Assembly (NCBI GenBank): GCA_944321185.1
Contig: CALUKH010000002.1
Span: 146,941-210,940 of the forward strand
From: an uncultured Alistipes sp.
GTDB taxonomy: Bacteria; Bacteroidota; Bacteroidia; Bacteroidales; Rikenellaceae
Length of the DNA stretch: 64,000 nt
Reading direction: 5' to 3'
Part shown: one piece after another, positions 1 to 64,000 of the stretch
Layout: each line of letters opens with the position of its first letter
Numbering within the stretch: position 1 is the stretch's first letter
Translations under genes and position numbers: made by a program
Notes under the pieces: model-generated
What the model saw: the letters and a program-made list of their open reading frames with translations, nothing else
Databases searched by the model: none
What the model was told of the DNA's origin: nothing

Positions 1-244
1 GGATGATCACGCCGCCCATCGTCGGGGTTCCCTTCTTCTGGAGCTGGCCCTGGAGGCCGAGGTCGCGGATATCCTCGCCGATCTGCCGCCGGCGGAGGAA
101 ATCGATGATCCGGCGTCCGAAGATGATGACGATCAGCAGCGAGAGGATGATGGCCGCCGATGCACGGAACGAGATGTACTGGAACATGCCCGAGCCGGGC
201 AGATCGTAAACTTCATCCAGATACTTGAAAAGATGATAGAGCAT
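1..244 (-). CDS. mraY: MraY, phospho-N-acetylmuramoyl-pentapeptide transferase (N-terminal part, cut by window edge)
   Basis: Integral membrane enzyme that moves phospho-MurNAc-pentapeptide from UDP to undecaprenyl phosphate, giving lipid I at the inner face of the cytoplasmic membrane. Only the first 81 codons are present. The protein begins [19 protein letters not shown], has a first membrane helix near residues 28-42 ([16 protein letters not shown]), and reaches the conserved [10 protein letters not shown] block near residues 72-80, which is diagnostic of MraY. The ATG at 242-244 lies 30 bases below the murE stop, so it is part of the same minus-strand division/cell wall operon. The rest of the gene lies outside the window. 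Confidence 0.93.
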
Positions 245-274
245 GATTTGTGTCGAGTCAGTGTGTCAAAAAGT

Positions 275-1756
275 TCAGGATTTGGCGGCGGGATTGCCGG
301 CCGCGGGGAGCAGTTCGAAGGCGCGGCGCACCTCTTCGCGGTCGTCGAAGTGGTGCTTCACGTCGCCGATGATCTGATAGGTTTCGTGGCCCTTTCCGGC
401 GATGAGGATCAGGTCGCCCGGGCGGCTCATCAGCACCGCCGTGCGGATGGCCTCGGCGCGGTCCGTGATGCGCACGTAACGCGTCCCGGGCTGCAGGCCG
501 GCCGTCATCTCGTCGAGAATTGCCTCGGGGGATTCGTGGCGCGGGTTGTCCGACGTGAAGATGGCCGTCGAGGCGTAGCGGACGGCGATCCGGGCCATTT
601 CGGGACGCTTCGTGCGGTCGCGGTCGCCGCCGCATCCGCATACGACCAGCAGCTGCTGCGAGGGCTGGCGCAGCTCCTCGATCGTCCGCAGGACGTTCTC
701 CAGCGCATCGGGCGTGTGGGCGTAATCGACGATGGCTACGGTGCCGTTGGCGGCGCGGACGATCTCGAAGCGCCCGCTCACGGCGTGCAGCGTCGACAGC
801 ACGCGCAGCACCTCTCCGCGGTCGAGCCCCAGCAGGCAGGCTGCTCCGTAGACGGCCAGCAGGTTGTAGGCGTTGAAGCGTCCGAGCAGGCCGGTCCACA
901 GCTCCTGCCCGTCGATGCGCAGCAGCATGCCGTCAACGTGCATCTCGAGGATCTTGCAGCGGAAATCGGCCATCTCGCGCAGCGAATAGCTCTTCACCGT
1001 GGCGGCCGTATTCTGAACCATGACGCGTCCGTTGCGGTCGTCGATATTCGTCAGGGCGAAGGCCCCCTTGGGCAGGTGGTCGAAGAAGAGCTTCTTGGCC
1101 CGGATATACTCGGCGAAGGTCTTGTGGTAGTCGAGATGGTCGTGGGTGATGTTCGAGAAGATGCCGCCGGCGAACTCCAGTCCGCGGATACGCTCCTGCA
1201 CGATGGCGTGCGACGAGCACTCCATGAAGCAGAATTCGCACCCGGCGTCGACCATCTCACGCATCATGGCATTCAGACGGATCGGATCGGGGGTCGTATG
1301 CGTGGCCTCGATCTCACGTCCGTCGATGCGGTAGACCACCGTCGAGATCAGTCCGGCGCGGTAGCCCAGGGCCCGCACCAGGTCGTAGAGCAGCGTCACG
1401 GTCGTGGTTTTGCCGTTGGTGCCGGTGATGCCGACCAGCTTCAGGTCGCGGCTCGGGAAGTCGTAGAAGGCGGCGGCCAGATCGGCCATCGCACCGGCCG
1501 AATCACGCACCACCACCCAGGTCACCCCCTCGGCCGGAGCCTCGGGCATACGCTCGCAGACGACCGCTGCGGCCCCTTTTTCAACGGCCATCGGGATGTA
1601 GTCGTGGCCATCGCTGCGCGTGCCCCGCACGGCGAAGAAACAGTCGCCGGGCTTCACGCTCCGCGAATCGTAGGTCAGCCCCGCGATCGCGGTCTCGGGA
1701 TCTCCATGCACCGCCTCAACGGGCAGGTGCCGAATCATTTCCGAAATTCTCTTCAT
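275..1756 (-). CDS. murE: MurE, UDP-MurNAc-tripeptide synthetase (meso-DAP adding)
   Basis: Cytoplasmic Mur ligase that adds the third residue of the peptidoglycan stem peptide to UDP-MurNAc-L-Ala-D-Glu. The product is 493 residues, normal for the family. The ATP loop GITGTNGKTTT is at about residues 109-119, the lysine-rich stretch YHKTFAEYIRAKK expected to hold the carbamylated lysine is near 210-222, and DNPRHE near 403-408 is the signature of enzymes that use meso-diaminopimelate rather than lysine. Start is an ATG at 1754-1756, four bases below the ftsI stop, so the two are tightly linked in the operon rsmH-ftsL-ftsI-murE-mraY. Confidence 0.96.
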   Translation of the reverse strand: MKRISEMIRHLPVEAVHGDPETAIAGLTYDSRSVKPGDCFFAVRGTRSDGHDYIPMAVEKGAAAVVCERMPEAPAEGVTWVVVRDSAGAMADLAAAFYDFPSRDLKLVGITGTNGKTTTVTLLYDLVRALGYRAGLISTVVYRIDGREIEATHTTPDPIRLNAMMREMVDAGCEFCFMECSSHAIVQERIRGLEFAGGIFSNITHDHLDYHKTFAEYIRAKKLFFDHLPKGAFALTNIDDRNGRVMVQNTAATVKSYSLREMADFRCKILEMHVDGMLLRIDGQELWTGLLGRFNAYNLLAVYGAACLLGLDRGEVLRVLSTLHAVSGRFEIVRAANGTVAIVDYAHTPDALENVLRTIEELRQPSQQLLVVCGCGGDRDRTKRPEMARIAVRYASTAIFTSDNPRHESPEAILDEMTAGLQPGTRYVRITDRAEAIRTAVLMSRPGDLILIAGKGHETYQIIGDVKHHFDDREEVRRAFELLPAAGNPAAKS

Positions 1757-1760
1757 CTCA

Positions 1761-4019
1761 CTATTTCAACGTTATGGTAACCGTCTGACCCGGCACGATG
1801 CGGGCTCCGGCGGAAATCGTTTGTCGTACAACGGCCCCCTGGCCCGAGAAGCGGACCTTCAGACCGTGGCTTTCGAGCAGGAACAGGGCATCCTTCAGCC
1901 CCATGCCGCGCACGTCGGGCATCACACCCGTCTGTTCGGGGATCGTCGTGACGATCACCCGCGAGAGGCTGTCGACCCGTGTGCGGCCCCATCCCCGGCG
2001 ATCCTCACACTCCGTGCGGGGCGAGAAGCGGCCCGCCACGCGGCGGATCTGGGCGATGTCGCCCCCCTTGATCCGTTCCGGATAGTGGCGCGGACCGTCC
2101 GACTCGACCCGTCCGTACCAGTCCTGACCGCGGTTGTAGATGTAGTCGACCATGCGCTTGACGACCGGACCGGCCAGCGGACCTCCGTAGTAGGCCTTGC
2201 CCGGCTGGGCGCGGGTCTCGATGGTGGTCAGCACCGTATAGCGCGGCGCATCGGCCGGGAAGTAGGCGATCATCGAACCCAGATAGGGGCGTCCGCCCTC
2301 GGTGGGTGCGGTGATCTGGGCCGTACCGGTCTTGGCGGCCACCCGCAGATGGGTCGTATCGCGGAAGAAGGCACTCGCCGTACCCTCGGTGCAGACCGCC
2401 TGCAGACACTGCTGCACCTCGTGCAGGGCGGCCCGCGAAGCGATCGACGAGGCGATCGTACGGCTTTCGTAGCGCTCCTCGACCCGGTCGCCGCGCCGCA
2501 GTTCGCGGACCAGCACCGGCGAGATCATCTTTCCGCCGTTGGCGATGGCGTTGTAGAAGGTGATCATCTGAATCGGGGCCAGCTGCACGCGGTAGCCGTA
2601 GGACATCTTCACCAGCATGACCCCCGGGTCGGGAACCTTCCAGTCGGTGGTGATTTCGGGCGGGCGTTCGCCGAGGCGTTCGAGACCCACGGTCTCACCC
2701 AGGTGGAGGGTTTCGTGGAGGTAGCGGCTGTAGTCGAACTTCTTGCCCGTGATGCCGTAGCGGTCCCAGATGGCCCGTGCGAAGTAGACGTTCGACGACG
2801 AGGCCACGGCCCGCCGGAAATCGATCTCGTGGTCGCCACGGTGCGAATCGCGGATGTTGCGCGCCGGGCCGACCGTCACCGGATCGCCGTTGTGGGTGTC
2901 GTAAACGGTCGAGGGCGACATGTGGGCATCGTCGAGCAGCGTGAGCATCGTCGCCAGCTTGAAGGTCGAACCGGGCTCCATGACGCGGCTCAGGGCATAG
3001 TTCTCGCGTTCGGAGTAGGTGCCGCCCGGATCGCGTCCGAGGTTGACCATGGCCAGGATCTCGCCCGTGCGGACCTCCATGACGATCGTCGTGCCCCAGA
3101 TGGCGTTCTGCCGTTCGAGCTGCTGCCGCAGCGCACGGTCGGCAACGTCCTGCAGATCGATGTCGAGCGTCGTCACCACATCCATGCCGTCGACCGGATC
3201 GACATGGTCGCCGCCGGCCACCCGTCCGTAGAAGCCGCGGGCGATACGCTGCCGCAACGCCTTGCCGTCCTTGCCGGCCAGCTCCTCGACGTAGGCCTTC
3301 TCGATGCCGTAATTGCCGCGGTCGCCCGTCAAGCCGATCGTTCGCCGGGCCAGTTCGCCCTGCGGATAGATGCGTTCGTCGCGTTCGAGGAGCGTGTAGA
3401 CCATGCCCATGTTCCAGTTCAGCAGCGGATAGCGGCGCAGCACCTCCCATTCGGCGTAGTCCACCTCGCGGGGGAAGATCTTCACGGGCGTATGGTCGCG
3501 CAACGTGTCGTAGACGCGCCGTTTGACATACTCCTCGCCGCGCAGCCGGTCGATGAAGCGGGCGATGGGCCCCTCCGAACGCGGGCACAGCGTATCACGC
3601 GGATGCACCAGGCGGTAGCGCCGGGCATGCTCCTCGCGGAACTTGCGGGCATAGGCCGAGGCGGGTTTGTCCTTGAAGAAGGCCGCCAGCAGCTTGGCCA
3701 GCGAATCGGCCTGCGTGTGGAACGTATCGAGCGAATCGAGCCCCGGCGAGGCGAAGTCGAAGGCCACCTGATAGCGGAAGATCGACGTGGCGAGGGGTTC
3801 GCCGTCGCGCGAGAGGATGTTGCCGCGCTGGGCCTTGATCTCCTCGTGGAGGAAGATGCGGCTGGCCAGACGGTCGGCATTGTAGGCCACCTCGCGGCTG
3901 AAGAGCTGCACCCACACCAAGCGTGCCAGCACGATGCCCCCCGCCAGGAAGAACAGCACGTAGAGCAGCCGCACGCGCAACAGAATGTCGCTCTTGACTT
4001 TCGAACGTCCCTCTTTCAT
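1761..4019 (-). CDS. ftsI: FtsI/PBP3-like division transpeptidase with C-terminal PASTA domain
   Basis: Septal peptidoglycan DD-transpeptidase, anchored in the inner membrane with its catalytic domain in the periplasm. In the 752 residues I see a short basic N-terminus, one membrane helix (about 17-36), a dimerisation/pedestal region, then the three penicillin-binding motifs: STFK at 351-354 (active serine S351), SSN at 408-410 and KTG at 563-565. The last 55 residues (DVRGMGLKDALFLLE onward) form one PASTA domain, usual in Bacteroidetes FtsI but absent in E. coli. It sits between ftsL and murE with 4-6 base gaps, so it is surely cotranscribed. Confidence 0.95.
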   Translation of the reverse strand: MKEGRSKVKSDILLRVRLLYVLFFLAGGIVLARLVWVQLFSREVAYNADRLASRIFLHEEIKAQRGNILSRDGEPLATSIFRYQVAFDFASPGLDSLDTFHTQADSLAKLLAAFFKDKPASAYARKFREEHARRYRLVHPRDTLCPRSEGPIARFIDRLRGEEYVKRRVYDTLRDHTPVKIFPREVDYAEWEVLRRYPLLNWNMGMVYTLLERDERIYPQGELARRTIGLTGDRGNYGIEKAYVEELAGKDGKALRQRIARGFYGRVAGGDHVDPVDGMDVVTTLDIDLQDVADRALRQQLERQNAIWGTTIVMEVRTGEILAMVNLGRDPGGTYSERENYALSRVMEPGSTFKLATMLTLLDDAHMSPSTVYDTHNGDPVTVGPARNIRDSHRGDHEIDFRRAVASSSNVYFARAIWDRYGITGKKFDYSRYLHETLHLGETVGLERLGERPPEITTDWKVPDPGVMLVKMSYGYRVQLAPIQMITFYNAIANGGKMISPVLVRELRRGDRVEERYESRTIASSIASRAALHEVQQCLQAVCTEGTASAFFRDTTHLRVAAKTGTAQITAPTEGGRPYLGSMIAYFPADAPRYTVLTTIETRAQPGKAYYGGPLAGPVVKRMVDYIYNRGQDWYGRVESDGPRHYPERIKGGDIAQIRRVAGRFSPRTECEDRRGWGRTRVDSLSRVIVTTIPEQTGVMPDVRGMGLKDALFLLESHGLKVRFSGQGAVVRQTISAGARIVPGQTVTITLK

Positions 4020-4025
4020 GGCCGG

Positions 4026-4541
4026 TCAGTTTTCGATGATTTCACCCGGCGTCTGCGGGTCGTACAGATCGATGCCCCGCGCATGGAGCTGTTCGACGAT
4101 GGCCGAATGGGTCGTACGCTGGAAGCGCTGCTCCTGCAGGCGGATCGAGCGTTCGCGCAGCTTCTGCACCTCGCGCTCCAGACGCGTGTAGCGCATGTCG
4201 AGGTGCAGCGACCAGAACATCACCACGATACTCAGGAAGAACACCCCGGCGATGGTCAGCAGATAGGGGTAGTAGCGCGAGACGCCCCGCCGCACGAGGA
4301 TCGAACCCGAGAAGAGCTGCCACAGCATGCTCGACCGCCGGCGCCGTTCGCGGGCCTCGCGGGCCTCGGCTTCGGCACGCCGCAGGGCCTCCTCCTCTTC
4401 GTCGCGGCGGATATCCTCGTCGGCTTCGCCGCTCTCCATGCGGCGCACCTCGCGGCGCACGCGGCGGGCAAATTCCGCTTCGGCGTCGCGACGCGCCTGC
4501 TCTTCGGGGGTGACGGGATCGAATTCGTGGTCGCTATACAT
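4026..4541 (-). CDS. ftsL: FtsL-like division protein with long charged cytoplasmic tail
   Basis: Small bitopic protein in the ftsL position, between rsmH and ftsI. The 171 residues comprise a roughly 80-residue N-terminal tail extremely rich in E, R, A and D (likely a cytoplasmic helix or coiled coil), a membrane segment near 96-117 (YLLTIAGVFFLSIVVMFW), and a periplasmic heptad-like coil (LEREVQKLRERSIRLQEQRF). By family knowledge, FtsL joins FtsB/FtsQ and helps activate FtsWI at the septum. FtsL is poorly conserved, so the call rests on topology and gene order. The cytoplasmic tail is much longer than the roughly 35 residues of E. coli FtsL. Confidence 0.8.
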   Translation of the reverse strand: MYSDHEFDPVTPEEQARRDAEAEFARRVRREVRRMESGEADEDIRRDEEEEALRRAEAEAREARERRRRSSMLWQLFSGSILVRRGVSRYYPYLLTIAGVFFLSIVVMFWSLHLDMRYTRLEREVQKLRERSIRLQEQRFQRTTHSAIVEQLHARGIDLYDPQTPGEIIEN

Positions 4542-4545
4542 CGTC

Positions 4546-5451
4546 TCAGCGTTTTACGGCCGCACGGAGCTTCGCCGAGCGGGATCGGGGATTGCGCGCC
4601 AGTTCATCGGCCGACGGCATGACGGCCTTGCGGGTCAGCGCCTCGAACGGCGCAAGCGAACGCCCGTAGAAGTCCTTTTCGACCTCGCCCGAGAAGTTGC
4701 CGCTGCGCAGGAAGTTCTTCACCAGACGGTCTTCGAGCGAGTGGTAGGAGATGACGACCAGCCGTCCGCCGGGCTTCAGCACCCGCAGACTCTGTTCGAG
4801 GGCCATCTTCAGCGCCTCCATCTCGCCGTTGACCTCGATGCGCAGCGCCTGGAAGAGTTTGGTGAGGAACTTCGAGGGATCCTTGGCCGGGGTGCAGGGC
4901 TTCACGGCCGCGACCAGTTCGGCCGTCGTGGTCACCGGCGCCGCCTCGCGGGCCCGGACCAGACAGCCGGCCACCTTCCACGGAGTCTCCAACTCGCCCC
5001 AGTCGCCCAGTACGCGGGTCAGTTCGTCGGCCGAATAGGTATTCACCACGTCGGCGGCCGTAAGGCCTCCCCGCTGGTTCATGCGCATGTCGAGCGGCGC
5101 CTCGCCGCGGAACGAAAAGCCGCGTTCGAGATCGTCGAAGTGATGGGACGAAACCCCCAGATCGGCCAGAATGCCGTCGACGGCCGTGACGCCCCGCAGC
5201 CGCAGCGCCCCGCGCAGGAAGCGGAAGTTGCTCTCCACGTAGTGGAAGCGTGGATCGTCGGGGCAGTTGGCGCGGGTGTCGCGGTCCTGATCGAAGCCGT
5301 AGAGGCGTCCTTCGGCCCCGAGGGCCTCCAGGATGCGGCGCGAATGGCCTCCGCCGCCGAACGTCAGATCGACGTACGTCCCCGCCGGATCGATCCCCAG
5401 CAGCCCGACCGACTCCTCCAGCAATACGGGTGTATGATAGTGTGACATCAT
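4546..5451 (-). CDS. rsmH: RsmH (MraW), 16S rRNA m4C1402 methyltransferase
   Basis: SAM-dependent enzyme that N4-methylates C1402 of 16S rRNA. The protein opens (M)MSHYHTPVLLEESV, continues with the SAM loop DLTFGGGGHSRRIL and contains LADLGVSSHHFDD and RGFSFRGEAPLDMRM, all hallmarks of RsmH. Two adjacent ATG codons (5449-5451 and 5446-5448) are possible; the second gives the usual family start. An upstream in-frame TTG at 5463 is unlikely. It is the first gene of the minus-strand dcw operon here; no mraZ lies before it, because the next gene upstream is the divergent acyltransferase. Confidence 0.95.
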   Translation of the reverse strand: MMSHYHTPVLLEESVGLLGIDPAGTYVDLTFGGGGHSRRILEALGAEGRLYGFDQDRDTRANCPDDPRFHYVESNFRFLRGALRLRGVTAVDGILADLGVSSHHFDDLERGFSFRGEAPLDMRMNQRGGLTAADVVNTYSADELTRVLGDWGELETPWKVAGCLVRAREAAPVTTTAELVAAVKPCTPAKDPSKFLTKLFQALRIEVNGEMEALKMALEQSLRVLKPGGRLVVISYHSLEDRLVKNFLRSGNFSGEVEKDFYGRSLAPFEALTRKAVMPSADELARNPRSRSAKLRAAVKR

Positions 5452-5510
5452 TGCGGTTGACAAAAGTCCATTTGGGGTGTAAAGTTAGTGCTTTTCTGAA
5501 AAAGAATCCG

Positions 5511-5518
5511 TATATTTG
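5511..5518 (+). promoter_or_regulatory. Bacteroidetes -7 box for the glsA-glsB operon
   Basis: TATATTTG fits the TAnnTTTG -7 element of the primary sigma factor of this phylum; it lies 24 bases before the ATG at 5543. No clear -33 TTG is visible. Confidence 0.6.
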
Positions 5519-5542
5519 TCCGATTAAATTTTCGAAGACTTC

Positions 5543-6370
5543 ATGCCCCAAATCGACATAGGTGCCGTCATCCGGGAGAAAGCCCCCCGTGCGGCACGCT
5601 GGATCCCCCGCCCGCTCGTCGACTGGTTGCGCCGCACGATCCACGAACGGGAGATCAACCACATCCTCACAAGCTACTGGACGCTGCCTCCGCAGGAGTT
5701 CATCCGCGCGGCCTTCCGCGAGTGGCAGGTGAGCTACTCGGCCCAGGGGCTCGACCGCCTCGATCGGCGGGGCCGTTACCTCTTCGTCTCGAACCACCCG
5801 TTCGGCGGCATGGACGGCATGATGCTGGCCGACAAGCTGATCGAACACTTCGGCGATGCCCGCGTGGTGGTCAACGACCTGCTGATGCACCTCGAACCGC
5901 TGCGCCCGCTCTGGATACCAGTCAACAAGCACGGCGCTCAGAACACCGCCTACGCCCGCAAATTCGACGAGGAGTTCTTCGGCGACCGCCCGATCCTCAC
6001 CTTCCCGGCCGGACTCTGCTCGCGCACGATCGACGGCCGCGTCACCGACCCCGAATGGAAGGTGAGCTTCCTGAAGAAGGCCTACGCCTCGCAGCGGCAG
6101 ATCGTGCCGGTCTTCGTCGAGGGGCGGCTGTCGAACTTCTTCTACCGCGTCTACCACCTGCGCAAGGCCCTGGGCGTGAAGTTCAACATCGAGATGCTGT
6201 GGCTGCCCGACGAGATGTTCTCCCAGAAGGGACGCCACTTCCGCATCGTCGTCGGCGACCCCATCCCGCTGAGCGAACTCCACCACCTCGGTTCGCTGCG
6301 CGAACAGGCCGACGAAGTACGCAAAAAGGCTTATTTTTTGGAAAAAAAGCTCGTCGGGACGGCAAAATAA
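5543..6370 (+). CDS. glsA: GlsA-like O-acyltransferase (lyso-glycine-lipid acyltransferase, PlsC fold)
   Basis: Predicted membrane-associated acyltransferase of 275 residues. The catalytic block NHPFGGMDG (84-92) has the His and Asp of the PlsC superfamily, with the wider spacing seen in the OlsA/GlsA, formerly 'hemolysin-like', group. A second block, LTFPAGLCSR (152-161), matches the substrate-binding FPxG region. Known family role: adds the second, O-linked fatty acid to an N-acylated amino acid, making glycine lipids in Bacteroides. The next gene encodes the matching N-acyltransferase 43 bases downstream, which is why I prefer this role to phospholipid synthesis. The substrate in this organism is inferred. 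Confidence 0.8.
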   Translation: MPQIDIGAVIREKAPRAARWIPRPLVDWLRRTIHEREINHILTSYWTLPPQEFIRAAFREWQVSYSAQGLDRLDRRGRYLFVSNHPFGGMDGMMLADKLIEHFGDARVVVNDLLMHLEPLRPLWIPVNKHGAQNTAYARKFDEEFFGDRPILTFPAGLCSRTIDGRVTDPEWKVSFLKKAYASQRQIVPVFVEGRLSNFFYRVYHLRKALGVKFNIEMLWLPDEMFSQKGRHFRIVVGDPIPLSELHHLGSLREQADEVRKKAYFLEKKLVGTAK

Positions 6371-6413
6371 CGCCAATTGTGGTATTTTTGCCTCGTCAAA
6401 GCAACGGAAAAGC

Positions 6414-7415
6414 ATGGAACCCATCATCGAACCCGTCGACCGGGAATTGCTGCTCGCGGAACTCACCCCCGCCCGCAAGGTCCGCGATACGCATCGGGCC
6501 GGCAATGAAATCTACATCTTCCCGGCCGCGGAGTGTCCGTCGCTGATGCGCGAAATCGGACGACTGCGCGAAGTGGCCTTCCGCGGTGCCGGCGGCGGCA
6601 CGGGCCGCGAAGTCGACATCGACGAGGAGGATCTTGCCCCCGACGGCTACTACCAGCTGATCGTCTGGGACCCCGCCGCGCAGGAGATCATCGGCGGATA
6701 CCGCTTCATCGTCTGCACGAGCCCCTACCCGCGCCACCTCTCCACGGAACACTACTTCCGCTTCAGCGAGCGCTTCCGCCGCAAATACCTGCCCCGCACC
6801 ATCGAACTCGGACGCTCGTTCATCCAGCCCGCCTACCAGGCCCGCGGCAACTCGAAGAGCATCTACGCCCTGGACAACCTCTGGGACGGTCTGGGGGCCC
6901 TGATCGTGCTGAACCCCAAGGCCCGATACCTCTTCGGCAAGGTCACGATGTACACCACCTACAAGGCCGTGGCACGCAATGCGCTGATCTGGTTCCTGCG
7001 CCGCTACTTCCCCGATCGCGAGGGGCTGGTCGAGGGCATCCATCCGATCCGGCTCGATCTGGACGACCCTTACTACGAAGAGCTCTTCTCGGGCGAAACC
7101 TACATGGAGAACTACCGGATTCTGATCCAGAAGGTGCGGGAATTCAACGAGAACATTCCGCCGCTGATCAACGCCTACATGAATCTCTCGCCCACGATGC
7201 GGGTCTTCGATACGGTGTCGAATCCCGATTTCGGCGGCGTCGAGGAGACGGGCATTCTGGTGACCATCCGCGACATCTACCCCGAGAAACGGCTTCGCTA
7301 CACGCGCTGGCAGGGGTGGCGGGCCAACCTCAAGCATCGTCGCGAAGAGTTCAGCGAACAGCTCCGCCAACACCTCGAACGCATCACCAAAAGCCCCAAA
7401 AAGCACAACGACTGA
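6414..7415 (+). CDS. glsB: GlsB-like N-acyltransferase (GNAT-type, first step of glycine-lipid synthesis)
   Basis: Protein of 333 residues resembling the OlsB/GlsB family (GNAT-like, Acetyltransf_5). Recognisable blocks are EVAFRGAGGGTGREVDIDE, a GGYRFIVC strand, and ELGRSFIQPAYQ followed by a long second half. In the known pathway this enzyme transfers a 3-hydroxy fatty acid from acyl-ACP to glycine, giving commendamide-type N-acyl glycine, which GlsA then O-acylates. The ATG at 6414 follows glsA closely. A TATTTTTG box (6393-6400) just before it might be an extra promoter. A strong hairpin terminator follows at 7455-7479. Confidence 0.82.
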   Translation: MEPIIEPVDRELLLAELTPARKVRDTHRAGNEIYIFPAAECPSLMREIGRLREVAFRGAGGGTGREVDIDEEDLAPDGYYQLIVWDPAAQEIIGGYRFIVCTSPYPRHLSTEHYFRFSERFRRKYLPRTIELGRSFIQPAYQARGNSKSIYALDNLWDGLGALIVLNPKARYLFGKVTMYTTYKAVARNALIWFLRRYFPDREGLVEGIHPIRLDLDDPYYEELFSGETYMENYRILIQKVREFNENIPPLINAYMNLSPTMRVFDTVSNPDFGGVEETGILVTIRDIYPEKRLRYTRWQGWRANLKHRREEFSEQLRQHLERITKSPKKHND

Positions 7416-7454
7416 TGCCTGCGCATCCTTCGGGCCCGCTGCATCCAACAACAG

Positions 7455-7479
7455 GCTCCGGCTTTGCCGGGGCTTTTTT
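7455..7479 (+). terminator. Rho-independent terminator of glsA-glsB
   Basis: An 8-base-pair GC-rich stem (GCTCCGGC / GCCGGGGC, one G-T pair) closed by a TTT loop and followed by six T, starting 40 bases after the glsB stop. Confidence 0.9.
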
Positions 7480-7549
7480 GTCTTCATGCGCTGTGCCGGA
7501 GCCGTCCGGCGCCACGCAGACACCCCGCCCCGAGCCGTCGCCCGACCGC

Positions 7550-7575
7550 AAAAAAATCCCTGCCCGAAGGCAGGG
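7550..7575 (-). terminator. Rho-independent terminator reading leftward
   Basis: A perfect 7-base-pair stem CCCTGCC / GGCAGGG with a 4-base loop; on the minus strand it is followed by seven U. It lies 140 bases beyond the stop of the small exported-protein gene and probably ends that transcript. The 138 bases in between show nothing else I recognise. Confidence 0.8.
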
Positions 7576-7714
7576 AACCAGGCAAACAATTGTTTAACTA
7601 ATAAGAAATGGGGTATTTTTTCGGTTTATAACGGAGGAAGGAAGCCCGCGACGATCTCCTTCAATCGCACTCTCCACACAAAAGATCTTCGCGAGCTCCA
7701 TCCATTTCATACGC

Positions 7715-7936
7715 CTATTCGGCAGGTTGCGATTCGGGTTCGGCCGGAGTCTGATCCGGGGTCGTCGGAGCGGGCTGCTCCTCCGGTTTCTGATCGGGTT
7801 TCTGATCGGGAGCCGGCTGCTCGTCGGGTACCGGGCACTCCTTCTTCGGCGATTCGGGCTTCTCGGGTTCCTGTGCTACGGCAAAACCACCGCACATCAG
7901 CATCGCGGCTGCCAGCATGACCATTGTCTTTTTCAT
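7715..7936 (-). CDS. Small exported Pro/Glu-rich protein, unknown function
   Basis: A 73-residue product. Residues 1-21 (MKKTMVMLAAAMLMCGGFAVA, cleavage likely after AVA-Q) form a clear Sec signal peptide. The mature part, about 52 residues, is almost only P, E, Q, K, D and T, with short repeats such as PDQKPDQKPEEQPAP, so it is probably disordered and acidic in the periplasm or at the cell surface. No family is recognised. It lies downstream of the sigma-54 regulator gene and has a sigma-54-like promoter and palindromic site upstream, so it may be a target of that regulator. The ORF is short and of low complexity, but the signal peptide and terminator argue that it is real. Confidence 0.65.
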   Translation of the reverse strand: MKKTMVMLAAAMLMCGGFAVAQEPEKPESPKKECPVPDEQPAPDQKPDQKPEEQPAPTTPDQTPAEPESQPAE

Positions 7937-8008
7937 AACGCTACGTTTTTAAGGTTGAACTTTCTTTTTCCGGGAACGGGTTTGCAACCGCGTTCTGACC
8001 GTTTGAAG

Positions 8009-8024
8009 TTCAATCCCGGTGCCA
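8009..8024 (-). promoter_or_regulatory. Candidate sigma-54 (-24/-12) promoter
   Basis: Read on the minus strand the sequence is TGGCAC-CGGGA-TTGAA. The -24 half (TGGCAC) is perfect and the 5-base spacer is correct; the -12 half has TTGA instead of TTGC. It would start transcription about 60 bases before the ATG of the small exported protein at 7936. The -12 mismatch is the main weakness. Confidence 0.5.
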
Positions 8025-8103
8025 AATCGGGCGAAATCAACACAAAACAATATGAATCAATGATTTAACAACAGAAGACACCGGGATGCCAGCATGTGAC
8101 AAA

Positions 8104-8143
8104 GTGTGGAAAAAGGACCACAAAACGTGGAAATATTCCACAC
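8104..8143 (-). promoter_or_regulatory. Palindromic upstream activator-like site
   Basis: GTGGAA-ATA-TTCCAC (8127-8141) is a perfect inverted repeat, and a further GTGTGGAA at 8104-8111 matches TTCCACAC at 8136-8143. The site is about 80-120 bases upstream of the candidate -24 element, the usual distance for an enhancer bound by an NtrC-type activator. The rest of the gap 7937-8288 shows no gene. Confidence 0.5.
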
Positions 8144-8288
8144 TCCGCCGCCACAACAACCCCTCGGGACGGATGCGGACGGAAGCGCACACTCCACCCG
8201 CAGACAGACGCAAACGACCGGCGTGCCGGACCGGAAGCAGAGGCGCGTGGTCAGCCCGCCGGACAGGAAACGGTCGGAAACGAACCGG

Positions 8289-9707
8289 CTATTCGATGCC
8301 GTAGAGATGGAGTTTGTTGTAGAGCGTCTTGCGATCGATGCCGAGCAGTTTGGCCGCCTGCGACTTGTTGCCGCCGGCCGCGGCCAGAGCGCGTCGGATC
8401 TGCTCCTCCTCGGTGGCGGGGTCATGCAGCGAATAGGAGGTAGCCGAGGCTGAGGCGGTCGCAGCACCGGTGATCTCACCCGGCAGATCACCCGCCGTGA
8501 TGTACTCGCCCGAAGCGAGCAGCGTGGCCGACATCACCGTATTCTTCAACTGTCGCAGATTGCCCGGCCAGTCGTAGGCCGCCAATGCCCGGATGGCCGC
8601 AGCATCGAAACCGACGATCCGTTTGTCGAGCTCGCGGTTGGCCTGGTCGAGGAAGAAGTCGGCATAGAGCGGAATATCGTCACGGCGTTCGCTGAGGCTG
8701 GGAACCCGCAGCGTGAAGGAGTTGATGCGGTGGTAGAGGTCGGCACGGAACGTTCCGCGCGCAATGGCCGCCTCGAGATCCTCGTTCGTGGCGGCTACCA
8801 GCCGGATGTCAACCGGGATTTCGCGGTTCCCGCCCACGGGACGGATCCGCCGCTCCTGAAGGGCGCGCAGCAGCTGCACCTGGGTTTCGTAGGTGAGGTT
8901 GCCCACCTCGTCGAGAAAGAGCGTGCCGCCGTCGGCCAGTTCGAAGGCCCCCTTTTTGTCGCTCACGGCCCCGGTAAACGACCCCTTGACGTGGCCGAAG
9001 AACTCCGAGGCGGCCAACTCGCGGGGTATGGCGCCGCAATCGACCGCCACGAAGGGTTTTCCGGCACGTTTGCTCTGCTGGTGGATCAACTGTGCGACAT
9101 GCTCCTTGCCTGTGCCGCTGGCTCCGTTGACCAGCACCGACATGTTGGTCGGAGCCACCAGCCGGATGTATTCGTAGAGACGCCGTGAAGCGTCGCTGCG
9201 CCCCTCGATGTAGTTAAGCGAAGCCGTGTGCGCAGCAGCCTTGACACCCTCCTTTGGGGCTCCGGCAGCCGATCCGGCCGATCCGACGGGCGCATCCTTT
9301 GCTGCGGATGCGGCCTTGTGAACCTTCGCTGCGGGGGCTGCGCCGGGGACGGAATCCAACGCTTCGCGGATCTTCTTCAGCAGTTCGTCGGGATTGACCG
9401 GTTTGGAGACGTAGTCGCGGGCCCCGAGCTTCATGCAGCGCACCGCATTCTGAATCTCGGCATAGCTCGTCATGACGATCACCGGAGCCGCAATACCCTC
9501 GCCGGCCATCCATTGCAAGAGGGCGATCCCGTCCTCGTCCGGCAGGCGCATGTCACTCAGCACCAGCGAGAATTGCTCATCGGAGAGCATTTTGCGGGCC
9601 GCGGCGACCGTCGAGGCCGTCGCCACCTCGAAACCCCGTTTCGAGAGCCACGTGCGCAGCATCAGCGCAAAGGTGATATCATCGTCAAGAATCAGAATCC
9701 GTTTCAT
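8289..9707 (-). CDS. NtrC-family sigma-54-dependent response regulator
   Basis: Cytoplasmic transcription activator of 472 residues with three domains: receiver (1-118; phosphoacceptor D52 in SDMRLPDEDG, K102 in SKPV), a flexible A/P/K-rich linker (120-165), an AAA+ domain (about 168-395; Walker A GASGTGKE at 195-202, sigma-54 contact loop GSFTGA at 242-247, Walker B GTLFLDE), and a C-terminal Fis-type helix-turn-helix (GGNKSQAAKLLGIDRKTLYNKL). The contact loop reads GSFTGA rather than GAFTGA, but F, T, G and A are kept. Start is the ATG at 9705-9707, inside the last 23 bases of the kinase gene. A TATCTTTG box lies only 7 bases before that ATG. Confidence 0.95.
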   Translation of the reverse strand: MKRILILDDDITFALMLRTWLSKRGFEVATASTVAAARKMLSDEQFSLVLSDMRLPDEDGIALLQWMAGEGIAAPVIVMTSYAEIQNAVRCMKLGARDYVSKPVNPDELLKKIREALDSVPGAAPAAKVHKAASAAKDAPVGSAGSAAGAPKEGVKAAAHTASLNYIEGRSDASRRLYEYIRLVAPTNMSVLVNGASGTGKEHVAQLIHQQSKRAGKPFVAVDCGAIPRELAASEFFGHVKGSFTGAVSDKKGAFELADGGTLFLDEVGNLTYETQVQLLRALQERRIRPVGGNREIPVDIRLVAATNEDLEAAIARGTFRADLYHRINSFTLRVPSLSERRDDIPLYADFFLDQANRELDKRIVGFDAAAIRALAAYDWPGNLRQLKNTVMSATLLASGEYITAGDLPGEITGAATASASATSYSLHDPATEEEQIRRALAAAGGNKSQAAKLLGIDRKTLYNKLHLYGIE

Positions 9708-12411
9708 CGTGTCGCAAAGATACGCATTTTTCCGCTTCCGCAACGACCTCGCGAATCGTCGCAACCGTGCGTCGCAACTCCTCGTCGAGCCCTCCGGCCA
9801 GCGGATCATCGGCCGTTTCGGCGCGCCGCAGGGTCTCGGAGACCCGCCGCAGCCCCAGCATCGTGAAGATCGGCACCATCTTGTGGGACAGCGCCCTGAC
9901 CCCAGCCTGATCGCCCGTATCGAGGGCCCGCCCGAGCGCCGTGCAGTTGGCCGTCGTCTGCTCGACGAAGGAGCGCAGAATGCTCCGCGCCGCCTCGGCA
10001 TCATCGCCCGCATAGGCCGTCAGAGGGCTGAAGTCGATCACCGCAGCCGGTTGCCTGGAGGAAGTCTCTCCGCTTTGGGCCGCCGGTAACGTGCCGGTAT
10101 CTGCCCGGGCAGCATCCGTCCCGTCACCGTTCCGTCCCGCATTTGTCGCGTCAGCAATCGTTCCGGTCCCGGCCGGGTCGGCATCCGTCCCGGTCATCGA
10201 GGCCGAAGATGTCGTTGTGGCCGTCGTTACGGTCGGTTCGACGGCTGGATCCACCCCCGCCGGGCGGGCCGAACGCCACGCCTCCACGATTGCACCGACC
10301 AGCTCCTGCTGCGAAAAGGGCTTGCGCAGGCAGCCGGCAAAACCCTTCCCGCGCAGCAGGTCGAGGGTCAGCTCGCCGCGCGCCGAAACGGCCACAACGG
10401 GCCGTGTCGGATCGACCCCGTGTACGGTCTCCAGGACGCTGAAACCGTCGGCCGACGGCATCTGTATGTCGGTCAGCACCACATCGAAACGCCCCTCCGT
10501 GACGACCTTGCCCACATATTCGGGATACTGGCACGCCTCGGCCTCGATACCGGCCCGGCGGCACATCGCGGCGGTCATCTCCAGCTGCAGAGGGTCGTCG
10601 TCGACCAGCAGCACACGCAGACCGCGACCGGGCATCTCTTGACTGTCGGGCCGCGGAGAGGCTGGACCGGGTTGCATGTCGGAATCGGGACCCGCCGCCG
10701 CGCCCTCCGCCTCGCGGACCGGCAGCGTCACGATGAAGCGGCTCCCCTCGCCGGGGCGGCTTTCGAGCGAGATACGACCGCCGAGCAGCTTCACCAGCCG
10801 GTCGACGATCGAGAGCCCCAGTCCGAATCCGTCGACCCCGCGGGCCGAACTCAACCGGACGAATTCGCCGAAGATGCGTTCACGCTCTGCGCGTCCGATG
10901 CCGCGCCCGGTGTCGCGCACCGAAAAGATCAGTTCGCCACGCACGACGTCGACCCGCAGCTGCACCCAGCCCGCATCGGTGAATTTCAGGGCGTTGGATA
11001 ACAGGTTGTCGGCGATCTGCCGGATGTGGAAGGCATCCCCCTCGACCATCCGGGCGGCACCCGTCCCCGTCTCGAAACGCAGATCGAGCCCCCGGGCCGC
11101 AGCAGCAGCAGCAAACCCTGCCCGGATGGTCTCGAAAAGCTGCGCCGGACTGAAGACCACGTGCTGCACCTCGATCTTGTGGATGTCCAGCCGGTAGAAG
11201 TCCAGGAGGCTGTTGACCAGCGCCAGCAGATGCTCCGACGAATCCTTCATGTTGTGCAGATAGAGCGCCTGCCGTTTGTCATCCGTCAGCCGCGACAGCA
11301 GGTCGATATAACCCATCACCGAGCCCAGCGGCGCCTTGATGTCGTGCGTAATGGCCAGCATCAGCTGTTCGCGGGCCGCCAGCAGAGCCTCCTTCTCGCG
11401 GTTGGCGCGCTCCAGTTCGCGGCGGTAGCGGTTGCCGCGGTTGATGTCGCGCCAGAGGATCCCCACGAAGAAGAGCATCAGCAGAATCGAACCGCCGGCC
11501 ACCCCGCCCAGAATGTGCGACGTGCGGCGCCGGATCCCCTCCGAACGGTGGATGCGGCGCATGAGCAGGGCCGTATCCTCGGCTTCGAAGTCGAGGATCA
11601 GGCTGTAGATCTTCATGTTCACCAGGTCGTTGCTGTAACTCAGCCGCAACCCCTCCTGCCAGGCGCGGTCGTAGATCGACAGGCGGTTGCTCGTGACGCT
11701 GTCCTGAAGGGCCTGAAGGACCAGTTCGATCGTATCGCGCACCACCCCCACGGGCAGCATCGATCCCGTCGCACGCCGCTGAGCAGACACCTCGACCGTA
11801 TCCCGCCGCGTCCCGAACAGATCGGCCACCCGCCGCAGGAAAGGACGTCGTGCATGCGATTCCTCGAGCGTATCGGGCGAATTGCCGCCGTCACCGCCGG
11901 AGGGCCCTGCAGGCCGGTGCGTGCGGCGGAAGGGGGTCGTATCGGCCACGATGCTCGCCTGAGGGCCGATCAGTTCGCGGATGCTCTTGTTGAGCAGCCC
12001 GGAGGTCGATCCGGCCCGGATCGTCCGGTGAAGACGCATCGTGCGCTGCTCCTTGTCGGCCAGCAGCCGCGTGATGCTGTCCAGCCGCAGCCGCTGCAGC
12101 GAATCCTCCACGGCGGTCAGCTGCCGCAGCGTATCGATGCACTCCCGTACGGTCCGCAGTTCGCCCCGGTAGCGGTTTTCGTAGGAGAGGTAGCCGGCGA
12201 TCATCAGCTGACCGTAGCTCTCGGCCTGGTAGAGGTGGTACAACGTGCGGTTGACGGCCGTGCGTTTGGTGTGCAGCAGGGCGTAGTCCCGGTCGGGCGC
12301 CGAAAAGCGCACCACCGCCCGATAGACATAGGCGATGGCCAGGATACTCACGGCCACCAGCAGCACGTATCCCGCCACGATCTTGGTTTTGACGAATTTC
12401 GACTCCTTCAC
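9685..12411 (-). CDS. Hybrid histidine kinase with REC and Hpt domains
   Basis: Inner-membrane sensor of about 908 residues. Domains: membrane helix near 10-31; a periplasmic helical region of about 265 residues; second helix near 299-320; coiled linker; HisKA (phosphoacceptor His in AITHDIKAPLGSVMGY, near 356); HATPase (DNLLSNALKF, GRGIG, GFGLGLSIV); receiver domain (VLLVDDDPLQ, LTDIQMP); a T/A/D-rich linker; and a C-terminal Hpt (LSHKMVPIFTMLG). This is a full phosphorelay, presumably feeding the adjacent sigma-54 regulator, whose gene overlaps by 23 bases. The start is uncertain: the only in-frame upstream candidate, TTG at 12447, coincides with the promoter -33 element, so I chose the GTG at 12409-12411. 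Confidence 0.88.
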   Translation of the reverse strand: MKESKFVKTKIVAGYVLLVAVSILAIAYVYRAVVRFSAPDRDYALLHTKRTAVNRTLYHLYQAESYGQLMIAGYLSYENRYRGELRTVRECIDTLRQLTAVEDSLQRLRLDSITRLLADKEQRTMRLHRTIRAGSTSGLLNKSIRELIGPQASIVADTTPFRRTHRPAGPSGGDGGNSPDTLEESHARRPFLRRVADLFGTRRDTVEVSAQRRATGSMLPVGVVRDTIELVLQALQDSVTSNRLSIYDRAWQEGLRLSYSNDLVNMKIYSLILDFEAEDTALLMRRIHRSEGIRRRTSHILGGVAGGSILLMLFFVGILWRDINRGNRYRRELERANREKEALLAAREQLMLAITHDIKAPLGSVMGYIDLLSRLTDDKRQALYLHNMKDSSEHLLALVNSLLDFYRLDIHKIEVQHVVFSPAQLFETIRAGFAAAAAARGLDLRFETGTGAARMVEGDAFHIRQIADNLLSNALKFTDAGWVQLRVDVVRGELIFSVRDTGRGIGRAERERIFGEFVRLSSARGVDGFGLGLSIVDRLVKLLGGRISLESRPGEGSRFIVTLPVREAEGAAAGPDSDMQPGPASPRPDSQEMPGRGLRVLLVDDDPLQLEMTAAMCRRAGIEAEACQYPEYVGKVVTEGRFDVVLTDIQMPSADGFSVLETVHGVDPTRPVVAVSARGELTLDLLRGKGFAGCLRKPFSQQELVGAIVEAWRSARPAGVDPAVEPTVTTATTTSSASMTGTDADPAGTGTIADATNAGRNGDGTDAARADTGTLPAAQSGETSSRQPAAVIDFSPLTAYAGDDAEAARSILRSFVEQTTANCTALGRALDTGDQAGVRALSHKMVPIFTMLGLRRVSETLRRAETADDPLAGGLDEELRRTVATIREVVAEAEKCVSLRHDETDSDS
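9715..9722 (-). promoter_or_regulatory. -7 box in front of the sigma-54 regulator gene
   Basis: TATCTTTG on the minus strand, within the end of the kinase gene; a TTG lies 18 bases upstream. Only 7 bases separate the box from the regulator ATG, so transcripts from it would be nearly leaderless. Confidence 0.5.
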
Positions 12412-12416
12412 GCCGT

Positions 12417-12424
12417 CAAAGATA
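12417..12424 (-). promoter_or_regulatory. -7 box for the hybrid kinase gene
   Basis: TATCTTTG on the minus strand with TTG 20 bases upstream (12445-12447), a complete Bacteroidetes promoter. It ends 5 bases before the GTG chosen as the start. Confidence 0.65.
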
Positions 12425-12505
12425 CGCAAACTTCCGCCAACGGCCAACCCCCGTCCTCACCCGGTCTGCGCCAGCCATCGGCATCAGAGGACAAAACCGG
12501 CTGTA

Positions 12506-12526
12506 ATTTATCGAAATTCGATAAAT
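12506..12526. promoter_or_regulatory. Palindromic operator (TTTATCG-N5-CGATAAA) before the ABC exporter operon
   Basis: A perfect 21-base palindrome with 10-base arms around one central A; core TTTATCG-AAATT-CGATAAA. It lies just upstream of and over the -33 region of the ABC promoter (-7 box at 12543), as expected for a repressor site. The same core with the same spacing recurs at 36309-36327. The binding protein is unknown. Confidence 0.6.
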
Positions 12527-12542
12527 CTTTCGCGATTTTACG

Positions 12543-12550
12543 TATATTTG
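12543..12550 (+). promoter_or_regulatory. -7 box of the ABC exporter operon
   Basis: TATATTTG, 30 bases before the ATG at 12581, preceded by the palindromic operator. Confidence 0.65.
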
Positions 12551-12580
12551 CAGCACAACTTCGAAAACAGATACCCGCTC

Positions 12581-13531
12581 ATGAAGGATTTGCTTGCGGT
12601 CGAACACGTCTCCAAACGTTACGCCGACCATACGGCCCTCGACGACGTCTCGCTCTCGATCCCCGAAGGATCGGTCTACGGGCTGCTCGGACCCAACGGC
12701 GCCGGAAAAACCACCCTCATCCGCATCATCAACCGCATCACGGCCCCCGACAGCGGCCGCGTGCTCTTCGACGGCCACGACATCGCCCCCGACGACGTCC
12801 GCCGCATCGGCTACCTGCCCGAGGAGCGCGGCCTCTACAAGAAGATGAAGGTCGGCGAACAGGCCCTCTTCTTCGCCCGTCTGAAGGGGCTTTCGCGCCG
12901 CGAGGCCACCGTGCGGCTCAAAGCGTGGTTCGAACGCTTCGGCATCCAGGCGTGGTGGGACAAGCGCGTCGAGGAGCTCTCGAAGGGGATGGCCCAGAAG
13001 GTGCAGTTCATCGTCACGGTGCTCCACCGGCCGCGGCTGCTGATCTTCGACGAACCCTTCTCGGGGTTCGACCCCATCAACGCCAACCTCCTGAAGGAGG
13101 AGATCCTCGCCCTGCGCGACGAGGGGGCCACGGTGATTTTCTCGACCCACAACATGTCGTCCGTGGAGGAGATCTGCGACCACATCACGCTCATCAACCG
13201 CTCGAAGAACATCCTCTCGGGGCGTGTCGACGAGATCCGCCGCCGTCACGGCGCCAACCTCTTCGAGGTGGCCTACCGCGGCGACGAGGCCGCACTGCGC
13301 CGTTCGCTCGAGGGACGGTGCGAAATTCTCGACGGCATCGCCGAAGAGAGCGTCGGCGAGTTCGCCGGCGAGAGCTCGCCCTATCGGACGCTCCGCCTCC
13401 ACGTCGGACAGCCGGAACGCGTGCGGGAGGTCATCGCCACCGTCAACGAGACGGTCGACCTGCGGTCGTTCCGCGAACTGATCCCCTCGATGAACGACAT
13501 CTTCATCCGCGCCGTCAACGGCACGCTCTAA
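12581..13531 (+). CDS. ABC transporter ATP-binding protein (NatA-like exporter)
   Basis: Cytoplasmic ATPase subunit of 316 residues. Walker A GPNGAGKTT is at about 38-46, the signature is ELSKGMAQKVQF, Walker B is LLIFDEPFSGFDP and the H-loop is STHN. The roughly 90-residue C-terminal extension after the ATPase core resembles that of NatA/YhaQ-type proteins. The next gene encodes the two-part membrane subunit 25 bases downstream. By family it would energise export of sodium, a drug or a lipid-like compound; the substrate cannot be read from sequence. The ATG at 12581 is chosen because the -7 box lies at 12543-12550 and upstream codons are not protein-like. Confidence 0.92.
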   Translation: MKDLLAVEHVSKRYADHTALDDVSLSIPEGSVYGLLGPNGAGKTTLIRIINRITAPDSGRVLFDGHDIAPDDVRRIGYLPEERGLYKKMKVGEQALFFARLKGLSRREATVRLKAWFERFGIQAWWDKRVEELSKGMAQKVQFIVTVLHRPRLLIFDEPFSGFDPINANLLKEEILALRDEGATVIFSTHNMSSVEEICDHITLINRSKNILSGRVDEIRRRHGANLFEVAYRGDEAALRRSLEGRCEILDGIAEESVGEFAGESSPYRTLRLHVGQPERVREVIATVNETVDLRSFRELIPSMNDIFIRAVNGTL

Positions 13532-13556
13532 CCCGCCCCCGAAAACACGCAACACC

Positions 13557-14879
13557 ATGTCGACCAATATCCTGCTTATCATCCAGCGCGAATTCAACGA
13601 ACGCGTCCGCAAAAAGTCCTTCATCCTCTCGACGCTCATCACGCCGATCCTGATGGTGGTCCTGATGGCCGCTCCGGCCCTGATCATGAAGTACTCGCAC
13701 GGCGAGCAGAAACGCATCGCCGTGATCGACGACAGCGGACTCGTCGCCCCGCATCTCGAAAACAACGCCACGGTCTGCTTCGTGCCGACCGATCTGACGC
13801 CCGACGAGGCCCGCAAACAACTGACCGACCTCTTCGGCGTGCTCTGCATCGGACGCGACATCCTCGATAACCCGAACGACGTACAGCTCTACGCCAACGC
13901 CTCGACGTCGCTCTCGCTCGAAAGCACCATCACCGAACAGATCGCCAAGATCCTCGAAACCGAAAAGCTCAAGGCCTACGACATCAAGGATCTCGACCGG
14001 ATTCTCGACCAGGTGAAGACCACGGTCACGATGCAGACCTTCCGCAACGACAAGTCGCAGGAGGAGCATGCCCAGGCCCGTTCGTCGGCCGCCGCCACGG
14101 CCATCGGCTACGTGCTGGGATTCATGCTCTACATCTTCCTGATGGCCTACGGATCGATGGTCATGCAGTCGGTCATCGAGGAGAAGAACAGCCGCGTGCT
14201 GGAGGTGATGGTCTCGTCGGTAAGGCCCTTCGACCTGATGATGGGCAAGATCCTCGGCGTGGCGGCCGTCGCCGTGGTGCAGATCCTCTTGTGGGGGCTT
14301 CTCGTGGCGGTCGTCGGCGGATTCGTGATGCCGCAGCTGCTGCCCGCCGAGGCCCTGAGCGGCATCGAGGCCATGCAGCAGGGGATGCCCGGCGCCGCAA
14401 CGGGCGGTCTGGATCCCGAAATGATGCAGGCACTGGCCGCCATGACCGATCTGGGCTACATCCTGCGGATCTTCGGTTTCCTGCTGCTGTTCGTCATCGG
14501 CGGATACCTGCTCTATTCGGCCATGTTCGCCGCCGTGGGATCGGCCGTCGACAACGTCCAGGACGCCTCGCAGCTGCAGATGCCCATCACGCTGCCGATC
14601 ATCCTCGCCCTGCTGGTGATGCTGGCCGTCATCGAGGATCCCAATTCGCGGCTCTCGTTCTGGTTCTCGATCATCCCGCTCACCTCGCCCGTGGTGATGA
14701 TGGCCCGCATCCCCTACGACATCCCCTGGTGGGAGATCCTCCTCTCGCTGGTGCTGCTCTACGGATCGTTCGTCGGCATGGTCTGGCTGGCCGCCAAGAT
14801 CTACCGCGTGGGCATCTTCATGTACGGCAAGAAACCCTCGTTCAGGGAGCTGTTCAAGTGGATCCGCTACAAATACTGA
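13557..14879 (+). CDS. ABC-2 type permease (NatB/YhaP-like)
   Basis: Membrane partner of the preceding ATPase, 440 residues. Helix 1 lies near 22-43 (STLITPILMVVLMAAPALIM), then comes an extracytoplasmic domain of roughly 130 residues rich in D, E, T and N, then a C-terminal bundle of five or more helices (IGYVLGFMLYIFLMAYGSMVM, VAVVQILLWGLLVAVVGG, LLLFVIGGYLLYSAMFAAVG, ITLPIILALLVMLAV, ILLSLVLLYGSFVGMVWLAA). The motif VIEEKNSRVLEVMVSSV is typical of NatB-type ABC-2 permeases. A hairpin at 14933-14950 follows. Confidence 0.9.
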   Translation: MSTNILLIIQREFNERVRKKSFILSTLITPILMVVLMAAPALIMKYSHGEQKRIAVIDDSGLVAPHLENNATVCFVPTDLTPDEARKQLTDLFGVLCIGRDILDNPNDVQLYANASTSLSLESTITEQIAKILETEKLKAYDIKDLDRILDQVKTTVTMQTFRNDKSQEEHAQARSSAAATAIGYVLGFMLYIFLMAYGSMVMQSVIEEKNSRVLEVMVSSVRPFDLMMGKILGVAAVAVVQILLWGLLVAVVGGFVMPQLLPAEALSGIEAMQQGMPGAATGGLDPEMMQALAAMTDLGYILRIFGFLLLFVIGGYLLYSAMFAAVGSAVDNVQDASQLQMPITLPIILALLVMLAVIEDPNSRLSFWFSIIPLTSPVVMMARIPYDIPWWEILLSLVLLYGSFVGMVWLAAKIYRVGIFMYGKKPSFRELFKWIRYKY

Positions 14880-14932
14880 CCCCGCCGCCGCACCGCCGCA
14901 ATCGAACGTCCCGACGGCTGAAAATCAATTTT

Positions 14933-14950
14933 CTGTTATTCGGATAACAG
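14933..14950. promoter_or_regulatory. Hairpin/palindrome between the ABC operon and pgk
   Basis: CTGTTAT-TCGG-ATAACAG, a perfect 7-base-pair inverted repeat with a UUCG-like tetraloop. A run of six T starts 10 bases later, so it may weakly terminate the ABC transcript; its position about 20 bases before the pgk -7 box (14970) also suits an operator. I cannot decide between the two. Confidence 0.5.
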
Positions 14951-14969
14951 GTTTCCTGAATTTTTTCAT

Positions 14970-14977
14970 TAAATTTG
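14970..14977 (+). promoter_or_regulatory. -7 box of pgk
   Basis: TAAATTTG, 82 bases before the pgk ATG; it implies a 5' leader of about 75 bases. Confidence 0.6.
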
Positions 14978-15059
14978 TCGCGGATTTGGAAACCGCCTGC
15001 GGACATCCGGATCCGATGGAAAGGAATAATTTCTACAAAATACTTAAAATCAAAGAGCT

Positions 15060-16322
15060 ATGAACTCGATTGACACTTACGATTTCAAAGGCAAACGCGC
15101 GATCATCCGCGTGGATTTCAATGTGCCCCTCAACGAGAAGGGCGAGGTAACCGACGACACGCGTATCCGTGCCGCCATGCCGACGATCAAGAAGGTCCTG
15201 GCCGAGGGCGGATCGGTGATCCTCATGTCGCACATGGGTCGTCCGAAGAAGAACCCCGATCCGAAATATTCGCTCGAACAGATCGTTCCCGCCATCGAGA
15301 AGAATCTCGGCGTGAAGGTCCAGTTCGCCGGTGACTGCATGGGCGAAAAGGCCGCCGAGATGTGCAAGAACATCAAGCCGGGCGAGGTGGTTCTGCTCGA
15401 AAACCTGCGTTTCTACGCCGAGGAGGAGGGCAAACCCCGCGGTCTGGCCGAGGACGCCACCAAGGAGGAGAAGGATGCCGCCAAGAAGGCCCTCAAGGAG
15501 GGTCCGCAGAAGGAGTTCGTCAAGAAACTCGCTTCGTATGCCGACTGCTACATCAACGACGCCTTCGGTACGGCTCACCGCAAGCACGCTTCGACCTATC
15601 TGATCGCCAAGCACTTCCCCAACGACAAGATGTTCGGCTATCTGATGGAGAAGGAGGTCAAGGCCATCTCGTCGCTCATGGAGGCCCCGCAGCACCCGTT
15701 CTGCGCCATCATCGGCGGTTCGAAGGTTTCGACCAAGATCGGCGTGATCAAGGCGCTGATCGAGAAGGTTGACTCGATTGTCATCGGCGGCGGCATGACC
15801 TACACGTTCGCCGCAGCCCAGGGCGGAAAGGTCGGCAACTCGATCTGCGAACCCGACATGTTCCCCGTTGCCCTGGAGATCCTCGAGCTGGCCAAGAAGA
15901 AGGGTGTACAGCTCGTCATGTCGCCCGATGCGCTGATCGCCGACGCATTCTCGGCCGACGCCAATACCTCGACGGCTCCGGCCGACAACATCCCCGACGG
16001 ATGGGAGGGTGTCGACATCGCCGACGAAGGCAAGAAGATCTTCCGCGAGCACATTCTCGGCTGCAAGACCATCCTGTGGAACGGCCCGGTAGGTGTCTTC
16101 GAGATCGACAAGTTCGCCACGGGCTCCAAGGAGGTGGCTCTGGCCATCGCCGAGGCTACGAAGAAGGGCGCCTACTCGCTCATCGGCGGCGGCGACTCGG
16201 TAGCCTGCATCAACAAGTTCGGCCTGGCCGACCAGGTTTCCTACATCTCGACCGGCGGCGGCGCCCTGCTCGAGTACATCGAGTTCGGTACGCTGCCCGG
16301 TGTTGAGGCCATCCGCGAATAG
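15060..16322 (+). CDS. pgk: Phosphoglycerate kinase
   Basis: Cytoplasmic glycolytic enzyme: 1,3-bisphosphoglycerate + ADP to 3-phosphoglycerate + ATP. The 420-residue product has the N-terminal signature [16 protein letters not shown], the domain-linking [12 protein letters not shown], the nucleotide-binding [11 protein letters not shown], and C-terminal WNGPVGVFE and GGGDSVA. The length is normal. A roughly 20-residue acidic/lysine segment ([21 protein letters not shown]) is inserted after [12 protein letters not shown], as in other Bacteroidetes. It stands alone, with its own promoter and a hairpin after the stop. Confidence 0.97.
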
Positions 16323-16347
16323 GCTGTCCGACGAACCCAAAAATCCC

Positions 16348-16385
16348 GAAACGGAGATTTCCGGTCCTCCGGAGGTCTCCGTTTC
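16348..16385 (+). terminator. Hairpin after pgk
   Basis: A 10-base-pair stem GAAACGGAGA / TCTCCGTTTC with an inner CCGG-TCCT-CCGG stem. There is no long T run, so termination may be partial and the M13 peptidase gene, 21 bases further on, may receive read-through. Confidence 0.55.
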
Positions 16386-16405
16386 TCATCGAAACCCGAA
16401 CCGTT

Positions 16406-18445
16406 ATGAAACGTATCATTCTTTTAGCAACAACCGTGGCCTGTATGGCAGCCTGTCAGAACAACTCCACCACCAAGGTTCCGGCCATCGACCCGTCGAA
16501 CTTCGACCTCTCGGTAGCCCCCAACGCCGATTTCTACCAGTACGCCACGGGCGGCTGGCAGAAGAAAAACCCGCTCAAACCCGAATTCTCGCGCTACGGC
16601 TCCTTCGACGTGCTGCGCGAAAACAACGAAAAGCGCATCAACCAGCTCTTCCAGGAGATGACCCGGCTCGAGACCACGCCCGGAAGCGTCGAGCAGAAGA
16701 TCGCCGACCTCTACAAGATGGGGCTCGATTCGACGCGTCTGAACGCCGAAGGCGCCGCGCCGCTGGCTGCCGACCTGAAGCTCGTCGACGGACTTACCGA
16801 CCGTGCACAGCTGCCTCAGCTGCTGGCCGAGATCCACATGGCGCTGGCCAACCCGTTCTTCGGCATCGGCGTGATGGCCGACCTGATGAACAGCAACCTC
16901 AACACGCTCTACGTCGGGCAGGCGGGGCTGTCGATGGGCGACCGCGACTACTACGTCGACCCGGAGAATGCCAAGATCAAGCAGGCCTACCGCGATTACC
17001 TCGTACGACTCTTCACCCTGTGCGGTTATGAGGCCGAAGCCGCCGACAAGGCTGCGGCCGACGCCCTGGCGGTGGAGGATTCGCTGGCCGAAGTCTTCTT
17101 CTCGAATGTCGAGAAGCGCGACATCCCGGCCCAGTACAACCCGATGACCCGCGAGGAGTTCACCCGCACGTACGACGCCCTCGACTGGGACGTCTACTTC
17201 CAGCAGATGGGTCTTGCACAGGTCGACCGGCTGGTTGTCGAGCAGAAGCGCGTCATGGAGCGCGTCAACGAACTGCTCAAGACCCTGCCGCTCGAAACCA
17301 TCCGCCACTACCTGGCCGCACAGATCATCAACGGCGGCGCCTCGTCGCTGAGCGACGACTTCCAGACCGCCTCGTTCGAGTTCTACGGCCGCACGATGTC
17401 GGGCCAGCAGGAGCAGAAACCCCGCTGGAAACGCGCCATGTCGGTGCCCAACAACCTGCTGGGCGAGGCCGTCGGCGAGATGTACGTGGCCAAGTACTTC
17501 CCCGAGAAGGACAAGCAGCGCATGACGCAGCTGGTCAAGAACCTGCAGACGTCGCTCTCGCAGCACATCGCCGCTCTGGACTGGATGTCCGACGCCACGA
17601 AGGCCAAGGCTCAGGAGAAACTGGCCGCCTTCACCGTCAAGATCGGATACCCGGACAAGTGGAAGGACTACTCGACGCTCACGATCGATCCGGCGAAGAG
17701 CTACTACGAGAATCTGCGTGACGCCAGTCTCTGGGCCACGAAGGACAACCTCTCGAAATACGGCAAACCGGTCGATCGCGACGAATGGGGCATGACGCCG
17801 CAGACGGTCAACGCCTACTACAACCCGACGACCAACGAGATCTGCTTCCCGGCCGCCATCCTGCAGCCGCCGTTCTACAACCCGGATGCCGACGACGCGG
17901 TGAACTACGGTGCCATCGGCGTGGTGATCGGCCACGAAATGACCCACGGATTCGACGACCAGGGCCGTCAGTTCGACAAGGACGGCAACATGAACAACTG
18001 GTGGACGGATGCCGATGCCGAGGCCTTCAAGGCCAAGACCGAAGTGCTGGTCAAGCAGTTCGACGCCATCGAGGTGCTCCCGGCCAAGGACGGACAGCCG
18101 GCCCTGCATGCCAACGGTGCACTGTGTCTGGGTGAGAACATCGCCGATCAGGGCGGTCTGCGTGTCGCCTGGACGGCCTACCAGAACTCGCTCGAGGGCG
18201 GGGAGCATCCGGCCCCGATCGACGGATTCACCGATGCCCAGCGCTTCTACCTGGCCTACGCCACGCTCTGGGCCCAGAACATCCGCGACGAGGAGGCGGC
18301 CCGTCTGACCAAACTCGACGTACACTCGCTGGGAAAATGGCGTGTGAATGCCACGCTGCGCAACCTGCAGGACTTCTACGACGCCTTCGGAATCACCGAC
18401 GGCGCGATGTTCATGCCCGAGGAGGAGCGTGTGATCATCTGGTAG
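16406..18445 (+). CDS. pepO: M13 family zinc endopeptidase lipoprotein (PepO/neprilysin-like)
   Basis: Peptidase of 679 residues, probably attached by lipid in the envelope: the N-terminus MKRIILLATTVACMAAC ends in a lipobox with Cys17. The large M13 N-terminal domain follows (DFYQYATGGW), then VNAYYNPTTNEICFPAAILQPPF, the zinc motif HEMTH (H510, E511, H514), and ENIADQGG with the third zinc ligand Glu. The family cuts short peptides. The symbol is by family resemblance. It is followed at once by a strong bidirectional terminator. Confidence 0.93.
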   Translation: MKRIILLATTVACMAACQNNSTTKVPAIDPSNFDLSVAPNADFYQYATGGWQKKNPLKPEFSRYGSFDVLRENNEKRINQLFQEMTRLETTPGSVEQKIADLYKMGLDSTRLNAEGAAPLAADLKLVDGLTDRAQLPQLLAEIHMALANPFFGIGVMADLMNSNLNTLYVGQAGLSMGDRDYYVDPENAKIKQAYRDYLVRLFTLCGYEAEAADKAAADALAVEDSLAEVFFSNVEKRDIPAQYNPMTREEFTRTYDALDWDVYFQQMGLAQVDRLVVEQKRVMERVNELLKTLPLETIRHYLAAQIINGGASSLSDDFQTASFEFYGRTMSGQQEQKPRWKRAMSVPNNLLGEAVGEMYVAKYFPEKDKQRMTQLVKNLQTSLSQHIAALDWMSDATKAKAQEKLAAFTVKIGYPDKWKDYSTLTIDPAKSYYENLRDASLWATKDNLSKYGKPVDRDEWGMTPQTVNAYYNPTTNEICFPAAILQPPFYNPDADDAVNYGAIGVVIGHEMTHGFDDQGRQFDKDGNMNNWWTDADAEAFKAKTEVLVKQFDAIEVLPAKDGQPALHANGALCLGENIADQGGLRVAWTAYQNSLEGGEHPAPIDGFTDAQRFYLAYATLWAQNIRDEEAARLTKLDVHSLGKWRVNATLRNLQDFYDAFGITDGAMFMPEEERVIIW

Positions 18446-18495
18446 AGGCTCTGCCATGTGCCGGGGAGGCGATTCCTCCCGGCGACTTCAAAAAA

Positions 18496-18530
18496 GAACC
18501 GTCCGGCGGAATCCGGACGGTTCTTTTTTT
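18496..18530. terminator. Strong terminator after the M13 peptidase gene
   Basis: A perfect 11-base-pair stem GAACCGTCCGG / CCGGACGGTTC with a 6-base loop and seven T; an A run on the other side lets it work in both directions between the convergent genes. Confidence 0.92.
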
Positions 18531-18661
18531 GTGAAGCGCGGAGGTGCGATCCGTCCGCAGTGCCTCCCGGAGCCGGACGGCCGGACGGGCCGACCGCAGC
18601 ATAAATTGAAGCCGGGAAACTGTCCGGCAGAAAAGAGCGCCGTCGATCCACCCCGCAAAGG

Positions 18662-18760
18662 GCATTTTCCGGCCCGCAGAAGTGAAATCCGGCCCGCATG
18701 CAATCTTCCCGACGGCCGACCACCCGATCAGTCAATAAAGAGCATTTTCCGGCCCGCAGA
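18662..18760. repeat. Spaced direct repeat (19 bases, 80-base period)
   Basis: GCATTTTCCGGCCCGCAGA occurs at 18662-18680 and again, identical, at 18742-18760. A partial copy (TCCGGCCCGCA) lies between them near 18689-18699. No coding sense is evident. It forms part of the 393-base gap 18446-18838. Confidence 0.8.
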
Positions 18761-18763
18761 GAC

Positions 18764-18841
18764 ACGATCGCGTCCGAATGCAGCCCAGCCTCCAGGCTGT
18801 CAACGATCGCGTCCGAATGCAGTCCAGCCTCCAGGCTGTCA
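18764..18841. repeat. Tandem repeat, two 39-base units
   Basis: Two adjacent 39-base units differ at one base (C/T). Each starts ACGATCGCGTCCGAATGCAG and carries a small hairpin (CAGCCTCCAGGCTG). The second copy runs into the stop codon of the patatin gene, so it fixes that gene's 3' end. Confidence 0.9.
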
Positions 18842-21139
18842 ATAAAAGGTTCCTTTCGGGGCAAAAATGGCGTAGCCGAAGTTGAAGGTCAAATACATGT
18901 TCCGCCAATTCTTCAGATCGTACTTCGTCAGCGAAAGGCTCACCGGCCCGATCGGCGAATGATAGACCAGCGAGGCCTCCGAGACATAGTGCCAGCGTTC
19001 GTCCTCAACTCCCAGCGGATTGAAGTCGCGCCGGTTGCGGAACAGGGCATAGAAACCCGCCCGGAAGAAGAAGTTGGGCATCAGATCAAACGTCGGCATG
19101 ACCCCGCCCGCCACAAAACGGTCGGCCCGGAAATCGGGCATGAAGACCATCCGTGCGTGGGGCACCGGCGCGTATTCGGGCATCGACATCAGCGAGGCAT
19201 ACTCCGTGTGGAACGACGGATGGTTCGTGTAGACGGCGTCGACGTTCACGCCGAACGAGAACCAGCTGCTTTGCGGCAGGTCGAAGAACTTGTTCCACGT
19301 AAAGCGCCCGCCGAACCACTGCCGACGCTCGCGCGACATGAAGACCTCCGCATCCCAGGGTTTGTACTTGTCGCGGCCGTTGACCCAGATTGCCGAGAGG
19401 TAGAGCTCCGAACCGCGCCGCGGATAGAGAAACTTGTCGAGCGTATTGCGGGCCAACCCGGCTCGCAGTGCATAGAAGACAAAACGCGAATGGTCGGTGT
19501 CGTCGGCAAACAGCTCCTCGGAATCGTATCGGTAATTGACGTGCCCGCCGTTGAAACGCAGGGCAAAGACGCTGCGGTGGGTGAGCGGCATGCCGACTCC
19601 GAGCGAAAAGAAACTATCGCTGCTCTTGACCTGTTCGGCATTGCGGATGCGGGTGACATTACCGAAATAGCCGTGACGGAAGTTGCTCACCGAGAAGTTG
19701 TAGGCATAGTCGATGAAGAGCGGTTCGATGGCATAGAAATCGGTCCGTCCGCCGAGCGAGCCCCACGTATAGAGGGGTCCGAGGTAGAGATCGGCGGCGA
19801 GTTGCTGCGAGGTGCGGCCGATCCAGCGGTAGCCGATACCGATGTAGGCCTGGTTGAAGGCCGTCGAGGAGACGTTGCCGCCGATGGTGATTTTGAAACT
19901 GGGGCGCGTCGTAAAGCTGGCCTCGAAGGCGTAGTGCTTCGAGATCGAATCGTAGCGCACACGCGGAAAATCCATCGTCAGATTGCCGTCGGCCAGCACC
20001 TCGAAGAGGTTGTCGCGCAGTTCGGCGAAGCCCATCGGACGCTGCACGCCGGGCGTACGGCGATCGACCTGCACGAAATCGCGAACCAGTTCCCGCTGGC
20101 TGCGTTTCAGCCCTTCGAGGTGGTAGTCGTTGAAGACCAGTTCGGGACACCGCCGGCGGAAGGCCTGCCGACGTTCGGCGTACCACGTCGAGTCGCGGCG
20201 CTGACCGCCCACCTTCTCCAGCAGTTGCGGCATGGCGGCCATGGCATCCTCGTAACCGGCATTCATGATCGCCTCGGCCTGGTCGAAATCGAGCATGTTG
20301 ACCCCCACGGCGCGGCGGATGGTGACGCTCCGATCGGCAGGCAGCGTGTAGTCGGTCTGCTGCATGGCCAGCATGAAGGCCTGGTCGAGGATGTTGCTGT
20401 TTTCGCTCGGCGGGGTGTTGCCTCCCGTACAGATCGAGCCGATGATCAGGTCGGGATGGAACTCCTCATCGAGGGGTTTCCAGGGGAAGTTGTCGTAGAT
20501 GCCGCCGTCGTAGAGCAGCATCGAATCGATCGATACGGGCTTGAAGACCAGCGGGATGGACATCGACGAACGGATGGCCACGCTCAGATCGCCGTCACGC
20601 ATCACCACCGGACGGCGGTGGTTCATGTCGCTGGCCACGCAGCGGAACGGCACCATCAGCCGGTCGAAATCACCCCGGGCGGCGGCCGTGGCCGGGGCGA
20701 AGAGTTCGATCAGCGCCAGATCGATCTGCGTCGAGGAGATGAGGTTCGTCGGGAACTGGAGGCGTTCGCCGGCCGGGTTATCGAGATTCACGCGCACGCT
20801 CAGGAACGAGGGGTTGCTGCCCAGCTGCCGGTAGTAACTCATGTAGCGGTTGGGGTCGATGCGCCCCGAAACCCACTCCTTGACCACCCCCGTATTGACG
20901 ATGGCCCGCATCTCGGAGGGGGCGTAACCGGCGGCATACATCGCAGCGATGATCGACCCCATGGAGGTCCCGGCGACGTAATCGATCGGAATACCGTTCT
21001 GCTCGAGCGCCTCCAGCACGCCGATGTGATAAAGCCCCTTGGCTCCTCCGCCGCTCATCACCACCCCTACGCCGCCGGCCTCGGCACGAAGCGTCAGTAG
21101 CAGCAGCAAACCCACAAATGAGCCGATTTTACGCAACAT
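18839..21139 (-). CDS. Patatin-like phospholipase with C-terminal outer-membrane barrel
   Basis: Exported protein of 766 residues: signal peptide (1-21), patatin domain (about 24-300) with oxyanion GGGAKG (30-35), nucleophile motif GTSMG (S59) and catalytic Asp in DGGIYDNFP (D211), then a POTRA-like linker, then a 16-strand-type barrel region ending in the aromatic F-G-Y-A-I-F style. This layout matches the bacterial PNPLA-BamA (PlpD-like) group: a lipase presented across the outer membrane. The substrate is unknown; the family hydrolyses phospholipids. ATG at 21137-21139, 44 bases after a TACTTTTG box on the same strand. It is divergent from pheS. Confidence 0.9.
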   Translation of the reverse strand: MLRKIGSFVGLLLLLTLRAEAGGVGVVMSGGGAKGLYHIGVLEALEQNGIPIDYVAGTSMGSIIAAMYAAGYAPSEMRAIVNTGVVKEWVSGRIDPNRYMSYYRQLGSNPSFLSVRVNLDNPAGERLQFPTNLISSTQIDLALIELFAPATAAARGDFDRLMVPFRCVASDMNHRRPVVMRDGDLSVAIRSSMSIPLVFKPVSIDSMLLYDGGIYDNFPWKPLDEEFHPDLIIGSICTGGNTPPSENSNILDQAFMLAMQQTDYTLPADRSVTIRRAVGVNMLDFDQAEAIMNAGYEDAMAAMPQLLEKVGGQRRDSTWYAERRQAFRRRCPELVFNDYHLEGLKRSQRELVRDFVQVDRRTPGVQRPMGFAELRDNLFEVLADGNLTMDFPRVRYDSISKHYAFEASFTTRPSFKITIGGNVSSTAFNQAYIGIGYRWIGRTSQQLAADLYLGPLYTWGSLGGRTDFYAIEPLFIDYAYNFSVSNFRHGYFGNVTRIRNAEQVKSSDSFFSLGVGMPLTHRSVFALRFNGGHVNYRYDSEELFADDTDHSRFVFYALRAGLARNTLDKFLYPRRGSELYLSAIWVNGRDKYKPWDAEVFMSRERRQWFGGRFTWNKFFDLPQSSWFSFGVNVDAVYTNHPSFHTEYASLMSMPEYAPVPHARMVFMPDFRADRFVAGGVMPTFDLMPNFFFRAGFYALFRNRRDFNPLGVEDERWHYVSEASLVYHSPIGPVSLSLTKYDLKNWRNMYLTFNFGYAIFAPKGTFY

Positions 21140-21154
21140 ATCTCAATTTTTTTA

Positions 21155-21162
21155 TAACTTTG
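21155..21162 (+). promoter_or_regulatory. -7 box for the pheS operon
   Basis: TAACTTTG, 53 bases before the pheS ATG. It overlaps the leader of the divergent patatin gene. Confidence 0.55.
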
Positions 21163-21182
21163 CACGTTACTATGGTGTCCCT

Positions 21183-21190
21183 CAAAAGTA
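21183..21190 (-). promoter_or_regulatory. -7 box for the patatin gene
   Basis: TACTTTTG on the minus strand, 43 bases before the ATG at 21139. It faces the pheS promoter, so the two transcripts overlap at their 5' ends. Confidence 0.5.
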
Positions 21191-21215
21191 GGTAAAAAAG
21201 AAACACGCACAAAAT

Positions 21216-22241
21216 ATGATCGACAAAATCAATGAACTCCTGCGACAAGTCGAGGAGTTCAAACCCAAGGCAGCCAGCGAACTCGAGGAGTTCCGTATCC
21301 GGATTCTGGGCAAAAAGGGCGAACTCAATGCCCTGATGGAGGAGTTCAAGAGCGTCGCTCCGGAACTCAAGCGCCAGCTGGGGCAGCAGCTCAACCTCCT
21401 CAAAAACAAAGCCACGGAGCGTATCGCCTCCCTGCGCGAGGAGCTGCAGAACGCATCGGCGGAACAAAGCGCCTCGTCGGGCGATCTGACACGCCCGGGC
21501 TCGGCCGAACACCTCGGCTCGCGCCATCCGATCTCGCTGGTCCGCAACCAGATCGTCGAGGTCTTCTCGCGGCTGGGCTACACCGTGGCCGACGGCCCCG
21601 AAATCGAAGACGACTGGCACGTCTTCTCGGCCCTGAACTTCCCGCCCGAACACCCCGCACGCGACATGCAGGACACGTTCTTCATCGAGAAGGATCCCGA
21701 CATCCTGCTGCGTACGCACACCTCGTCGATCCAGGTGCGCACGATGGAGCGTCAGCGCCCGCCGATCCGCGTCATCTGCCCGGGCCGCGTCTTCCGCAAC
21801 GAGGCCATCTCCTACCGCGCCCACTGCATCTTCCACCAGATCGAAGGCCTCTACATCGACGAGGGGGTTTCGTTCGCCGACATGAAGCAGTCACTGCTCT
21901 ACTTCGCCAAGGAGGTCTTCGGCGAACATACGGCCATCCGCATGCGTCCGTCGTACTTCCCCTTCACGGAGCCCTCGGCCGAGGTCGACGTCTCGTGCAA
22001 CCTCTGCGGCGGCAAGGGTTGCGCCGTCTGCAAGGGTACCGGCTGGCTCGAAATCATGGGCTGCGGAATGGTTGACCCGAACGTCCTGAAGGCCAACAAC
22101 ATCGATCCCGAAAAATACTCCGGATTCGCCTTCGGCATGGGAGTTGAACGCATCGCCATGCTCAAGTACGGCGTGAAGGACCTGCGCCTCTATTTCGAAA
22201 ACGACGTGCGCTTCCTCCACCAGTTTGATCAGGCGCTCTAA
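21216..22241 (+). CDS. pheS: Phenylalanyl-tRNA synthetase alpha subunit
   Basis: Catalytic subunit of PheRS, 341 residues. An N-terminal coiled coil (1-85) for tRNA binding is followed by the class II core: motif 1 HPISLVRNQIVEVFSRLGY, motif 2 FRNEAISYRAHCIFHQIEGLYID, motif 3 GFAFGMGVERIAML. A small Cys cluster (CNLCGGKGCAVCKG) lies before motif 3, as in many bacterial PheS. pheT is not in this window, so the two subunits are encoded apart. It leads a run of plus-strand genes (TPR protein 15 bases on, then the EnvC-like protein). Confidence 0.97.
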   Translation: MIDKINELLRQVEEFKPKAASELEEFRIRILGKKGELNALMEEFKSVAPELKRQLGQQLNLLKNKATERIASLREELQNASAEQSASSGDLTRPGSAEHLGSRHPISLVRNQIVEVFSRLGYTVADGPEIEDDWHVFSALNFPPEHPARDMQDTFFIEKDPDILLRTHTSSIQVRTMERQRPPIRVICPGRVFRNEAISYRAHCIFHQIEGLYIDEGVSFADMKQSLLYFAKEVFGEHTAIRMRPSYFPFTEPSAEVDVSCNLCGGKGCAVCKGTGWLEIMGCGMVDPNVLKANNIDPEKYSGFAFGMGVERIAMLKYGVKDLRLYFENDVRFLHQFDQAL

Positions 22242-22256
22242 ACCCCTCCGAACGGC

Positions 22257-24059
22257 ATGAAACGACTCACGGCAATCTCGATATGCAGCCTCGTCCTCTT
22301 CTCGGCGGCCTTCGTCTCCGGAAAGGGGGTGCGGACCGCCGGTGCGGTGTATCCCGATTCGCTGTCGAGTGTCTGGCTCTACACCGAAGGGGTCAAGCAA
22401 AACACCATCTTCGAGGATACGACGCGGGCCAACGGACTCTTCCGCGAGGCGATCCGCCGCGATTCGAACTACGCCCCGGCCTGGTACGAACTGGCCGGGA
22501 ATCTGCTCGCCACGTCGCCCGACGAGGCGGTTGAGGCTGCCCGCCGCGCCCGCCAGCTCGATACGGACAACCTCTGGTACCAGCGTTTCTACGGTCAGGC
22601 ACTGCTCATGACCCAACGCTACAACGAGGCCCTGCAGGTCTACAACCGGCTGATGGAGGAGGACCCCTCGGATCCGGACAACTACCGGTTGGTGGCGGCC
22701 CTCTATGAACAGCGGGGACGCCCCTACAGCGCCCTGATGACGCTCGATTCGGCCGAAGTGCGTTTCGGACGCATTCCGCTGCTGAGCGGCATGAAACGCC
22801 GGCTGCTGGTGGCCACCAATCAGGTGGACAAGGCCCTCGACGAGGCCCGCAGGATGGTCGACGAGGCCCCTTATGATGCCGACAACCACGTGGTGCTGGC
22901 CGACCTGTATGCCGCCAAGAACGAGGATTCGCTGGCCATGAGCGAATACCGGCGTGCCCTGGCGATCGATTCCACGAAGATCGAAACCCTTGTATCGCTG
23001 AGCGACTTCTACGCCCGGCGTCAGGATTACCGTTCGCTGCTGGCCGTCACGCGCAAACTCTTCCTCGCGGATAACTTTCCGCTCGAGATGAAGATCAAAC
23101 GCTTCGAGAACTTCACCTCCGACACGCGTTTCTACCGCGAATACTACTTCCAGCTGAACGACCTGGCCTCGATTCTGGCCATCCACTATCCCAACGAACC
23201 GAAGGTTGTGGAGCTCTATGCCGGCCATCTGATCGCCTCGGGCGAACTGGAGATGGCGCTGGATCTCTACAAAAACCACCTCGACGACCAACCGCCCGTC
23301 GAGGAGTACTACGCGGCGGTGATCGACATCGAGAGCTACCTGCAGCATCCCGATTCGGTGGAAAAATACGTCACGCGGGGGCTGCAGCTCTTCCCCGACC
23401 GGATCGGGTTCCACCTCTCGAAGGGGCACGTGATGAACCAGATGAAGCAGTACGACCGTGCCATCAAGGCCTACCGCGAATCGCTGCGCTATGCCGATAC
23501 GGATTCGCTGCGCAGCGTGGTCTGGGGCATGATCGGCGACACGTGGCACCAGAAGGCTATCCTCACCTATTCGATCCCCGAAGAGGAGCTCTTCGCTCGG
23601 GAACGGCTCGGAGGCCGGCGCGGAATCGACCGCCGTGCCATGAAACAGTGCTACAAGGCCTATGAGCGAAGCCTCGCCCTGTGGCCCGACAATACGCTGG
23701 TGCTGAACAACTACGCCTATTTTCTCTCTCTTGAGGAGCGGGATCTCGACCGGGCGCTGGTCATGGCCAGCCGCGTGGTCGAACTCACGGACAACAACCC
23801 CACCTACCTCGATACGCGGGCCTGGGTCCTCTACAAGCTCGGATGTACGGAGGAGGCGCGGCGGATCCTGCAGAAGGCCGTGGCGCTCGATGCTCAGAAG
23901 AGCCCCGATCTGTTGGTCCACTACGGCGACGTGCTGCACGAACTGGGCGAACAGTTCATGGCAGAAATCTACTGGCAGCGGGCCCGCGAAATGGGGTATA
24001 ATGCCCGTCTGATCGAACGCCGCCTGCAGCAGCCCGCCAAACCCAAATCCGACGAATAA
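22257..24059 (+). CDS. Exported TPR-repeat protein
   Basis: Protein of 600 residues with an N-terminal signal peptide (1-22) and at least eight tetratricopeptide-like helical pairs, for example NAPAWYELAGNLL-type, YNEALQVYNRLMEEDPSDPDNYRLVAALYEQRG, YDRAIKAYRESLRYADTDSLRS and the last VLNNYAYFLSLEERDLDRALVMASRVVELTDNNPTYLDTRAW. The last pattern is typical of Bacteroidetes periplasmic TPR proteins. Such proteins act as scaffolds; no enzymatic domain is seen. It lies 11 bases before the EnvC-like gene, so a shared role at the cell wall is possible but only inferred. Confidence 0.85.
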   Translation: MKRLTAISICSLVLFSAAFVSGKGVRTAGAVYPDSLSSVWLYTEGVKQNTIFEDTTRANGLFREAIRRDSNYAPAWYELAGNLLATSPDEAVEAARRARQLDTDNLWYQRFYGQALLMTQRYNEALQVYNRLMEEDPSDPDNYRLVAALYEQRGRPYSALMTLDSAEVRFGRIPLLSGMKRRLLVATNQVDKALDEARRMVDEAPYDADNHVVLADLYAAKNEDSLAMSEYRRALAIDSTKIETLVSLSDFYARRQDYRSLLAVTRKLFLADNFPLEMKIKRFENFTSDTRFYREYYFQLNDLASILAIHYPNEPKVVELYAGHLIASGELEMALDLYKNHLDDQPPVEEYYAAVIDIESYLQHPDSVEKYVTRGLQLFPDRIGFHLSKGHVMNQMKQYDRAIKAYRESLRYADTDSLRSVVWGMIGDTWHQKAILTYSIPEEELFARERLGGRRGIDRRAMKQCYKAYERSLALWPDNTLVLNNYAYFLSLEERDLDRALVMASRVVELTDNNPTYLDTRAWVLYKLGCTEEARRILQKAVALDAQKSPDLLVHYGDVLHELGEQFMAEIYWQRAREMGYNARLIERRLQQPAKPKSDE

Positions 24060-24069
24060 ACACGCCGCC

Positions 24070-25191
24070 ATGAAAGCCGCCGTTCACCTCTTGACGCTCA
24101 GTTTTCTGCTCTTCGCCATCGGGGCCTCGGCCCAGAACAGCCAGGTCGAAAAGCAGAAACGGGTCATTGCGGAGCTCGAAAAACGCATCGCCAACGAGGA
24201 GCGTGCCATCGCCAAACTCAAGAAGGACCGCGCCTCCAACGAAGAACGGGTGCGGCGCCTGGCCCGCCAGATCGATTCGCGCAACCAGCTGCTCGACGAA
24301 ACCGAAAAACAGGCCTCCTCGCTGCAGGAGGAGATCGCCCGCAAGGACAGCGTGGCCGGTTCGCTGGCCTCGAAACTCGACCGCGACCGCGCCCAATACC
24401 GCGAAATGGTGCGCGAAGCCTACCGCAACTACCGTCAGAACAACTACGTGACTTACCTCTTCTCGTCGCGCGACTTCTTCGACATGGCCCGCAAGATCAC
24501 CATGCTGCGCGAAATCGCCGCCATGCGCGAAAGCAAGATGCGCGACATCGAGCAATTGTCCGAACAGGTCCGCATCGAAAAGGAGGGGCTGGACCGTCGT
24601 CACCGCTCGCTGGATTCGGTCAAGCAGCAGCTGTCGGCCCAGCGTGAAAAACTCGAACGCGATTCGCGCAATGCCCGGGCCAATATCCGCACGATGAGCC
24701 AGCAGGAGAAGTCGGCCCTGCGCCGCAAGGTCGATCAGGAGCAGCGTCTCGACGCCGCCATCGCCGAACTGCGCAAGCTCACGAAGGGGAACAAGGAGGG
24801 TGCCTCGTTCTCGGCCAAGACCTCGGGACTGCGGCTTCCGGTGGCCTCGGGACGCGTGAAACGCTATCGCGAGAACATGGCCGAAATCACCGGTCCGAAG
24901 GGTGCCAGCGTCATCTCGATCTACGAGGGAAAGGTGATGGATGTCAAACGCAACCGCATTACCAACAAATACGACGTTTACGTGGCTCACGGCGAATATC
25001 TGACCTCCTATGCCAACCTGGGTACGATCTGCGTCGAAAAGGGCCAGAAAGTGGCCAGAAACCAGCAACTGGGAACCATCGGCTCGGCCGTCGACGTGAT
25101 GACCATGGAGACGGAGTACAAACTCGTCTTCGGCATCTATCCCCCGAATCCGAACCAGAAGATGCGCGCGGAAAACTGCTTCAGGAAGTAG
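24070..25191 (+). CDS. envC: EnvC-like murein hydrolase activator (coiled coil plus degenerate M23/LytM domain)
   Basis: Periplasmic protein of 373 residues: signal peptide (1-21, ending ASA), a long coiled coil (about 24-245, with the hinge YREMVREAYRNYRQNNYVTYLFSSRDFFDMARKITML seen in EnvC), then a LytM-like domain (about 255-373; ENMAEITGPKGASVISIYEGKVMDV, VYVAHGEYLTSYANLGTICVEKGQKV). The zinc-binding His/Asp residues of active M23 peptidases are missing, as in E. coli EnvC, which turns on amidases through FtsEX instead of cutting the wall itself. The same role is inferred here. No ftsEX is visible nearby. Confidence 0.86.
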   Translation: MKAAVHLLTLSFLLFAIGASAQNSQVEKQKRVIAELEKRIANEERAIAKLKKDRASNEERVRRLARQIDSRNQLLDETEKQASSLQEEIARKDSVAGSLASKLDRDRAQYREMVREAYRNYRQNNYVTYLFSSRDFFDMARKITMLREIAAMRESKMRDIEQLSEQVRIEKEGLDRRHRSLDSVKQQLSAQREKLERDSRNARANIRTMSQQEKSALRRKVDQEQRLDAAIAELRKLTKGNKEGASFSAKTSGLRLPVASGRVKRYRENMAEITGPKGASVISIYEGKVMDVKRNRITNKYDVYVAHGEYLTSYANLGTICVEKGQKVARNQQLGTIGSAVDVMTMETEYKLVFGIYPPNPNQKMRAENCFRK

Positions 25192-25299
25192 CAGCCGACC
25201 GCCTGCATCTACAACAATCCCGGGCATCGGTGCGGAAAGGGCGCAGGACATAGTCGTGCACCAACCATCCGCCGACCGACCCGATAAAACCATTTTGAG

Positions 25300-25731
25300 A
25301 TGGCTGTAAAATACTTTACCGACGACTGCCGGTACCGCTATCCGCAGAAGCGGCTCACGGCACAATGGCTTCGCGAGGTGGCCCGCGCCGAGGGCTATGA
25401 ACTGGGTGATGTCTGCTACATCTTCTGCTCGGCGCAACGGTTGCTGGAGATGAACCGGCAATACCTCGGCCACGACTATTACACCGATGTCATCACCTTC
25501 GACTACAGCGACCGCAAGGGGACGCACATTGTCTCAGGCGATATCTTCATCGATGTGGAGACCGTTGCGGACAATGCGCGGCAATACGGTGCCACGACAC
25601 TGCAGGAGATGCGCAGGGTAGTGGTCCACGGGGTACTTCACCTTTGCGGGCAGAACGACAAAACGCCCCGCACCAACGCCCAAATGCACCGTAAGGAAGA
25701 TAAATACTTGAAATTCTGGGAGAAACAATGA
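25300..25731 (+). CDS. ybeY: YbeY rRNA maturation endoribonuclease
   Basis: Single-domain metal-dependent RNase of 143 residues, involved in 16S rRNA 3'-end processing. The family segments LNRQYLxxDYxTDVITF (here [19 protein letters not shown]) and [11 protein letters not shown] are present. The metal site reads [11 protein letters not shown]: the third histidine of the usual H-x3-H-x5-H is replaced by Asp, as is common in Bacteroidetes. The stop overlaps the mnmG start by 4 bases (ATGA), implying translational coupling. Confidence 0.93.
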
Positions 25732-27734
25732 CCCTCGATTACGATATCATCGTCATCGGCGGCGGACACGCCGGATGCGAAGCCGCTTCGGCGGCCGCAC
25801 GCCTCGGTTCACGGACCCTGCTGCTGACGATGGACATGACGAAAATGGCTTCGATGTCGTGCAATCCGGCAGTTGGAGGAGTAGCTAAAGGTCAGATTGT
25901 CAGAGAGATAGACGCTTTAGGCGGCCAAATGGGACGCATTACGGATCTCACGGCCGTGCAGTTTCGGATGCTGAACATGTCGAAAGGGGCGGCCATGTGG
26001 AGTCCCCGGGCGCAATGCGACAAGACCCGTTTCTCGGAGGAGTGGCGCCATACGCTGGAGAACACAGCAAACCTCTATATCTGGCAGGATGCCGCCACGG
26101 AACTGCTCTTCAGCCTTGCGGACGGAACTCCGCTGGAGATCGATTCAGCACCTTCCGAATCAGGTAGTGTCCAGAACAAAACAACCGACCAACCGATTGC
26201 AGAAAGAGATCCACTTATTTGCAACGAACCGACCTCCATCGCCGGAAAACGATATAAAATCCGCGGCGTACGAACCCGAATGGGGGTAGAATTCAGCTGC
26301 CGGGCTGTCGTATTGACGGCCGGGACCTTCCTCGACGGAATGATGCATTGCGGCGCAGCCCATGCCGAAGGGGGCAGAGCCGGGGATGCTGCATCGCACG
26401 GTATTACGGCCTGCCTGCAAAAAGTCGGTTTTGAAACCGGGCGCATGAAGACCGGAACTCCAGCCCGACTTGACGCAAGAACCATCCATTTCGAGAAACT
26501 AGAGCCGCAATATGGTGATGAAAAGCCCTCAAAATTTTCATTTTCACACGAAACACAACCCGTTCAGGATCAAATGCCGTGTTACCTGATCTATACAAGT
26601 CCGGAAGTTCACGCCATTCTGCGATCTGGGTTCGATCGCTCGCCACTTTTCAACGGGACCATTCACGGCATCGGACCGCGTTATTGCCCCTCGATCGAAG
26701 ACAAACTACGCACCTTTGCCGACAAGGAACAGCATCAACTTTTCCTTGAGCCCGAAGGCCGCACGACCAACGAATATTACCTGAACGGTTTCTCGTCATC
26801 GCTGCCCTGGGAAGTGCAATGGCAGGCGCTGCACAAGATACACGGGCTGGAAGAGGTGCATCTTTACCGACCGGGTTATGCCATCGAATATGACTATTTT
26901 CCACCGACGCAACTTGACCATTCACTCGAAACCAAGCGTGTTTCGGGCCTTTATTTTGCCGGGCAGGTCAACGGAACGACCGGATATGAGGAGGCAGCTG
27001 CACAGGGTCTGATGGCCGGAATCAATGCACACCGCGCATTGAAAGGGGAGGAGCCAATCGTTTTGCAACGCGACGAAGCCTATATTGGCGTATTGATCGA
27101 CGATCTGGTAACAAAGGGAGTCGACGAGCCTTACCGGATGTTTACCTCGAGAGCCGAATATCGAATTCTACTCCGTCAGGATAATGCAGACCTGCGACTC
27201 ACCCCGCTGGGATATAAAATCGGGCTAATTTCAGAGGAAAGATACGCCTATTTCGAGAAAAAACACAAAGACATTGAATCACTTGTCGACTTCTCACATG
27301 AATTAAGCGTCAAAGCCGCCGAAATTTCCGAGTATTTAAAATCGATCGGATCAGAACCTCTGACACAAGGAAGAAAGTTACATGATATTCTGATGCGAAA
27401 CAATGTAACATTTGAATCACTGGAGAAAGTACTTCCAAAGCTGCACAAGTTTATTAAATCGAATCAAATAACCCCTGAGGCAATCGAAGAAGCAGAGATC
27501 CAGATTAAATACAGAGGGTATATCGAACGAGAAAAATTCATAGCAGAAAAGTTACATCGGCTGGAAAACATACGAATACCAGAGAACTTTGATTTCTTTT
27601 CAATGAATTCATTAACGATCGAAGCCCGTCAAAAGCTAAGCCGGATCCACCCAAAAACAATAGGCCAAGCATCCCGAATTCCCGGAGTTTCACCAGCCGA
27701 CGTCAACGTTCTACTCATCAAATTCGGCAGATAA
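25728..27734 (+). CDS. mnmG: MnmG (GidA), tRNA uridine-34 carboxymethylaminomethyl-modification enzyme, with an internal insertion
   Basis: FAD protein that with MnmE makes cmnm5U/nm5U at the wobble base of some tRNAs. Recognisable are the dinucleotide fold [14 protein letters not shown] (8-20), [11 protein letters not shown] (45-54), [20 protein letters not shown] and the C-terminal [19 protein letters not shown]. At 668 residues it is about 40 longer than usual: residues about 129-176 (S/T/N/K/P-rich) interrupt the strand pair before [21 protein letters not shown]. Base use changes along the gene, from GC-rich at the start to AT-rich after about 27.2 kb. Confidence 0.95.
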
Positions 27735-27737
27735 AAC

Positions 27738-27753
27738 AGTTCCACGTGGAACA
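27738..27753. other. parS-like site 1
   Basis: AGTTCCACGTGGAACA contains the perfect 14-base palindrome GTTCCACGTGGAAC; 15 of 16 bases match the known parS form TGTTCCACGTGGAACA bound by ParB. It begins 4 bases after the mnmG stop codon. Confidence 0.75.
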
Positions 27754-27773
27754 ATTTATATTATACCGAGAAA

Positions 27774-27789
27774 TGCTCCACGTGGAACA
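27774..27789. other. parS-like site 2
   Basis: TGCTCCACGTGGAACA, 15 of 16 bases matching parS; 36 bases after site 1 in the same intergenic region. Confidence 0.75.
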
Positions 27790-27810
27790 CAAAAAGCACA
27801 GACATTAAAA

Positions 27811-27840
27811 AAAACCTCTTACATAAGTAAGAGGTTTTTT
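27811..27840. terminator. Bidirectional terminator between mnmG and ilvE
   Basis: A 12-base-pair stem AAAACCTCTTAC / GTAAGAGGTTTT with an ATAA loop and T/A runs on both sides; it separates the convergent mnmG and ilvE. Confidence 0.9.
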
Positions 27841-27885
27841 TAATATAAAGAAAATACTCGCTAAAGTAGAGAAAAACTCAATTAT

Positions 27886-28899
27886 TTAGAGTACAATTGT
27901 GCACCAGCCATATTTATCCTCAGCACGGCCATACTGAATATCCTGTAAATCGGTATAAAGTTTCATACAAGTCTTACCAACTTCGTCTCCATACCTGTAT
28001 TCAGCACCCGTCTGCATATCATAAATATAGCCAATAGGGGAGATTACGGCAGCAGTACCGCAGGCACCGCACTCCTCAAAAGTCGACAACTCTTCGACCG
28101 GAATATGGCGTTCTTCTACCTCGAGACCCATATCACGAGCCAACTGACGAAGACTTTTGTTCGTGATCGAAGGCAGCACGGATTGGGATTTCGGAGTAAT
28201 ATATTTACCATCCTTGATGCCAAAGAAGTTTGCAGCGCCACACTCCTCAATATACTTATGCTCGGCAGCATCGAGATACATGATGTTCGAGTAGCCCATT
28301 TCATGACCTTTTTCACCGGAGAGGAGGCTGGCAGCATAGTTTCCTCCGACCTTGACATCGCCTGTTCCACGTGGAGCAGCACGGTCCTGTTCCCGGTCAA
28401 TGGCAACACGAATCGGTTTGATACCCGATTTGAAGTAGGCACCAACCGGCGAGCAGTAGACAATAAACAACGCATCCTTGGCAGGCTTCACACCCAGACC
28501 GGCCGTCGTACCGAACATCACAGGACGAAGATACAACGAAGCTCCCGTGCCATAGGGCGGAATGAAACGCTCATTGCGCTTAACAACCTCGATGCAGGCA
28601 TTAACGATCATCTCCTCCGACGGAACCGGCAGGCAGAGACGTTTTGCCGACGATTGCATACGACGTGCATTCTCCTCGACACGGAAGAGACGCACCTTGC
28701 CGTCAACACCCCGGAAAGCCTTCAGACCTTCGAAGAGCTCGACCCCATAATGCAGACACGAAGCCGACATGTGCATCTGGATATACTCATCCTGCGTGAC
28801 AATCATGTCGCTCCACTTACCGTCGGTGTAGACATAACGGATGTTGTAATCCGTCTTGCGATAGTCGAAACCAAGCGCACTCCAATCCGTATTTTCCAT
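27886..28899 (-). CDS. ilvE: Branched-chain amino acid aminotransferase
   Basis: PLP enzyme of fold type IV, 337 residues, catalysing the last step of Leu, Ile and Val synthesis and its reverse. Recognisable are LHYGVELFEGLKAF, LYLRPVMFGT, the Schiff-base lysine K183 in GDVKVGGNYAAS, EECGAANFFGI and the C-terminal TAAVISPIG. The ATG is at 28897-28899. A TATTTTTG box at 28930-28937 lies between it and the metG stop, so it has its own promoter. Codons for residues about 174-179 (AAPRGT) contain a parS-like sequence. Confidence 0.96.
   Translation of the reverse strand: MENTDWSALGFDYRKTDYNIRYVYTDGKWSDMIVTQDEYIQMHMSASCLHYGVELFEGLKAFRGVDGKVRLFRVEENARRMQSSAKRLCLPVPSEEMIVNACIEVVKRNERFIPPYGTGASLYLRPVMFGTTAGLGVKPAKDALFIVYCSPVGAYFKSGIKPIRVAIDREQDRAAPRGTGDVKVGGNYAASLLSGEKGHEMGYSNIMYLDAAEHKYIEECGAANFFGIKDGKYITPKSQSVLPSITNKSLRQLARDMGLEVEERHIPVEELSTFEECGACGTAAVISPIGYIYDMQTGAEYRYGDEVGKTCMKLYTDLQDIQYGRAEDKYGWCTIVL
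28363..28378. other. parS-like site 3, inside ilvE
   Basis: TGTTCCACGTGGAGCA, 15 of 16 bases matching parS, embedded in coding sequence about 590 bases from site 2. Confidence 0.65.
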
Positions 28900-28929
28900 A
28901 TTCTTTCTGTTTTTTGGGATTTTTTAGTT

Positions 28930-28937
28930 CAAAAATA
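28930..28937 (-). promoter_or_regulatory. -7 box of ilvE
   Basis: TATTTTTG on the minus strand, 30 bases before the ilvE ATG. Confidence 0.55.
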
Positions 28938-28955
28938 AATCGAAAAATCTCGGGC

Positions 28956-30998
28956 TTATCCGACGACGGCTCCATTGTTGGTCGCATCGCCGGGCTGCAG
29001 CAACCGTAATTTTCCGGAGGCATCCTCGGCCATCAGAATCATTCCTTTGGAGAGAATTCCCTTCAATTCGCGCGGTGCAAGATTAACCAATACCAGGACC
29101 TGCTTGCCGACCAACTCTTCCGGCGTAAAATGTTCGGCAATACCGGAGACAATTTCGCGCTTGTCGATACCCGTATCAACCGTCAGTTTGAGCAATTTCT
29201 TGGTTTTAGCCACCTTTTCAGCCGCCAAAATCGTCGAAACACGGATATCCATCTTCTGGAAATCGTCGAATTGAATCGTATCTTTCTGTGGTTCAACGTG
29301 TTGAGTAGCTTCAGCAGCCATATTGGCAGCCTTCGTGGCAGCCAGTTTGTCCAACTGACGCTGGATCACATCATCCTCGATCTTCTCAAAGAGCAGGACC
29401 GGTTCACCGATCTGATGACCGGCCGGGATAAGATCCATAGCCCCCAGACGCTCCCAACCGAACTTGTCGACAGCCAGCATCCGGAGGATCTTGGCCGACG
29501 AGAAGGGCATGAAGGGTTCGATGGCAATAGCCGTATTGGCCGTGATCTGCAGCGCAATATTGAGGATCGTCTTGACGCGCTCCGGATCGGTTTTGATCAC
29601 CTTCCAGGGCTCGGTATCGGCCAGGTATTTGTTACCGATACGGGCCACGTTCATGGCATCCTTCAACGCCTCGCGGAAGCGGTAATTCTCGATATTCGCC
29701 TCGAGCGAAGCCTTTACGGCAGCCACATCGGCAATCGTCTGACGATCGTAATCGGTCAACTCGCCGCAGGCCGGAACCTGACCCTCGAAATACTTCTTCG
29801 TGAGCACCAGTGCACGGTTGACAAAGTTGCCAAGAATAGCCACCAGTTCGTTGTTGTTACGGGCCTGGAAGTCCTTCCACGTGAAGTCGTTATCCTTTGT
29901 TTCGGGCGCATTGGCACACAGCACGTAACGCAACACATCCTCCTTGCCGGGGAATTCGTCGAGGTACTCGTGCAGCCAGACGGCCCAGTTGCGCGACGTC
30001 GAGATCTTGTCCCCCTCGAGATTGAGGAACTCGTTAGCCGGAACATTCTCCGGAAGGATATAACCGCCGTGGGCCTTGAGCATCGACGGGAAGACTATGC
30101 AGTGGAAAACAATGTTGTCCTTGCCAATGAAGTGTACCAGCTTGGTATCCTCCGATTTCCAGTACTTCTCCCAATCAGGTGTAAGTTCCTTGGTAGCAGA
30201 TATATAGCCAATCGGCGCATCAAACCATACGTAGAGCACCTTGCCCTCGGCCCCCTCGACCGGAACGGGGATTCCCCAATCCAGATCACGGCTGACGGCA
30301 CGCGGCTGAAGACCACCGTCCAACCAGCTCTTGCACTGACCGTAGACGTTCGATTTCCACTCTTTGTGACCCTCGAGGATCCACTTGCGCAGGAAATCTT
30401 CGTACTGATTCAGCGGCAAATACCAGTGTTTGGTCTCACGCTTGACGGGTACCGAACCCGAGACGGCGCTGTGGGGTTCGATCAGCTCGTCGGGCGAAAG
30501 CGTCGATCCGCACTTCTCGCACTGATCCCCGTAGGCACGGTCGTACCCGCACTTGGGGCAGGTACCGACGATATAGCGGTCGGCCAGGAACGTCCGGGCC
30601 TCCTCGTCATAGTACTGCATCGAGGTCTTCTCGATGAACTTGCCGTCGTCATACAGCTTGCGGAAGAAATCCGAAGCCGTCTTGGCGTGAACGGGCGACG
30701 AGGTGCGCGAATAGATGTCGAACGACATGCCCAGCCGCTCGAACGAACGCTTGATCAGCTCGTGGTAACGATCGACGATCTGCTGGGGCGAAACGCCCTC
30801 CTTGCGGGCCTTGATGGTGATGGGCACGCCGTGCTCGTCGGATCCGCAGACCGAGATGACGTCGCAGCCCTTCAGCCGCAGATAGCGGGTATAGATGTCC
30901 GAAGGTATGTAAACTCCCGCCAGGTGGCCGATATGCACGGGGCCGTTGGCATAGGGGAGCGCTGAGGTAACGAGATAACGTTTGAACTCTTTGGCCAT
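28956..30998 (-). CDS. metG: Methionyl-tRNA synthetase with C-terminal tRNA-binding domain
   Basis: Cytoplasmic class I synthetase of 680 residues. HIGH lies at 22-25 ([13 protein letters not shown]), the zinc knuckle [18 protein letters not shown] near 146-163, and the KMSKS-type loop reads [10 protein letters not shown]. The last roughly 110 residues are an OB-fold EMAP/Trbp domain ([32 protein letters not shown]), which dimerises the enzyme and aids tRNA binding. ATG at 30996-30998 with TACTTTTG (31027-31034) before it. The 3' third is less GC-rich than the 5' part, consistent with the local composition dip around 26-29 kb. Confidence 0.97.
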
Positions 30999-31026
30999 AA
31001 ACAGGTAAAATATTGCTAATTTCCGT

Positions 31027-31034
31027 CAAAAGTA
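31027..31034 (-). promoter_or_regulatory. -7 box of metG
   Basis: TACTTTTG on the minus strand, 28 bases before the ATG. Confidence 0.55.
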
Positions 31035-31140
31035 CGAATTTTTGAGGGAATCCGGAACGAAAAGCCGAGAATTTAAATCCGCATCGCGGAAAAAGGCGGA
31101 CGGCAGTCCGACGACGTTCTGAAGCCGGGCCCGGAGCGAC

Positions 31141-31171
31141 AAAAAAAGGTGCCCGCCGGAAGAGCGGACAC
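31141..31171 (-). terminator. Terminator of the S46 peptidase gene
   Basis: A 9-base-pair stem (GGTGTCCGC / GCGGGCACC on the minus strand, one G-U) followed by six U; 27 bases beyond the stop codon. Confidence 0.85.
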
Positions 31172-31198
31172 CTCACACAAAAGAGCCTTGCGGACCGA

Positions 31199-33334
31199 CT
31201 ACTCGAACTGCAGTTCGTCGAGCAGCCAGCCGGCGCCGGCAAACTTGTCGACCACAAACAGCACGTAACGGATATCGACCGCAATCATACGCTGCAGATC
31301 GGGCTCGAAGGCGATGTCACCCGACATGGCCTCCCAGTTTCCGTCGAAGGCCAGGCCGATCAGCGCACCGCGATCGTTCATCACGGGCGAACCGGAGTTG
31401 CCGCCCGTGATGTCACAGTCGGCCAGGAAGGCAACGGGCAGTTCGCCCTTCTTGTTGGCGTAGCGTCCGAAATCCTTCGCAGCGTAGAGCTCCTTGAGGC
31501 GCTCGGGAACGGTGAACTCCTGCGGATTTTCGGGATTCTCCTTCTCCATGACCCCCTTGAGCGTCGTGTAATAGTTGTACTCGATACCGTCGGCGGGCGA
31601 ATAGGGGAGCACCCGACCATACGTCAGACGGATCGTGAAGTTGGCATCCGAAGCCCAGGCCTTGCCGGGGTTCTGCAGCATCAGACCGGCAATGTACTTG
31701 CGATGGCCCTCGTTGAAGAGTTCACGGGGCGCCTTGAGCGCCTTCGACAGGGAGACGAACTGCTCCATGACCGACTTGGCCATCAGAACGGCGGGATCCG
31801 AAGCCACCTTTTCGGGGGCATAATTGTCCACCAGCGCCAGTGCCTTCTCGAGCGAAGCGAAATTCGAATGGTCATACACATAGTCGACATAGGCGTCGAT
31901 ATCGCCGCCGAACTGCTTGTCGACGATCTCGGCATAGAACGACGGCAGTTCACGCATGTTCTCGCGAGCCATGGCCAGCATGCGCTTGGCCACCTTGCGG
32001 TCGGTCGAGGGGCTGTAATCCTTGTACCAATCCTCGAGACGGGCCTTGATATCGGCCGGATCGGCCAGCGTCTCCTTGACGTCCATATTGGCCATGCTGC
32101 CCACGAAGAAGCGCGAGGGAGAGAGCAGTTCGACCGACGCGAGGAAAGCCTCCGTCAGGTACTGCCGTGCAGCGGCAACGGGCGACATCTGCTCGACGGA
32201 GAGACGGATCTTGTCCAGCGCATCGATGTACCCCTCCTCGGGCAGCGTATTCTTCTCGGCCCAGGCCTGGAACGAAGCCTCCTGAGCCTCTTTGCGGGCC
32301 TTTACGCCGAGTTTCTCAATGCCGCGCGACATACCGATCGAATTCTTCCAGTAATTCGACGAGGAGGCGTATTTCGAGGCATACTGAATGCGGATGGCAT
32401 CACTGGCCGTCATGTCCTTCCAGAGGATGGCCTGACGCTCGCCGCGGATGGCGATGCGCTGCGGGTTCTCCACCTTGAGCAGGTTGTCGATCTCGTACGA
32501 GGTGGCATAGCGTTCGGTCGAACCGGGGAAGCCCATCACCATGGCAAAGTCACCCTCGTCGACCCCGTCGAGCGAGATCTTGAGGAACTTTTCGGCCTTG
32601 TAGGGACGGTTTTCGGGCGAGTAGTCGGCCGGACGGTTGTCCTTGCCGGCATAGACGCGGAAGATCGAGAAATCGCCCGTATGACGCGGCCACATCCAGT
32701 TGTCGGTATCACCGCCGAACTTGCCGATCGACGAGGGGGGAGCGCCCACCAGACGCACGTCCGTATAGACCTCCATGACGAAGGCGAAGAACTGATTGCC
32801 GCCGAAGAACGATTCGACGTCGATCTCCATGTCGGGATTCTCCTTGCGCAGACGCTCCTTGACGGCGGCGATGTTTTCGCGCGTGATGCGGTCATACTCC
32901 TGCTGCGAGGCGATCGAGGGGACGTTGCCCATGACTTCGGGCGTAACGTCGGCGATCTTGCGGATAAAGCGCACCTCGAGCCCCGGAGCGGGCAGCTCCT
33001 CGGCCTGCGACATGGCCCAGAAACCGTTCTTCAGGTAGTCGTGCTCGACGGACGAGAGGTTCTGGATCGAACCGTAACCGCAGTGGTGGTTCGTGAAGAG
33101 GAGGCCCTCGGGCGAGACGATCTCACCGGTACAGCCTCCGCCGAAAATGACGATGGCATCCTTCAACGAGGAGTGGTTGACGCTGTAGATCTCCTCGGCG
33201 GAGAGGCGGCAACCGCGCTCCTTCATGTTCTTGATGTTCATCTTCTGAAGGTAGGGCAGCAGCCACATGCCTTCGTCGGCCGCCGCGGTGAGGGTCATCC
33301 CCACGGCCGCAACCAGTAACAGGATTTTCTTCAT
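31199..33334 (-). CDS. S46 family dipeptidyl-peptidase (DPP7/DPP11 type)
   Basis: Exported serine peptidase of 711 residues that removes dipeptides from the N-terminus of oligopeptides, a main step in amino acid supply in asaccharolytic Bacteroidetes. A signal peptide (1-19) is followed by DEGMWLLPYLQ. The catalytic His lies in TNHHCGYG (81-88), the Asp in GGDTDNWMWPRHTGDFS, and the Ser in GGNSGSPV near 650. The position that separates DPP7 from DPP11 appears to be Gly in LAFDGNWEAMSGD (Arg in DPP11), pointing to hydrophobic P1 preference; that mapping is from memory. The next gene upstream (nadA cluster) ends 26 bases away. Confidence 0.93.
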   Translation of the reverse strand: MKKILLLVAAVGMTLTAAADEGMWLLPYLQKMNIKNMKERGCRLSAEEIYSVNHSSLKDAIVIFGGGCTGEIVSPEGLLFTNHHCGYGSIQNLSSVEHDYLKNGFWAMSQAEELPAPGLEVRFIRKIADVTPEVMGNVPSIASQQEYDRITRENIAAVKERLRKENPDMEIDVESFFGGNQFFAFVMEVYTDVRLVGAPPSSIGKFGGDTDNWMWPRHTGDFSIFRVYAGKDNRPADYSPENRPYKAEKFLKISLDGVDEGDFAMVMGFPGSTERYATSYEIDNLLKVENPQRIAIRGERQAILWKDMTASDAIRIQYASKYASSSNYWKNSIGMSRGIEKLGVKARKEAQEASFQAWAEKNTLPEEGYIDALDKIRLSVEQMSPVAAARQYLTEAFLASVELLSPSRFFVGSMANMDVKETLADPADIKARLEDWYKDYSPSTDRKVAKRMLAMARENMRELPSFYAEIVDKQFGGDIDAYVDYVYDHSNFASLEKALALVDNYAPEKVASDPAVLMAKSVMEQFVSLSKALKAPRELFNEGHRKYIAGLMLQNPGKAWASDANFTIRLTYGRVLPYSPADGIEYNYYTTLKGVMEKENPENPQEFTVPERLKELYAAKDFGRYANKKGELPVAFLADCDITGGNSGSPVMNDRGALIGLAFDGNWEAMSGDIAFEPDLQRMIAVDIRYVLFVVDKFAGAGWLLDELQFE

Positions 33335-33359
33335 AAATTAAAATAAGATTCGTGAATGA

Positions 33360-33854
33360 TCAGATTTTCTTGCATTTGGCGCTCACCCGGCGGATTTCGA
33401 GCCGCAGGATGGCGGTTCGCGGCAGCGACTTTTCAACCGCCGCCAGACCGCGATCGAGCTCCCCGGGGGCATACTTTTCCAGGATCAGGCGCAGGGCATG
33501 CCGCACCTCCTCCACATCGCCGACCCGCACGGCACGGGCTTCGACCAGGACGCTCTCATAGGCCGTCGTGAACTTTGCCGGGCAGACCTTCGTGGGCCCC
33601 ACGACACAGAACGACACCTCGGCGCAATGCTCCACACAGCGCAGCTTCCGCCCCTCGGGAGCACAATGCACGTAGATAACCCCGCCGCCGTCCCAGACAT
33701 AGCTTACCGGCACGCCGTAACCGCCCCCCTCGACGGCCTGCATCGAGAGGACGCCGTACTCGCCCCGCCGGAGCAACTCGCCGGCAGCCGTCTCATCGAG
33801 CAGCCGGTCGCGGCGGCGGACCGCCGACTGGTTGAACCCCCACACCCCCGCCAC
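33360..33854 (-). CDS. Pyridoxamine 5'-phosphate oxidase-like flavoprotein (NimA-type family)
   Basis: Protein of 164 residues with the split-barrel flavin fold: RRRDRLLDETAAGELLRRGEYGVLSM, GVPVSYVWDGGGVIYVHCAPEGRKLRCVEHCAEVSFCVVG and the AKFTTAYESVLVEARA strand match the group that includes Nim proteins and small FMN-binding oxidoreductases. The substrate cannot be told; a Nim role in nitroimidazole reduction is only one option. The only reasonable start is the GTG at 33852-33854, four bases after the nadA stop, implying coupling to nadA. The genes run the same way with no gap. Confidence 0.82.
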   Translation of the reverse strand: MAGVWGFNQSAVRRRDRLLDETAAGELLRRGEYGVLSMQAVEGGGYGVPVSYVWDGGGVIYVHCAPEGRKLRCVEHCAEVSFCVVGPTKVCPAKFTTAYESVLVEARAVRVGDVEEVRHALRLILEKYAPGELDRGLAAVEKSLPRTAILRLEIRRVSAKCKKI

Positions 33855-33857
33855 GGC

Positions 33858-34799
33858 TCAACGGATGGCAATCATGTTGCGGATCGAGCGTTCGGCGGCG
33901 CGGCGCACCTCCTCGTCGATCTGAATCTCGGGTGCCTCGTTCTCCAGACACGAGCAGATGTTTTCGAGCGTCACCATCTTCATGTAGCGGCAATTGTTGC
34001 AACCGCAGGTCTCGTCGTCGGGCGGCGCCGGGATGAACACCTTGTCGGGATAGCGCTTCTGCATCTCGGCCAGGATGCCGGCCTCGGTCACCACGATGAA
34101 CTCGCGGGCCTGGCTGCGGCCGCAGTAGTCGAGGATTCCGGCCGTCGAGCCCACATAGTCGGCCACCTCGACGATATAGGCCCGGCACTCGGGGTGAACG
34201 ACCACCTTGGCATCGGGGTGCTGACGCTTGAGCTGCAGGAGTTTCTCGAGCGAAAACTCCTCATGCACGTGGCAGGCGCCGTCCCAGATGACCATGTTCT
34301 GCCGTCCGGTGAGCTTCTGAATATAGGAACCCAGGTTGCGGTCCGGGGCGAAGATCAGGGGCTGGTCGGCCGGCAGCGATTCGACGACCTTCAGGGCGTT
34401 GGACGACGTGCAGCAGATGTCCGTCAGGGCCTTGACCTCGACCGTCGTATTGACATACGAGACGACCTTGTAGCCGGGGTAGCGGGCCTTGAAGGCGGCA
34501 AAATCACGTGCATCGCACGATTCGGCCAGCGAGCAGCCCGCCTCCGGGCAGGGGATCAGCACCTTCTTGTCCGGGCAGAGGACCTTGGCCGTTTCGGCCA
34601 TGAAGTGCACGCCGGCGAAGAGGATGATCCGCGCATCGACCTGCTGGGCCTGGACCGAGAGAGCCAGCGAATCGCCCAGGAAGTCGGCCACGGCCTGCAC
34701 CTCGGGTCTCGTATAGTAATGGGCCAGGATGACGGCCTTCTTTTCGCGTTTGAGCGCCTCGATGCGGCGGGCGAGTTCAGCGGAGTTATCGACGTTCAT
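33858..34799 (-). CDS. nadA: Quinolinate synthase A
   Basis: 4Fe-4S enzyme of 313 residues that condenses iminoaspartate with dihydroxyacetone phosphate to quinolinate, the second step of de novo NAD synthesis. Family blocks include AVILAHYYTRPEVQAVADFLGDSLAL, GVHFMAETAKVLCPDK, CCTSSNA, WDGACHVHEEF, HPEC and GCNNCRYMKMVTLENI; the three cluster cysteines are in VLCPDK, the HPEC region and GCNNC. nadB and nadC are not in the window. ATG at 34797-34799; upstream is the long AT-rich gap proposed below as an origin. Confidence 0.95.
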   Translation of the reverse strand: MNVDNSAELARRIEALKREKKAVILAHYYTRPEVQAVADFLGDSLALSVQAQQVDARIILFAGVHFMAETAKVLCPDKKVLIPCPEAGCSLAESCDARDFAAFKARYPGYKVVSYVNTTVEVKALTDICCTSSNALKVVESLPADQPLIFAPDRNLGSYIQKLTGRQNMVIWDGACHVHEEFSLEKLLQLKRQHPDAKVVVHPECRAYIVEVADYVGSTAGILDYCGRSQAREFIVVTEAGILAEMQKRYPDKVFIPAPPDDETCGCNNCRYMKMVTLENICSCLENEAPEIQIDEEVRRAAERSIRNMIAIR

Positions 34800-35184
34800 T
34801 TTTATTTTTATTCCTTTAATAATTTTTAATAAATAAGAAGAAATATAATAGCTGTTGATACTGTTTACAAGTTGCCTCGTAAAATTTCTATCAACACCGT
34901 TCGTTGTTTTTTCTTCCTGAATGTCGTTTTTAAAGCTTTGATTTTGCGGTGACAGGATAAATAATCAACAAATGTTGACAACGGTTTTCGACATTTCAAC
35001 ACTCCGATTTTTTCAACATCCGATTCCATTTCCGACCGAAAGGAGGCTGTCACAACTTTTCATAAAAAATTTTGTTTTCCGGGAATTCTTGTATATACCC
35101 TGCCCGATTTTCGAAAAGCAAATTTTTCGGCCCCTGATTTTTCATTATTTTTCATCGGTTGTTAAACCGGTTGTCGACAGCTTG
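34800..35184. other. Candidate chromosome replication origin (oriC)
   Basis: A 385-base AT-rich gap between nadA and mrp in an otherwise GC-rich stretch. It holds six 9-mers ending in TCAACA: GTATCAACA (34853-34861, minus), CTATCAACA (34888-34896), TAATCAACA (34962-34970), TTGTCAACA (34973-34981, minus), ATTTCAACA (34993-35001) and TTTTCAACA (35010-35018). They resemble DnaA boxes (TTATCCACA) with A for C at position 6. The left end is nearly pure A/T, suitable for unwinding. Genes left of it mostly run left and the next ones right run right. No dnaA is in the window. It could instead be only a long nadA promoter region. Confidence 0.5.
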
Positions 35185-36237
35185 TCAACCGTTTTTCATC
35201 ACTTTGCTGACAATCTTTTCCGCAATCTCCCGGTAGCGTTTTTCGACTTCGGGATGCGTGGCCGTAGCCGGGCGCCCCTCTTCCGAACCCTCCATAATCG
35301 ATTGAATGATCGGTATTTCGCCCAGGAAATCCACCCCGCTCTTTTCGGCGTAGGCACGTGCCCCGCCCCGTCCAAAGAGGTAATAGCGGTTTTGCGGCAG
35401 CTCGGCCGGGGTGAACCACGCCATGTTTTCGATGATGCCCGCCACCGGAATGTTGACATTTTCGTTGCGGAACATCTCCACGCCGCGCACCACGTCGGCA
35501 ACGGCCACCTGTTGCGGTGTGGAGACGATCACCGCCGCATCGATCTTCAGTTCGCCGATGATCGACAGATGCACGTCACCCGTTCCGGGGGGCAGATCGG
35601 CCAGCAGGAAGTCCAGCGTCCCCCAGCGCGTCTGGTGGATCATCTGCTTCAGGGCGCTCACGGCCATGGCGCCGCGCCAGAGCAGCGCATCGGTCGGTTT
35701 GATGAAGAAGCCGATCGACATGAGTTTGATGTCCATCGATTCGGCCGGGACGATGTGTTCGGCGCCATCCTCCTCGACGGCTTCGGGCATGTACCCCTCG
35801 ACGCCGAACATTTTGGGTTGTGAGGGTCCGTAGATGTCGGCATCGAGGATTCCGACGCGGAAACCCATGTTGCGCAGGGCGATGGCCAGGTTGGCCGTGA
35901 CGGTCGACTTCCCTACCCCGCCCTTGCCCGAGGCCACGGCGATTACCTTGGCGATACCGCCCGTGGTGGTCGAGAGTTTGGGTTCGGGACGCGGTGCGGC
36001 GCCCCCCTCCTTGATGACGACGAGGACCTCGGCCCCCGGGAAAGCCTCACGCAGCAGGCTTTCGGCCTGGTTTTTGATCTTCACGGCAAAGGGGTCGCGC
36101 GGCTTGGCAAAGCGCAGCACGACGGTCACCTTTCCTTCGGCCGTAGCCAGGTGTTCGATAAAACCGCTCGAGACGATATCCTTGCCCGTTTCCGGGTGGA
36201 TGATCGTGGCGAGCAGCTGTTTTATTTTTTCTTCCAT
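35185..36237 (-). CDS. mrp: Mrp/ApbC P-loop iron-sulfur carrier
   Basis: Cytoplasmic ATPase of 350 residues that holds and delivers 4Fe-4S clusters. An N-terminal MIP18/DUF59-like domain (1-85, HPETGKDIVSSGFIEHL) precedes the P-loop domain: deviant Walker A ASGKGGVGKST near 104-114, GILDADIYGPSQP, LADLPPGTGD. The usual CxxC near the C-terminus is not evident here (region NMAWFTPAELPQNRYYLFGRGG), which is worth noting; many Mrp proteins carry it there. ATG at 36235-36237, after a TATCTTTG box at 36262-36269; the upstream in-frame TTG at 36264 falls inside that box and is rejected. Confidence 0.93.
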   Translation of the reverse strand: MEEKIKQLLATIIHPETGKDIVSSGFIEHLATAEGKVTVVLRFAKPRDPFAVKIKNQAESLLREAFPGAEVLVVIKEGGAAPRPEPKLSTTTGGIAKVIAVASGKGGVGKSTVTANLAIALRNMGFRVGILDADIYGPSQPKMFGVEGYMPEAVEEDGAEHIVPAESMDIKLMSIGFFIKPTDALLWRGAMAVSALKQMIHQTRWGTLDFLLADLPPGTGDVHLSIIGELKIDAAVIVSTPQQVAVADVVRGVEMFRNENVNIPVAGIIENMAWFTPAELPQNRYYLFGRGGARAYAEKSGVDFLGEIPIIQSIMEGSEEGRPATATHPEVEKRYREIAEKIVSKVMKNG

Positions 36238-36261
36238 AAATGCTGTGGGTGTTACTTTTTG

Positions 36262-36269
36262 CAAAGATA
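36262..36269 (-). promoter_or_regulatory. -7 box of mrp
   Basis: TATCTTTG on the minus strand, 24 bases before the ATG. It faces the sppA promoter across the operator at 36309-36327. Confidence 0.65.
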
Positions 36270-36308
36270 ACGCATATTTTCAGCTTTAAATATATTGTGC
36301 AAATTTAT

Positions 36309-36327
36309 TTTATCGAAAAACGATAAA
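36309..36327. promoter_or_regulatory. Palindromic operator between mrp and sppA
   Basis: TTTATCG-AAAAA-CGATAAA, the same 7-base arms and 5-base spacing as the site at 12507-12525. It lies 27 bases before the sppA -7 box and about 40 bases before the mrp -7 box, so it could act on both. Confidence 0.6.
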
Positions 36328-36354
36328 TTTTATTTGTTTTTCGTAAAAGATACG

Positions 36355-36362
36355 TATCTTTG
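36355..36362 (+). promoter_or_regulatory. -7 box of sppA
   Basis: TATCTTTG, implying a leader of about 100 bases before the ATG at 36470. The leader has a run of eight G. Confidence 0.65.
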
Positions 36363-36469
36363 CAAAGGAGCGACCGGGGGGGGAAACGGAGGACTCCCCT
36401 GCGATCGGAATCCGCGGCGGCTGCGGTCGCACTTCTTCACCCGTTGAATATTTGTTAACAATCGCGCAT

Positions 36470-38248
36470 ATGATGAATTTCTGGAAGACATTTTTGGCCG
36501 GCTTGCTTGCCGTGGTGGCGGGCGGGGCGCTGTTTTTCTTTTTTGGCATGCTGCTGCTGGTGGCGATCGCCGGGTCGATGGAGAAGAGCGTGGGGGTCTC
36601 CCCCGAGACGATCCTGAAGATCGACTTTTCGGAGATGGTGACCGATGCACCGTCGACGGATCCGCTGGCCGGCATCGACGTGATGACGCTTCAGAGTACG
36701 CCGCAGCTGTCGCTGTTCAAGGTGCTGCGGACGATCGAGACGGCGGCGGTCGACGATCGGATCAAGGGGATCTACCTGCGTATGAACGGTGCGGGCGGCA
36801 TTGCCGGCACGGCGCTGCTCGAGGAGCTGCGTGCGGCGCTCGAGGAGTTCCGGGCCAGCGGCAAGTTCATCGTGGCCTACAACGAGACCTACTCCCAGGG
36901 ACAGTACTACCTGGCATCGGTGGCCGACCGCATCTACCTGCAGCCCGAGGGGGGGCTGGACTGGACGGGTCTGGCTTCGAACGTCACCTTTTACAAGGGG
37001 CTTCTGGACAAACTCGATCTGAAGGTTGAGGTTTTCCGTCCGACGGCCTGCCGCTACAAGAGTGCCGTGGAGCCCTTCATTCTCGACCGCATGTCGCCGG
37101 CCAACCGCGAACAGATGCAGCAGCTGGTCAATTCGATGTGGAGCACCATTTCGGGGGACGTATGCGCTTCGCGGGGGATCGATCCCGAGGTGATGCGCCG
37201 CGTGACGGACGAACTCGGGGTTTCGCTCTCGGACGAGGCGCTCAAGTACGGTTTTGTCGACGGACTGATCTACGAGGATCAGATGGACGACGTCTTTGCC
37301 GAACTGGGCGTGGTGTCCGACGACGGCGATTATAGCTTCCTCACACTGGGCCAGTACGCCTCGCAGGTGGGTGTCGATCTGAAGAATCTTTCGGCCGATC
37401 AGGTGGCCATCGTCTATGCCGACGGACAGATCGTCGACGGGGCGGGTTACGGCCGTGCGGTCTATGGCAATACGCTGGCCGCGGAGCTGGCCGAGGTGCG
37501 CACCGACGAACGGGTGAAGGCCGTTGTCGTACGGGTCAATTCGCCCGGTGGCAGCGCACTGGCTTCGGATGTCATCTGGCGTGAGATGGAGCTGCTGCGG
37601 CAGGAGAAGCCGGTCATCGTCTCGATGGGCTCGTATGCGGCCAGTGGCGGATACTACATTTCGTGTCCGGCCGATGCGATCGTGGCCGACCGGCTGACGC
37701 TGACCGGTTCGATCGGCGTCTACGGCATGATCCTCGATTCGCGCGAGGCGCTGAAGGAGAAGCTGGGCATCACGGTGGACGGCGTGCAGAGCAACACATC
37801 GTCGGATTTCCTCGGCAAGGGTCCCCTCACGCCCGTGCAGCGGGCCATGATCATGCGCGGCGTGGATCGTGTCTACGGGACCTTCACGAAGGATGTCTCG
37901 CAGGGTCGCAACCTGCCGCTCGAACGCGTGCTGGAGATTGCCGGCGGACGGGTCTGGACGGGGGCTGATGCGCTCGGCATCGGACTGGTCGACGGTTGCG
38001 GCGGTCTGAAGACGGCCATTGCCCTGGCTGTGGAGAAGGCCGATCTGGGCGAGAATTTCCGCGTGGTGGAGGTGAGCGAACAGCCGTCGGGACTGCTGGC
38101 ACTGCTCTCGTCGTTGAATGCCAACATCCGTGCCGGCTTCACGCATTCGGAACTGGGCGGCATGATGAAGGAGTACGAACGGGTGCGTGAGGCGCTCAGT
38201 CAGCAGGGCATCGTGATGTATTCACCCTACCGGGTCGAATTGCAGTAG
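36470..38248 (+). CDS. sppA: Signal peptide peptidase SppA (67 kDa type)
   Basis: Membrane-bound serine peptidase of 592 residues that degrades cleaved signal peptides at the periplasmic face. One N-terminal membrane helix (about 7-32, FLAGLLAVVAGGALFFFFGMLLLVAIAG) and two tandem S49 domains are present. The catalytic Lys is in CRYKSAVEPF of the N-terminal domain and the Ser in GSYAASGGYYIS of the C-terminal domain, the E. coli SppA arrangement. Two adjacent ATG codons, 36470 and 36473, are both possible. A palindromic operator lies upstream and a strong terminator follows. Confidence 0.94.
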   Translation: MMNFWKTFLAGLLAVVAGGALFFFFGMLLLVAIAGSMEKSVGVSPETILKIDFSEMVTDAPSTDPLAGIDVMTLQSTPQLSLFKVLRTIETAAVDDRIKGIYLRMNGAGGIAGTALLEELRAALEEFRASGKFIVAYNETYSQGQYYLASVADRIYLQPEGGLDWTGLASNVTFYKGLLDKLDLKVEVFRPTACRYKSAVEPFILDRMSPANREQMQQLVNSMWSTISGDVCASRGIDPEVMRRVTDELGVSLSDEALKYGFVDGLIYEDQMDDVFAELGVVSDDGDYSFLTLGQYASQVGVDLKNLSADQVAIVYADGQIVDGAGYGRAVYGNTLAAELAEVRTDERVKAVVVRVNSPGGSALASDVIWREMELLRQEKPVIVSMGSYAASGGYYISCPADAIVADRLTLTGSIGVYGMILDSREALKEKLGITVDGVQSNTSSDFLGKGPLTPVQRAMIMRGVDRVYGTFTKDVSQGRNLPLERVLEIAGGRVWTGADALGIGLVDGCGGLKTAIALAVEKADLGENFRVVEVSEQPSGLLALLSSLNANIRAGFTHSELGGMMKEYERVREALSQQGIVMYSPYRVELQ

Positions 38249-38277
38249 ATCGTCCCGCACACACTCCCGATCTGAAA

Positions 38278-38307
38278 GGCGCCCCGGTCATGGGGCGCTT
38301 TTTTTTT
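38278..38307 (+). terminator. Terminator of sppA
   Basis: A GC-rich stem GGCGCCCC / GGGGCGC with a 6-base loop and nine T. Confidence 0.92.
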
Positions 38308-38352
38308 GGAATAAATTTCCGGATCGGGGCCCGGTTTCTGGAGGCTTTCTGT

Positions 38353-38360
38353 TATCTTTG
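38353..38360 (+). promoter_or_regulatory. -7 box of queD-polA
   Basis: TATCTTTG, ending only 4 bases before the queD ATG (38365). Transcription would begin at or next to the start codon. Confidence 0.65.
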
Positions 38361-38364
38361 CAAT

Positions 38365-38817
38365 ATGGCAGTAATCAGATTGACCAAGGAATTTTCGTTC
38401 GAGGCGGCACACGCACTCGAAGGATATGACGGCCCGTGCCGCGAGATACACGGGCATTCGTACCGTTTTTTCGTGACGGTGAAGGGCACTCCGGTTGCGG
38501 ATCCCGCGGATCCGAAGTGCGGTATGGTGATGGATTTCGGCGTGCTGAAGCGCATCGTCAACGACGAGATCGTTTCGCGTTTCGACCATGCGCTGGTCCT
38601 GAAGGCCTCCGAGGGCGGTGAGGAGCTTTACCGGGTGTTGTCGGCACGTTTCAGCAACATCATCCGGGTGGATTACCAGCCCACGTGCGAGAACATGCTC
38701 ACGGACTTTGCCGTCCGCATTGCGGCGCGCCTGCCCGAAGGGGTGATGCTTCACTCGCTGCGGCTGCACGAGACGGCCACCTCGTTTGCCGAGTGGTTTG
38801 CCGACGACAATGCCTGA
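38365..38817 (+). CDS. queD: QueD, 6-carboxy-5,6,7,8-tetrahydropterin synthase (PTPS family)
   Basis: Zinc enzyme of 150 residues in preQ0/queuosine synthesis, acting on the product of GTP cyclohydrolase I (folE is at 43.4 kb). Zinc ligands are in FEAAHAL and HGHSYRF; a Cys-bearing segment GPCREI, FDHALVL and the PTCENM motif agree with QueD or 6-pyruvoyl-tetrahydropterin synthase. QueC and QueE are not in the window. The ATG at 38365 is chosen because the -7 box ends at 38360, so any longer N-terminus would start upstream of the promoter. polA follows 27 bases later. Confidence 0.9.
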   Translation: MAVIRLTKEFSFEAAHALEGYDGPCREIHGHSYRFFVTVKGTPVADPADPKCGMVMDFGVLKRIVNDEIVSRFDHALVLKASEGGEELYRVLSARFSNIIRVDYQPTCENMLTDFAVRIAARLPEGVMLHSLRLHETATSFAEWFADDNA

Positions 38818-38844
38818 ACCGATCAAACGACGCAATCGACAACT

Positions 38845-41733
38845 ATGAAAAAACTCTTTCTGGTCGACGCCTATGCGTTGATCTTCAAGTATTATTATGC
38901 GTTTCTGGGGCGTCCGATGCGCAACCGCGACGGGATGAACACCTCGGTGGTGTTCGGTTTCGTGAAGTTCCTGCGTGACATCCTCAAGCGCGAGCATCCC
39001 GATCTGCTGGGCGTGGCGTTCGATCCGCCGGGCGGGAGCTTCCGCCGCGAAATCTTCCCCGAATACAAGGCCAACCGCACGGAGACTCCCGAAGACATCC
39101 TGCGTTCGGTGCCCTATGTCAAGCGGGTGCTGGAGGCGATGTGCATTCCGATTCTCGAGGTCGAGGGCTATGAGGCCGACGACGTGATCGGCACCCTCTC
39201 GCAGAAGGGCGCCAAGGCGGGTTATGACGTCTACATGGTGACGCCCGACAAGGACTACGGACAGCTGGTGAGGGACCATTGCCGGATCTACAAGCAGCGC
39301 GGTTCGGAGGGGAGCATCGAGATCGTCGGCCGCGACGAAATCCGCGAGAAGTACGGCATCGACGATCCTCAGCTGGTGCGTGACATTCTGGCCCTGTGGG
39401 GCGATGCGTCGGACAACATCCCCGGCGTGCCGGGCATCGGCGAGAAGGGGGCCTGCAAGCTGGTCCGCGAATGGGGCACGGTGGAGAATATCCTGGAAAA
39501 CGTCTCGAAGATCCCCGGCAAACAGGGCGAGAAGATCGCCGCATGGGCCGACAACCTGCGGCTGGCCAAGCGTCTGACGACCATTTGCCTCGATGTGCCG
39601 ATCGACTTCCGCGAGGAGGATCTGACGGTCTGCGAGCCGCATCTGGACGATCTGCGGGCCCTTTTTGCCGAACTTGACTTCAAGGCTTTCCTGAACGATC
39701 TTGCGAATCTGGCGCCTCCCGAACCGGTCACGGACGTACCGCGGCAGGAGGCGCAGACCCAGCTGGCCGAGATGGCACGGGCCAAGTCGGCCGCTGCGAA
39801 ACGGGCTGCCCTGGCGGGTCAGGGCACACTGTTCGGCGAACCGGCCGTGGCGCCATCGCCGGCTCCGGCCGCAACAACGGCGGCCGTACCCTCCGAGACG
39901 TTGCAGGCCGAGGCCGAGACGACCTTCGCTACGGCCCAGACCACGCCGCACGAGTATACGCTCGTCGAGACGGCCGACCACCTGCGCGAGGTGATCGCTG
40001 CGGTGAGCCGCTACGCAGAGGTCTGCTTCGATACCGAGACGACGGGTCTCGACGTCTTCAACGACCGCATCGTGGGGTTGTCGCTGGCCGTCGAACCCTT
40101 CCGGGCGTGGTACGTTCCCTTCAGCGAGGCCAATACGCGCGAATATGCGGAGATCATCCGCCCGCTGTTCGAGGATGAACGCATCGCCAAGATCGGCCAG
40201 AACGTCAAGTTCGACCTGATGGTGCTGCGGCAGCTGGGCATCACCGTCCGCGGCCGCTTCTACGATACGATGATCCTCCACTACCTGCTCGATCCCGAGT
40301 CGCGGCACAACATGAACGTATTGGCCGAGCGCTATCTGAACTACCGTCCGATCGAGATCGAGACGCTGATCGGCAAGGGCTCCAAGCAGCTGACGATGGA
40401 TCTGGTCAACGTCGAGCGTGTGAAGGAGTATGCCGCCGAGGATGCCGACGTGACGCTGCGGCTGAAGCAGGTGCTCTACCCGATGGTCGAGCAGATCGGG
40501 CTGCACGACCTCTACTTCGAGATCGAGGAGCCGATGATTGCCGTGCTGGCCGACATCGAGATGGCCGGCGTGCGGATCGACACCGAGGCGCTGGCCCACT
40601 ATGCCGTGGAGCTGAACCGCAAGCTGGCGGAGCTGGAGGCGGCCGTACGCTCCGAGGCGGGCGAACCGAATCTGAACATCAACTCGACGCGTCAGCTGGG
40701 CGAGGTGCTCTTTGCGAAGATGCGCATTGCCGAGAAGCCGAAGATGACCCGTACGAAGCAGTTCTGCACCGACGAGGAGTACCTCCAGAGCTTTGCCCAC
40801 AAACACCGCATCGTCGATCTGATTCTCGAATACCGCGGCGTGAAGAAGCTGTTGTCGACCTATGTCGAGGCGCTTCCGCAGCTGGTCAACCGCCGTACGG
40901 GACGCATCCACACGTCGTTCAACCAGGCCGTGACGGCCACCGGACGCCTCTCGTCGACGAATCCCAACCTGCAGAACATCCCCGTGCGTGACGAAATGGG
41001 GCGCCGTATCCGCAAGGCCTTTATCCCCTCGGACGAGAATCATCTGTTGCTGTCGGCCGACTACAGCCAGGTCGAATTGCGACTGATGGCCCACCTGTCG
41101 GGTGACGAGGCGTTGATCGCCGCCTTCGAACACGGCGAGGATGTCCATGCGGCGACCGCGGCGCGGCTCTTCAACAAGCCGATCTCGGAGGTGACCCCCG
41201 AGGAGCGGCGCCGGGCCAAGACGGCCAATTTCGGCATCATCTACGGCATTTCGGCCTTCGGGCTGAGCCAGCGGCTGGAGATTCCCCGCAAGGAGGCCAA
41301 GGAGATCATCGACGGCTATTTTGCATCCTACCCCAAGGTTCGCGAGTATATGGAGCACGTCGTGGCGAAGGCCCGCGAGGATGGCTTCGTGACGACGATC
41401 TTCGGGCGCCGCCGCTATCTGAACGACATCGCGTCGCACAACGCCGTGGCACGCGGTCTGGCCGAGCGCAACGCCGTGAATGCCCCGATTCAGGGTTCGG
41501 CGGCCGACATCATGAAGATTGCCATGATCAACGTCCACCGGCGTTTTGCCGCCGAGGGAATTCGTTCGCGGGTGATCCTGCAGGTTCACGACGAACTGGT
41601 GGTCGACATGCTGTGCGAGGAGCAGGAGCAGGTCGTGCGCATCGTCACCGAGTGCATGGAGTCGGCCGCGAAGCTCCGCGTACGGCTCATTGCCGATGCC
41701 GGCGTGGGGCACAACTGGCTGGAGGCCCACTAA
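38845..41733 (+). CDS. polA: DNA polymerase I with active proofreading domain
   Basis: Repair and Okazaki-fragment polymerase of 962 residues. 5'-3' exonuclease domain about 1-290 (FLVDAYALIFKYYYAF, VEGYEADDVIG, WGDASDNIPGVPGIG); an Ala/Pro/Thr-rich linker about 310-370; 3'-5' exonuclease with all three motifs intact (CFDTETTGLDV, GQNVKFDLMVL, YAAEDADVTL), unlike the degenerate proofreading domain of some bacteria; polymerase domain with motif A (DYSQVELRLMAHLSGD), motif B (RRAKTANFGIIYG) and motif C (LQVHDELVV). It lies close to the proposed origin. A short near-duplicate (CTGGAGGCC..CTRATG) spans the stop codon. Confidence 0.97.
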   Translation: MKKLFLVDAYALIFKYYYAFLGRPMRNRDGMNTSVVFGFVKFLRDILKREHPDLLGVAFDPPGGSFRREIFPEYKANRTETPEDILRSVPYVKRVLEAMCIPILEVEGYEADDVIGTLSQKGAKAGYDVYMVTPDKDYGQLVRDHCRIYKQRGSEGSIEIVGRDEIREKYGIDDPQLVRDILALWGDASDNIPGVPGIGEKGACKLVREWGTVENILENVSKIPGKQGEKIAAWADNLRLAKRLTTICLDVPIDFREEDLTVCEPHLDDLRALFAELDFKAFLNDLANLAPPEPVTDVPRQEAQTQLAEMARAKSAAAKRAALAGQGTLFGEPAVAPSPAPAATTAAVPSETLQAEAETTFATAQTTPHEYTLVETADHLREVIAAVSRYAEVCFDTETTGLDVFNDRIVGLSLAVEPFRAWYVPFSEANTREYAEIIRPLFEDERIAKIGQNVKFDLMVLRQLGITVRGRFYDTMILHYLLDPESRHNMNVLAERYLNYRPIEIETLIGKGSKQLTMDLVNVERVKEYAAEDADVTLRLKQVLYPMVEQIGLHDLYFEIEEPMIAVLADIEMAGVRIDTEALAHYAVELNRKLAELEAAVRSEAGEPNLNINSTRQLGEVLFAKMRIAEKPKMTRTKQFCTDEEYLQSFAHKHRIVDLILEYRGVKKLLSTYVEALPQLVNRRTGRIHTSFNQAVTATGRLSSTNPNLQNIPVRDEMGRRIRKAFIPSDENHLLLSADYSQVELRLMAHLSGDEALIAAFEHGEDVHAATAARLFNKPISEVTPEERRRAKTANFGIIYGISAFGLSQRLEIPRKEAKEIIDGYFASYPKVREYMEHVVAKAREDGFVTTIFGRRRYLNDIASHNAVARGLAERNAVNAPIQGSAADIMKIAMINVHRRFAAEGIRSRVILQVHDELVVDMLCEEQEQVVRIVTECMESAAKLRVRLIADAGVGHNWLEAH

Positions 41734-41870
41734 TGTCCACTGGAGGCCTGCTGATGCCCGCCGAAGGAGCAAAGGGCCGAAGGGGCATCCCGGACATTGA
41801 CGAAAATCCCGCTCGGCCGGAGGTGCAGACGTCGCACCTGACATTGTATACTGCCGTTACAGGCCCAGAA

Positions 41871-41902
41871 AAAACCCGCTCTCACCGGAAGAGCGGGTTT
41901 TT
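41871..41902. terminator. Bidirectional terminator after polA
   Basis: An 11-base-pair stem AAAACCCGCTC / GAGCGGGTTTT with a 9-base loop and A/T flanks; it serves both polA and the convergent outer membrane protein gene. Confidence 0.9.
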
Positions 41903-41933
41903 TGTTGGACAGGGCCGGTTTGCCGGGCCGGTG

Positions 41934-42560
41934 TCAGAAGGAGATACCGACGCGCAGACCGAAGTTGTTGAGGTTGTTGACGCGATAGACCAGCACGTCG
42001 CCCTCGTTGGTGGCGTAGTTGTAGTAGAGTGCCACGTGGAACCCCATGCGGTAGTCCGGACGCGGGAAGATCGAGACGCCGACCTCGGGCGAGAGGTAGA
42101 ATCCCCACGTCTCGGTGTACTGACGCACGACGTAGTAGTAGGACGAGAGTTCGGCGTAGCAGGCTCCGAGCTTCAGTCCGACATAGGGCTGGAAGACGCT
42201 GTCCGTTAACCAGTTGTAACGGCTCGTCACGCCGAACGGCAACTGGAACAGCGCATGTTTCTGATTGGTGGTCAGGGCGGCGCCGTCGCCCAGATCGAGC
42301 GTCTGACGGTCGATGCTCTCCAGGTTGGTCTGATACGAGAGGAAGGGACCCACGGTGATGGCCGGCGTGACGAAGTAACCGCCTTCGAAGTTCATGCCCC
42401 ATCCCGAGGTCTTGTCGGCCAGACCGTTGTCGAGGGGGACGCCCATCTGCCAGTCGACGTTGATGTAGGTGTTGGGGATCAGCTGCGCTTTGCCCGGCAG
42501 AGCGGCTGCCAGCAGGACGATGCAGCATGCAAGGGTCTTGAAGTATTTCGATGTTTTCAT
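41934..42560 (-). CDS. Outer-membrane beta-barrel protein (small, porin-like)
   Basis: Protein of 208 residues with a signal peptide (1-24: MKTSKYFKTLACCIVLLAAALPGKA, then Q). The mature part is an alternating amphipathic pattern with many Y, F, W and G and ends in GLRVGISF, with a C-terminal aromatic residue as needed for barrel insertion. It fits the 8-stranded outer membrane beta-barrel family (OMP_b-brl). No specific function. ATG at 42558-42560. It lies 26 bases after the DUF4136-like lipoprotein gene, so the two are probably cotranscribed. Confidence 0.8.
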   Translation of the reverse strand: MKTSKYFKTLACCIVLLAAALPGKAQLIPNTYINVDWQMGVPLDNGLADKTSGWGMNFEGGYFVTPAITVGPFLSYQTNLESIDRQTLDLGDGAALTTNQKHALFQLPFGVTSRYNWLTDSVFQPYVGLKLGACYAELSSYYYVVRQYTETWGFYLSPEVGVSIFPRPDYRMGFHVALYYNYATNEGDVLVYRVNNLNNFGLRVGISF

Positions 42561-42586
42561 GGTCGGATGTTTTTTTGAGGATGGAA

Positions 42587-43228
42587 CTATTTGGTCAGAT
42601 AGGGCGACTGGGCGAAGGCCTGGTCGACGGCGTCGATCGTGCGCTGAAGGTTGAGTTCGGAGTCGGAGGTGAGCAGTCCGCCGATGTAGCTGTCCCAGAT
42701 GACGGGGAGTTTGCGACCGGTCTCCTGATCGGCCTCCAGGTTGAGCATCTCCATCAGCAGCGAGCCGGCCGTGTAACCGTAGTAGACGCTGTAGGGATAG
42801 TGCCATCCGATCCAGTTGCCCCAGTATCCGGGAGCCCAGTAGTAGGGATAGTACCACCACCAGTAGGGGTTGTTGTAGCCGACGAAGTAGGTCACCTGAC
42901 GCACGTAGCTGAGCTGCAGACCGACGTTGGCGGCCTCTTTCTCGTCGATGCGCAGGTAGCCGGCGTTGTTCATCTGTGCGGCCACGGCGTCGACGATGGC
43001 CAGGGCATCCTCGTCCTTCCAGTATTCGGTCTTGTCGCTGTTCCCGATGATGAGGATGCTGTCGGGGAGGTAGTAGGTGCCGATCGAGGAGAAGTCGGTA
43101 CCCGAATCATGGGCGGTGTAGACCAGATAGTCCCGGTTGAGGTCCGACGTCGAGGGGTCTTTCTGGCACGAGCAGAACGCAACTGCGACGAGTGCGAACG
43201 CAATGTAACGGAGTTGTTTGACGTTCAT
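42587..43228 (-). CDS. DUF4136-like lipoprotein
   Basis: Predicted lipoprotein of 213 residues: the signal MNVKQLRYIAFALVAVAFCSC ends in a lipobox with Cys21. The sequence after it (DLNRDYLVYTAHDSGTDFSSIGTYYLPDSI and IVDAVAAQMNNAGYLRIDEKEAANVGLQLSYV) follows the DUF4136 pattern. A very aromatic stretch (NNPYWWWYYPYYWAPGYWGNWIGW) in the middle is typical of this family in Bacteroidetes. Function unknown; an envelope location is likely. ATG at 43226-43228. No clear -7 box is visible, though the folE terminator upstream implies its own promoter. Confidence 0.85.
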   Translation of the reverse strand: MNVKQLRYIAFALVAVAFCSCQKDPSTSDLNRDYLVYTAHDSGTDFSSIGTYYLPDSILIIGNSDKTEYWKDEDALAIVDAVAAQMNNAGYLRIDEKEAANVGLQLSYVRQVTYFVGYNNPYWWWYYPYYWAPGYWGNWIGWHYPYSVYYGYTAGSLLMEMLNLEADQETGRKLPVIWDSYIGGLLTSDSELNLQRTIDAVDQAFAQSPYLTK

Positions 43229-43318
43229 GATGTTTTGATTTTTGGTTTGCTGTCGGCACAACCCCAAATTTCGTTCCCGCGTGTCGGGAAAATGCCGCTC
43301 CGGGCCGAACGGCACATG

Positions 43319-43355
43319 AAAAAACCGGAAATCCGCAATGAAGGGATTTCCGGTT
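43319..43355 (-). terminator. Terminator of folE
   Basis: A perfect 12-base-pair stem AACCGGAAATCC / GGATTTCCGGTT with a 9-base loop; U-rich on the minus-strand 3' side. Confidence 0.9.
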
Positions 43356-43382
43356 GTGGCAAACGGACCGAAACGGGGTCTG

Positions 43383-43991
43383 TTAGCGATACTTGTGCGA
43401 GATGAGGGTCATGAACTCCTCGCGCGTGCGGTGGTCCGAGAGGAAGATGCCCGTGAAGGCCGAGGTGGTTGTTGCGGACTGCTGCTTTTCGATGCCGCGC
43501 ATCTGCATGCACATGTGGCTGGCTTCGATCACCACGGCCACGCCCATCGGGCTCAGCGCCTCCTGGATGCAGTCGCGGATCTGTACCGTCAGCCGCTCCT
43601 GGACCTGCAGCCGGCGTGCGAAGCACTCCACCACGCGGGCGATTTTCGAGAGTCCGGTGATGTATCCGTTGGGGATGTAGGCGACGTGGGCCTTGCCGTA
43701 GAAGGGCAGCATGTGGTGTTCGCAGAGCGAGTAGAGTTCGATATCCTTGACGAGGACCATCTGTTTGTACTCTTCGCGGAAGGTGGCCGAGCGGATGATC
43801 TCGAGCGGGTTTTCGTCATACCCTTTCGTGAGGAACGACATGGCCTTGGCCACCCGTTCGGGGGTTTTCAGCAGACCTTCGCGGGCGGGGTCCTCGCCCA
43901 GCAGCCGCAGGATTTCGGTATAGTGGTGTTTGAGGGCCTCGATGGTTGCCGCATCGAAGCGTTCCTCCTTTTCATACAGTGTTTTCTCCAT
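43383..43991 (-). CDS. folE: GTP cyclohydrolase I (FolE)
   Basis: Zinc enzyme of 202 residues that turns GTP into 7,8-dihydroneopterin triphosphate, the first step of folate and of queuosine (with QueD) synthesis. The core reads [53 protein letters not shown]; zinc ligands are Cys and His in CEHHMLPF and the later Cys in SHMCMQMRG. The chosen ATG (43989-43991) lies only 7 bases after the TATCTTTG box (43999-44006), so the mRNA would be almost leaderless; a longer reading from 44051 would start upstream of the promoter. Confidence 0.96.
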
Positions 43992-43998
43992 GACGGGG

Positions 43999-44006
43999 CA
44001 AAGATA
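43999..44006 (-). promoter_or_regulatory. -7 box of folE
   Basis: TATCTTTG on the minus strand between the oxidoreductase stop and the folE ATG; 7 bases from box to ATG. Confidence 0.6.
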
Positions 44007-44020
44007 CGAAAAGATCCGGA

Positions 44021-45007
44021 TTATTGCTTCATGATCTGATCCATGACCCACGAGGTGCGGGCGGCCGAGTAACCGTCCGAGGGGCAGTGTCCCACGCCGC
44101 GCAGTTGGTCGACGATCGTGCGGATCATCGGTCCCTGGATGTACTGCGGGGGGTCGATCGAGAAGTGTTCCGAACCTTCCGGGGTGATGAGTTCGATGGG
44201 ATGGAAGTCGAAGGTGGCGAAGCGCAGTGTGCCGCGTGAGCCGGTGATCAGGACCGAATCCTCGCGCTCTTCGGGCTGGGCGACGAAGCTCCAGAGGCCG
44301 CTTCCGACCACACCCGACTGGAACTGCAGCGACGCCGTGACCGTATCGGCCACCTCGTACAGCCCGCCCAGATTGCGGTGTACGCCCCGAGCCGAGGCGA
44401 CGGCACCGAACAGAAAGTCGAGCAGATCGAGCGTGTGTGGGGCCATGTCGTAGAAATAGCCTTCGCCGCCCACGTCTCGGCGCAGCCGCCAGGGCAGGTG
44501 CTGCGGATCGCGGTCTTCGGGCCCTGCGGGGCGCAGATAACGCACTTCGACCTGCTGCGGGGTACCGATCCGCCCGTCATCGAGAAGCTCCTTCACGCGC
44601 CGGAAATAGGGCAAGGCGCGGCGATAGTAGGCCACGAAGAGGGGTTGCCGGGCATGTTCGGCCGCGGCGATCATCTCCCGGCATTCGGCATGGTTCATCG
44701 CCATGGGCTTCTCGACATAGACGGGTTTGCCGGCTTCGAGGGCACGGATCGTCAGCTCCTTGTGCGAGGCGGGCGGCGTGGCGACATAGACGATGTCGAC
44801 CTCGGGGTCGGCGATCAGCTCCGCGGCATCGGTGTAGTAGCGTCCGACGCCGTGACGCCGGGCGAAATCGGCCGCCTTGTCCCCGTCGCGCCGCATGACG
44901 GCCACCAGTTCGGAATGTTCGGTCAGGTACATCGGCGGTCCACTCTTGTGTTCGCAGACATCGCCGCATCCGACGATGCCCCAGCGTACGGTCTGTTTCG
45001 CATCCAT
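44021..45007 (-). CDS. Gfo/Idh/MocA family oxidoreductase
   Basis: NAD(P)-dependent dehydrogenase-like protein of 328 residues. N-terminal Rossmann fold with WGIVGCGDV (9-17), VATPPASH and the family hallmark EKPMAMN, whose Lys is catalytic in many members. The C-terminal half ([25 protein letters not shown]) carries the usual substrate His (APHTLD). Such enzymes act on sugars, inositols or their derivatives; the substrate is not predictable. ATG at 45005-45007, seven bases after the rdgB stop, so it probably lies in an rdgB-led unit. Confidence 0.9.
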
Positions 45008-45014
45008 GGGCGGT

Positions 45015-45596
45015 CTATTTTTCGAGTGAATGGAGGTATTCGGCGAGTTTGCGCACGGCGCGTCCGCGGTGGGAGATGGCGTTCTTTTCGTCGGGCGACA
45101 TCTCGGCGAAGGTCCGCTCGCAGCCGTCGGGAACGAACAGCGGATCAAAGCCGAATCCCTCGTGGCCGGCCTCATGATCGATGATACGCCCCTCGACCAC
45201 CCCTTCGAAGAGATGTTCCTCGCCGTTGAGGATCAGCGAAATGACCGTCCGGAAACGGGCCCGGCGGTCGGCTACCCCCTCGAGATTGCGGAGCAGCAGA
45301 CGGTTGTTGGCCGCGAAGTCGTGGCCGTCGGTGGCGTAGCGGGCCGAGTGGACTCCGGGGGCACCGCCCAATGCGGCCACTTCGAGCCCCGTATCGTCGG
45401 CGAAGCAGTCCAGCCCCGTGCGGTCGTGGATGTAGTGGGATTTCTGCGAGGCGTTTCCCTCGAGGGTATCCTGCTCCTCGGGGATCTCCTCGGTGATGCC
45501 GCATTCGCGCGGGGTTACGAGTGTGAAGCCGTCGCCCAGGACAGCCTGTACTTCGCTGAGCTTGTGGGCATTGTTGGTGGCAAAGATGATCTTCAT
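45015..45596 (-). CDS. rdgB: RdgB/HAM1, dITP/XTP pyrophosphatase
   Basis: House-cleaning nucleotide pyrophosphatase of 193 residues that hydrolyses dITP, ITP and XTP to monophosphates. It shows the N-terminal substrate motif FATNNAHKLSEV (5-16), DDTGLEVAALGGAPGVHSARYA, GFGFDPLFVPDG, TFAEMSPDEKNAISHRGRA; length and motif order match the family. ATG at 45594-45596. A TACCTTCG sequence upstream is only a weak -7 candidate. Confidence 0.95.
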   Translation of the reverse strand: MKIIFATNNAHKLSEVQAVLGDGFTLVTPRECGITEEIPEEQDTLEGNASQKSHYIHDRTGLDCFADDTGLEVAALGGAPGVHSARYATDGHDFAANNRLLLRNLEGVADRRARFRTVISLILNGEEHLFEGVVEGRIIDHEAGHEGFGFDPLFVPDGCERTFAEMSPDEKNAISHRGRAVRKLAEYLHSLEK

Positions 45597-45643
45597 GGTC
45601 GCTGTCAGAGTTGTTATTCGGTTTTGATCGTCGGCGAAGGTAC

Positions 45644-46303
45644 TCAATTTTCCGCAAATCCGCCCTTGTCCGGACCGCCCGATCGTTCGAGGCGTCCGAG
45701 TTCGTAGTGTTCGTAGCGGGCGCGGACGCCGCCTTCGCCGAGCAGGTAGAGGTCGTCGCAAACGCCTTCGAGCGGGGCGATGCGTCCCGATGCGAGGAGG
45801 ACGGTCCGCCCCTCGGTTCCGAGGTGGAGCAGGAGCTGCTGCATGACGAAGATGCGTTCGGGTTTCAGTTCGCGGAAGGGTTCGTCGAGCAGCAGGATAC
45901 GTTTGCCGCGCATGAGCGTAAGGATGATGCCGAGGTGTTTGCGGGCTTCGGCGTCGAGCGTGGCGGCCTCCTGGTCGAGCGGCACGGGGAATCGGCGCAG
46001 CAGGGCCTCGGGGTTGACCTTGCGGTCGAACCAGCGGATCAGACCGATGCAGTCGCGGGCCGTCAGCCCGGGCCAGAAGTGCGGATCGGCCTCCAGCAGG
46101 CTCATCTCGCGGCGCTGCAACGGATGACCGGCCTCGGTGATCGAGCCCGCCTCGGGACGCAGATCGCCGTAGACGGCACGCAGCAGGGCACTTCGGCCCT
46201 CGCCGGCCAGACCGTGGACGGCATTCTGCGGCAGGTGCATCGTCACGCCGTCGAGCACCACCCGACGGCCTTCGCGAATCCGGAGCGAATCAATCGTAAT
46301 CAT
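45644..46303 (-). CDS. ABC transporter ATPase-like protein with degenerate nucleotide site
   Basis: An ABC ATPase-like protein of 219 residues. The Walker A position reads GLAGEGRSALL: the essential Lys is replaced by Arg. The signature reads LDAEARKHLG instead of LSGGQ, and the H-loop region reads LASGRIAP without His. Walker B (RILLLDEPF) is kept. Hydrolysis is therefore doubtful; it may bind nucleotide without turnover or pair with another ATPase. Its start overlaps the end of the following membrane-protein gene by 14 bases, so the two are translated together and probably form one complex. Confidence 0.78.
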   Translation of the reverse strand: MITIDSLRIREGRRVVLDGVTMHLPQNAVHGLAGEGRSALLRAVYGDLRPEAGSITEAGHPLQRREMSLLEADPHFWPGLTARDCIGLIRWFDRKVNPEALLRRFPVPLDQEAATLDAEARKHLGIILTLMRGKRILLLDEPFRELKPERIFVMQQLLLHLGTEGRTVLLASGRIAPLEGVCDDLYLLGEGGVRARYEHYELGRLERSGGPDKGGFAEN

Positions 46304-46877
46304 CGAGGTAACGGTTCAGGTTGCGTTCGGCCCTCAGGGCGTAGCTGACTGTGAGACAGAGGCTCAGGGGCAGCAGGATCGGGATCAGGAATCCCGCGAT
46401 GCCGAGGCGTTCGGCCACCGGACGGCGTGTGCTGTTTTCGGGTACGTAGCGGACATATTTCGCCACGACGGCATAGAGCAGAGCCAGCGCTGTGAGCGGC
46501 GCCCAGGCTACGGCCATCCAGGCCGTGCGGGGGTGGGCGACGATGGCCAGCAGGGCGAACGGAGCCGTCAGCAGGAAGTAGTTGCGCCAGGCGGTGAGGA
46601 CCTTGCGTACGAGCAGCCGGCTGGCGTTCATCTCCGGCAGGCGGAGCACTTCGAGGGGTTCGCAGTCGTGGTAGAAGGCGCCGACAGCCACCGCCGCCAC
46701 GTAGAGCCCCGGGAATCCGGCGCCGGGCAGCAGGATGCAGAGGATCAGCCCTCCGGCGGCGAACCACACGGCCGTGAGATGACGCCGCAGGCCGACGGTC
46801 CATTCGGGCGAACCGGCGAGCAGTTCGGGGCGGATCCAGCGGGCGGTGTGGAGACGTCTGGCGCGGGGCGAGGACAT
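46290..46877 (-). CDS. Membrane protein, likely partner of the degenerate ABC ATPase
   Basis: Polytopic protein of 195 residues with about five or six hydrophobic segments (LTAVWFAAGGLILCILLPGAG, FPGLYVAAVAVGAFY, YFLLTAPFALLAIVAH, AWMAVAWAPLTALALLYAVVA, IAGFLIPILLPLSLCLTVSYAL). I do not recognise a family. Its gene overlaps the ATPase-like gene by 14 bases, suggesting a small ABC-type membrane pair. ATG at 46875-46877, directly after the HAD gene stop at 46884. Confidence 0.75.
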   Translation of the reverse strand: MSSPRARRLHTARWIRPELLAGSPEWTVGLRRHLTAVWFAAGGLILCILLPGAGFPGLYVAAVAVGAFYHDCEPLEVLRLPEMNASRLLVRKVLTAWRNYFLLTAPFALLAIVAHPRTAWMAVAWAPLTALALLYAVVAKYVRYVPENSTRRPVAERLGIAGFLIPILLPLSLCLTVSYALRAERNLNRYLDDYD

Positions 46878-46883
46878 GGCCTG

Positions 46884-47723
46884 TCAGCGGACGACGCCGA
46901 GTTGTTCGAGCCGGTCGTCGAGGTCGATCTTCTCGATGATGGTTTTCACGATGGTATCCATTTCGGAGTCTTCGGAGTAGTCGGCCGGGCAGACGTGGTT
47001 GACGCGGTTGTCGTGGATGAGCGACGAAAGTTCCCGGCGGGCCCCCTTCTGATCGGGATTGTAGACGGCGATCGAATGTCCGCCGTAGTTCTTCACCAGC
47101 CGCATGCAGGGGATGTCCGTGGTTCCGTCGCCGACGTAGATCATGTGGCGGAACGGCACGGGGCGTTCGTTTTCGGGGATGTAGCGGTTGACCAGCTTCG
47201 AGTCGAAGACCGATTCGACCCCCTTGTTGATCTTGAAGATGAACTGCGTCTTGTTGGTGTAGTTGACCGCCACGGCGGGCCAGTAGGCGATTCCGTCGAC
47301 GTCGTAGAGGAACGAGCAGGCGTAGATGCGGCGGAATTCGTGGGCGATCTCCGTTCCCTCGATGATCTCCTTCAGCCCCGACGAGTTGATGTAGTGCAGG
47401 ATGTGGATTCCGCGCTCTTCGCCGTAGCGGTTGATCCTCGAAAACCACTCCTTGACGCCGTTGAAGAGCGTCACGCGGCGGCCCGATTCCTGGAAGGCTT
47501 CACGGCGCAGCGACAGACCCTTCGACTTGGCCTCCTGGATCATGCGGGCCATGTAGGTGAGTACCATGTCGGCATCCTGGCTTTCGGCCAGCGAGTTGGC
47601 CTCGCTCCAGAACTCCTTGTTGCTTTTTCCGACGGCCGGGATGAAGTCATACTCCTGCATGTTGCCGGGCGCGAGCGTTCCGTCGAAATCGTAGATCAGG
47701 GCGATGGTGAAACGGTAATCCAT
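46884..47723 (-). CDS. HAD-superfamily phosphatase (phosphoserine phosphatase-like)
   Basis: Cytoplasmic protein of 279 residues. HAD motif I is IYDFDGTLAPGNMQEYDF (9-26; nucleophile D11, acid D13), motif II probably HYINSSGLKEII, motif III the Lys in KINKGVES, motif IV YVGDGTTDIPCM. The long helical cap between motif I and II is C1 type. The substrate is unknown. ATG at 47721-47723, 21 bases after TATCTTTG (47745-47752). It is divergent from the nitroreductase gene. Confidence 0.88.
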   Translation of the reverse strand: MDYRFTIALIYDFDGTLAPGNMQEYDFIPAVGKSNKEFWSEANSLAESQDADMVLTYMARMIQEAKSKGLSLRREAFQESGRRVTLFNGVKEWFSRINRYGEERGIHILHYINSSGLKEIIEGTEIAHEFRRIYACSFLYDVDGIAYWPAVAVNYTNKTQFIFKINKGVESVFDSKLVNRYIPENERPVPFRHMIYVGDGTTDIPCMRLVKNYGGHSIAVYNPDQKGARRELSSLIHDNRVNHVCPADYSEDSEMDTIVKTIIEKIDLDDRLEQLGVVR

Positions 47724-47744
47724 GCTTTTCGGGATTTGATTTCT

Positions 47745-47752
47745 CAAAGATA
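47745..47752 (-). promoter_or_regulatory. -7 box of the HAD phosphatase operon
   Basis: TATCTTTG on the minus strand, 21 bases before the ATG and 12 bases from the divergent nitroreductase box. Confidence 0.6.
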
Positions 47753-47764
47753 ACGTTTTTTTCC

Positions 47765-47772
47765 TATTTTTG
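47765..47772 (+). promoter_or_regulatory. -7 box of the nitroreductase gene
   Basis: TATTTTTG, 33 bases before the ATG at 47806. Confidence 0.55.
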
Positions 47773-47805
47773 CATCCGAGTAGTGAATCGAGAAGAGCAA
47801 AACTT

Positions 47806-48333
47806 ATGGAATTCAAGGAATTGATAGCCAAACGCCGTTCGATCCGCAAGTTTACGGACCGTGCGGTTCCCGCCGAGGTGGTGGATCGCATCCTGGGCGA
47901 GGCATTGACGGCCCCTTCGGCCCGCAATACGCGTACGACCCGTTTTCTGGTGGTCGACGATCCGGCGCTGGTGGCCCGCATGGCCGACATGCGCGATTAC
48001 GGTTCGGGATTTCTGAAGAATGCCCCGCTGGCGATCGTCGTGCTGGGCGACACCACGACGAGTGATCTGTGGCGCGAAAATGCCGCCATTTCGGCCACTG
48101 TTCTGCAGCTGGCCTGTGTCGACGAGGGACTTGCCTCGTGCTGGGTCCACATCTGCGGGCGTCCGCGCCGCAAGGACGATCCCGAAGGGGAAAAGGCTGC
48201 GGATTATCTGCGGAGCTTCCTGCCCATTCCCGAATCGTGCGAGCCGCTGTGTGCCATCGCCATCGGATACTCCGATTTCGTGCCGGCGCCGCTGCCCGAA
48301 TACGATGACTGGTCGCGGGTCATCCGCCTCTGA
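47806..48333 (+). CDS. Nitroreductase family protein
   Basis: FMN-dependent NAD(P)H oxidoreductase-like protein of 175 residues. It begins MEFKELIAKRRSIRKFTDRAVP, with the FMN phosphate-binding RRSIRKF, then LTAPSARNTRTTRFLVV, and ends with the second FMN region EPLCAIAIGYSD. Shorter than E. coli NfsB but normal for the small clade in anaerobes. Electron acceptor unknown. The ATG at 47806 follows the promoter; an upstream TTG at 47770 lies inside the -7 box and is rejected. Confidence 0.9.
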   Translation: MEFKELIAKRRSIRKFTDRAVPAEVVDRILGEALTAPSARNTRTTRFLVVDDPALVARMADMRDYGSGFLKNAPLAIVVLGDTTTSDLWRENAAISATVLQLACVDEGLASCWVHICGRPRRKDDPEGEKAADYLRSFLPIPESCEPLCAIAIGYSDFVPAPLPEYDDWSRVIRL

Positions 48334-48460
48334 GGGCGACGTGACGACGGCCGGGCCACTGCCCTTTTCCGTCCTTTTCCGCCCTCTTCGTGCGGGTCTT
48401 CTCCTGCGGATCCGCACCGAGACACGTGTAATTTTTTAGCAAACCAACACCAATAAGACC

Positions 48461-49348
48461 ATGAAAAAAACGACTTTGACAAGCCTTTCGATGATGGCCG
48501 CTTTGATCTTCACGAGCTGCGGATCGCAACCCAAGGCTCCTGCTGTGACGATTTTCGACGAGGGACTGCGCTACTGCGAGAGCACCTACCCCTACGAGGG
48601 AGGCATTCTCGTCGCCAATTTCGGCTCCTCGCAGCTCGATCCGCTCAATACCGAGGGCAAGGGTTACATCGTCCGCTATAAGGACGGTGCTTCGGAGGTG
48701 CTGATTCCGGCCGACGGCAATCTGTCGGGGCCGCGCGGCATGTATCTGCGCGACGGTTACCTCTTCATCTGCGACGTGAACAAGATCGTCGCCTACGATC
48801 TGGAGAACCGCGAGACGGCTCCGCAGGTGATCGCACTGCCCGAGGGTGAGGCCTTCGTCAATGACCTGGCTGCCGAGGGCAACAACCTCTACGTGTCGGT
48901 GACCAATACGGGCCACATCTACCGGCTCGACATCACGGATCCGGCTCAGGCCGGAGAGCCCGAATTGTGGCTTGAGATTGCCGGCCCGAACGGTCTGGTG
49001 ATCCGTGACGGCGTGATGTACGTGGCGTCGTATTCGCCCGACGGCGAGGCCAAGAGCGAGCATGTGATCTATCGCATTGCCGATCTGCAGAATCCCGTGG
49101 CCGAACCCTTCGTGAACGTCCCCGGACAGTACGACGGCATCGCCTTCTCGGGCGACGGCAAGTGGCTCTACGTGACGAACTGGGCCCCGGCCGGCATCTC
49201 GCGTATCGACATGCAGACGCGTGAGATTTCGCCCGTCGAGCTTCCTCTGGAGCAGCCCTTCATCGGACCGGCCGACATGACCGTGGCCGACGGCATGATC
49301 TATGTCCCCGATCTGCCGAACAGCCGCGTGGTGATCTTCGCGGAGTAG
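48461..49348 (+). CDS. SMP-30/gluconolactonase-like beta-propeller lipoprotein
   Basis: Protein of 295 residues with a lipoprotein signal (MKKTTLTSLSMMAALIFTSC; lipobox Cys20). The rest shows repeated blade-like strands (GGILVANFGSSQLDP, GPRGMYLRDGYLFICDVNKIVAYDL, AFVNDLAAEGNNLYVSVTNTGHIYRLDI, GPNGLVIRDGVMYVASYS, YDGIAFSGDGKWLYVTNW), typical of six-bladed propellers of the SMP-30/NHL type. It may bind or hydrolyse a ligand; no active-site residues can be assigned. A separate gene with a strong terminator after it. Confidence 0.82.
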   Translation: MKKTTLTSLSMMAALIFTSCGSQPKAPAVTIFDEGLRYCESTYPYEGGILVANFGSSQLDPLNTEGKGYIVRYKDGASEVLIPADGNLSGPRGMYLRDGYLFICDVNKIVAYDLENRETAPQVIALPEGEAFVNDLAAEGNNLYVSVTNTGHIYRLDITDPAQAGEPELWLEIAGPNGLVIRDGVMYVASYSPDGEAKSEHVIYRIADLQNPVAEPFVNVPGQYDGIAFSGDGKWLYVTNWAPAGISRIDMQTREISPVELPLEQPFIGPADMTVADGMIYVPDLPNSRVVIFAE

Positions 49349-49366
49349 CTTCCTCTGGCCGTACAC

Positions 49367-49398
49367 AAAAACGGACCGGGCGATCGCCCGGTCCGTTT
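49367..49398. terminator. Bidirectional terminator between the propeller lipoprotein and recJ
   Basis: A 14-base-pair stem (core ACGGACCGGGC, loop GATC region, then the reverse complement) flanked by A and T runs. Confidence 0.93.
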
Positions 49399-49503
49399 TT
49401 TCATGTGTCGGGGTTTTGCAACGTGGGCTCCCCTATTCTCCCTCTTTCCGGTCCCTCTTTCCGGTTCCGGCCTCTCTTCGTCAGTTGCCTCTTCCCGGCC
49501 CTT

Positions 49504-51270
49504 CTAACGCCCCGTTACCGGTTTGATATCCTTCACGCGCAGCTGCGTGGTGACCGTGCCGCGGTAATGGTTCTCGACAATCTGGTAGCAGACGTCGATC
49601 GGTTTGCCTGCGCGCACCCATTCGTAGTGGGTGGGCTGCTGGAAGGCGATGGCCTGCAGCTTCGTATTGGGTTTCTGACGCTGCATGAGGTCCATGCGGA
49701 GGTGTTCGCTCTCCATGCCGACGAGCTTGGCCTCGCCGTGGTTGATCACGCCGTAGGTCACGAAGACCGGGGCCGTATTGCCGGGTCCGAAGGGCTGGAA
49801 GCGGTTCAGATCCCTGCGGAAGGCGGGCGTAATGTCCGAGAAGAGCAGTTCGCTGTCGATGTCGACCTGCGGGATGAGCATCTGCGGGTCGATGTTCTTC
49901 TCGACGAACTCGTTGAACCGCCGCGTGAACTCCCCGACGTTCTCGGGGCGCATCGTCAGACCGGCGGCATACATGTGTCCGCCGAAGTTTTCGAGCAGAT
50001 CCGAGCACGATTCGACGGCCTGGTAGAGGTCGAATCCCGGCACCGAACGGGCCGAACCCGTCACGAAACCGTTGCTCATCGTCAGCACCACCGTCGGACG
50101 GTAGTAGGTCTCGATCAGTCGCGAGGCGACGATCCCGACGATACCCTTCATCCAGCGCGGATTGTAGATCACCGTACTCTTCAGCCGTTTGAGTTCGGGG
50201 TTCTGTTCGATGTATTCGTGCGCCTCCTGCGTGACGTGACGGTCGATCGACTTGCGGTCGCGGTTGTAGGAGTCGATGACGTTTCCGAACTCGGCGGCGA
50301 CACTTTCGTTACCCTCGATGAGCAGCTCCACGGCGGCATGACCGCCCGACGGCGAGGCATTTTCGTCGTGTTCGTCCATGCGCATGCGGCCGGCGGCATT
50401 GATGCGGGGGCCGATCTTGAAGACGATGTCGTCGATGGTGATGTTGTGTTTGTCCAGGCCGCAGATCTTGATGATCGACAGCAGACCCTTCGAGGGTTCG
50501 CGGTTGAGGTTTTTCAGGCCGTAATAGGCCAGAATGCGGTTCTCACCCGTCAGGGGGACGATGTCCGAGGCGATCGAGACGACGAGCAGATCCAGCAGAT
50601 TGAGGACCTGTTCGGCAGGGATGTGGTTTTTCCGTGCATAGGCCTGCACGAGTTTGAATCCCACGCCGCAACCCGACAGTTCGTCGAACGGATAGGAGCA
50701 GTCGACCCGCTTGGGGTCCAGAACGGCTACGGCCTGAGGGATCTCCTCGGCCGGGAGGTGATGGTCGCAGATGATGAAATCCACGCCCTTGCTTTTTGCA
50801 TAGACGACCTTTTCCGTGGCTTTGATGCCACAGTCCAGAGCGATGATCAGCCCGACGCCCTTGCGGGCCGCCAGGTCGATACCCTTGATCGAGATGCCGT
50901 AACCTTCGGTATAACGATCCGGGATGTAGAACATCAGGTTTTTGTGCCCGATCTGGCGGAGGAACTTGTAGACCAGCGCAACGGCCGTACAGCCGTCGAC
51001 GTCGTAGTCGCCGTAGACCATGATCTTCTCGTGGTTGGCGACGGCCCGTTCGACTCGCTCGACTGCGCGGTCCATGTCCTTCATCAGGAAGGGATCGTGC
51101 AGGTCGTCGAGGCTGGGTCTAAAGAACTTGTCCGCCTTTTCTACCGTGTCTATGCCTCTTTGTACGAGCAGATTGGCCAGCACGGGCGAAATCCGCAGAG
51201 CGGCAGCCAGCATGGCTACCGTCGCGGGGTCGCCCTGAGGCTTCACTACCCAGCGTTTTTCTATAGGCAT
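49504..51270 (-). CDS. recJ: RecJ, single-strand-specific 5'-3' DNA exonuclease
   Basis: DHH-family nuclease of 588 residues used in RecF-pathway recombination and mismatch repair. Motifs: MVYGDYDVDGCTAVALV (catalytic DYDVD), ALDCGIKA, FIICDHHLP (DHH motif), PRINAAGRM, KGIVGIVASRL, and DHHA1 motif GGHMYAAGLTM; a C-terminal OB region ends TTQLRVKDIKPVTGR. ATG at 51268-51270, eight bases below the lipB stop, so it follows lipA-lipB in one minus-strand unit. Confidence 0.95.
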   Translation of the reverse strand: MPIEKRWVVKPQGDPATVAMLAAALRISPVLANLLVQRGIDTVEKADKFFRPSLDDLHDPFLMKDMDRAVERVERAVANHEKIMVYGDYDVDGCTAVALVYKFLRQIGHKNLMFYIPDRYTEGYGISIKGIDLAARKGVGLIIALDCGIKATEKVVYAKSKGVDFIICDHHLPAEEIPQAVAVLDPKRVDCSYPFDELSGCGVGFKLVQAYARKNHIPAEQVLNLLDLLVVSIASDIVPLTGENRILAYYGLKNLNREPSKGLLSIIKICGLDKHNITIDDIVFKIGPRINAAGRMRMDEHDENASPSGGHAAVELLIEGNESVAAEFGNVIDSYNRDRKSIDRHVTQEAHEYIEQNPELKRLKSTVIYNPRWMKGIVGIVASRLIETYYRPTVVLTMSNGFVTGSARSVPGFDLYQAVESCSDLLENFGGHMYAAGLTMRPENVGEFTRRFNEFVEKNIDPQMLIPQVDIDSELLFSDITPAFRRDLNRFQPFGPGNTAPVFVTYGVINHGEAKLVGMESEHLRMDLMQRQKPNTKLQAIAFQQPTHYEWVRAGKPIDVCYQIVENHYRGTVTTQLRVKDIKPVTGR

Positions 51271-51278
51271 ACGAATTG

Positions 51279-52232
51279 TTATTTATATATTTCAACATTT
51301 AATTCCTCACTTAAAAAGTTGACCACCTGATCTTTGACCTCCTCCATGTCGGGCGTTCGGCCGGTTTCGGAGGAGATCGAAGCCACGCCGCGGTCGGAGA
51401 ATCCGCAGGGGTTGATGCGCGAGAACCACCCCAGGTCGGTCGTGACGTTGAGGGCGAATCCGTGCATGGTTACATAACGGGACGTGCGCACGCCTATTGC
51501 GCAGATTTTGCGCGGGCGCCGACCGTCGGGATCGATCCAGACGCCCGAGGCGCCGTGGATGCGGCCGGCCGTGATGCCGTAGCGGGCCACCGTACGGATG
51601 ACGGCCTCTTCCAGGGCATTGATGTAGTCGCGCAGGCCGATTCCGAGGCGTTCGAGGTCCAGAATCGGGTAGACGACCAGTTGACCGGGGCCGTGGAAGG
51701 TGATGTCGCCGCCTCGGTCGATGTGGAAGAAGCGGGCGCCGGCGGCCTCCAGGGCTTCGCGGCTGACGAGCAGGTTCTCGACGTGACCGCTCTTTCCGAG
51801 GGTATATACGGGTGGATGCTCCACCAGAAGCACCTCGCCGGCCAGTTGTGGATCCTCCTCTGCGGCTCGGCGCAGCCATTCGGCCCCGCAATCGTCTTCA
51901 GTCCGGAGGGCCTCCCCGGTCCGCGACGTTTTCTCGGTCCGCGATGTTTCCCCGGTTCGTGATGTTTCCCCGGTCCGGAGCGCCTTTTCGGCCCGGATCG
52001 TTTCTCCGGCATTTTTCTGCGGCACCCCGTCGTTTTTCTGCGGCTCTGCGGGGCAGCTCTGCTCTGCGGGACGGGTGGCATCCGGCAGCGGATTGCCACC
52101 GGCGCACGCAACCACGCCCCCCTTTCTGTCACCGGCATGTTTGCCGGACAGCAGGGCGTCGAAGAGTAGCTGCTGGAGCTTCCAGCAGGCTTCGTACTCC
52201 ATGGTTCCGAGATCCCTCAGCAGGGCTTTCAT
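51279..52232 (-). CDS. lipB: LipB, octanoyl-ACP:protein octanoyltransferase, with repeat-rich insertion
   Basis: Attaches octanoyl groups to lipoate-requiring proteins; LipA then adds sulfur. The catalytic core is intact: LVEHPPVYTLGKSG, RGGDITFHGPGQLVVYP, the Lys in RPRKICAIGV and the Cys in INPCGFSDRGVAS. The protein has 317 residues against roughly 210-230 normally. The excess is residues about 30-130, inserted between the first helix (MEYEACWKLQQLLFDALL) and EVLLVEHPP. The insert includes six hexapeptide repeats (80-115) and a PQKN-type heptad pair. ATG at 52230-52232, just after the lipA stop. Confidence 0.93.
   Translation of the reverse strand: MKALLRDLGTMEYEACWKLQQLLFDALLSGKHAGDRKGGVVACAGGNPLPDATRPAEQSCPAEPQKNDGVPQKNAGETIRAEKALRTGETSRTGETSRTEKTSRTGEALRTEDDCGAEWLRRAAEEDPQLAGEVLLVEHPPVYTLGKSGHVENLLVSREALEAAGARFFHIDRGGDITFHGPGQLVVYPILDLERLGIGLRDYINALEEAVIRTVARYGITAGRIHGASGVWIDPDGRRPRKICAIGVRTSRYVTMHGFALNVTTDLGWFSRINPCGFSDRGVASISSETGRTPDMEEVKDQVVNFLSEELNVEIYK
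51888..51995 (-). repeat. 18-base tandem repeats coding hexapeptides inside lipB
   Basis: Six in-frame 18-base units encode RAEKAL, RTGETS, RTGETS, RTEKTS, RTGEAL, RTEDDC (residues 80-115). The DNA unit has the form CGGTCCGYGATGTTTCCC on the plus strand, with scattered changes. Confidence 0.9.
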
Positions 52233-52234
52233 TG

Positions 52235-53116
52235 CTACAAACCTTTTACGCTACGCAGGGCTTCTTCGGCCATGTACGACGAGCGGACCAGCGGGGCGCT
52301 CGCGCAATAGCTGAAACCCATATCCAGCGCTTGGAGTCTGTACCATTCGAATTTTTCGGGAGAGATGTACGCCGCAACGGGGTAATGCTCCAGAGTAGGC
52401 CGAAGGTACTGACCAAGCGTTACGATCCTGACACCCGCTTCGCGCAGGTCGTGCAGGGTCTGTAAAACTTCCTCATCGCTCTCGCCGAGTCCGACCATCA
52501 GACCGCTTTTCGTCACGACGCCCCGGCTGCTCATGTAGCGCAGGGTCTCCAGGCTGGTCCGGTATCGGGCCCGGGACCGTACCAGAGGGGTCAGTCGCTC
52601 GACGGTTTCGATGTTGTGCCCGATGATATCGGGCTTCGACGCGATGACCGTATCCAGCAGATCGGGCCGTGCGTCGAGATCGGGAATAAGGAGCTCAATT
52701 ACGGCGTCGGGATTCTGTGAGCGGATGGCCTCCACGGTGGCGGCCCAGTGGGCGGCACCTCCGTCGGGGAGGTCGTCGCGGGTCACGGAGGTGACGACGA
52801 CATACCTCAGTTTCATCAGGGCGACGCTTTCAGCGACCTTGCGGGGTTCGTCGGCATCGGGGGCCTCGGGACGTCCCGTACGGGTAGCGCAGAAGCGGCA
52901 GCCGCGTGTGCAGATGTCACCCAGGATCATGAAGGTTGCGGTTCTCCGGCTCCAGCATTCGGCCTGATTCGGGCAGCGACCGCTGCTGCAAATGGTGTGC
53001 AGACCGTGTTTTTCGACGATGTCATGCACCTCGGCCCATTCGGGAGTTTGTCGGAGACGGATCTTCAGCCATCCGGGTTTTTTGAGTACATCTACCTTGT
53101 CATGAAACTTCGGCAT
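52235..53116 (-). CDS. lipA: LipA, lipoyl synthase
   Basis: Radical SAM enzyme of 293 residues that inserts two sulfurs into the octanoyl chain. The auxiliary cluster ligands are in ICSSGRCPNQAECW (Cys-x4-Cys-x5-Cys), the radical SAM CxxxCxxC is CTRGCRFC, and the C-terminal RSSY motif (LVRSSYMAEE) supplies the Ser that ligates the sacrificial cluster. Other family blocks: VTSVTRDDLPDGGAAHWA, KSGLMVGLGE. ATG at 53114-53116, TATTTTTG at 53143-53150. First gene of lipA-lipB-recJ. Confidence 0.96.
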   Translation of the reverse strand: MPKFHDKVDVLKKPGWLKIRLRQTPEWAEVHDIVEKHGLHTICSSGRCPNQAECWSRRTATFMILGDICTRGCRFCATRTGRPEAPDADEPRKVAESVALMKLRYVVVTSVTRDDLPDGGAAHWAATVEAIRSQNPDAVIELLIPDLDARPDLLDTVIASKPDIIGHNIETVERLTPLVRSRARYRTSLETLRYMSSRGVVTKSGLMVGLGESDEEVLQTLHDLREAGVRIVTLGQYLRPTLEHYPVAAYISPEKFEWYRLQALDMGFSYCASAPLVRSSYMAEEALRSVKGL

Positions 53117-53142
53117 TTAAGTTCATTATTTTCCTATTGTTG

Positions 53143-53150
53143 CAAAAATA
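53143..53150 (-). promoter_or_regulatory. -7 box of lipA-lipB-recJ
   Basis: TATTTTTG on the minus strand, 26 bases before the lipA ATG. Confidence 0.6.
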
Positions 53151-53248
53151 GAAAAAATAATTGACAATTCCCAATGTATCTTTTCGTGACGGCGGTGTTT
53201 GCTGCGCGAATTTCGGGGGATTGATTTGCCGGGAGCGGTTTTTTGTGC

Positions 53249-53256
53249 TATCTTTG
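53249..53256 (+). promoter_or_regulatory. Complete promoter before the orphan ORF
   Basis: TATCTTTG with TTG 20 bases upstream (53226-53228). It implies a leader of about 195 bases (to 53458) that includes a run of nine G at 53382-53390. No riboswitch family is recognised in the leader. Confidence 0.6.
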
Positions 53257-53458
53257 CGAAGCGGATTTTCTGCGGGGCTGATCCTCGCCAGCGGTTGTCA
53301 TCTTTCGCACCATGTGATTCATTTCAAGCACCTTTCATAGAGACAGTTTTACGATTTTCCCGGTGGGGATCGATCGTGTCCGGGGGGGGGCGGACCTTGC
53401 CGTGCGCCGATTTCCATCCGTGAAAACTTGTCTTGTCGTTTTTTGAAATTTTGTCTCT

Positions 53459-53938
53459 ATGGGAAATCCACGATTTTCTCAGGCTGGCTACCGCCTGGCG
53501 GCCAGCCTGCATGGCGAGCGGCTGTGGCTGGCTGACGATCTGCAACGGAGGCTCGTTGCGGAGATGACCGCCCGCATCGACACTTCGTCCAGACTTGGCA
53601 GCGCGAAACTGCGCTTGAACGGGTCGACGGCTTCCGGGATGGATTATCGGGCTTTCAGCCGGAGTGTGGCCTGTGAACGCCTGGCCGTATTCCAGCTCTT
53701 GCTCGGAGATCCGTTGACTGCGTTCGGGACCCTTTGCGAGGCGGCCTACGAGGCGCTTTGCGGCGGGGAATACGATCATGGCGAGGTGTCGCTTCCGTCC
53801 CGGTTTCTGCGGATTCGGTTCTATCGGCTGTGGGATCGGATTCTTGCTCTGAAGGCTGCGGAACCTCTGTTGCGGGACGTGCCGATCGATTCCCGGCTTC
53901 CGGCAGAGGCCCGCCGTCTCGGAGGTCAATGGCTTTAG
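53459..53938 (+). CDS. Hypothetical protein, no family recognised
   Basis: A 159-residue soluble-looking protein, mostly helical by composition (YRLAASLHGERLWLADDLQRRLVAEMTARI, FSRSVACERLAVFQLLLGDPLTAFGTLCEAAYEALCGG), with no signal peptide or membrane helix. I see no known motif. It is supported by a good promoter, protein-like amino acid order and GC-rich third positions, but a long ORF is also open on the other strand, so confidence is moderate. The second half is rich in R and L (SRFLRIRFYRLWDRILALKAAEPLLRDV). Confidence 0.5.
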   Translation: MGNPRFSQAGYRLAASLHGERLWLADDLQRRLVAEMTARIDTSSRLGSAKLRLNGSTASGMDYRAFSRSVACERLAVFQLLLGDPLTAFGTLCEAAYEALCGGEYDHGEVSLPSRFLRIRFYRLWDRILALKAAEPLLRDVPIDSRLPAEARRLGGQWL

Positions 53939-54036
53939 CGGGGTGTTGTTGTCGGAGTGTTTGGACGAGGTCAGGTTCCGTTTTCGGCTCGGCAGCCCAT
54001 TTTTGGTCGGCTCACCGAAGTTTTTGTGCACAAAAA

Positions 54037-54067
54037 AGTGGCCCGGTACATCTCGTATCGGGCCACT
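54037..54067 (-). terminator. Strong hairpin, terminator for leftward transcription
   Basis: A 13-base-pair stem (AGTGGCCCG outer arm with CGGGCCACT, then GTAC with GTAT) and a 5-base loop; on the minus strand it is followed by six U. It lies 270 bases past the araC-family stop and probably ends that transcript. Confidence 0.8.
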
Positions 54068-54336
54068 CAGGTTAGGTTAGTTAGGTTAATGAGAGTGGGA
54101 GAACCCCACGTTTGATACACAAAAGTAGTTTGAATTTTATCAAAATCCAAATGTTTTGTAACATTTTTCTCAAAGCAGGGGAAAATATTTTACATTTTAT
54201 AATTAAAATTTTTTAATTATACGCGATTTTGTAAGTTTTTCACGAACGGATGCGGTCGGTCTCCGCGCGACGGATTTACGCACGCAACCGCTCGCCCGTT
54301 GCCCGGGCGGTTGATCTGTCCGCTCTGTGAGGCTTT
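54068..54336. other. AT-rich gap downstream of the AraC regulator
   Basis: Contains short TTAGG-like repeats (54069-54090), a small hairpin GTGGG-AGAA-CCCCAC near 54094-54108, and a perfect AT palindrome at 54198-54221 (11-base arms TATAATTAAAA). No ORF is credible. Possibly the 3' untranslated part of the AraC transcript, or a small RNA. Confidence 0.4.
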
Positions 54337-55221
54337 TCAGAGAGCCGGTTCCTCGATCGGAGCGGCCGTCAGATGGTGATGGCGATACGACGCCGGGGTC
54401 ATCTGATACTCCTTCTTGAAGAGTTTGATGAAGTGCGACGTGTTGGGGAAGGTGCATTCGTTGCCGATCTCGGAGATCGACTTCGAGGTGGAGATCAGCA
54501 GCAACCGTGCGTGCATCAGCCGCTGGCGGATGTACCACTTGTGGGGCGGCATCTCGAAATGGCGCCGGAACTCCTTCTTGAACGACGTCAGCGAGCGGTT
54601 GGTCAGTCGCGCCAGCTCCTCGATCGAGATATCCTTGAAGATGTGGTCGTAGACGATCTGTTCGAAATTCTCCTTGGCCGAATCGACGTTGTTGAGCAGT
54701 TTGCTCTTCAGGCAGCAATCTTCGTGCGAGGCGATCAGATAGATCAACTCGGTCATTTTGATATTCTCGGCCGTTTCGTCGTGGCGGAACTCCTCGTCGC
54801 GCAGGTAGTTGTTCGTATTGACGAAAAAGTTGCGCAACGAGTTCCATGCGGTCATGAAGATTTCGTTGCGGTTCCGGCAGTTTTCGCACGAGTGTTCGTT
54901 CGAGACGTTCAGGCCGTAGGTGATGTTCAGATGCATGAGGATGCGCTGCAGGTCCTCCGGGGTGTAGTAGAAGACGACCTGTTCGAAGGGCTGGCCGCCT
55001 TCGGGGCAGTTTTCGGTGTAGTGGTGGCCGATACCCAGGTAGAAGACATCGCCGCGCGAGAGGGTTTGGCGTTTGTCGCCGTCGTAGATGTTTTTGGTTC
55101 CGCGCAGGATGTAGCCGATGGCATAGCGGGACAGGACTTGGGTTTGAATCCCGTTGTGAAGTGTTTCGACGTACTTCACGATCATCGGTTGTTGAACCGA
55201 TGAGTTCATTGAATTCTTCAT
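54337..55221 (-). CDS. AraC-family transcription regulator
   Basis: Cytoplasmic regulator of 294 residues. N-terminal cupin-like sensing domain (about 15-120; SRYAIGYILRGTKNIYDGDKRQTLSRGDVFYLGIGHHYTE) and C-terminal AraC double helix-turn-helix (about 190-285; ISIEELARLTNRSLTSFKKEFRRHFEMPPHKWYIRQRLMHARLLLISTSKSISEIGNECTFPNTSHFIKLFKKEYQMTPASYR). A Cys-rich middle (HSCENCRNRN and DCCLKS) might sense metal or redox; that is speculation. ATG at 55219-55221 with TATATTTG at 55278-55285. No obvious target gene lies beside it. Confidence 0.92.
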   Translation of the reverse strand: MKNSMNSSVQQPMIVKYVETLHNGIQTQVLSRYAIGYILRGTKNIYDGDKRQTLSRGDVFYLGIGHHYTENCPEGGQPFEQVVFYYTPEDLQRILMHLNITYGLNVSNEHSCENCRNRNEIFMTAWNSLRNFFVNTNNYLRDEEFRHDETAENIKMTELIYLIASHEDCCLKSKLLNNVDSAKENFEQIVYDHIFKDISIEELARLTNRSLTSFKKEFRRHFEMPPHKWYIRQRLMHARLLLISTSKSISEIGNECTFPNTSHFIKLFKKEYQMTPASYRHHHLTAAPIEEPAL

Positions 55222-55277
55222 GCTAATTGTAATTTAAGTTTTTTGGTACAAAGCGTTGCGTCACTTTTGTCCGTACT

Positions 55278-55285
55278 CAAATATA
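55278..55285 (-). promoter_or_regulatory. -7 box of the AraC-family gene
   Basis: TATATTTG on the minus strand, 56 bases before the ATG, in an AT-rich stretch (55222-55378). Confidence 0.55.
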
Positions 55286-55378
55286 CAATTAAAACTTTCC
55301 AATCTACTATATTCAATAGCATAATTGGGCTTAATCGCTAAAATAAACCTGTTTTTGCTACTGAATGGTCTAAATATG

Positions 55379-56383
55379 TTATTGCATGAAGCGTATGGCG
55401 ATCCCTCCGGCCAGGATGAGCAGGTAGAGGATGAGGGTCGGAAGTCGGTGAATCCGAACCAGAAGGAAGGGGATGAGGACTGCCGACGGAACGGCCGCAA
55501 GGAGCAGGCCGCTTGTCGTAGAGACGGGGTTGATCATCGTCGGGATGAAGAGAACGAACAGTCCGATCTGGAAACTGAAGATGGTGCGAGGTTTGTTTCC
55601 GGCGGCGAAGCTGTCGGCCAGGAAGTAGAACAGGGCGACCACGTCGAGCAGGAAAACCAACCCGAAGAAGATCAGATTTTGCAGCGGCAGGGCTTCGACG
55701 GCATCGAGCGGAGATCCGTTGACGTAAGCCTCCCATGCAAGGATAAACGGGCTCGTGAAGTCGCCGCCGGCTCCCCAGTTGACGTAACCGTACGCCAATA
55801 TCGGCAGCAGGAGTCCCGCCAGAGCGACGACCGTTTCGCGCAGCGTGCGGTGGAACAAGATGACGGCCGTCGGCAGCAACAGGATCAGCGGCAGGGATGC
55901 GGGTGCTACCAGGATCAGCATCCCGAGGTACATCGAGGCGCGGAAGATGGCATCGAACCCGTATCCGTTGCAGAATGCGCGGCTGAAGTTTCTCACGCTC
56001 AGGGCGAGCAGCGTTGCGGCGATGATCGATGAGAGGCAGTACGGACCGGCGATCAGCCCGGCGACGAAGGCGCCGTAAAGCGGTATCGGGAGACACGTTC
56101 CGACGGAGTAGAGGTTGTAGCGGATGGTCAGACGACCGAGGATCAACCCCGTGAAGAGCATCAGCACCCCTCCGATCCAGCTTGCCCAGAGCGGGCAGAC
56201 CGTCTGGAAGCGGCACAGCAGTTCTTCGGCCGACTGGATGGCGAGCAGACCGTGGGTCGGGATGGCGATGTTTTCGGCCGTGCAGTCGGCCGGTGCCGCT
56301 GACCGCCACATCGCAACGACCGTGATGGCCACAAGCGTCAGAAGGGCCGGAACGAGCGGCTGCCGTGCGATGTTGAACTTCAT
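55379..56383 (-). CDS. Polytopic membrane protein (DUF6427-like)
   Basis: Integral membrane protein of 334 residues with about eight to ten helices (for example PALLTLVAITVVAMW, WIGGVLMLFTGLILG, FVAGLIAGPYCLSSIIAATLLALSV, ASMYLGMLILVAPASLPLILLLPTAVILF, VVALAGLLLPILAYGYVNW, LIFFGLVFLLDVVALFYFL). The pattern resembles the DUF6427 family common in Bacteroidetes. Function unknown. It is divergent from rnhB; no good -7 box is visible on its strand. Confidence 0.75.
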   Translation of the reverse strand: MKFNIARQPLVPALLTLVAITVVAMWRSAAPADCTAENIAIPTHGLLAIQSAEELLCRFQTVCPLWASWIGGVLMLFTGLILGRLTIRYNLYSVGTCLPIPLYGAFVAGLIAGPYCLSSIIAATLLALSVRNFSRAFCNGYGFDAIFRASMYLGMLILVAPASLPLILLLPTAVILFHRTLRETVVALAGLLLPILAYGYVNWGAGGDFTSPFILAWEAYVNGSPLDAVEALPLQNLIFFGLVFLLDVVALFYFLADSFAAGNKPRTIFSFQIGLFVLFIPTMINPVSTTSGLLLAAVPSAVLIPFLLVRIHRLPTLILYLLILAGGIAIRFMQ

Positions 56384-56435
56384 GTCGGGACTCTTTTTTC
56401 GGGGGTAAAATTAGCGAAAAAAGCTGAATATTGCG

Positions 56436-56443
56436 TAACTTTG
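56436..56443 (+). promoter_or_regulatory. -7 box of rnhB
   Basis: TAACTTTG, 49 bases before the rnhB ATG. Confidence 0.5.
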
Positions 56444-56492
56444 TTCGTTTCGTTGCCCGAGCCGCGCGAGATTTCGCGGCGGAAGGATCGCG

Positions 56493-57107
56493 ATGAAACG
56501 GGAGGACATGTTGGAGAATCAGTATCAATACGAAAAACGGGAGGCCGGATGCGACGAAGCCGGCCGGGGATGTCTTGCCGGGCCGGTTTTTGCGGCGGCG
56601 GTGATTCTTCCGCTCGATTTTCACGACCCGCTGCTGAACGATTCGAAGCAGATGACCGAGCGCAACCGCGACAAGCTGCGTCTGATCATCGAGCGTGAGG
56701 CTGTTGCGTGGGCCGTCGAGGCGGTATCGGCGGCGCGCATCGATGAGATCAACATCCTGAATGCCTCCTTCGAGGGGATGTCGCTGGCGGCGGCACGCCT
56801 GGATCCGGCGGCGGAATTCCTGGCGATTGACGGCAATCGGTTTCGCACGCGGCTGAGTATCCCGTGGCAGTGTATCGTCAAGGGAGACGGCAAATATGCC
56901 GATATTGCGGCAGCCTCGGTGCTGGCCAAGACCCATCGCGACGAGTATATGCGCCATCTTGCGGAGGAGTATCCGCAGTACGGCTGGTCGCGGAACAAGG
57001 GTTACCCGACGCGCGAACACCGCCTGGCGATTCGTGAGCACGGTTTGACGCCGTATCATCGGTTGACCTTCAACCACGAGATCGACCAGTTGGAGCTGCC
57101 CTTCTGA
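56493..57107 (+). CDS. rnhB: Ribonuclease HII
   Basis: Cytoplasmic RNase of 204 residues that cuts RNA in RNA-DNA hybrids and at single ribonucleotides. Core motif EAGCDEAGRGCLAGPVFAAAV (17-37) supplies the first Asp-Glu; NDSKQMTERNRDKL, AIDGNRF and KGDGKYADIAAASVLAKTHRDEYM supply the remaining acidic residues; the end VERHGLTPYHRLTF-like block (here IREHGLTPYHRLTF) is typical. ATG at 56493; leader of about 45 bases. Confidence 0.96.
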   Translation: MKREDMLENQYQYEKREAGCDEAGRGCLAGPVFAAAVILPLDFHDPLLNDSKQMTERNRDKLRLIIEREAVAWAVEAVSAARIDEINILNASFEGMSLAAARLDPAAEFLAIDGNRFRTRLSIPWQCIVKGDGKYADIAAASVLAKTHRDEYMRHLAEEYPQYGWSRNKGYPTREHRLAIREHGLTPYHRLTFNHEIDQLELPF

Positions 57108-57458
57108 TCGTCCGGATCCGGTCGTCTCCGGTCAGTCTTTGGTCAGTCTCCGGCGATTTCTGCCCTTCTCCTCAGTTGTGTCTTTTCAGCTATTTCCCGG
57201 AAATTTATTGCCGGCTGGTCTGTTGCTTTTCGATTGTTTTCTGAAAAGTCGTCACTGGCTTGAGTGCTGCTTTCCGGCGATTCTACAGCACCTAATTGTG
57301 GGCAGGAGTGCGGTTTTTCGATGATTTTTCGAGATCCTGGTTCCTGTCTATCCGTGCCTTGCCGGGCTGTTCTTAACGCCCTCCATTTCGTTTGCTCTTG
57401 TGGTCGGCTTGATTTTCTCGATTCCAATTCGTCGCCCTTCCCTCCGTTTCACCTCAAT
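57108..57458. other. Gap after rnhB, nothing recognised
   Basis: About 350 bases of T-rich sequence. Short repeats of GTCTCCGG/GTCAGTCT occur just after the rnhB stop. Short open frames exist on both strands but none is protein-like. No tRNA, promoter box or clear hairpin is seen before the terminator at 57459. Confidence 0.6.
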
Positions 57459-57493
57459 AAAAAAACGGCCCTCCATGACGGAGAGCCGTTTTT
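57459..57493. terminator. Terminator of the exb cluster
   Basis: A stem CGGCCCTCC / GGAGAGCCG (one mismatch) with a 5-base loop, flanked by A and T runs; it can act both ways between rnhB and the exb genes. Confidence 0.82.
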
Positions 57494-57511
57494 CGAATAG
57501 TATTCCACCGA

Positions 57512-57991
57512 TTACTGGTACTGATAACCCAGCGTTTTCGAGGCGGCGTAGGAGATCTTCAGAGCGTTGGCGCGACGGAGCTCCTGCTTGACGTCGGTCA
57601 CGATACCCATCTTCGTGGCCTGGTCGGCCTTCAGGCAGATGGTCATCGAGGCACGATCGGCTTCGCTGAGTTTGTCACGTTCCGCGGCGACGAAGTCCAG
57701 AATGTCGCGGGTGGATTTGTACGAGTCGTTCAGCTGGATGCGGGGTGCGGTACCGAACTTGGCCTGCATCGTCAGAGACGGGGGGCCGATGTGGATGAAG
57801 CTGACGAGCGATTTCTTCTCGAGTTTCTGCACTTCGGTAGCCTCCGGAAGCTTGTATCGCACGAGCAGTTCCTGATCACGCATGGTCGTCGAGACCATGA
57901 AGAAGAAGAGGATCATGAAGATCACGTCAGGAAGCGATGCCGTCGAGATACCGGGCAGACTTTTGCTGCCCTTCTTTTTCATTACTGCCAT
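57512..57991 (-). CDS. exbD: ExbD/TolR-type biopolymer transport protein (second copy)
   Basis: Inner-membrane protein of 159 residues: short cytoplasmic N-terminus, one helix near 22-37 with the proton-carrying Asp (SLPDVIFMILFFFMV, D22), then a periplasmic domain. With ExbB it uses proton flow to drive TonB-type energy transfer to the outer membrane. Last gene of the cluster, three bases after the first exbD. It is more divergent from classical ExbD than its neighbour only in the periplasmic part. Confidence 0.9.
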   Translation of the reverse strand: MAVMKKKGSKSLPGISTASLPDVIFMILFFFMVSTTMRDQELLVRYKLPEATEVQKLEKKSLVSFIHIGPPSLTMQAKFGTAPRIQLNDSYKSTRDILDFVAAERDKLSEADRASMTICLKADQATKMGIVTDVKQELRRANALKISYAASKTLGYQYQ

Positions 57992-57994
57992 GGC

Positions 57995-58600
57995 TTACCT
58001 TTTAATATTACGTGGTTCTGCTTCCGAAATCTTCAGAGGCACTGCTTTTGCAACTGCATTTCGCTCATCCTCGGGCAGATCGGCGTATTTGGCGCCGAAC
58101 TTGCGGGTAGCGACTTCATCGCGCACTTCGTTGAAGGCGCGGGTGAGTTCGTTCTGCACCATGATGTACGACTGGTAGTTCGTATCACGGGTAGTCTGGA
58201 GCGAGATAACGCCCTCGCTGACCGGATAGACCCATTTGCCGCCATTGGCCAGTTCGATCTCCTTGTTGGTGCGCTCCGGGAGGTTGGGGTCGTCCATCGG
58301 GTTGACGATGAACTCCTTGGCCCGCTCCTTGAGCTGACTCAGGTCGATCGGTTCCTGTTTGCCGGAGGCTCCTGCCATGATGTCGCCTCGGCCGTTGATG
58401 AATACCAGGAAGAGGTTACGCTCTTTCACCTTGATCTCCTCCTGCTGTTGGTCCTCAGGAGGCATGGGCGGAAGCATACGTGCGATACCGGTATCGGTAT
58501 TCATCGTGGTAGCGACCAGGAAGAAGATCAGCAACAGGAAGGCGATGTCGGCTTGGGATCCAGCATTGATGTCTGGAGTTTTTCTTTTGTCTATTGCCAT
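57995..58600 (-). CDS. exbD: ExbD/TolR-type biopolymer transport protein (first copy)
   Basis: Bitopic protein of 201 residues. N-terminus MAIDKRKTPDINAGSQADIAFLLLIFFLVATTM places the membrane-embedded Asp at about 18 (QADIAFLL). The periplasmic part is longer than usual and includes a P/Q/E-rich hinge (LPPMPPEDQQQEE). Paired with the second ExbD and with ExbB upstream; by family, a stator that powers TonB-dependent uptake or gliding-type machinery. Separate copies suggest a mixed ExbD dimer. Confidence 0.9.
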   Translation of the reverse strand: MAIDKRKTPDINAGSQADIAFLLLIFFLVATTMNTDTGIARMLPPMPPEDQQQEEIKVKERNLFLVFINGRGDIMAGASGKQEPIDLSQLKERAKEFIVNPMDDPNLPERTNKEIELANGGKWVYPVSEGVISLQTTRDTNYQSYIMVQNELTRAFNEVRDEVATRKFGAKYADLPEDERNAVAKAVPLKISEAEPRNIKR

Positions 58601-58617
58601 TGCCTTGTCTGTTTCTA

Positions 58618-59037
58618 CTATTTGAATGCGCCCCAGATTTCGGTTACGACAGCCGTGATGAAGGCTGCGGCGAAAGCGACATACGTCACGATGATGCTCG
58701 CTTCGGTGATGACGGTTTCAGGGTGTCCGAAGAATCCGTTGTTCTGGAGGTCTACGATATTGATCGTGTGGCTGGCCGAATAGAAGTACGACACGCCGAC
58801 GACAACGATGACCAAAGCCAGGGAGAGGATGGCTCCCTTGATGCCTGCGGGGTTCTGAATCATTCCGAAGATGGCGCAGAAGAGGGCGGCAGCGATGGCG
58901 AACACGAAGAGGAAGTATCCCCAGATGAGGTTCACGCTGATCGCAGCTTCCGAGCCACCGGTGGCAATCGCGTAGACCAGAAGGACTAACGTGATGACCA
59001 TCAGAACGCCCAGCAATATGTTCATTACTTTTTTCAT
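58618..59037 (-). CDS. Four-helix membrane protein of the exb cluster
   Basis: A 139-residue protein with about four hydrophobic segments (ILLGVLMVITLVLLVYAIA, VNLIWGYFLFVFAIAAALFCAIFG, AILSLALVIVVVGVSYFY, IIVTYVAFAAAFITAVV). It lies between exbB and the two exbD genes and is transcribed with them. I recall this small protein as a regular companion in Bacteroidales exb clusters; its role is unknown, perhaps assembly or regulation of the stator. Confidence 0.85.
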   Translation of the reverse strand: MKKVMNILLGVLMVITLVLLVYAIATGGSEAAISVNLIWGYFLFVFAIAAALFCAIFGMIQNPAGIKGAILSLALVIVVVGVSYFYSASHTINIVDLQNNGFFGHPETVITEASIIVTYVAFAAAFITAVVTEIWGAFK

Positions 59038-59065
59038 GATTGCTTAAGACTTTAACTGCGTTGGA

Positions 59066-59818
59066 TTATTTCTTGTTGTAAGCCGTCAGGATATCCATCA
59101 GCGTGATGGAGGAATCCTCCATTGCGTTCACGAGCGAGTCGATCTTGGCAATGATGTAGTTGTAGAACAGCTGAAGAATAACCGCAGCGATAAGACCCAT
59201 GAGGGTCGTCAGAAGGGCGACCTTGATACCACCTGCAACCAGCGTCGGGCTGATATCACCGGCAGCCTGGATGGCGTCGAAGGCGTCGATCATGCCGACC
59301 ACGGTACCCATAAATCCGAGCATCGGGCTCAGTGCGATGAACAGGCCGATCCACGACAGACCCGACTCCATCTGGCCGGTCTGAACCGATCCGTACGATA
59401 CGACGGCCTTTTCAACCGAGTCGAGACCCTGGTCGTAGCGGTCCAGGCCCTGATAGTAGATCGAAGCGATCGGGCCGCGGGTGTTGCGGCAAACCTCCTT
59501 GGCAGCCTCGATACCGCCGTTCTTGAGGGCCTCCTCAACGGCAGCGGCGAGTTTCTTGGAGTTGATCGTCGAGAGCGACAGGAAGAGGATACGCTCGATG
59601 GCCACGGCCAGACCGATTACCAAGCAGAGCAGGATCGGGAGCATCCAGCCCCAACCACCCTCGAGGAACTTCTGCATCAGCACGTGGTGCATGCTGTCGC
59701 CAGCGATCTGGGTTTCGGCAACAACCGTTTCGGCTGCGGCTGCGGCATCCTGCGCGTAAGCACTAACGGTACCCAGTACGGACAGGGCAACCGACGGGAT
59801 CAAAAAAAGTTTTTTCAT
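59066..59818 (-). CDS. exbB: ExbB/TolQ/MotA-family proton channel
   Basis: Inner-membrane protein of 250 residues. It has a cleavable signal-like N-terminus (MKKLFLIPSVALSVLGTVSAYAQ) and an Ala-rich linker before the first core helix (WGWMLPILLCLVIGLAVAIERILFL), then a large cytoplasmic loop, then two C-terminal helices (GLSWIGLFIALSPMLGFMGTVVGMIDAF and LVAGGIKVALLTTLMGLIAAVILQLFYNYI) with the conserved Thr residues that line the ion path. First gene of exbB-(139 aa protein)-exbD-exbD. Confidence 0.93.
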   Translation of the reverse strand: MKKLFLIPSVALSVLGTVSAYAQDAAAAAETVVAETQIAGDSMHHVLMQKFLEGGWGWMLPILLCLVIGLAVAIERILFLSLSTINSKKLAAAVEEALKNGGIEAAKEVCRNTRGPIASIYYQGLDRYDQGLDSVEKAVVSYGSVQTGQMESGLSWIGLFIALSPMLGFMGTVVGMIDAFDAIQAAGDISPTLVAGGIKVALLTTLMGLIAAVILQLFYNYIIAKIDSLVNAMEDSSITLMDILTAYNKK

Positions 59819-60247
59819 AGTTGTGTTGGAATAAGATTAAATTTGATTAGTTGATTTATTGTTTGTGTCTTTTTTTGAATTGGTTTCTTCGAGGTTGCTT
59901 GTGGGGATCGGTGGCAGGTCGCAGATGGAGGGGTGACCCGGGGAGGGCTTTCCGCATCTTTGGACCTGAGCGGTATCCGGTGTTTTTTGGCGGTTAAAAT
60001 TTTACTAAAAACATATTTTTTTTCGCTCCTGCGGCTTTCCGGGGCCTGTTGACGGGGTCTGGGACGGCTTTGGGGCGAGGGTTTCACACGTTTTCCCAAA
60101 TCCCGGATACGGGACCCGGATTTGGCTAATTGTTTGTCAATCAACTGTTTTTCGGCCTCCATGCGGCTTGCCGGCGAGGTTCGACGCTGCGGTAAGGGCA
60201 TATTAGCAGTGCGAAATATAGAAAAAAAAATCGTTTCGTGCAACGTC
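59819..60247. other. Leader region of the exb cluster
   Basis: Holds the exbB promoter somewhere in an AT-rich stretch (near 59990-60020), plus a very basic open frame on the minus strand (from about 60201 down to 59815) whose stop overlaps the exbB ATG by 4 bases. Upstream of that frame is TATATTTC, one base off the -7 consensus. The frame may be chance: it is rich in K, R, S, P and Q and its third positions are not GC-biased like real genes here. Confidence 0.4.
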
Positions 60248-61276
60248 TCAGGCCGTAAATTCTCCGCGCAGGGGCCGTCGCAGCAGCTCACGGGTTTGGG
60301 GATCCGGAAGGCCGAGTCCGAGCACATACATGAGTTTGGTGACGGCGGCCTCGCAGGTCATGTCGTAGCCGCAGAGAACGCCGGTTTTCTGGAGGCTCAG
60401 ACCGGTTTCGTAGAGGCCCATGGAGACGCATCCCGCGCCGCACTGCGTGATGTTGAGCAGGATGATGCCGCGGTCGACGGCCTCGCGCAGGACGTGGATA
60501 AAGCGTTCCGACGTGGGGGCATTTCCGGCGCCGTAGGTTTCGAGCACGACGGCCCGCAGTCCGGGGGCGGCGAACATCGTCTGGAGGATCTCCTCGTCCA
60601 GTCCGGGGAAGAGCTTGACCAGGGCGATGCCGCCCGACAGACGGGTGGCGATGCGCAGCTGGTCGGAGTAGACTTCGGGACGGAGGATGGCCGCCCGGTT
60701 GTAGGCGATGTTGACGCCGACCTCGGCCAGCGGCGGGTAGTTGTCCGACTGGAAGGCGCTCAGGGCTTCGGCGCTGCGTTTGGAGGTGCGGTTGGCGCGG
60801 AAGAGGCGGTTCTGGAAGTAGAGCGACACTTCGGGGACGACGGGATGTCCGTCGCAGCGGGCGCCGGCGATTTCGATGGCCGTGATGAGGTTTTCGCGGC
60901 CGTCGGTGCGCAGGACGCCGATCGGGATCTGGCTGCCGGTGAAAACCACCGGTTTGGAGAGGTTCTCCAGCAGGAAGCTCAGTGCCGAGGCGGTGTAGGA
61001 CATGGTGTCGGTGCCGTGCAGGACGACAAAGCCGTCGTAACGGGCATAGTTGTCGCGGATCAGCTCGGCCAGGGCGATCCAATGGGCGGGTTCGACGTTC
61101 GACGAGTCGATCACCGGGTCGACCGTGTGGACGTCGATGTCGACGTTCAGACGCTTCAGGGAGGGGAACTCCTCGTAGATGCCGCTGAAGTCGAAGGGGA
61201 CCAGCGCCCCGGTGGCGGCATCGGTCTTCATGCCGATGGTTCCGCCCGTGTAGATGATCAGAATGGACGATCGCAT
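60248..61276 (-). CDS. ansA: Type I L-asparaginase (AnsA-like)
   Basis: Cytoplasmic hydrolase of 342 residues releasing ammonia from asparagine. First catalytic motif ILIIYTGGTIGM (5-16; Thr nucleophile), second motif GFVVLHGTDTMSYTASAL (Thr-Asp with Lys in SKPVVFTGSQIPIG), and ETYGAGNAPT. No signal peptide, as expected for type I. I chose the ATG at 61274-61276, giving the family start MRSSILIIYTGG; an ATG at 61333 would add 19 residues with no family match and lies inside the next gene. Confidence 0.94.
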   Translation of the reverse strand: MRSSILIIYTGGTIGMKTDAATGALVPFDFSGIYEEFPSLKRLNVDIDVHTVDPVIDSSNVEPAHWIALAELIRDNYARYDGFVVLHGTDTMSYTASALSFLLENLSKPVVFTGSQIPIGVLRTDGRENLITAIEIAGARCDGHPVVPEVSLYFQNRLFRANRTSKRSAEALSAFQSDNYPPLAEVGVNIAYNRAAILRPEVYSDQLRIATRLSGGIALVKLFPGLDEEILQTMFAAPGLRAVVLETYGAGNAPTSERFIHVLREAVDRGIILLNITQCGAGCVSMGLYETGLSLQKTGVLCGYDMTCEAAVTKLMYVLGLGLPDPQTRELLRRPLRGEFTA

Positions 61277-61298
61277 AGATTCTTCTTGGTTCTCATTT

Positions 61299-61649
61299 TC
61301 AATTTTTTCCGGTGGCCGTGCTCTCCGTGTCATTCTCCGGCGCCGCGTCGTCGAGGGCCTCGACCAGGAAGCTCACGGGGCGGAATCCGTCGTTGCACGA
61401 GAGCATCGCCGAGGCGGGGTTCTTCATCCACCCCTCGTAGAAATCCGTGGCGCCGTGGGCCAACGCCATGACGAAGGGCGAGAGGGTCTGCCAGGCGCTT
61501 TCGCACAACCCTTCAGGCCGCTGCCACCCGTCGCTGATGAAGACCTGTCCCTGCTGCAGATCGCAGGCGTGTTCGATCGGGTTTTCGTAGCGTTCGATCA
61601 GATCCTGGTGGCAGACCTTGCGCACGACGGTGATTCGGATGCGTTTCAT
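61299..61649 (-). CDS. Small TIGR04076-like protein
   Basis: A 116-residue soluble protein. The central block GQVFISDGWQRPEGLCESAWQTLSPFVMALAHGA resembles the TIGR04076 family, in which a Pro-Glu-Gly-x-Cys-x-x-Ala motif precedes a helix. MKRIRITVVRKVCHQDLIERYENP forms the first strands, with two more Cys (CHQDL, EHACDL) that may bind metal. The function of the family is unknown to me. It lies between tatD and ansA in the same direction. Confidence 0.75.
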   Translation of the reverse strand: MKRIRITVVRKVCHQDLIERYENPIEHACDLQQGQVFISDGWQRPEGLCESAWQTLSPFVMALAHGATDFYEGWMKNPASAMLSCNDGFRPVSFLVEALDDAAPENDTESTATGKN

Positions 61650-61664
61650 GTTTGGTTCGAGTCG

Positions 61665-62480
61665 TTAGGGGTTCGGCTGAGTATTGCTGCTGCGGCCGAA
61701 CATCCGCTCGGCATTGGCCGTTGTCGTACGGGCCACCTCCTCCGGGGAGAGCCCCTTGAGTTCGGCCACCTTCTCGCAGACGTAGCGCACGTAGGCCGAT
61801 TCGTTGCGCTGGCCCCGATGGGGTGCGGGGGTCAGATAGGGACAGTCGGTCTCGAGCACCAGATCGCCCGGCTCCATGTCGCGGACCACCTCGGCGATGC
61901 GGCTCTTTTTGAAGGTCACCACGCCGCCGATCCCGAAGAGGAAGTCGCCGCACGCTTTCAGGGTGCGGTAGGTTTCCAGCCCGTCCGAGAAGGCGTGGAA
62001 GACCCCCTTCACGCCCCGCCCGCGGAACGAGCGTATGAGATCGATCGTCTCGGGCCATGCGTCGCGTGTGTGGACGGCGATCGGGAGGCCGTATTGCAGC
62101 GAGAGTTCGATCTGTCGGGCGAAGACTTCGGTCTGCTCCTTGCGGAAGTCGCGGCTCCAATAGAAATCGAGGCCGATCTCACCCACGGCACAGAAGCGTT
62201 CGATCCCTTCGGGCGGTGTTTCGAGGTAGTGTTCCACGAGTTGCAGCTCCCGCTTCCAGTCGGGGATGTCGTTCACCGACGTGGGGTGCAGCCCCATCAT
62301 CGGGGTGCAGCAGTCCGGATGGCGGCGGCAGAGTTCGAAGAGCCGTTCGTGGCTCGTGGAGTCAATGGCCGGCAGCAGCAGACGTCCGACTCCGGCCTCG
62401 CGGGCCCGTTCCAGAGCCTCTTCGCGGTCCGGGTCGAAGGCTTCGTCGTAGAGGTGCGAATGGGTATCGATCAGATTCAT
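61665..62480 (-). CDS. tatD: TatD-family metal-dependent deoxyribonuclease
   Basis: TIM-barrel hydrolase of 271 residues. Metal ligands: IDTHSHL (His6, His8 region), AVGEIGLDFYW (Glu), PIAVHTRDAWPET (His), GVFHAFSDG (His), LVLETDCPYLTP (Asp). The family acts as 3'-5' DNase or in D-aminoacyl-tRNA clean-up (YcfH/YabD type). Its ATG overlaps the dprA stop by 4 bases, so the two are translationally coupled. Confidence 0.93.
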   Translation of the reverse strand: MNLIDTHSHLYDEAFDPDREEALERAREAGVGRLLLPAIDSTSHERLFELCRRHPDCCTPMMGLHPTSVNDIPDWKRELQLVEHYLETPPEGIERFCAVGEIGLDFYWSRDFRKEQTEVFARQIELSLQYGLPIAVHTRDAWPETIDLIRSFRGRGVKGVFHAFSDGLETYRTLKACGDFLFGIGGVVTFKKSRIAEVVRDMEPGDLVLETDCPYLTPAPHRGQRNESAYVRYVCEKVAELKGLSPEEVARTTTANAERMFGRSSNTQPNP

Positions 62481-63577
62481 AACTTCATGTAACGGTTTCC
62501 GGGGAGCTGGCGGATGGCACCCGAGAGTTCGAGCCCGATGAGCAGGACGGCCAGTTCGCCGGGATTGCGGCCGCTGGATTCGGCCAGGGTTTCGAGCGAC
62601 ACCGGATCGCTCGACGTGAAAAGGGCGAGCAACTGTGCCTCCTCTGAGGTCAGTTCCGGGGTGGGGACCTGGGTTCGGAACCCAGCGGGATCCTCACCCA
62701 GATCCCACATCAGTTCGCGGATGATGTCGTCGGCGCTCATGACCAGCTGGGCCTTTCGGTTGCGGATCAGGTGATTCGTGCCGGCCGACGTGAGGTCGGT
62801 GGCACGGCCCGGAACGGCCATGACCGTGCGGTTGTACCCGTCGGCGTAGTGGGCCGTGACGAGCGAACCGCCGCTGTCGGGCGATTCGACGACGATACAG
62901 CCGGCACTCAGGGCGGCGATGATGCGGTTGCGCGTGAGGTAGAAGTTTCCGTTCTGCCGGGAACGGGAGTGCAGCTCCGTGACCAGGGCGCCACCGTGGG
63001 CGAGGATGTCGCGAGCGACGGCCGTATGCTGGGCGGGCGAGACGTCGGGCAGGGCGTTGGCCAGCACCGCAACGGTTGGAATCCGTGCATCGAGCGCCGC
63101 GCGATGGGCCGCCACGTCGATTCCGAAGGCCAGCCCGCTGACGATGCAGAGGCCGGGGATCCGTTCGGCCAGTCCGCCGACCAGCCGGTTGCACATCGAC
63201 TGTCCGTAGGGGGAAGCGCGGCGTGTGCCGACCATCGAGATGCAACGCATCGAGAGGGCTTCGACCTCCCCTTTCACATAGATGACCGGGGGATAGTCCG
63301 GGATTTCGCGCAGCAGGGGCGGAAATTCGGCATCGGTCGAGGCGATGATGCGGATGTTGTTTCGGCGGCAGTAATCGATCTCCTTTTCGGCCGGGGCGAA
63401 GGCCTGTTTCTGTAGGATGTTTCGGGCGATCTGCGGACGGAGTTCGGCCTTTTCGATCAGTTCATCGAGGGATGCGTTGAAGATGTTCCGCGCATTGCCG
63501 AACGTTTCGAGCAGATGCACGGCACCTTTCACGCCGATTCCGGGAGTCATCTGTAGGGCGATATCCTCGATGGTCAT
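62477..63577 (-). CDS. dprA: DprA (Smf), DNA processing protein
   Basis: A 366-residue protein that loads RecA on incoming single-stranded DNA; present also in bacteria not known to take up DNA. N-terminal helix-hairpin-helix (about 1-60: IALQMTPGIGVKGAVHLLETFG), Rossmann-fold DprA domain (about 75-285: SMVGTRRASPYGQ, IVSGLAFGIDVAAHRAAL, RNRIIAALSAGCIVVESPDSGGSLVTAHYA, GTNHLIRNRKAQ) and a C-terminal winged helix (PVSLETLAESSGRNPGELAVLLIGLELSGAIRQLPGNRY). The ATG at 63575-63577 gives the normal start; longer readings are not protein-like. Confidence 0.95.
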   Translation of the reverse strand: MTIEDIALQMTPGIGVKGAVHLLETFGNARNIFNASLDELIEKAELRPQIARNILQKQAFAPAEKEIDYCRRNNIRIIASTDAEFPPLLREIPDYPPVIYVKGEVEALSMRCISMVGTRRASPYGQSMCNRLVGGLAERIPGLCIVSGLAFGIDVAAHRAALDARIPTVAVLANALPDVSPAQHTAVARDILAHGGALVTELHSRSRQNGNFYLTRNRIIAALSAGCIVVESPDSGGSLVTAHYADGYNRTVMAVPGRATDLTSAGTNHLIRNRKAQLVMSADDIIRELMWDLGEDPAGFRTQVPTPELTSEEAQLLALFTSSDPVSLETLAESSGRNPGELAVLLIGLELSGAIRQLPGNRYMKL

Positions 63578-63690
63578 ACGCAGGGCCGAATTCCGGGAAT
63601 AAAGGTAACTATTTTTGGGTGAAAAACGATGAAAAGGGGATAAAATGGGTGAAAGTTGTCCGGATTTTTTGGAGGGAAAGGAAAAGTTTG

Positions 63691-63698
63691 TATATTTG
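63691..63698 (+). promoter_or_regulatory. Promoter of the tRNA-Cys transcript
   Basis: TATATTTG with TTG 19 bases upstream (63669-63671), the best-formed promoter in this window. The 5' leader before the tRNA is about 130 bases and holds no second tRNA that I can fold. Confidence 0.75.
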
Positions 63699-63834
63699 CA
63701 CTCCCGAAGCACCGCAAAGCCTTTGGATGGGATCGAGAGAGAGGGGGTGACGGCGGAAGTCGGAACCCGGAGAGCAGCCAAAGGGAGAATGAGATGGTTG
63801 GGTTTGAAAAGGGAGGTGCTTCACAAGGGGTAAT

Positions 63835-63905
63835 GGTCTGATGGCCGAGTGGCTAGGCAAAGGTCTGCAAAACCTTATACAGCGGTTCGAGTCCGCTTCA
63901 GACCT
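63835..63905 (+). tRNA. tRNA-Cys (anticodon GCA)
   Basis: A 71-nucleotide cloverleaf. Acceptor arms GGTCTGA / TCAGACC, D-arm GCC / GGC, anticodon arm AAGGT / ACCTT with loop CTGCAAA (anticodon GCA), T-arm AGCGG-TTCGAGT-CCGCT, discriminator base U as required for cysteine. CCA is not encoded. Confidence 0.96.
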
Positions 63906-63906
63906 C

Positions 63907-63955
63907 AAAGAAGGCTTCTAATTAGCTAATTTTTAGCGATTAAGAGGCCTTCTTT
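63907..63955. terminator. Hairpin after tRNA-Cys
   Basis: A 13-base-pair stem AAAGAAGGCTTCT / AGAGGCCTTCTTT (one G-T pair) with a 23-base AT-rich loop. It probably ends the tRNA transcript and, read from the right, any convergent gene. Confidence 0.6.
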
Positions 63956-64000
63956 CATTTACGGGGGCGCAGATAGGGGCGCAAGCGGTCCGAATTTTCA
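63955..64000 (-). CDS. Possible 3' end of a convergent gene (too short to judge)
   Basis: On the minus strand the last 15 codons of the window read as an open frame ending ENSDRLRPYLRPRK and a TGA at 63955-63957, next to the hairpin. It could be the C-terminus of a gene running in from the right, or chance. The plus strand shows GGGGCGCA twice, 12 bases apart. Confidence 0.2.
   Translation of the reverse strand, partial: ENSDRLRPYLRPRK

Follow-up and report, generated by a model that had tools for sequence, protein, structure and literature searches.

The DnaA box of Escherichia coli reads TTWTNCACA, with C at position 6, in the available text of PMC7561715 and PMC5043019. In the basal unwinding system (BUS) rule of Pelliciari and colleagues, as given in the available part of PMC8287927, at least three NAN trios lie within 16 bases of a DnaA box. 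Origins far from dnaA are common in the Bacteroidetes according to the accessible portion of PMC4755523, and the accessible portion of PMC10197239, which deals with 12 mouse gut species, describes most parS sites as clustering at the origin. We analysed a 64,000-nucleotide stretch of DNA from an uncultured Alistipes sp. (the whole stretch is called the window below) in which the gap between nadA and mrp had been proposed to be the chromosomal replication origin (oriC). The gap is very likely to be this origin. The proposal is supported at the sequence level by a cluster of putative DnaA boxes and its conservation in relatives, the layout of a conserved core, a local change in GC skew, a cluster of parS-like sites, and the location of dnaA elsewhere. 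An origin in this gap is ordinary in principle, and the widespread change of the boxes and of DnaA in the family is the part worth following. The features of the locus are collected in Table 1.

Table 1. Positions of the candidate origin, its putative elements and its neighbours in the window.
Feature	Position	Strand	Basis
oriC candidate, whole AT-rich gap from nadA to mrp	34800..35184	.	34% GC; six TCAACA 9-mers; boxes kept in relatives
AT-rich stretch beside boxes, putative duplex-unwinding region	34800..34852	.	Role suggested by place beside core
45-base conserved core: tandem pair of putative DnaA boxes, then GC spacer and T-rich tract resembling DnaA trios	34829..34873	-	Alignments A1, A2; PWM; R1 model
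DnaA-trio-like tract, middle T every third base (A on opposite strand)	34829..34849	-	Period-3 test
Downstream putative DnaA box of core, GTATCAACA	34853..34861	-	TCAACA 9-mer; core pattern
Upstream putative DnaA box of core, TTGTAAACA here, consensus TTRTCAACA	34862..34870	-	Core pattern
Putative DnaA box CTATCAACA	34888..34896	+	TCAACA 9-mer
Putative DnaA box TAATCAACA	34962..34970	+	TCAACA 9-mer
Putative DnaA box TTGTCAACA	34973..34981	-	TCAACA 9-mer
Putative DnaA box TTTTCGACA, G at position 6	34985..34993	+	Sequence; TCGACA enriched over gaps
Putative DnaA box ATTTCAACA	34993..35001	+	TCAACA 9-mer
Putative DnaA box TTTTCAACA	35010..35018	+	TCAACA 9-mer
mrp, Fe-S carrier P-loop NTPase, usual neighbour of core	35185..36264	-	Pfam PF10609
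nadA, quinolinate synthase, usual, though not invariable, neighbour	33858..34799	-	Pfam PF02445; apart from mrp in several relatives
parS-like site	27738..27753	.	One mismatch from TGTTNCACGTGNAACA
parS-like site	27774..27789	.	One mismatch from TGTTNCACGTGNAACA
parS-like site	28363..28378	.	One mismatch from TGTTNCACGTGNAACA

The nadA-mrp gap is 385 bases long and has 34% GC in a window that is mostly 55-65% GC. Six 9-mers ending in TCAACA were found in it, four on the plus strand and two on the minus strand, compared with a mean of 0.25 in dinucleotide shuffles, and none of 100 shuffles reached six. The hexamer occurs 30 times in the whole window, and the gap cluster forms its densest 300 bases. 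The gap boxes depart by one base from the E. coli consensus, and the box consensus varies between lineages. The original prediction had described this AT-rich gap and its six 9-mers correctly, whereas its listing of boxes was incomplete rather than wrong, as boxes ending in TCGACA and the TTGTAAACA box had been left out. It had also named the surrounding genes and their directions, and these were confirmed by a Pfam scan: genes for aminotransferase IV, MetG, S46 peptidase, NadA and Mrp run leftward, and those for SppA (S49), a PTPS/QueD-like protein and PolA run rightward. Among the ten window proteins scanned, the one encoded at 42551-43405 had no Pfam match. The window Mrp is 97% identical to the Mrp of a named Alistipes contig.

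Relatives of the locus were collected by an Mrp scan, which supplied 80 named loci (the best 80 of 209), and 61 genus genomes added further loci. From the resulting 113 loci we extracted 70 gaps in which nadA immediately follows mrp on the 3' side; 56 of these, the window included, were distinct, with lengths of 358-658 bases, and came from loci named Alistipes, Tidjanibacter, Rikenellaceae and Bacteroidales (L020) as well as from the genus genomes. TCAACA was the most enriched hexamer over the 56 gaps (193 occurrences versus 15.5 expected), and the second was TCGACA (118 versus 10.7 expected). Five gaps had no TCAACA, and their cores read TCGACA or TGAACA. One of the genomes (G054) carries a second, shorter mrp at C6:386144-387022 (92% to the query, residues 6-298), about 4 kb from the full copy.

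An alignment of 19 gaps showed that the end nearest nadA carries a block of strong conservation. This 45-base core contains, in order, TTRTCAACA and NNNTCAACA arranged head to tail, a short GC spacer, and a tract rich in T, with T predominating at every third base; on the opposite strand the tract is a series of repeated NAN triplets. When the window and nine sampled stretches of its own genome were scored with a core PWM, the site scored 51.3 and the next site 1.5. The tandem box pair was present as a strict pattern in 36 of the 56 gaps, always on the same strand, and the best PWM site lay on the core strand in all 56, which are the gaps on which the PWM was trained. At least three DnaA trios in one fixed phase were detected in 45 of 55 gaps, a count that rose to 50 when any of five offsets was accepted. 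The summed run length of the trios in the fixed phase was reached by none of 500 shuffled tracts. This comparison makes no correction for kinship, and the core had been placed with a PWM that included the same trio-tract columns that were tested for period 3. The features named in the BUS rule are present in the sequence: a box with three or more NAN trios no further than 16 bases away, and a tandem box pair in the same direction.

The gap also lies immediately upstream of nadA, with the core 30-74 bases from the start codon of this gene; one could therefore envisage that its sites are nadA operators, through which a repressor or DnaA controls NAD synthesis, and that the cluster is a promoter feature. 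We consider this highly improbable, because the boxes do not accompany nadA placed elsewhere. Sixteen loci without an adjoining nadA were chosen, and for 12 of them nadA was located elsewhere (11 distinct genomes, as the G048 and G068 hits coincide in place); the 600 bases upstream of each of these nadA genes hold 0 or 1 TCAACA. Beside mrp, 4 to 6 boxes are retained in three loci that lack nadA (L110, L111 and L112), although many other such loci have just 0 to 2 boxes there. In some of the genomes with nadA-less loci the core is kept beside mrp with TCGACA (G048), or lies a few kb from mrp or on a different contig (G001, G015 and G046). Moreover, control of nadA would leave the skew change and the parS cluster described below unexplained.

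The distribution of the core was examined with a sequence-only model (R1), which was built from 37 cores, partly from genomes that were later searched. The model had a single match in the window's own assembly (E 7.5e-11) and, at E 0.01, matched 56 of the 61 genus genomes, with a single match in 54; no core match was obtained in the other five at this threshold. Together with the hexamer counts above, this result upholds the predicted conservation of the TCAACA 9-mers in relatives. Fifty of the 56 best matches sit 258-607 bases 3' of mrp, on the mrp strand, and the other six comprise two that lie 1.9 and 6.2 kb from mrp on the same contig and four on contigs without a listed mrp match. A search over the order returned the window's own genome and one genome of the same family (G187, E 2.3e-9); the next best match had an E value of 2.4e-5, and the rest were weaker. 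A second paired-box match (L208, G000:C1:187575-187597) lies about 10 kb from dnaA, in 31% GC non-coding DNA with three TCRACA hexamers, and is like the core at 20 of 23 bases. The R1 model does not report it, and we regard it as probably due to chance because a reversed-pattern control for the paired-box search also gave 16 matches over the 61 genomes.

The cumulative GC-skew minimum of the window was located at 35586, inside mrp and 0.4 kb from the gap, and the T-A minimum at 33871. Outside the window, skew was read from sampled stretches. The window's own assembly comprises 42 contigs and is 79% complete; the contig of the window (C2) showed negative skew in three of three stretches to the left. 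The sign change that had been predicted at this locus was seen in the window and on contigs of A. montrealensis (negative in 7/7 stretches to the left of mrp, positive in 5/6 to the right), An66 (4/5 and 5/5) and G060 (4/5 and 4/4), and, with less full sampling, in G042 (3/4 and 1/1) and G048 (1/1 and 3/4). It was unclear in two other genomes, namely G061, where the skew is messy (negative in 6/11 stretches to the left, positive in 7/9 to the right), and G062, where the sampled stretches had no clear sign change at mrp. In G015 no flip was detected, all three sampled stretches being negative. The near flanks were read in 46 loci, and in 33 of them skew was negative on the 5' side of mrp and positive on the 3' side. 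The skew minimum lies inside mrp, outside the gap, and near a change of gene direction, and we counted this against the origin reading.

A minimum in mrp, observed in both the window and the closed chromosome G277 (see below), falls between the two gaps that flank this gene, and would also suit an origin in the mrp-sppA gap (36265-36451), between divergent genes, with the nadA-mrp gap serving only as an accessory DnaA site. That the origin lies there is very unlikely, as TCAACA is absent from 36265-36451, and several relatives that keep the mrp-nadA gap, L020-L023 among them, have an sppA match that starts some 3 kb or further from mrp. Gene direction alone could also shift a local skew minimum to the point of divergence. 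A 40-base stretch of the mrp-sppA gap (window 36307-36346) recurs at G000:C1:97022-97061 with 95% identity, and is perhaps a promoter or a repeat.

G277 is a closed chromosome of 2.78 Mb from another genus of the same family, and it keeps the order sppA, mrp, gap, nadA. Its gap (482 bases, 38% GC) holds only two TCRACA, and its core, at 1,669,366, had a PWM score of 32.2, whereas the next site in the sampled 700 kb scored 1.8. Nine stretches spaced evenly between 0.42 and 1.54 Mb were read, eight of them with negative skew, and all stretches at 2.24-2.66 and 0-0.28 Mb were positive. The cumulative curve for 1.54-1.755 Mb reached its minimum at 1,668,202, inside mrp, and this was also the lowest point of the chromosome after removal of the net trend. 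The whole-chromosome minimum, with unsampled parts interpolated, was at 1,899,117, which is 98 counts below the value at 1,668,202. We regard the two minima as tied; the stretch that separates them has skew of the opposite sign. One of the two nearly equal minima of the closed chromosome falls in mrp and the other lies elsewhere, and our confidence in the origin reading was lowered slightly by this second one. Taken over all the genomes sampled, the skew prediction was upheld in part. The segment of opposite GC skew (about 1.76-1.90 Mb, 0.1-0.23 Mb from the core) is possibly an inversion beside the origin.

Clusters of DnaA boxes also occur at datA- and DARS-type sites. The second skew minimum of G277, of equal depth and 0.23 Mb away, is what one might expect if the cluster were such a site of DnaA titration or reactivation and the origin were elsewhere. 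We judge this to be quite improbable: the cluster coincides with a skew change in several genomes, a tract of the unwinding type forms part of the core, and there is neither a second R1 site in the window's own assembly nor a second good site in the 700 kb of G277, in which the other minimum was included. An origin at dnaA was likewise considered and rejected. The 246-kb contig of the window's own assembly that bears dnaA (C1) showed positive skew in six of six stretches, without a sign change, and dnaA is about 0.91 Mb from the core in G061 and about 1.07 Mb from it in G277, where it is located at 598,849.

The nearby parS-like sites that formed part of the original prediction were borne out. 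The window's own assembly has three such sites, all within 0.65 kb of one another and 6.5-7.1 kb from the gap. In An66 they lie 6.5-7.3 kb from the core, in G277 two parS-like sites are at 1,680,866 and 1,680,910, about 11.5 kb from the core, and in G015 and G046, in which the best core match is not beside mrp, parS-like sites were found about 5 kb from the core. The mnmG (gidA) gene, identified by Pfam at 25728-27734, ends right before the parS-like cluster of the window; this gene is a classical origin neighbour in other bacteria.

If the nadA-mrp gap is the origin, DnaA would bind the box cluster and extend from the tandem core boxes (34853-34870, minus strand) onto the DnaA-trio-like tract, and the AT-rich stretch would melt toward nadA. 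The helicase would then be loaded at the melted stretch, with forks leaving both ways, and ParB would load at the parS cluster to the left and segregate the new origins.

The base at position 6 of the boxes was tallied over the T[TC]NTNNACA sites of the 56 gaps: it was a purine in 235 of 295 sites, C in 49 and T in 11. Counted as hexamers, TCCACA occurred 39 times, compared with the 193 TCAACA and 118 TCGACA given above, and TCGACA exceeded TCCACA even though G and C are about equally common. Purines are thus strongly, though not exclusively, preferred at position 6. Because the core seed pattern admitted only A or G at this position in the second core box, the 100% purine there is partly built in; the first core box, which the seed pattern left unconstrained, has a purine at position 6 in 89%, and the T[TC]NTNNACA tally was likewise unconstrained.

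We compared these boxes with the DNA-reading part of DnaA. Where domain IV of E. coli DnaA (1j1v) reads GGR-D-HTTV, the DnaA of the window's own genome reads GGR-N-HATV, with Asn at the Asp433 position. Asn was found at this position in all ten DnaAs of the first set read and in 28 of 30 family DnaA loci (15 genera; the best 30 of 54), the window's own genome being in both sets. In contrast, Asp was present in all 29 DnaAs readable from other families of the order, one per family, among loci that were the best 30 of 92 genomes with a Pfam-model match (L294 was unreadable). The two family DnaAs with Asp both belong to genus g144. In these two (L338 and L340) the recognition helix reads ERDHATVVHA and apparently has one residue fewer than in the other 28 family DnaAs. 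Position 435 is Ala in the DnaA of the window's own genome and differs from E. coli, but it is Ala in most Asp433 families too.

These sequence comparisons suggest that the initiator DnaA and the origin boxes may have changed together, although the Asp433 contact is described for box position 7 and the change is at position 6. We would give an even chance to the further proposal that the Rikenellaceae have re-coded initiation, with the change of the near-universal Asp433 to Asn in DnaA and of C6 to mostly purine in the boxes forming a matched pair that is poorly compatible with that of neighbouring families. Genus g144, with Asp433, would have either reverted or branched off early, and would offer a natural test of the matched-pair reading. 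Tandem TTATCCACA pairs, sought as indicators of box type in other families, were found in 6 of 99 genomes of the order, several of them in direct repeats. Another genome of the order has six TTATCCACA copies with 12-base spacing in 25% GC DNA (G127:C120:7270-7338). If the matched pair is real, Alistipes DnaA alone would prefer the purine-6 boxes among TTATCAACA, TTATCGACA and TTATCCACA, and an Asn-to-Asp substitution would shift the preference back. The question of how an initiator and its origin change without losing replication would then become testable with two proteins and two sets of boxes.

No description of an Alistipes or Rikenellaceae origin appeared in titles or abstracts among the matches listed, though DoriC may list one, and the available text of two articles that name Alistipes (PMC10623857 and PMC10502120) maps no origin. 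A precise origin would help to read Alistipes growth rates from metagenome coverage. Genome tools that centre on dnaA misplace Bacteroidetes origins, because these commonly lie away from dnaA (PMC4755523, available portion).

When compared with predicted Bacteroidetes origins such as that of Prevotella intermedia (PMC4755523, as far as its available text goes), the candidate is alike in having a cluster of boxes at a GC-skew transition, far from dnaA. The placement between nadA and mrp was seen, among the matches listed, only in loci named Alistipes, Tidjanibacter, Rikenellaceae and Bacteroidales (L020), and nadA was not found in the mrp flanks examined of 21 loci from other groups (L063-L083). 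The candidate shares with the B. subtilis-type oriC that has a BUS, as described in the available part of PMC8287927, two tandem boxes, a short spacer, repeating trios and an AT-rich stretch, as well as further boxes in both directions. It differs from that type in that position 6 is mostly A or G rather than C, the trios are seldom the consensus GAT, and the locus is far from dnaA. The epsilonproteobacterial origins, in the accessible text of PMC5043019, provide a likeness of another kind, as they too combine a lineage-wide shift at one box position with variation in the DNA-reading helix of DnaA. The epsilonproteobacterial shift is at position 5 and keeps the core TTCAC, whereas in the Alistipes gap and its relatives position 6 is the one that shifts, and DnaA changes at the Asp433 position itself.
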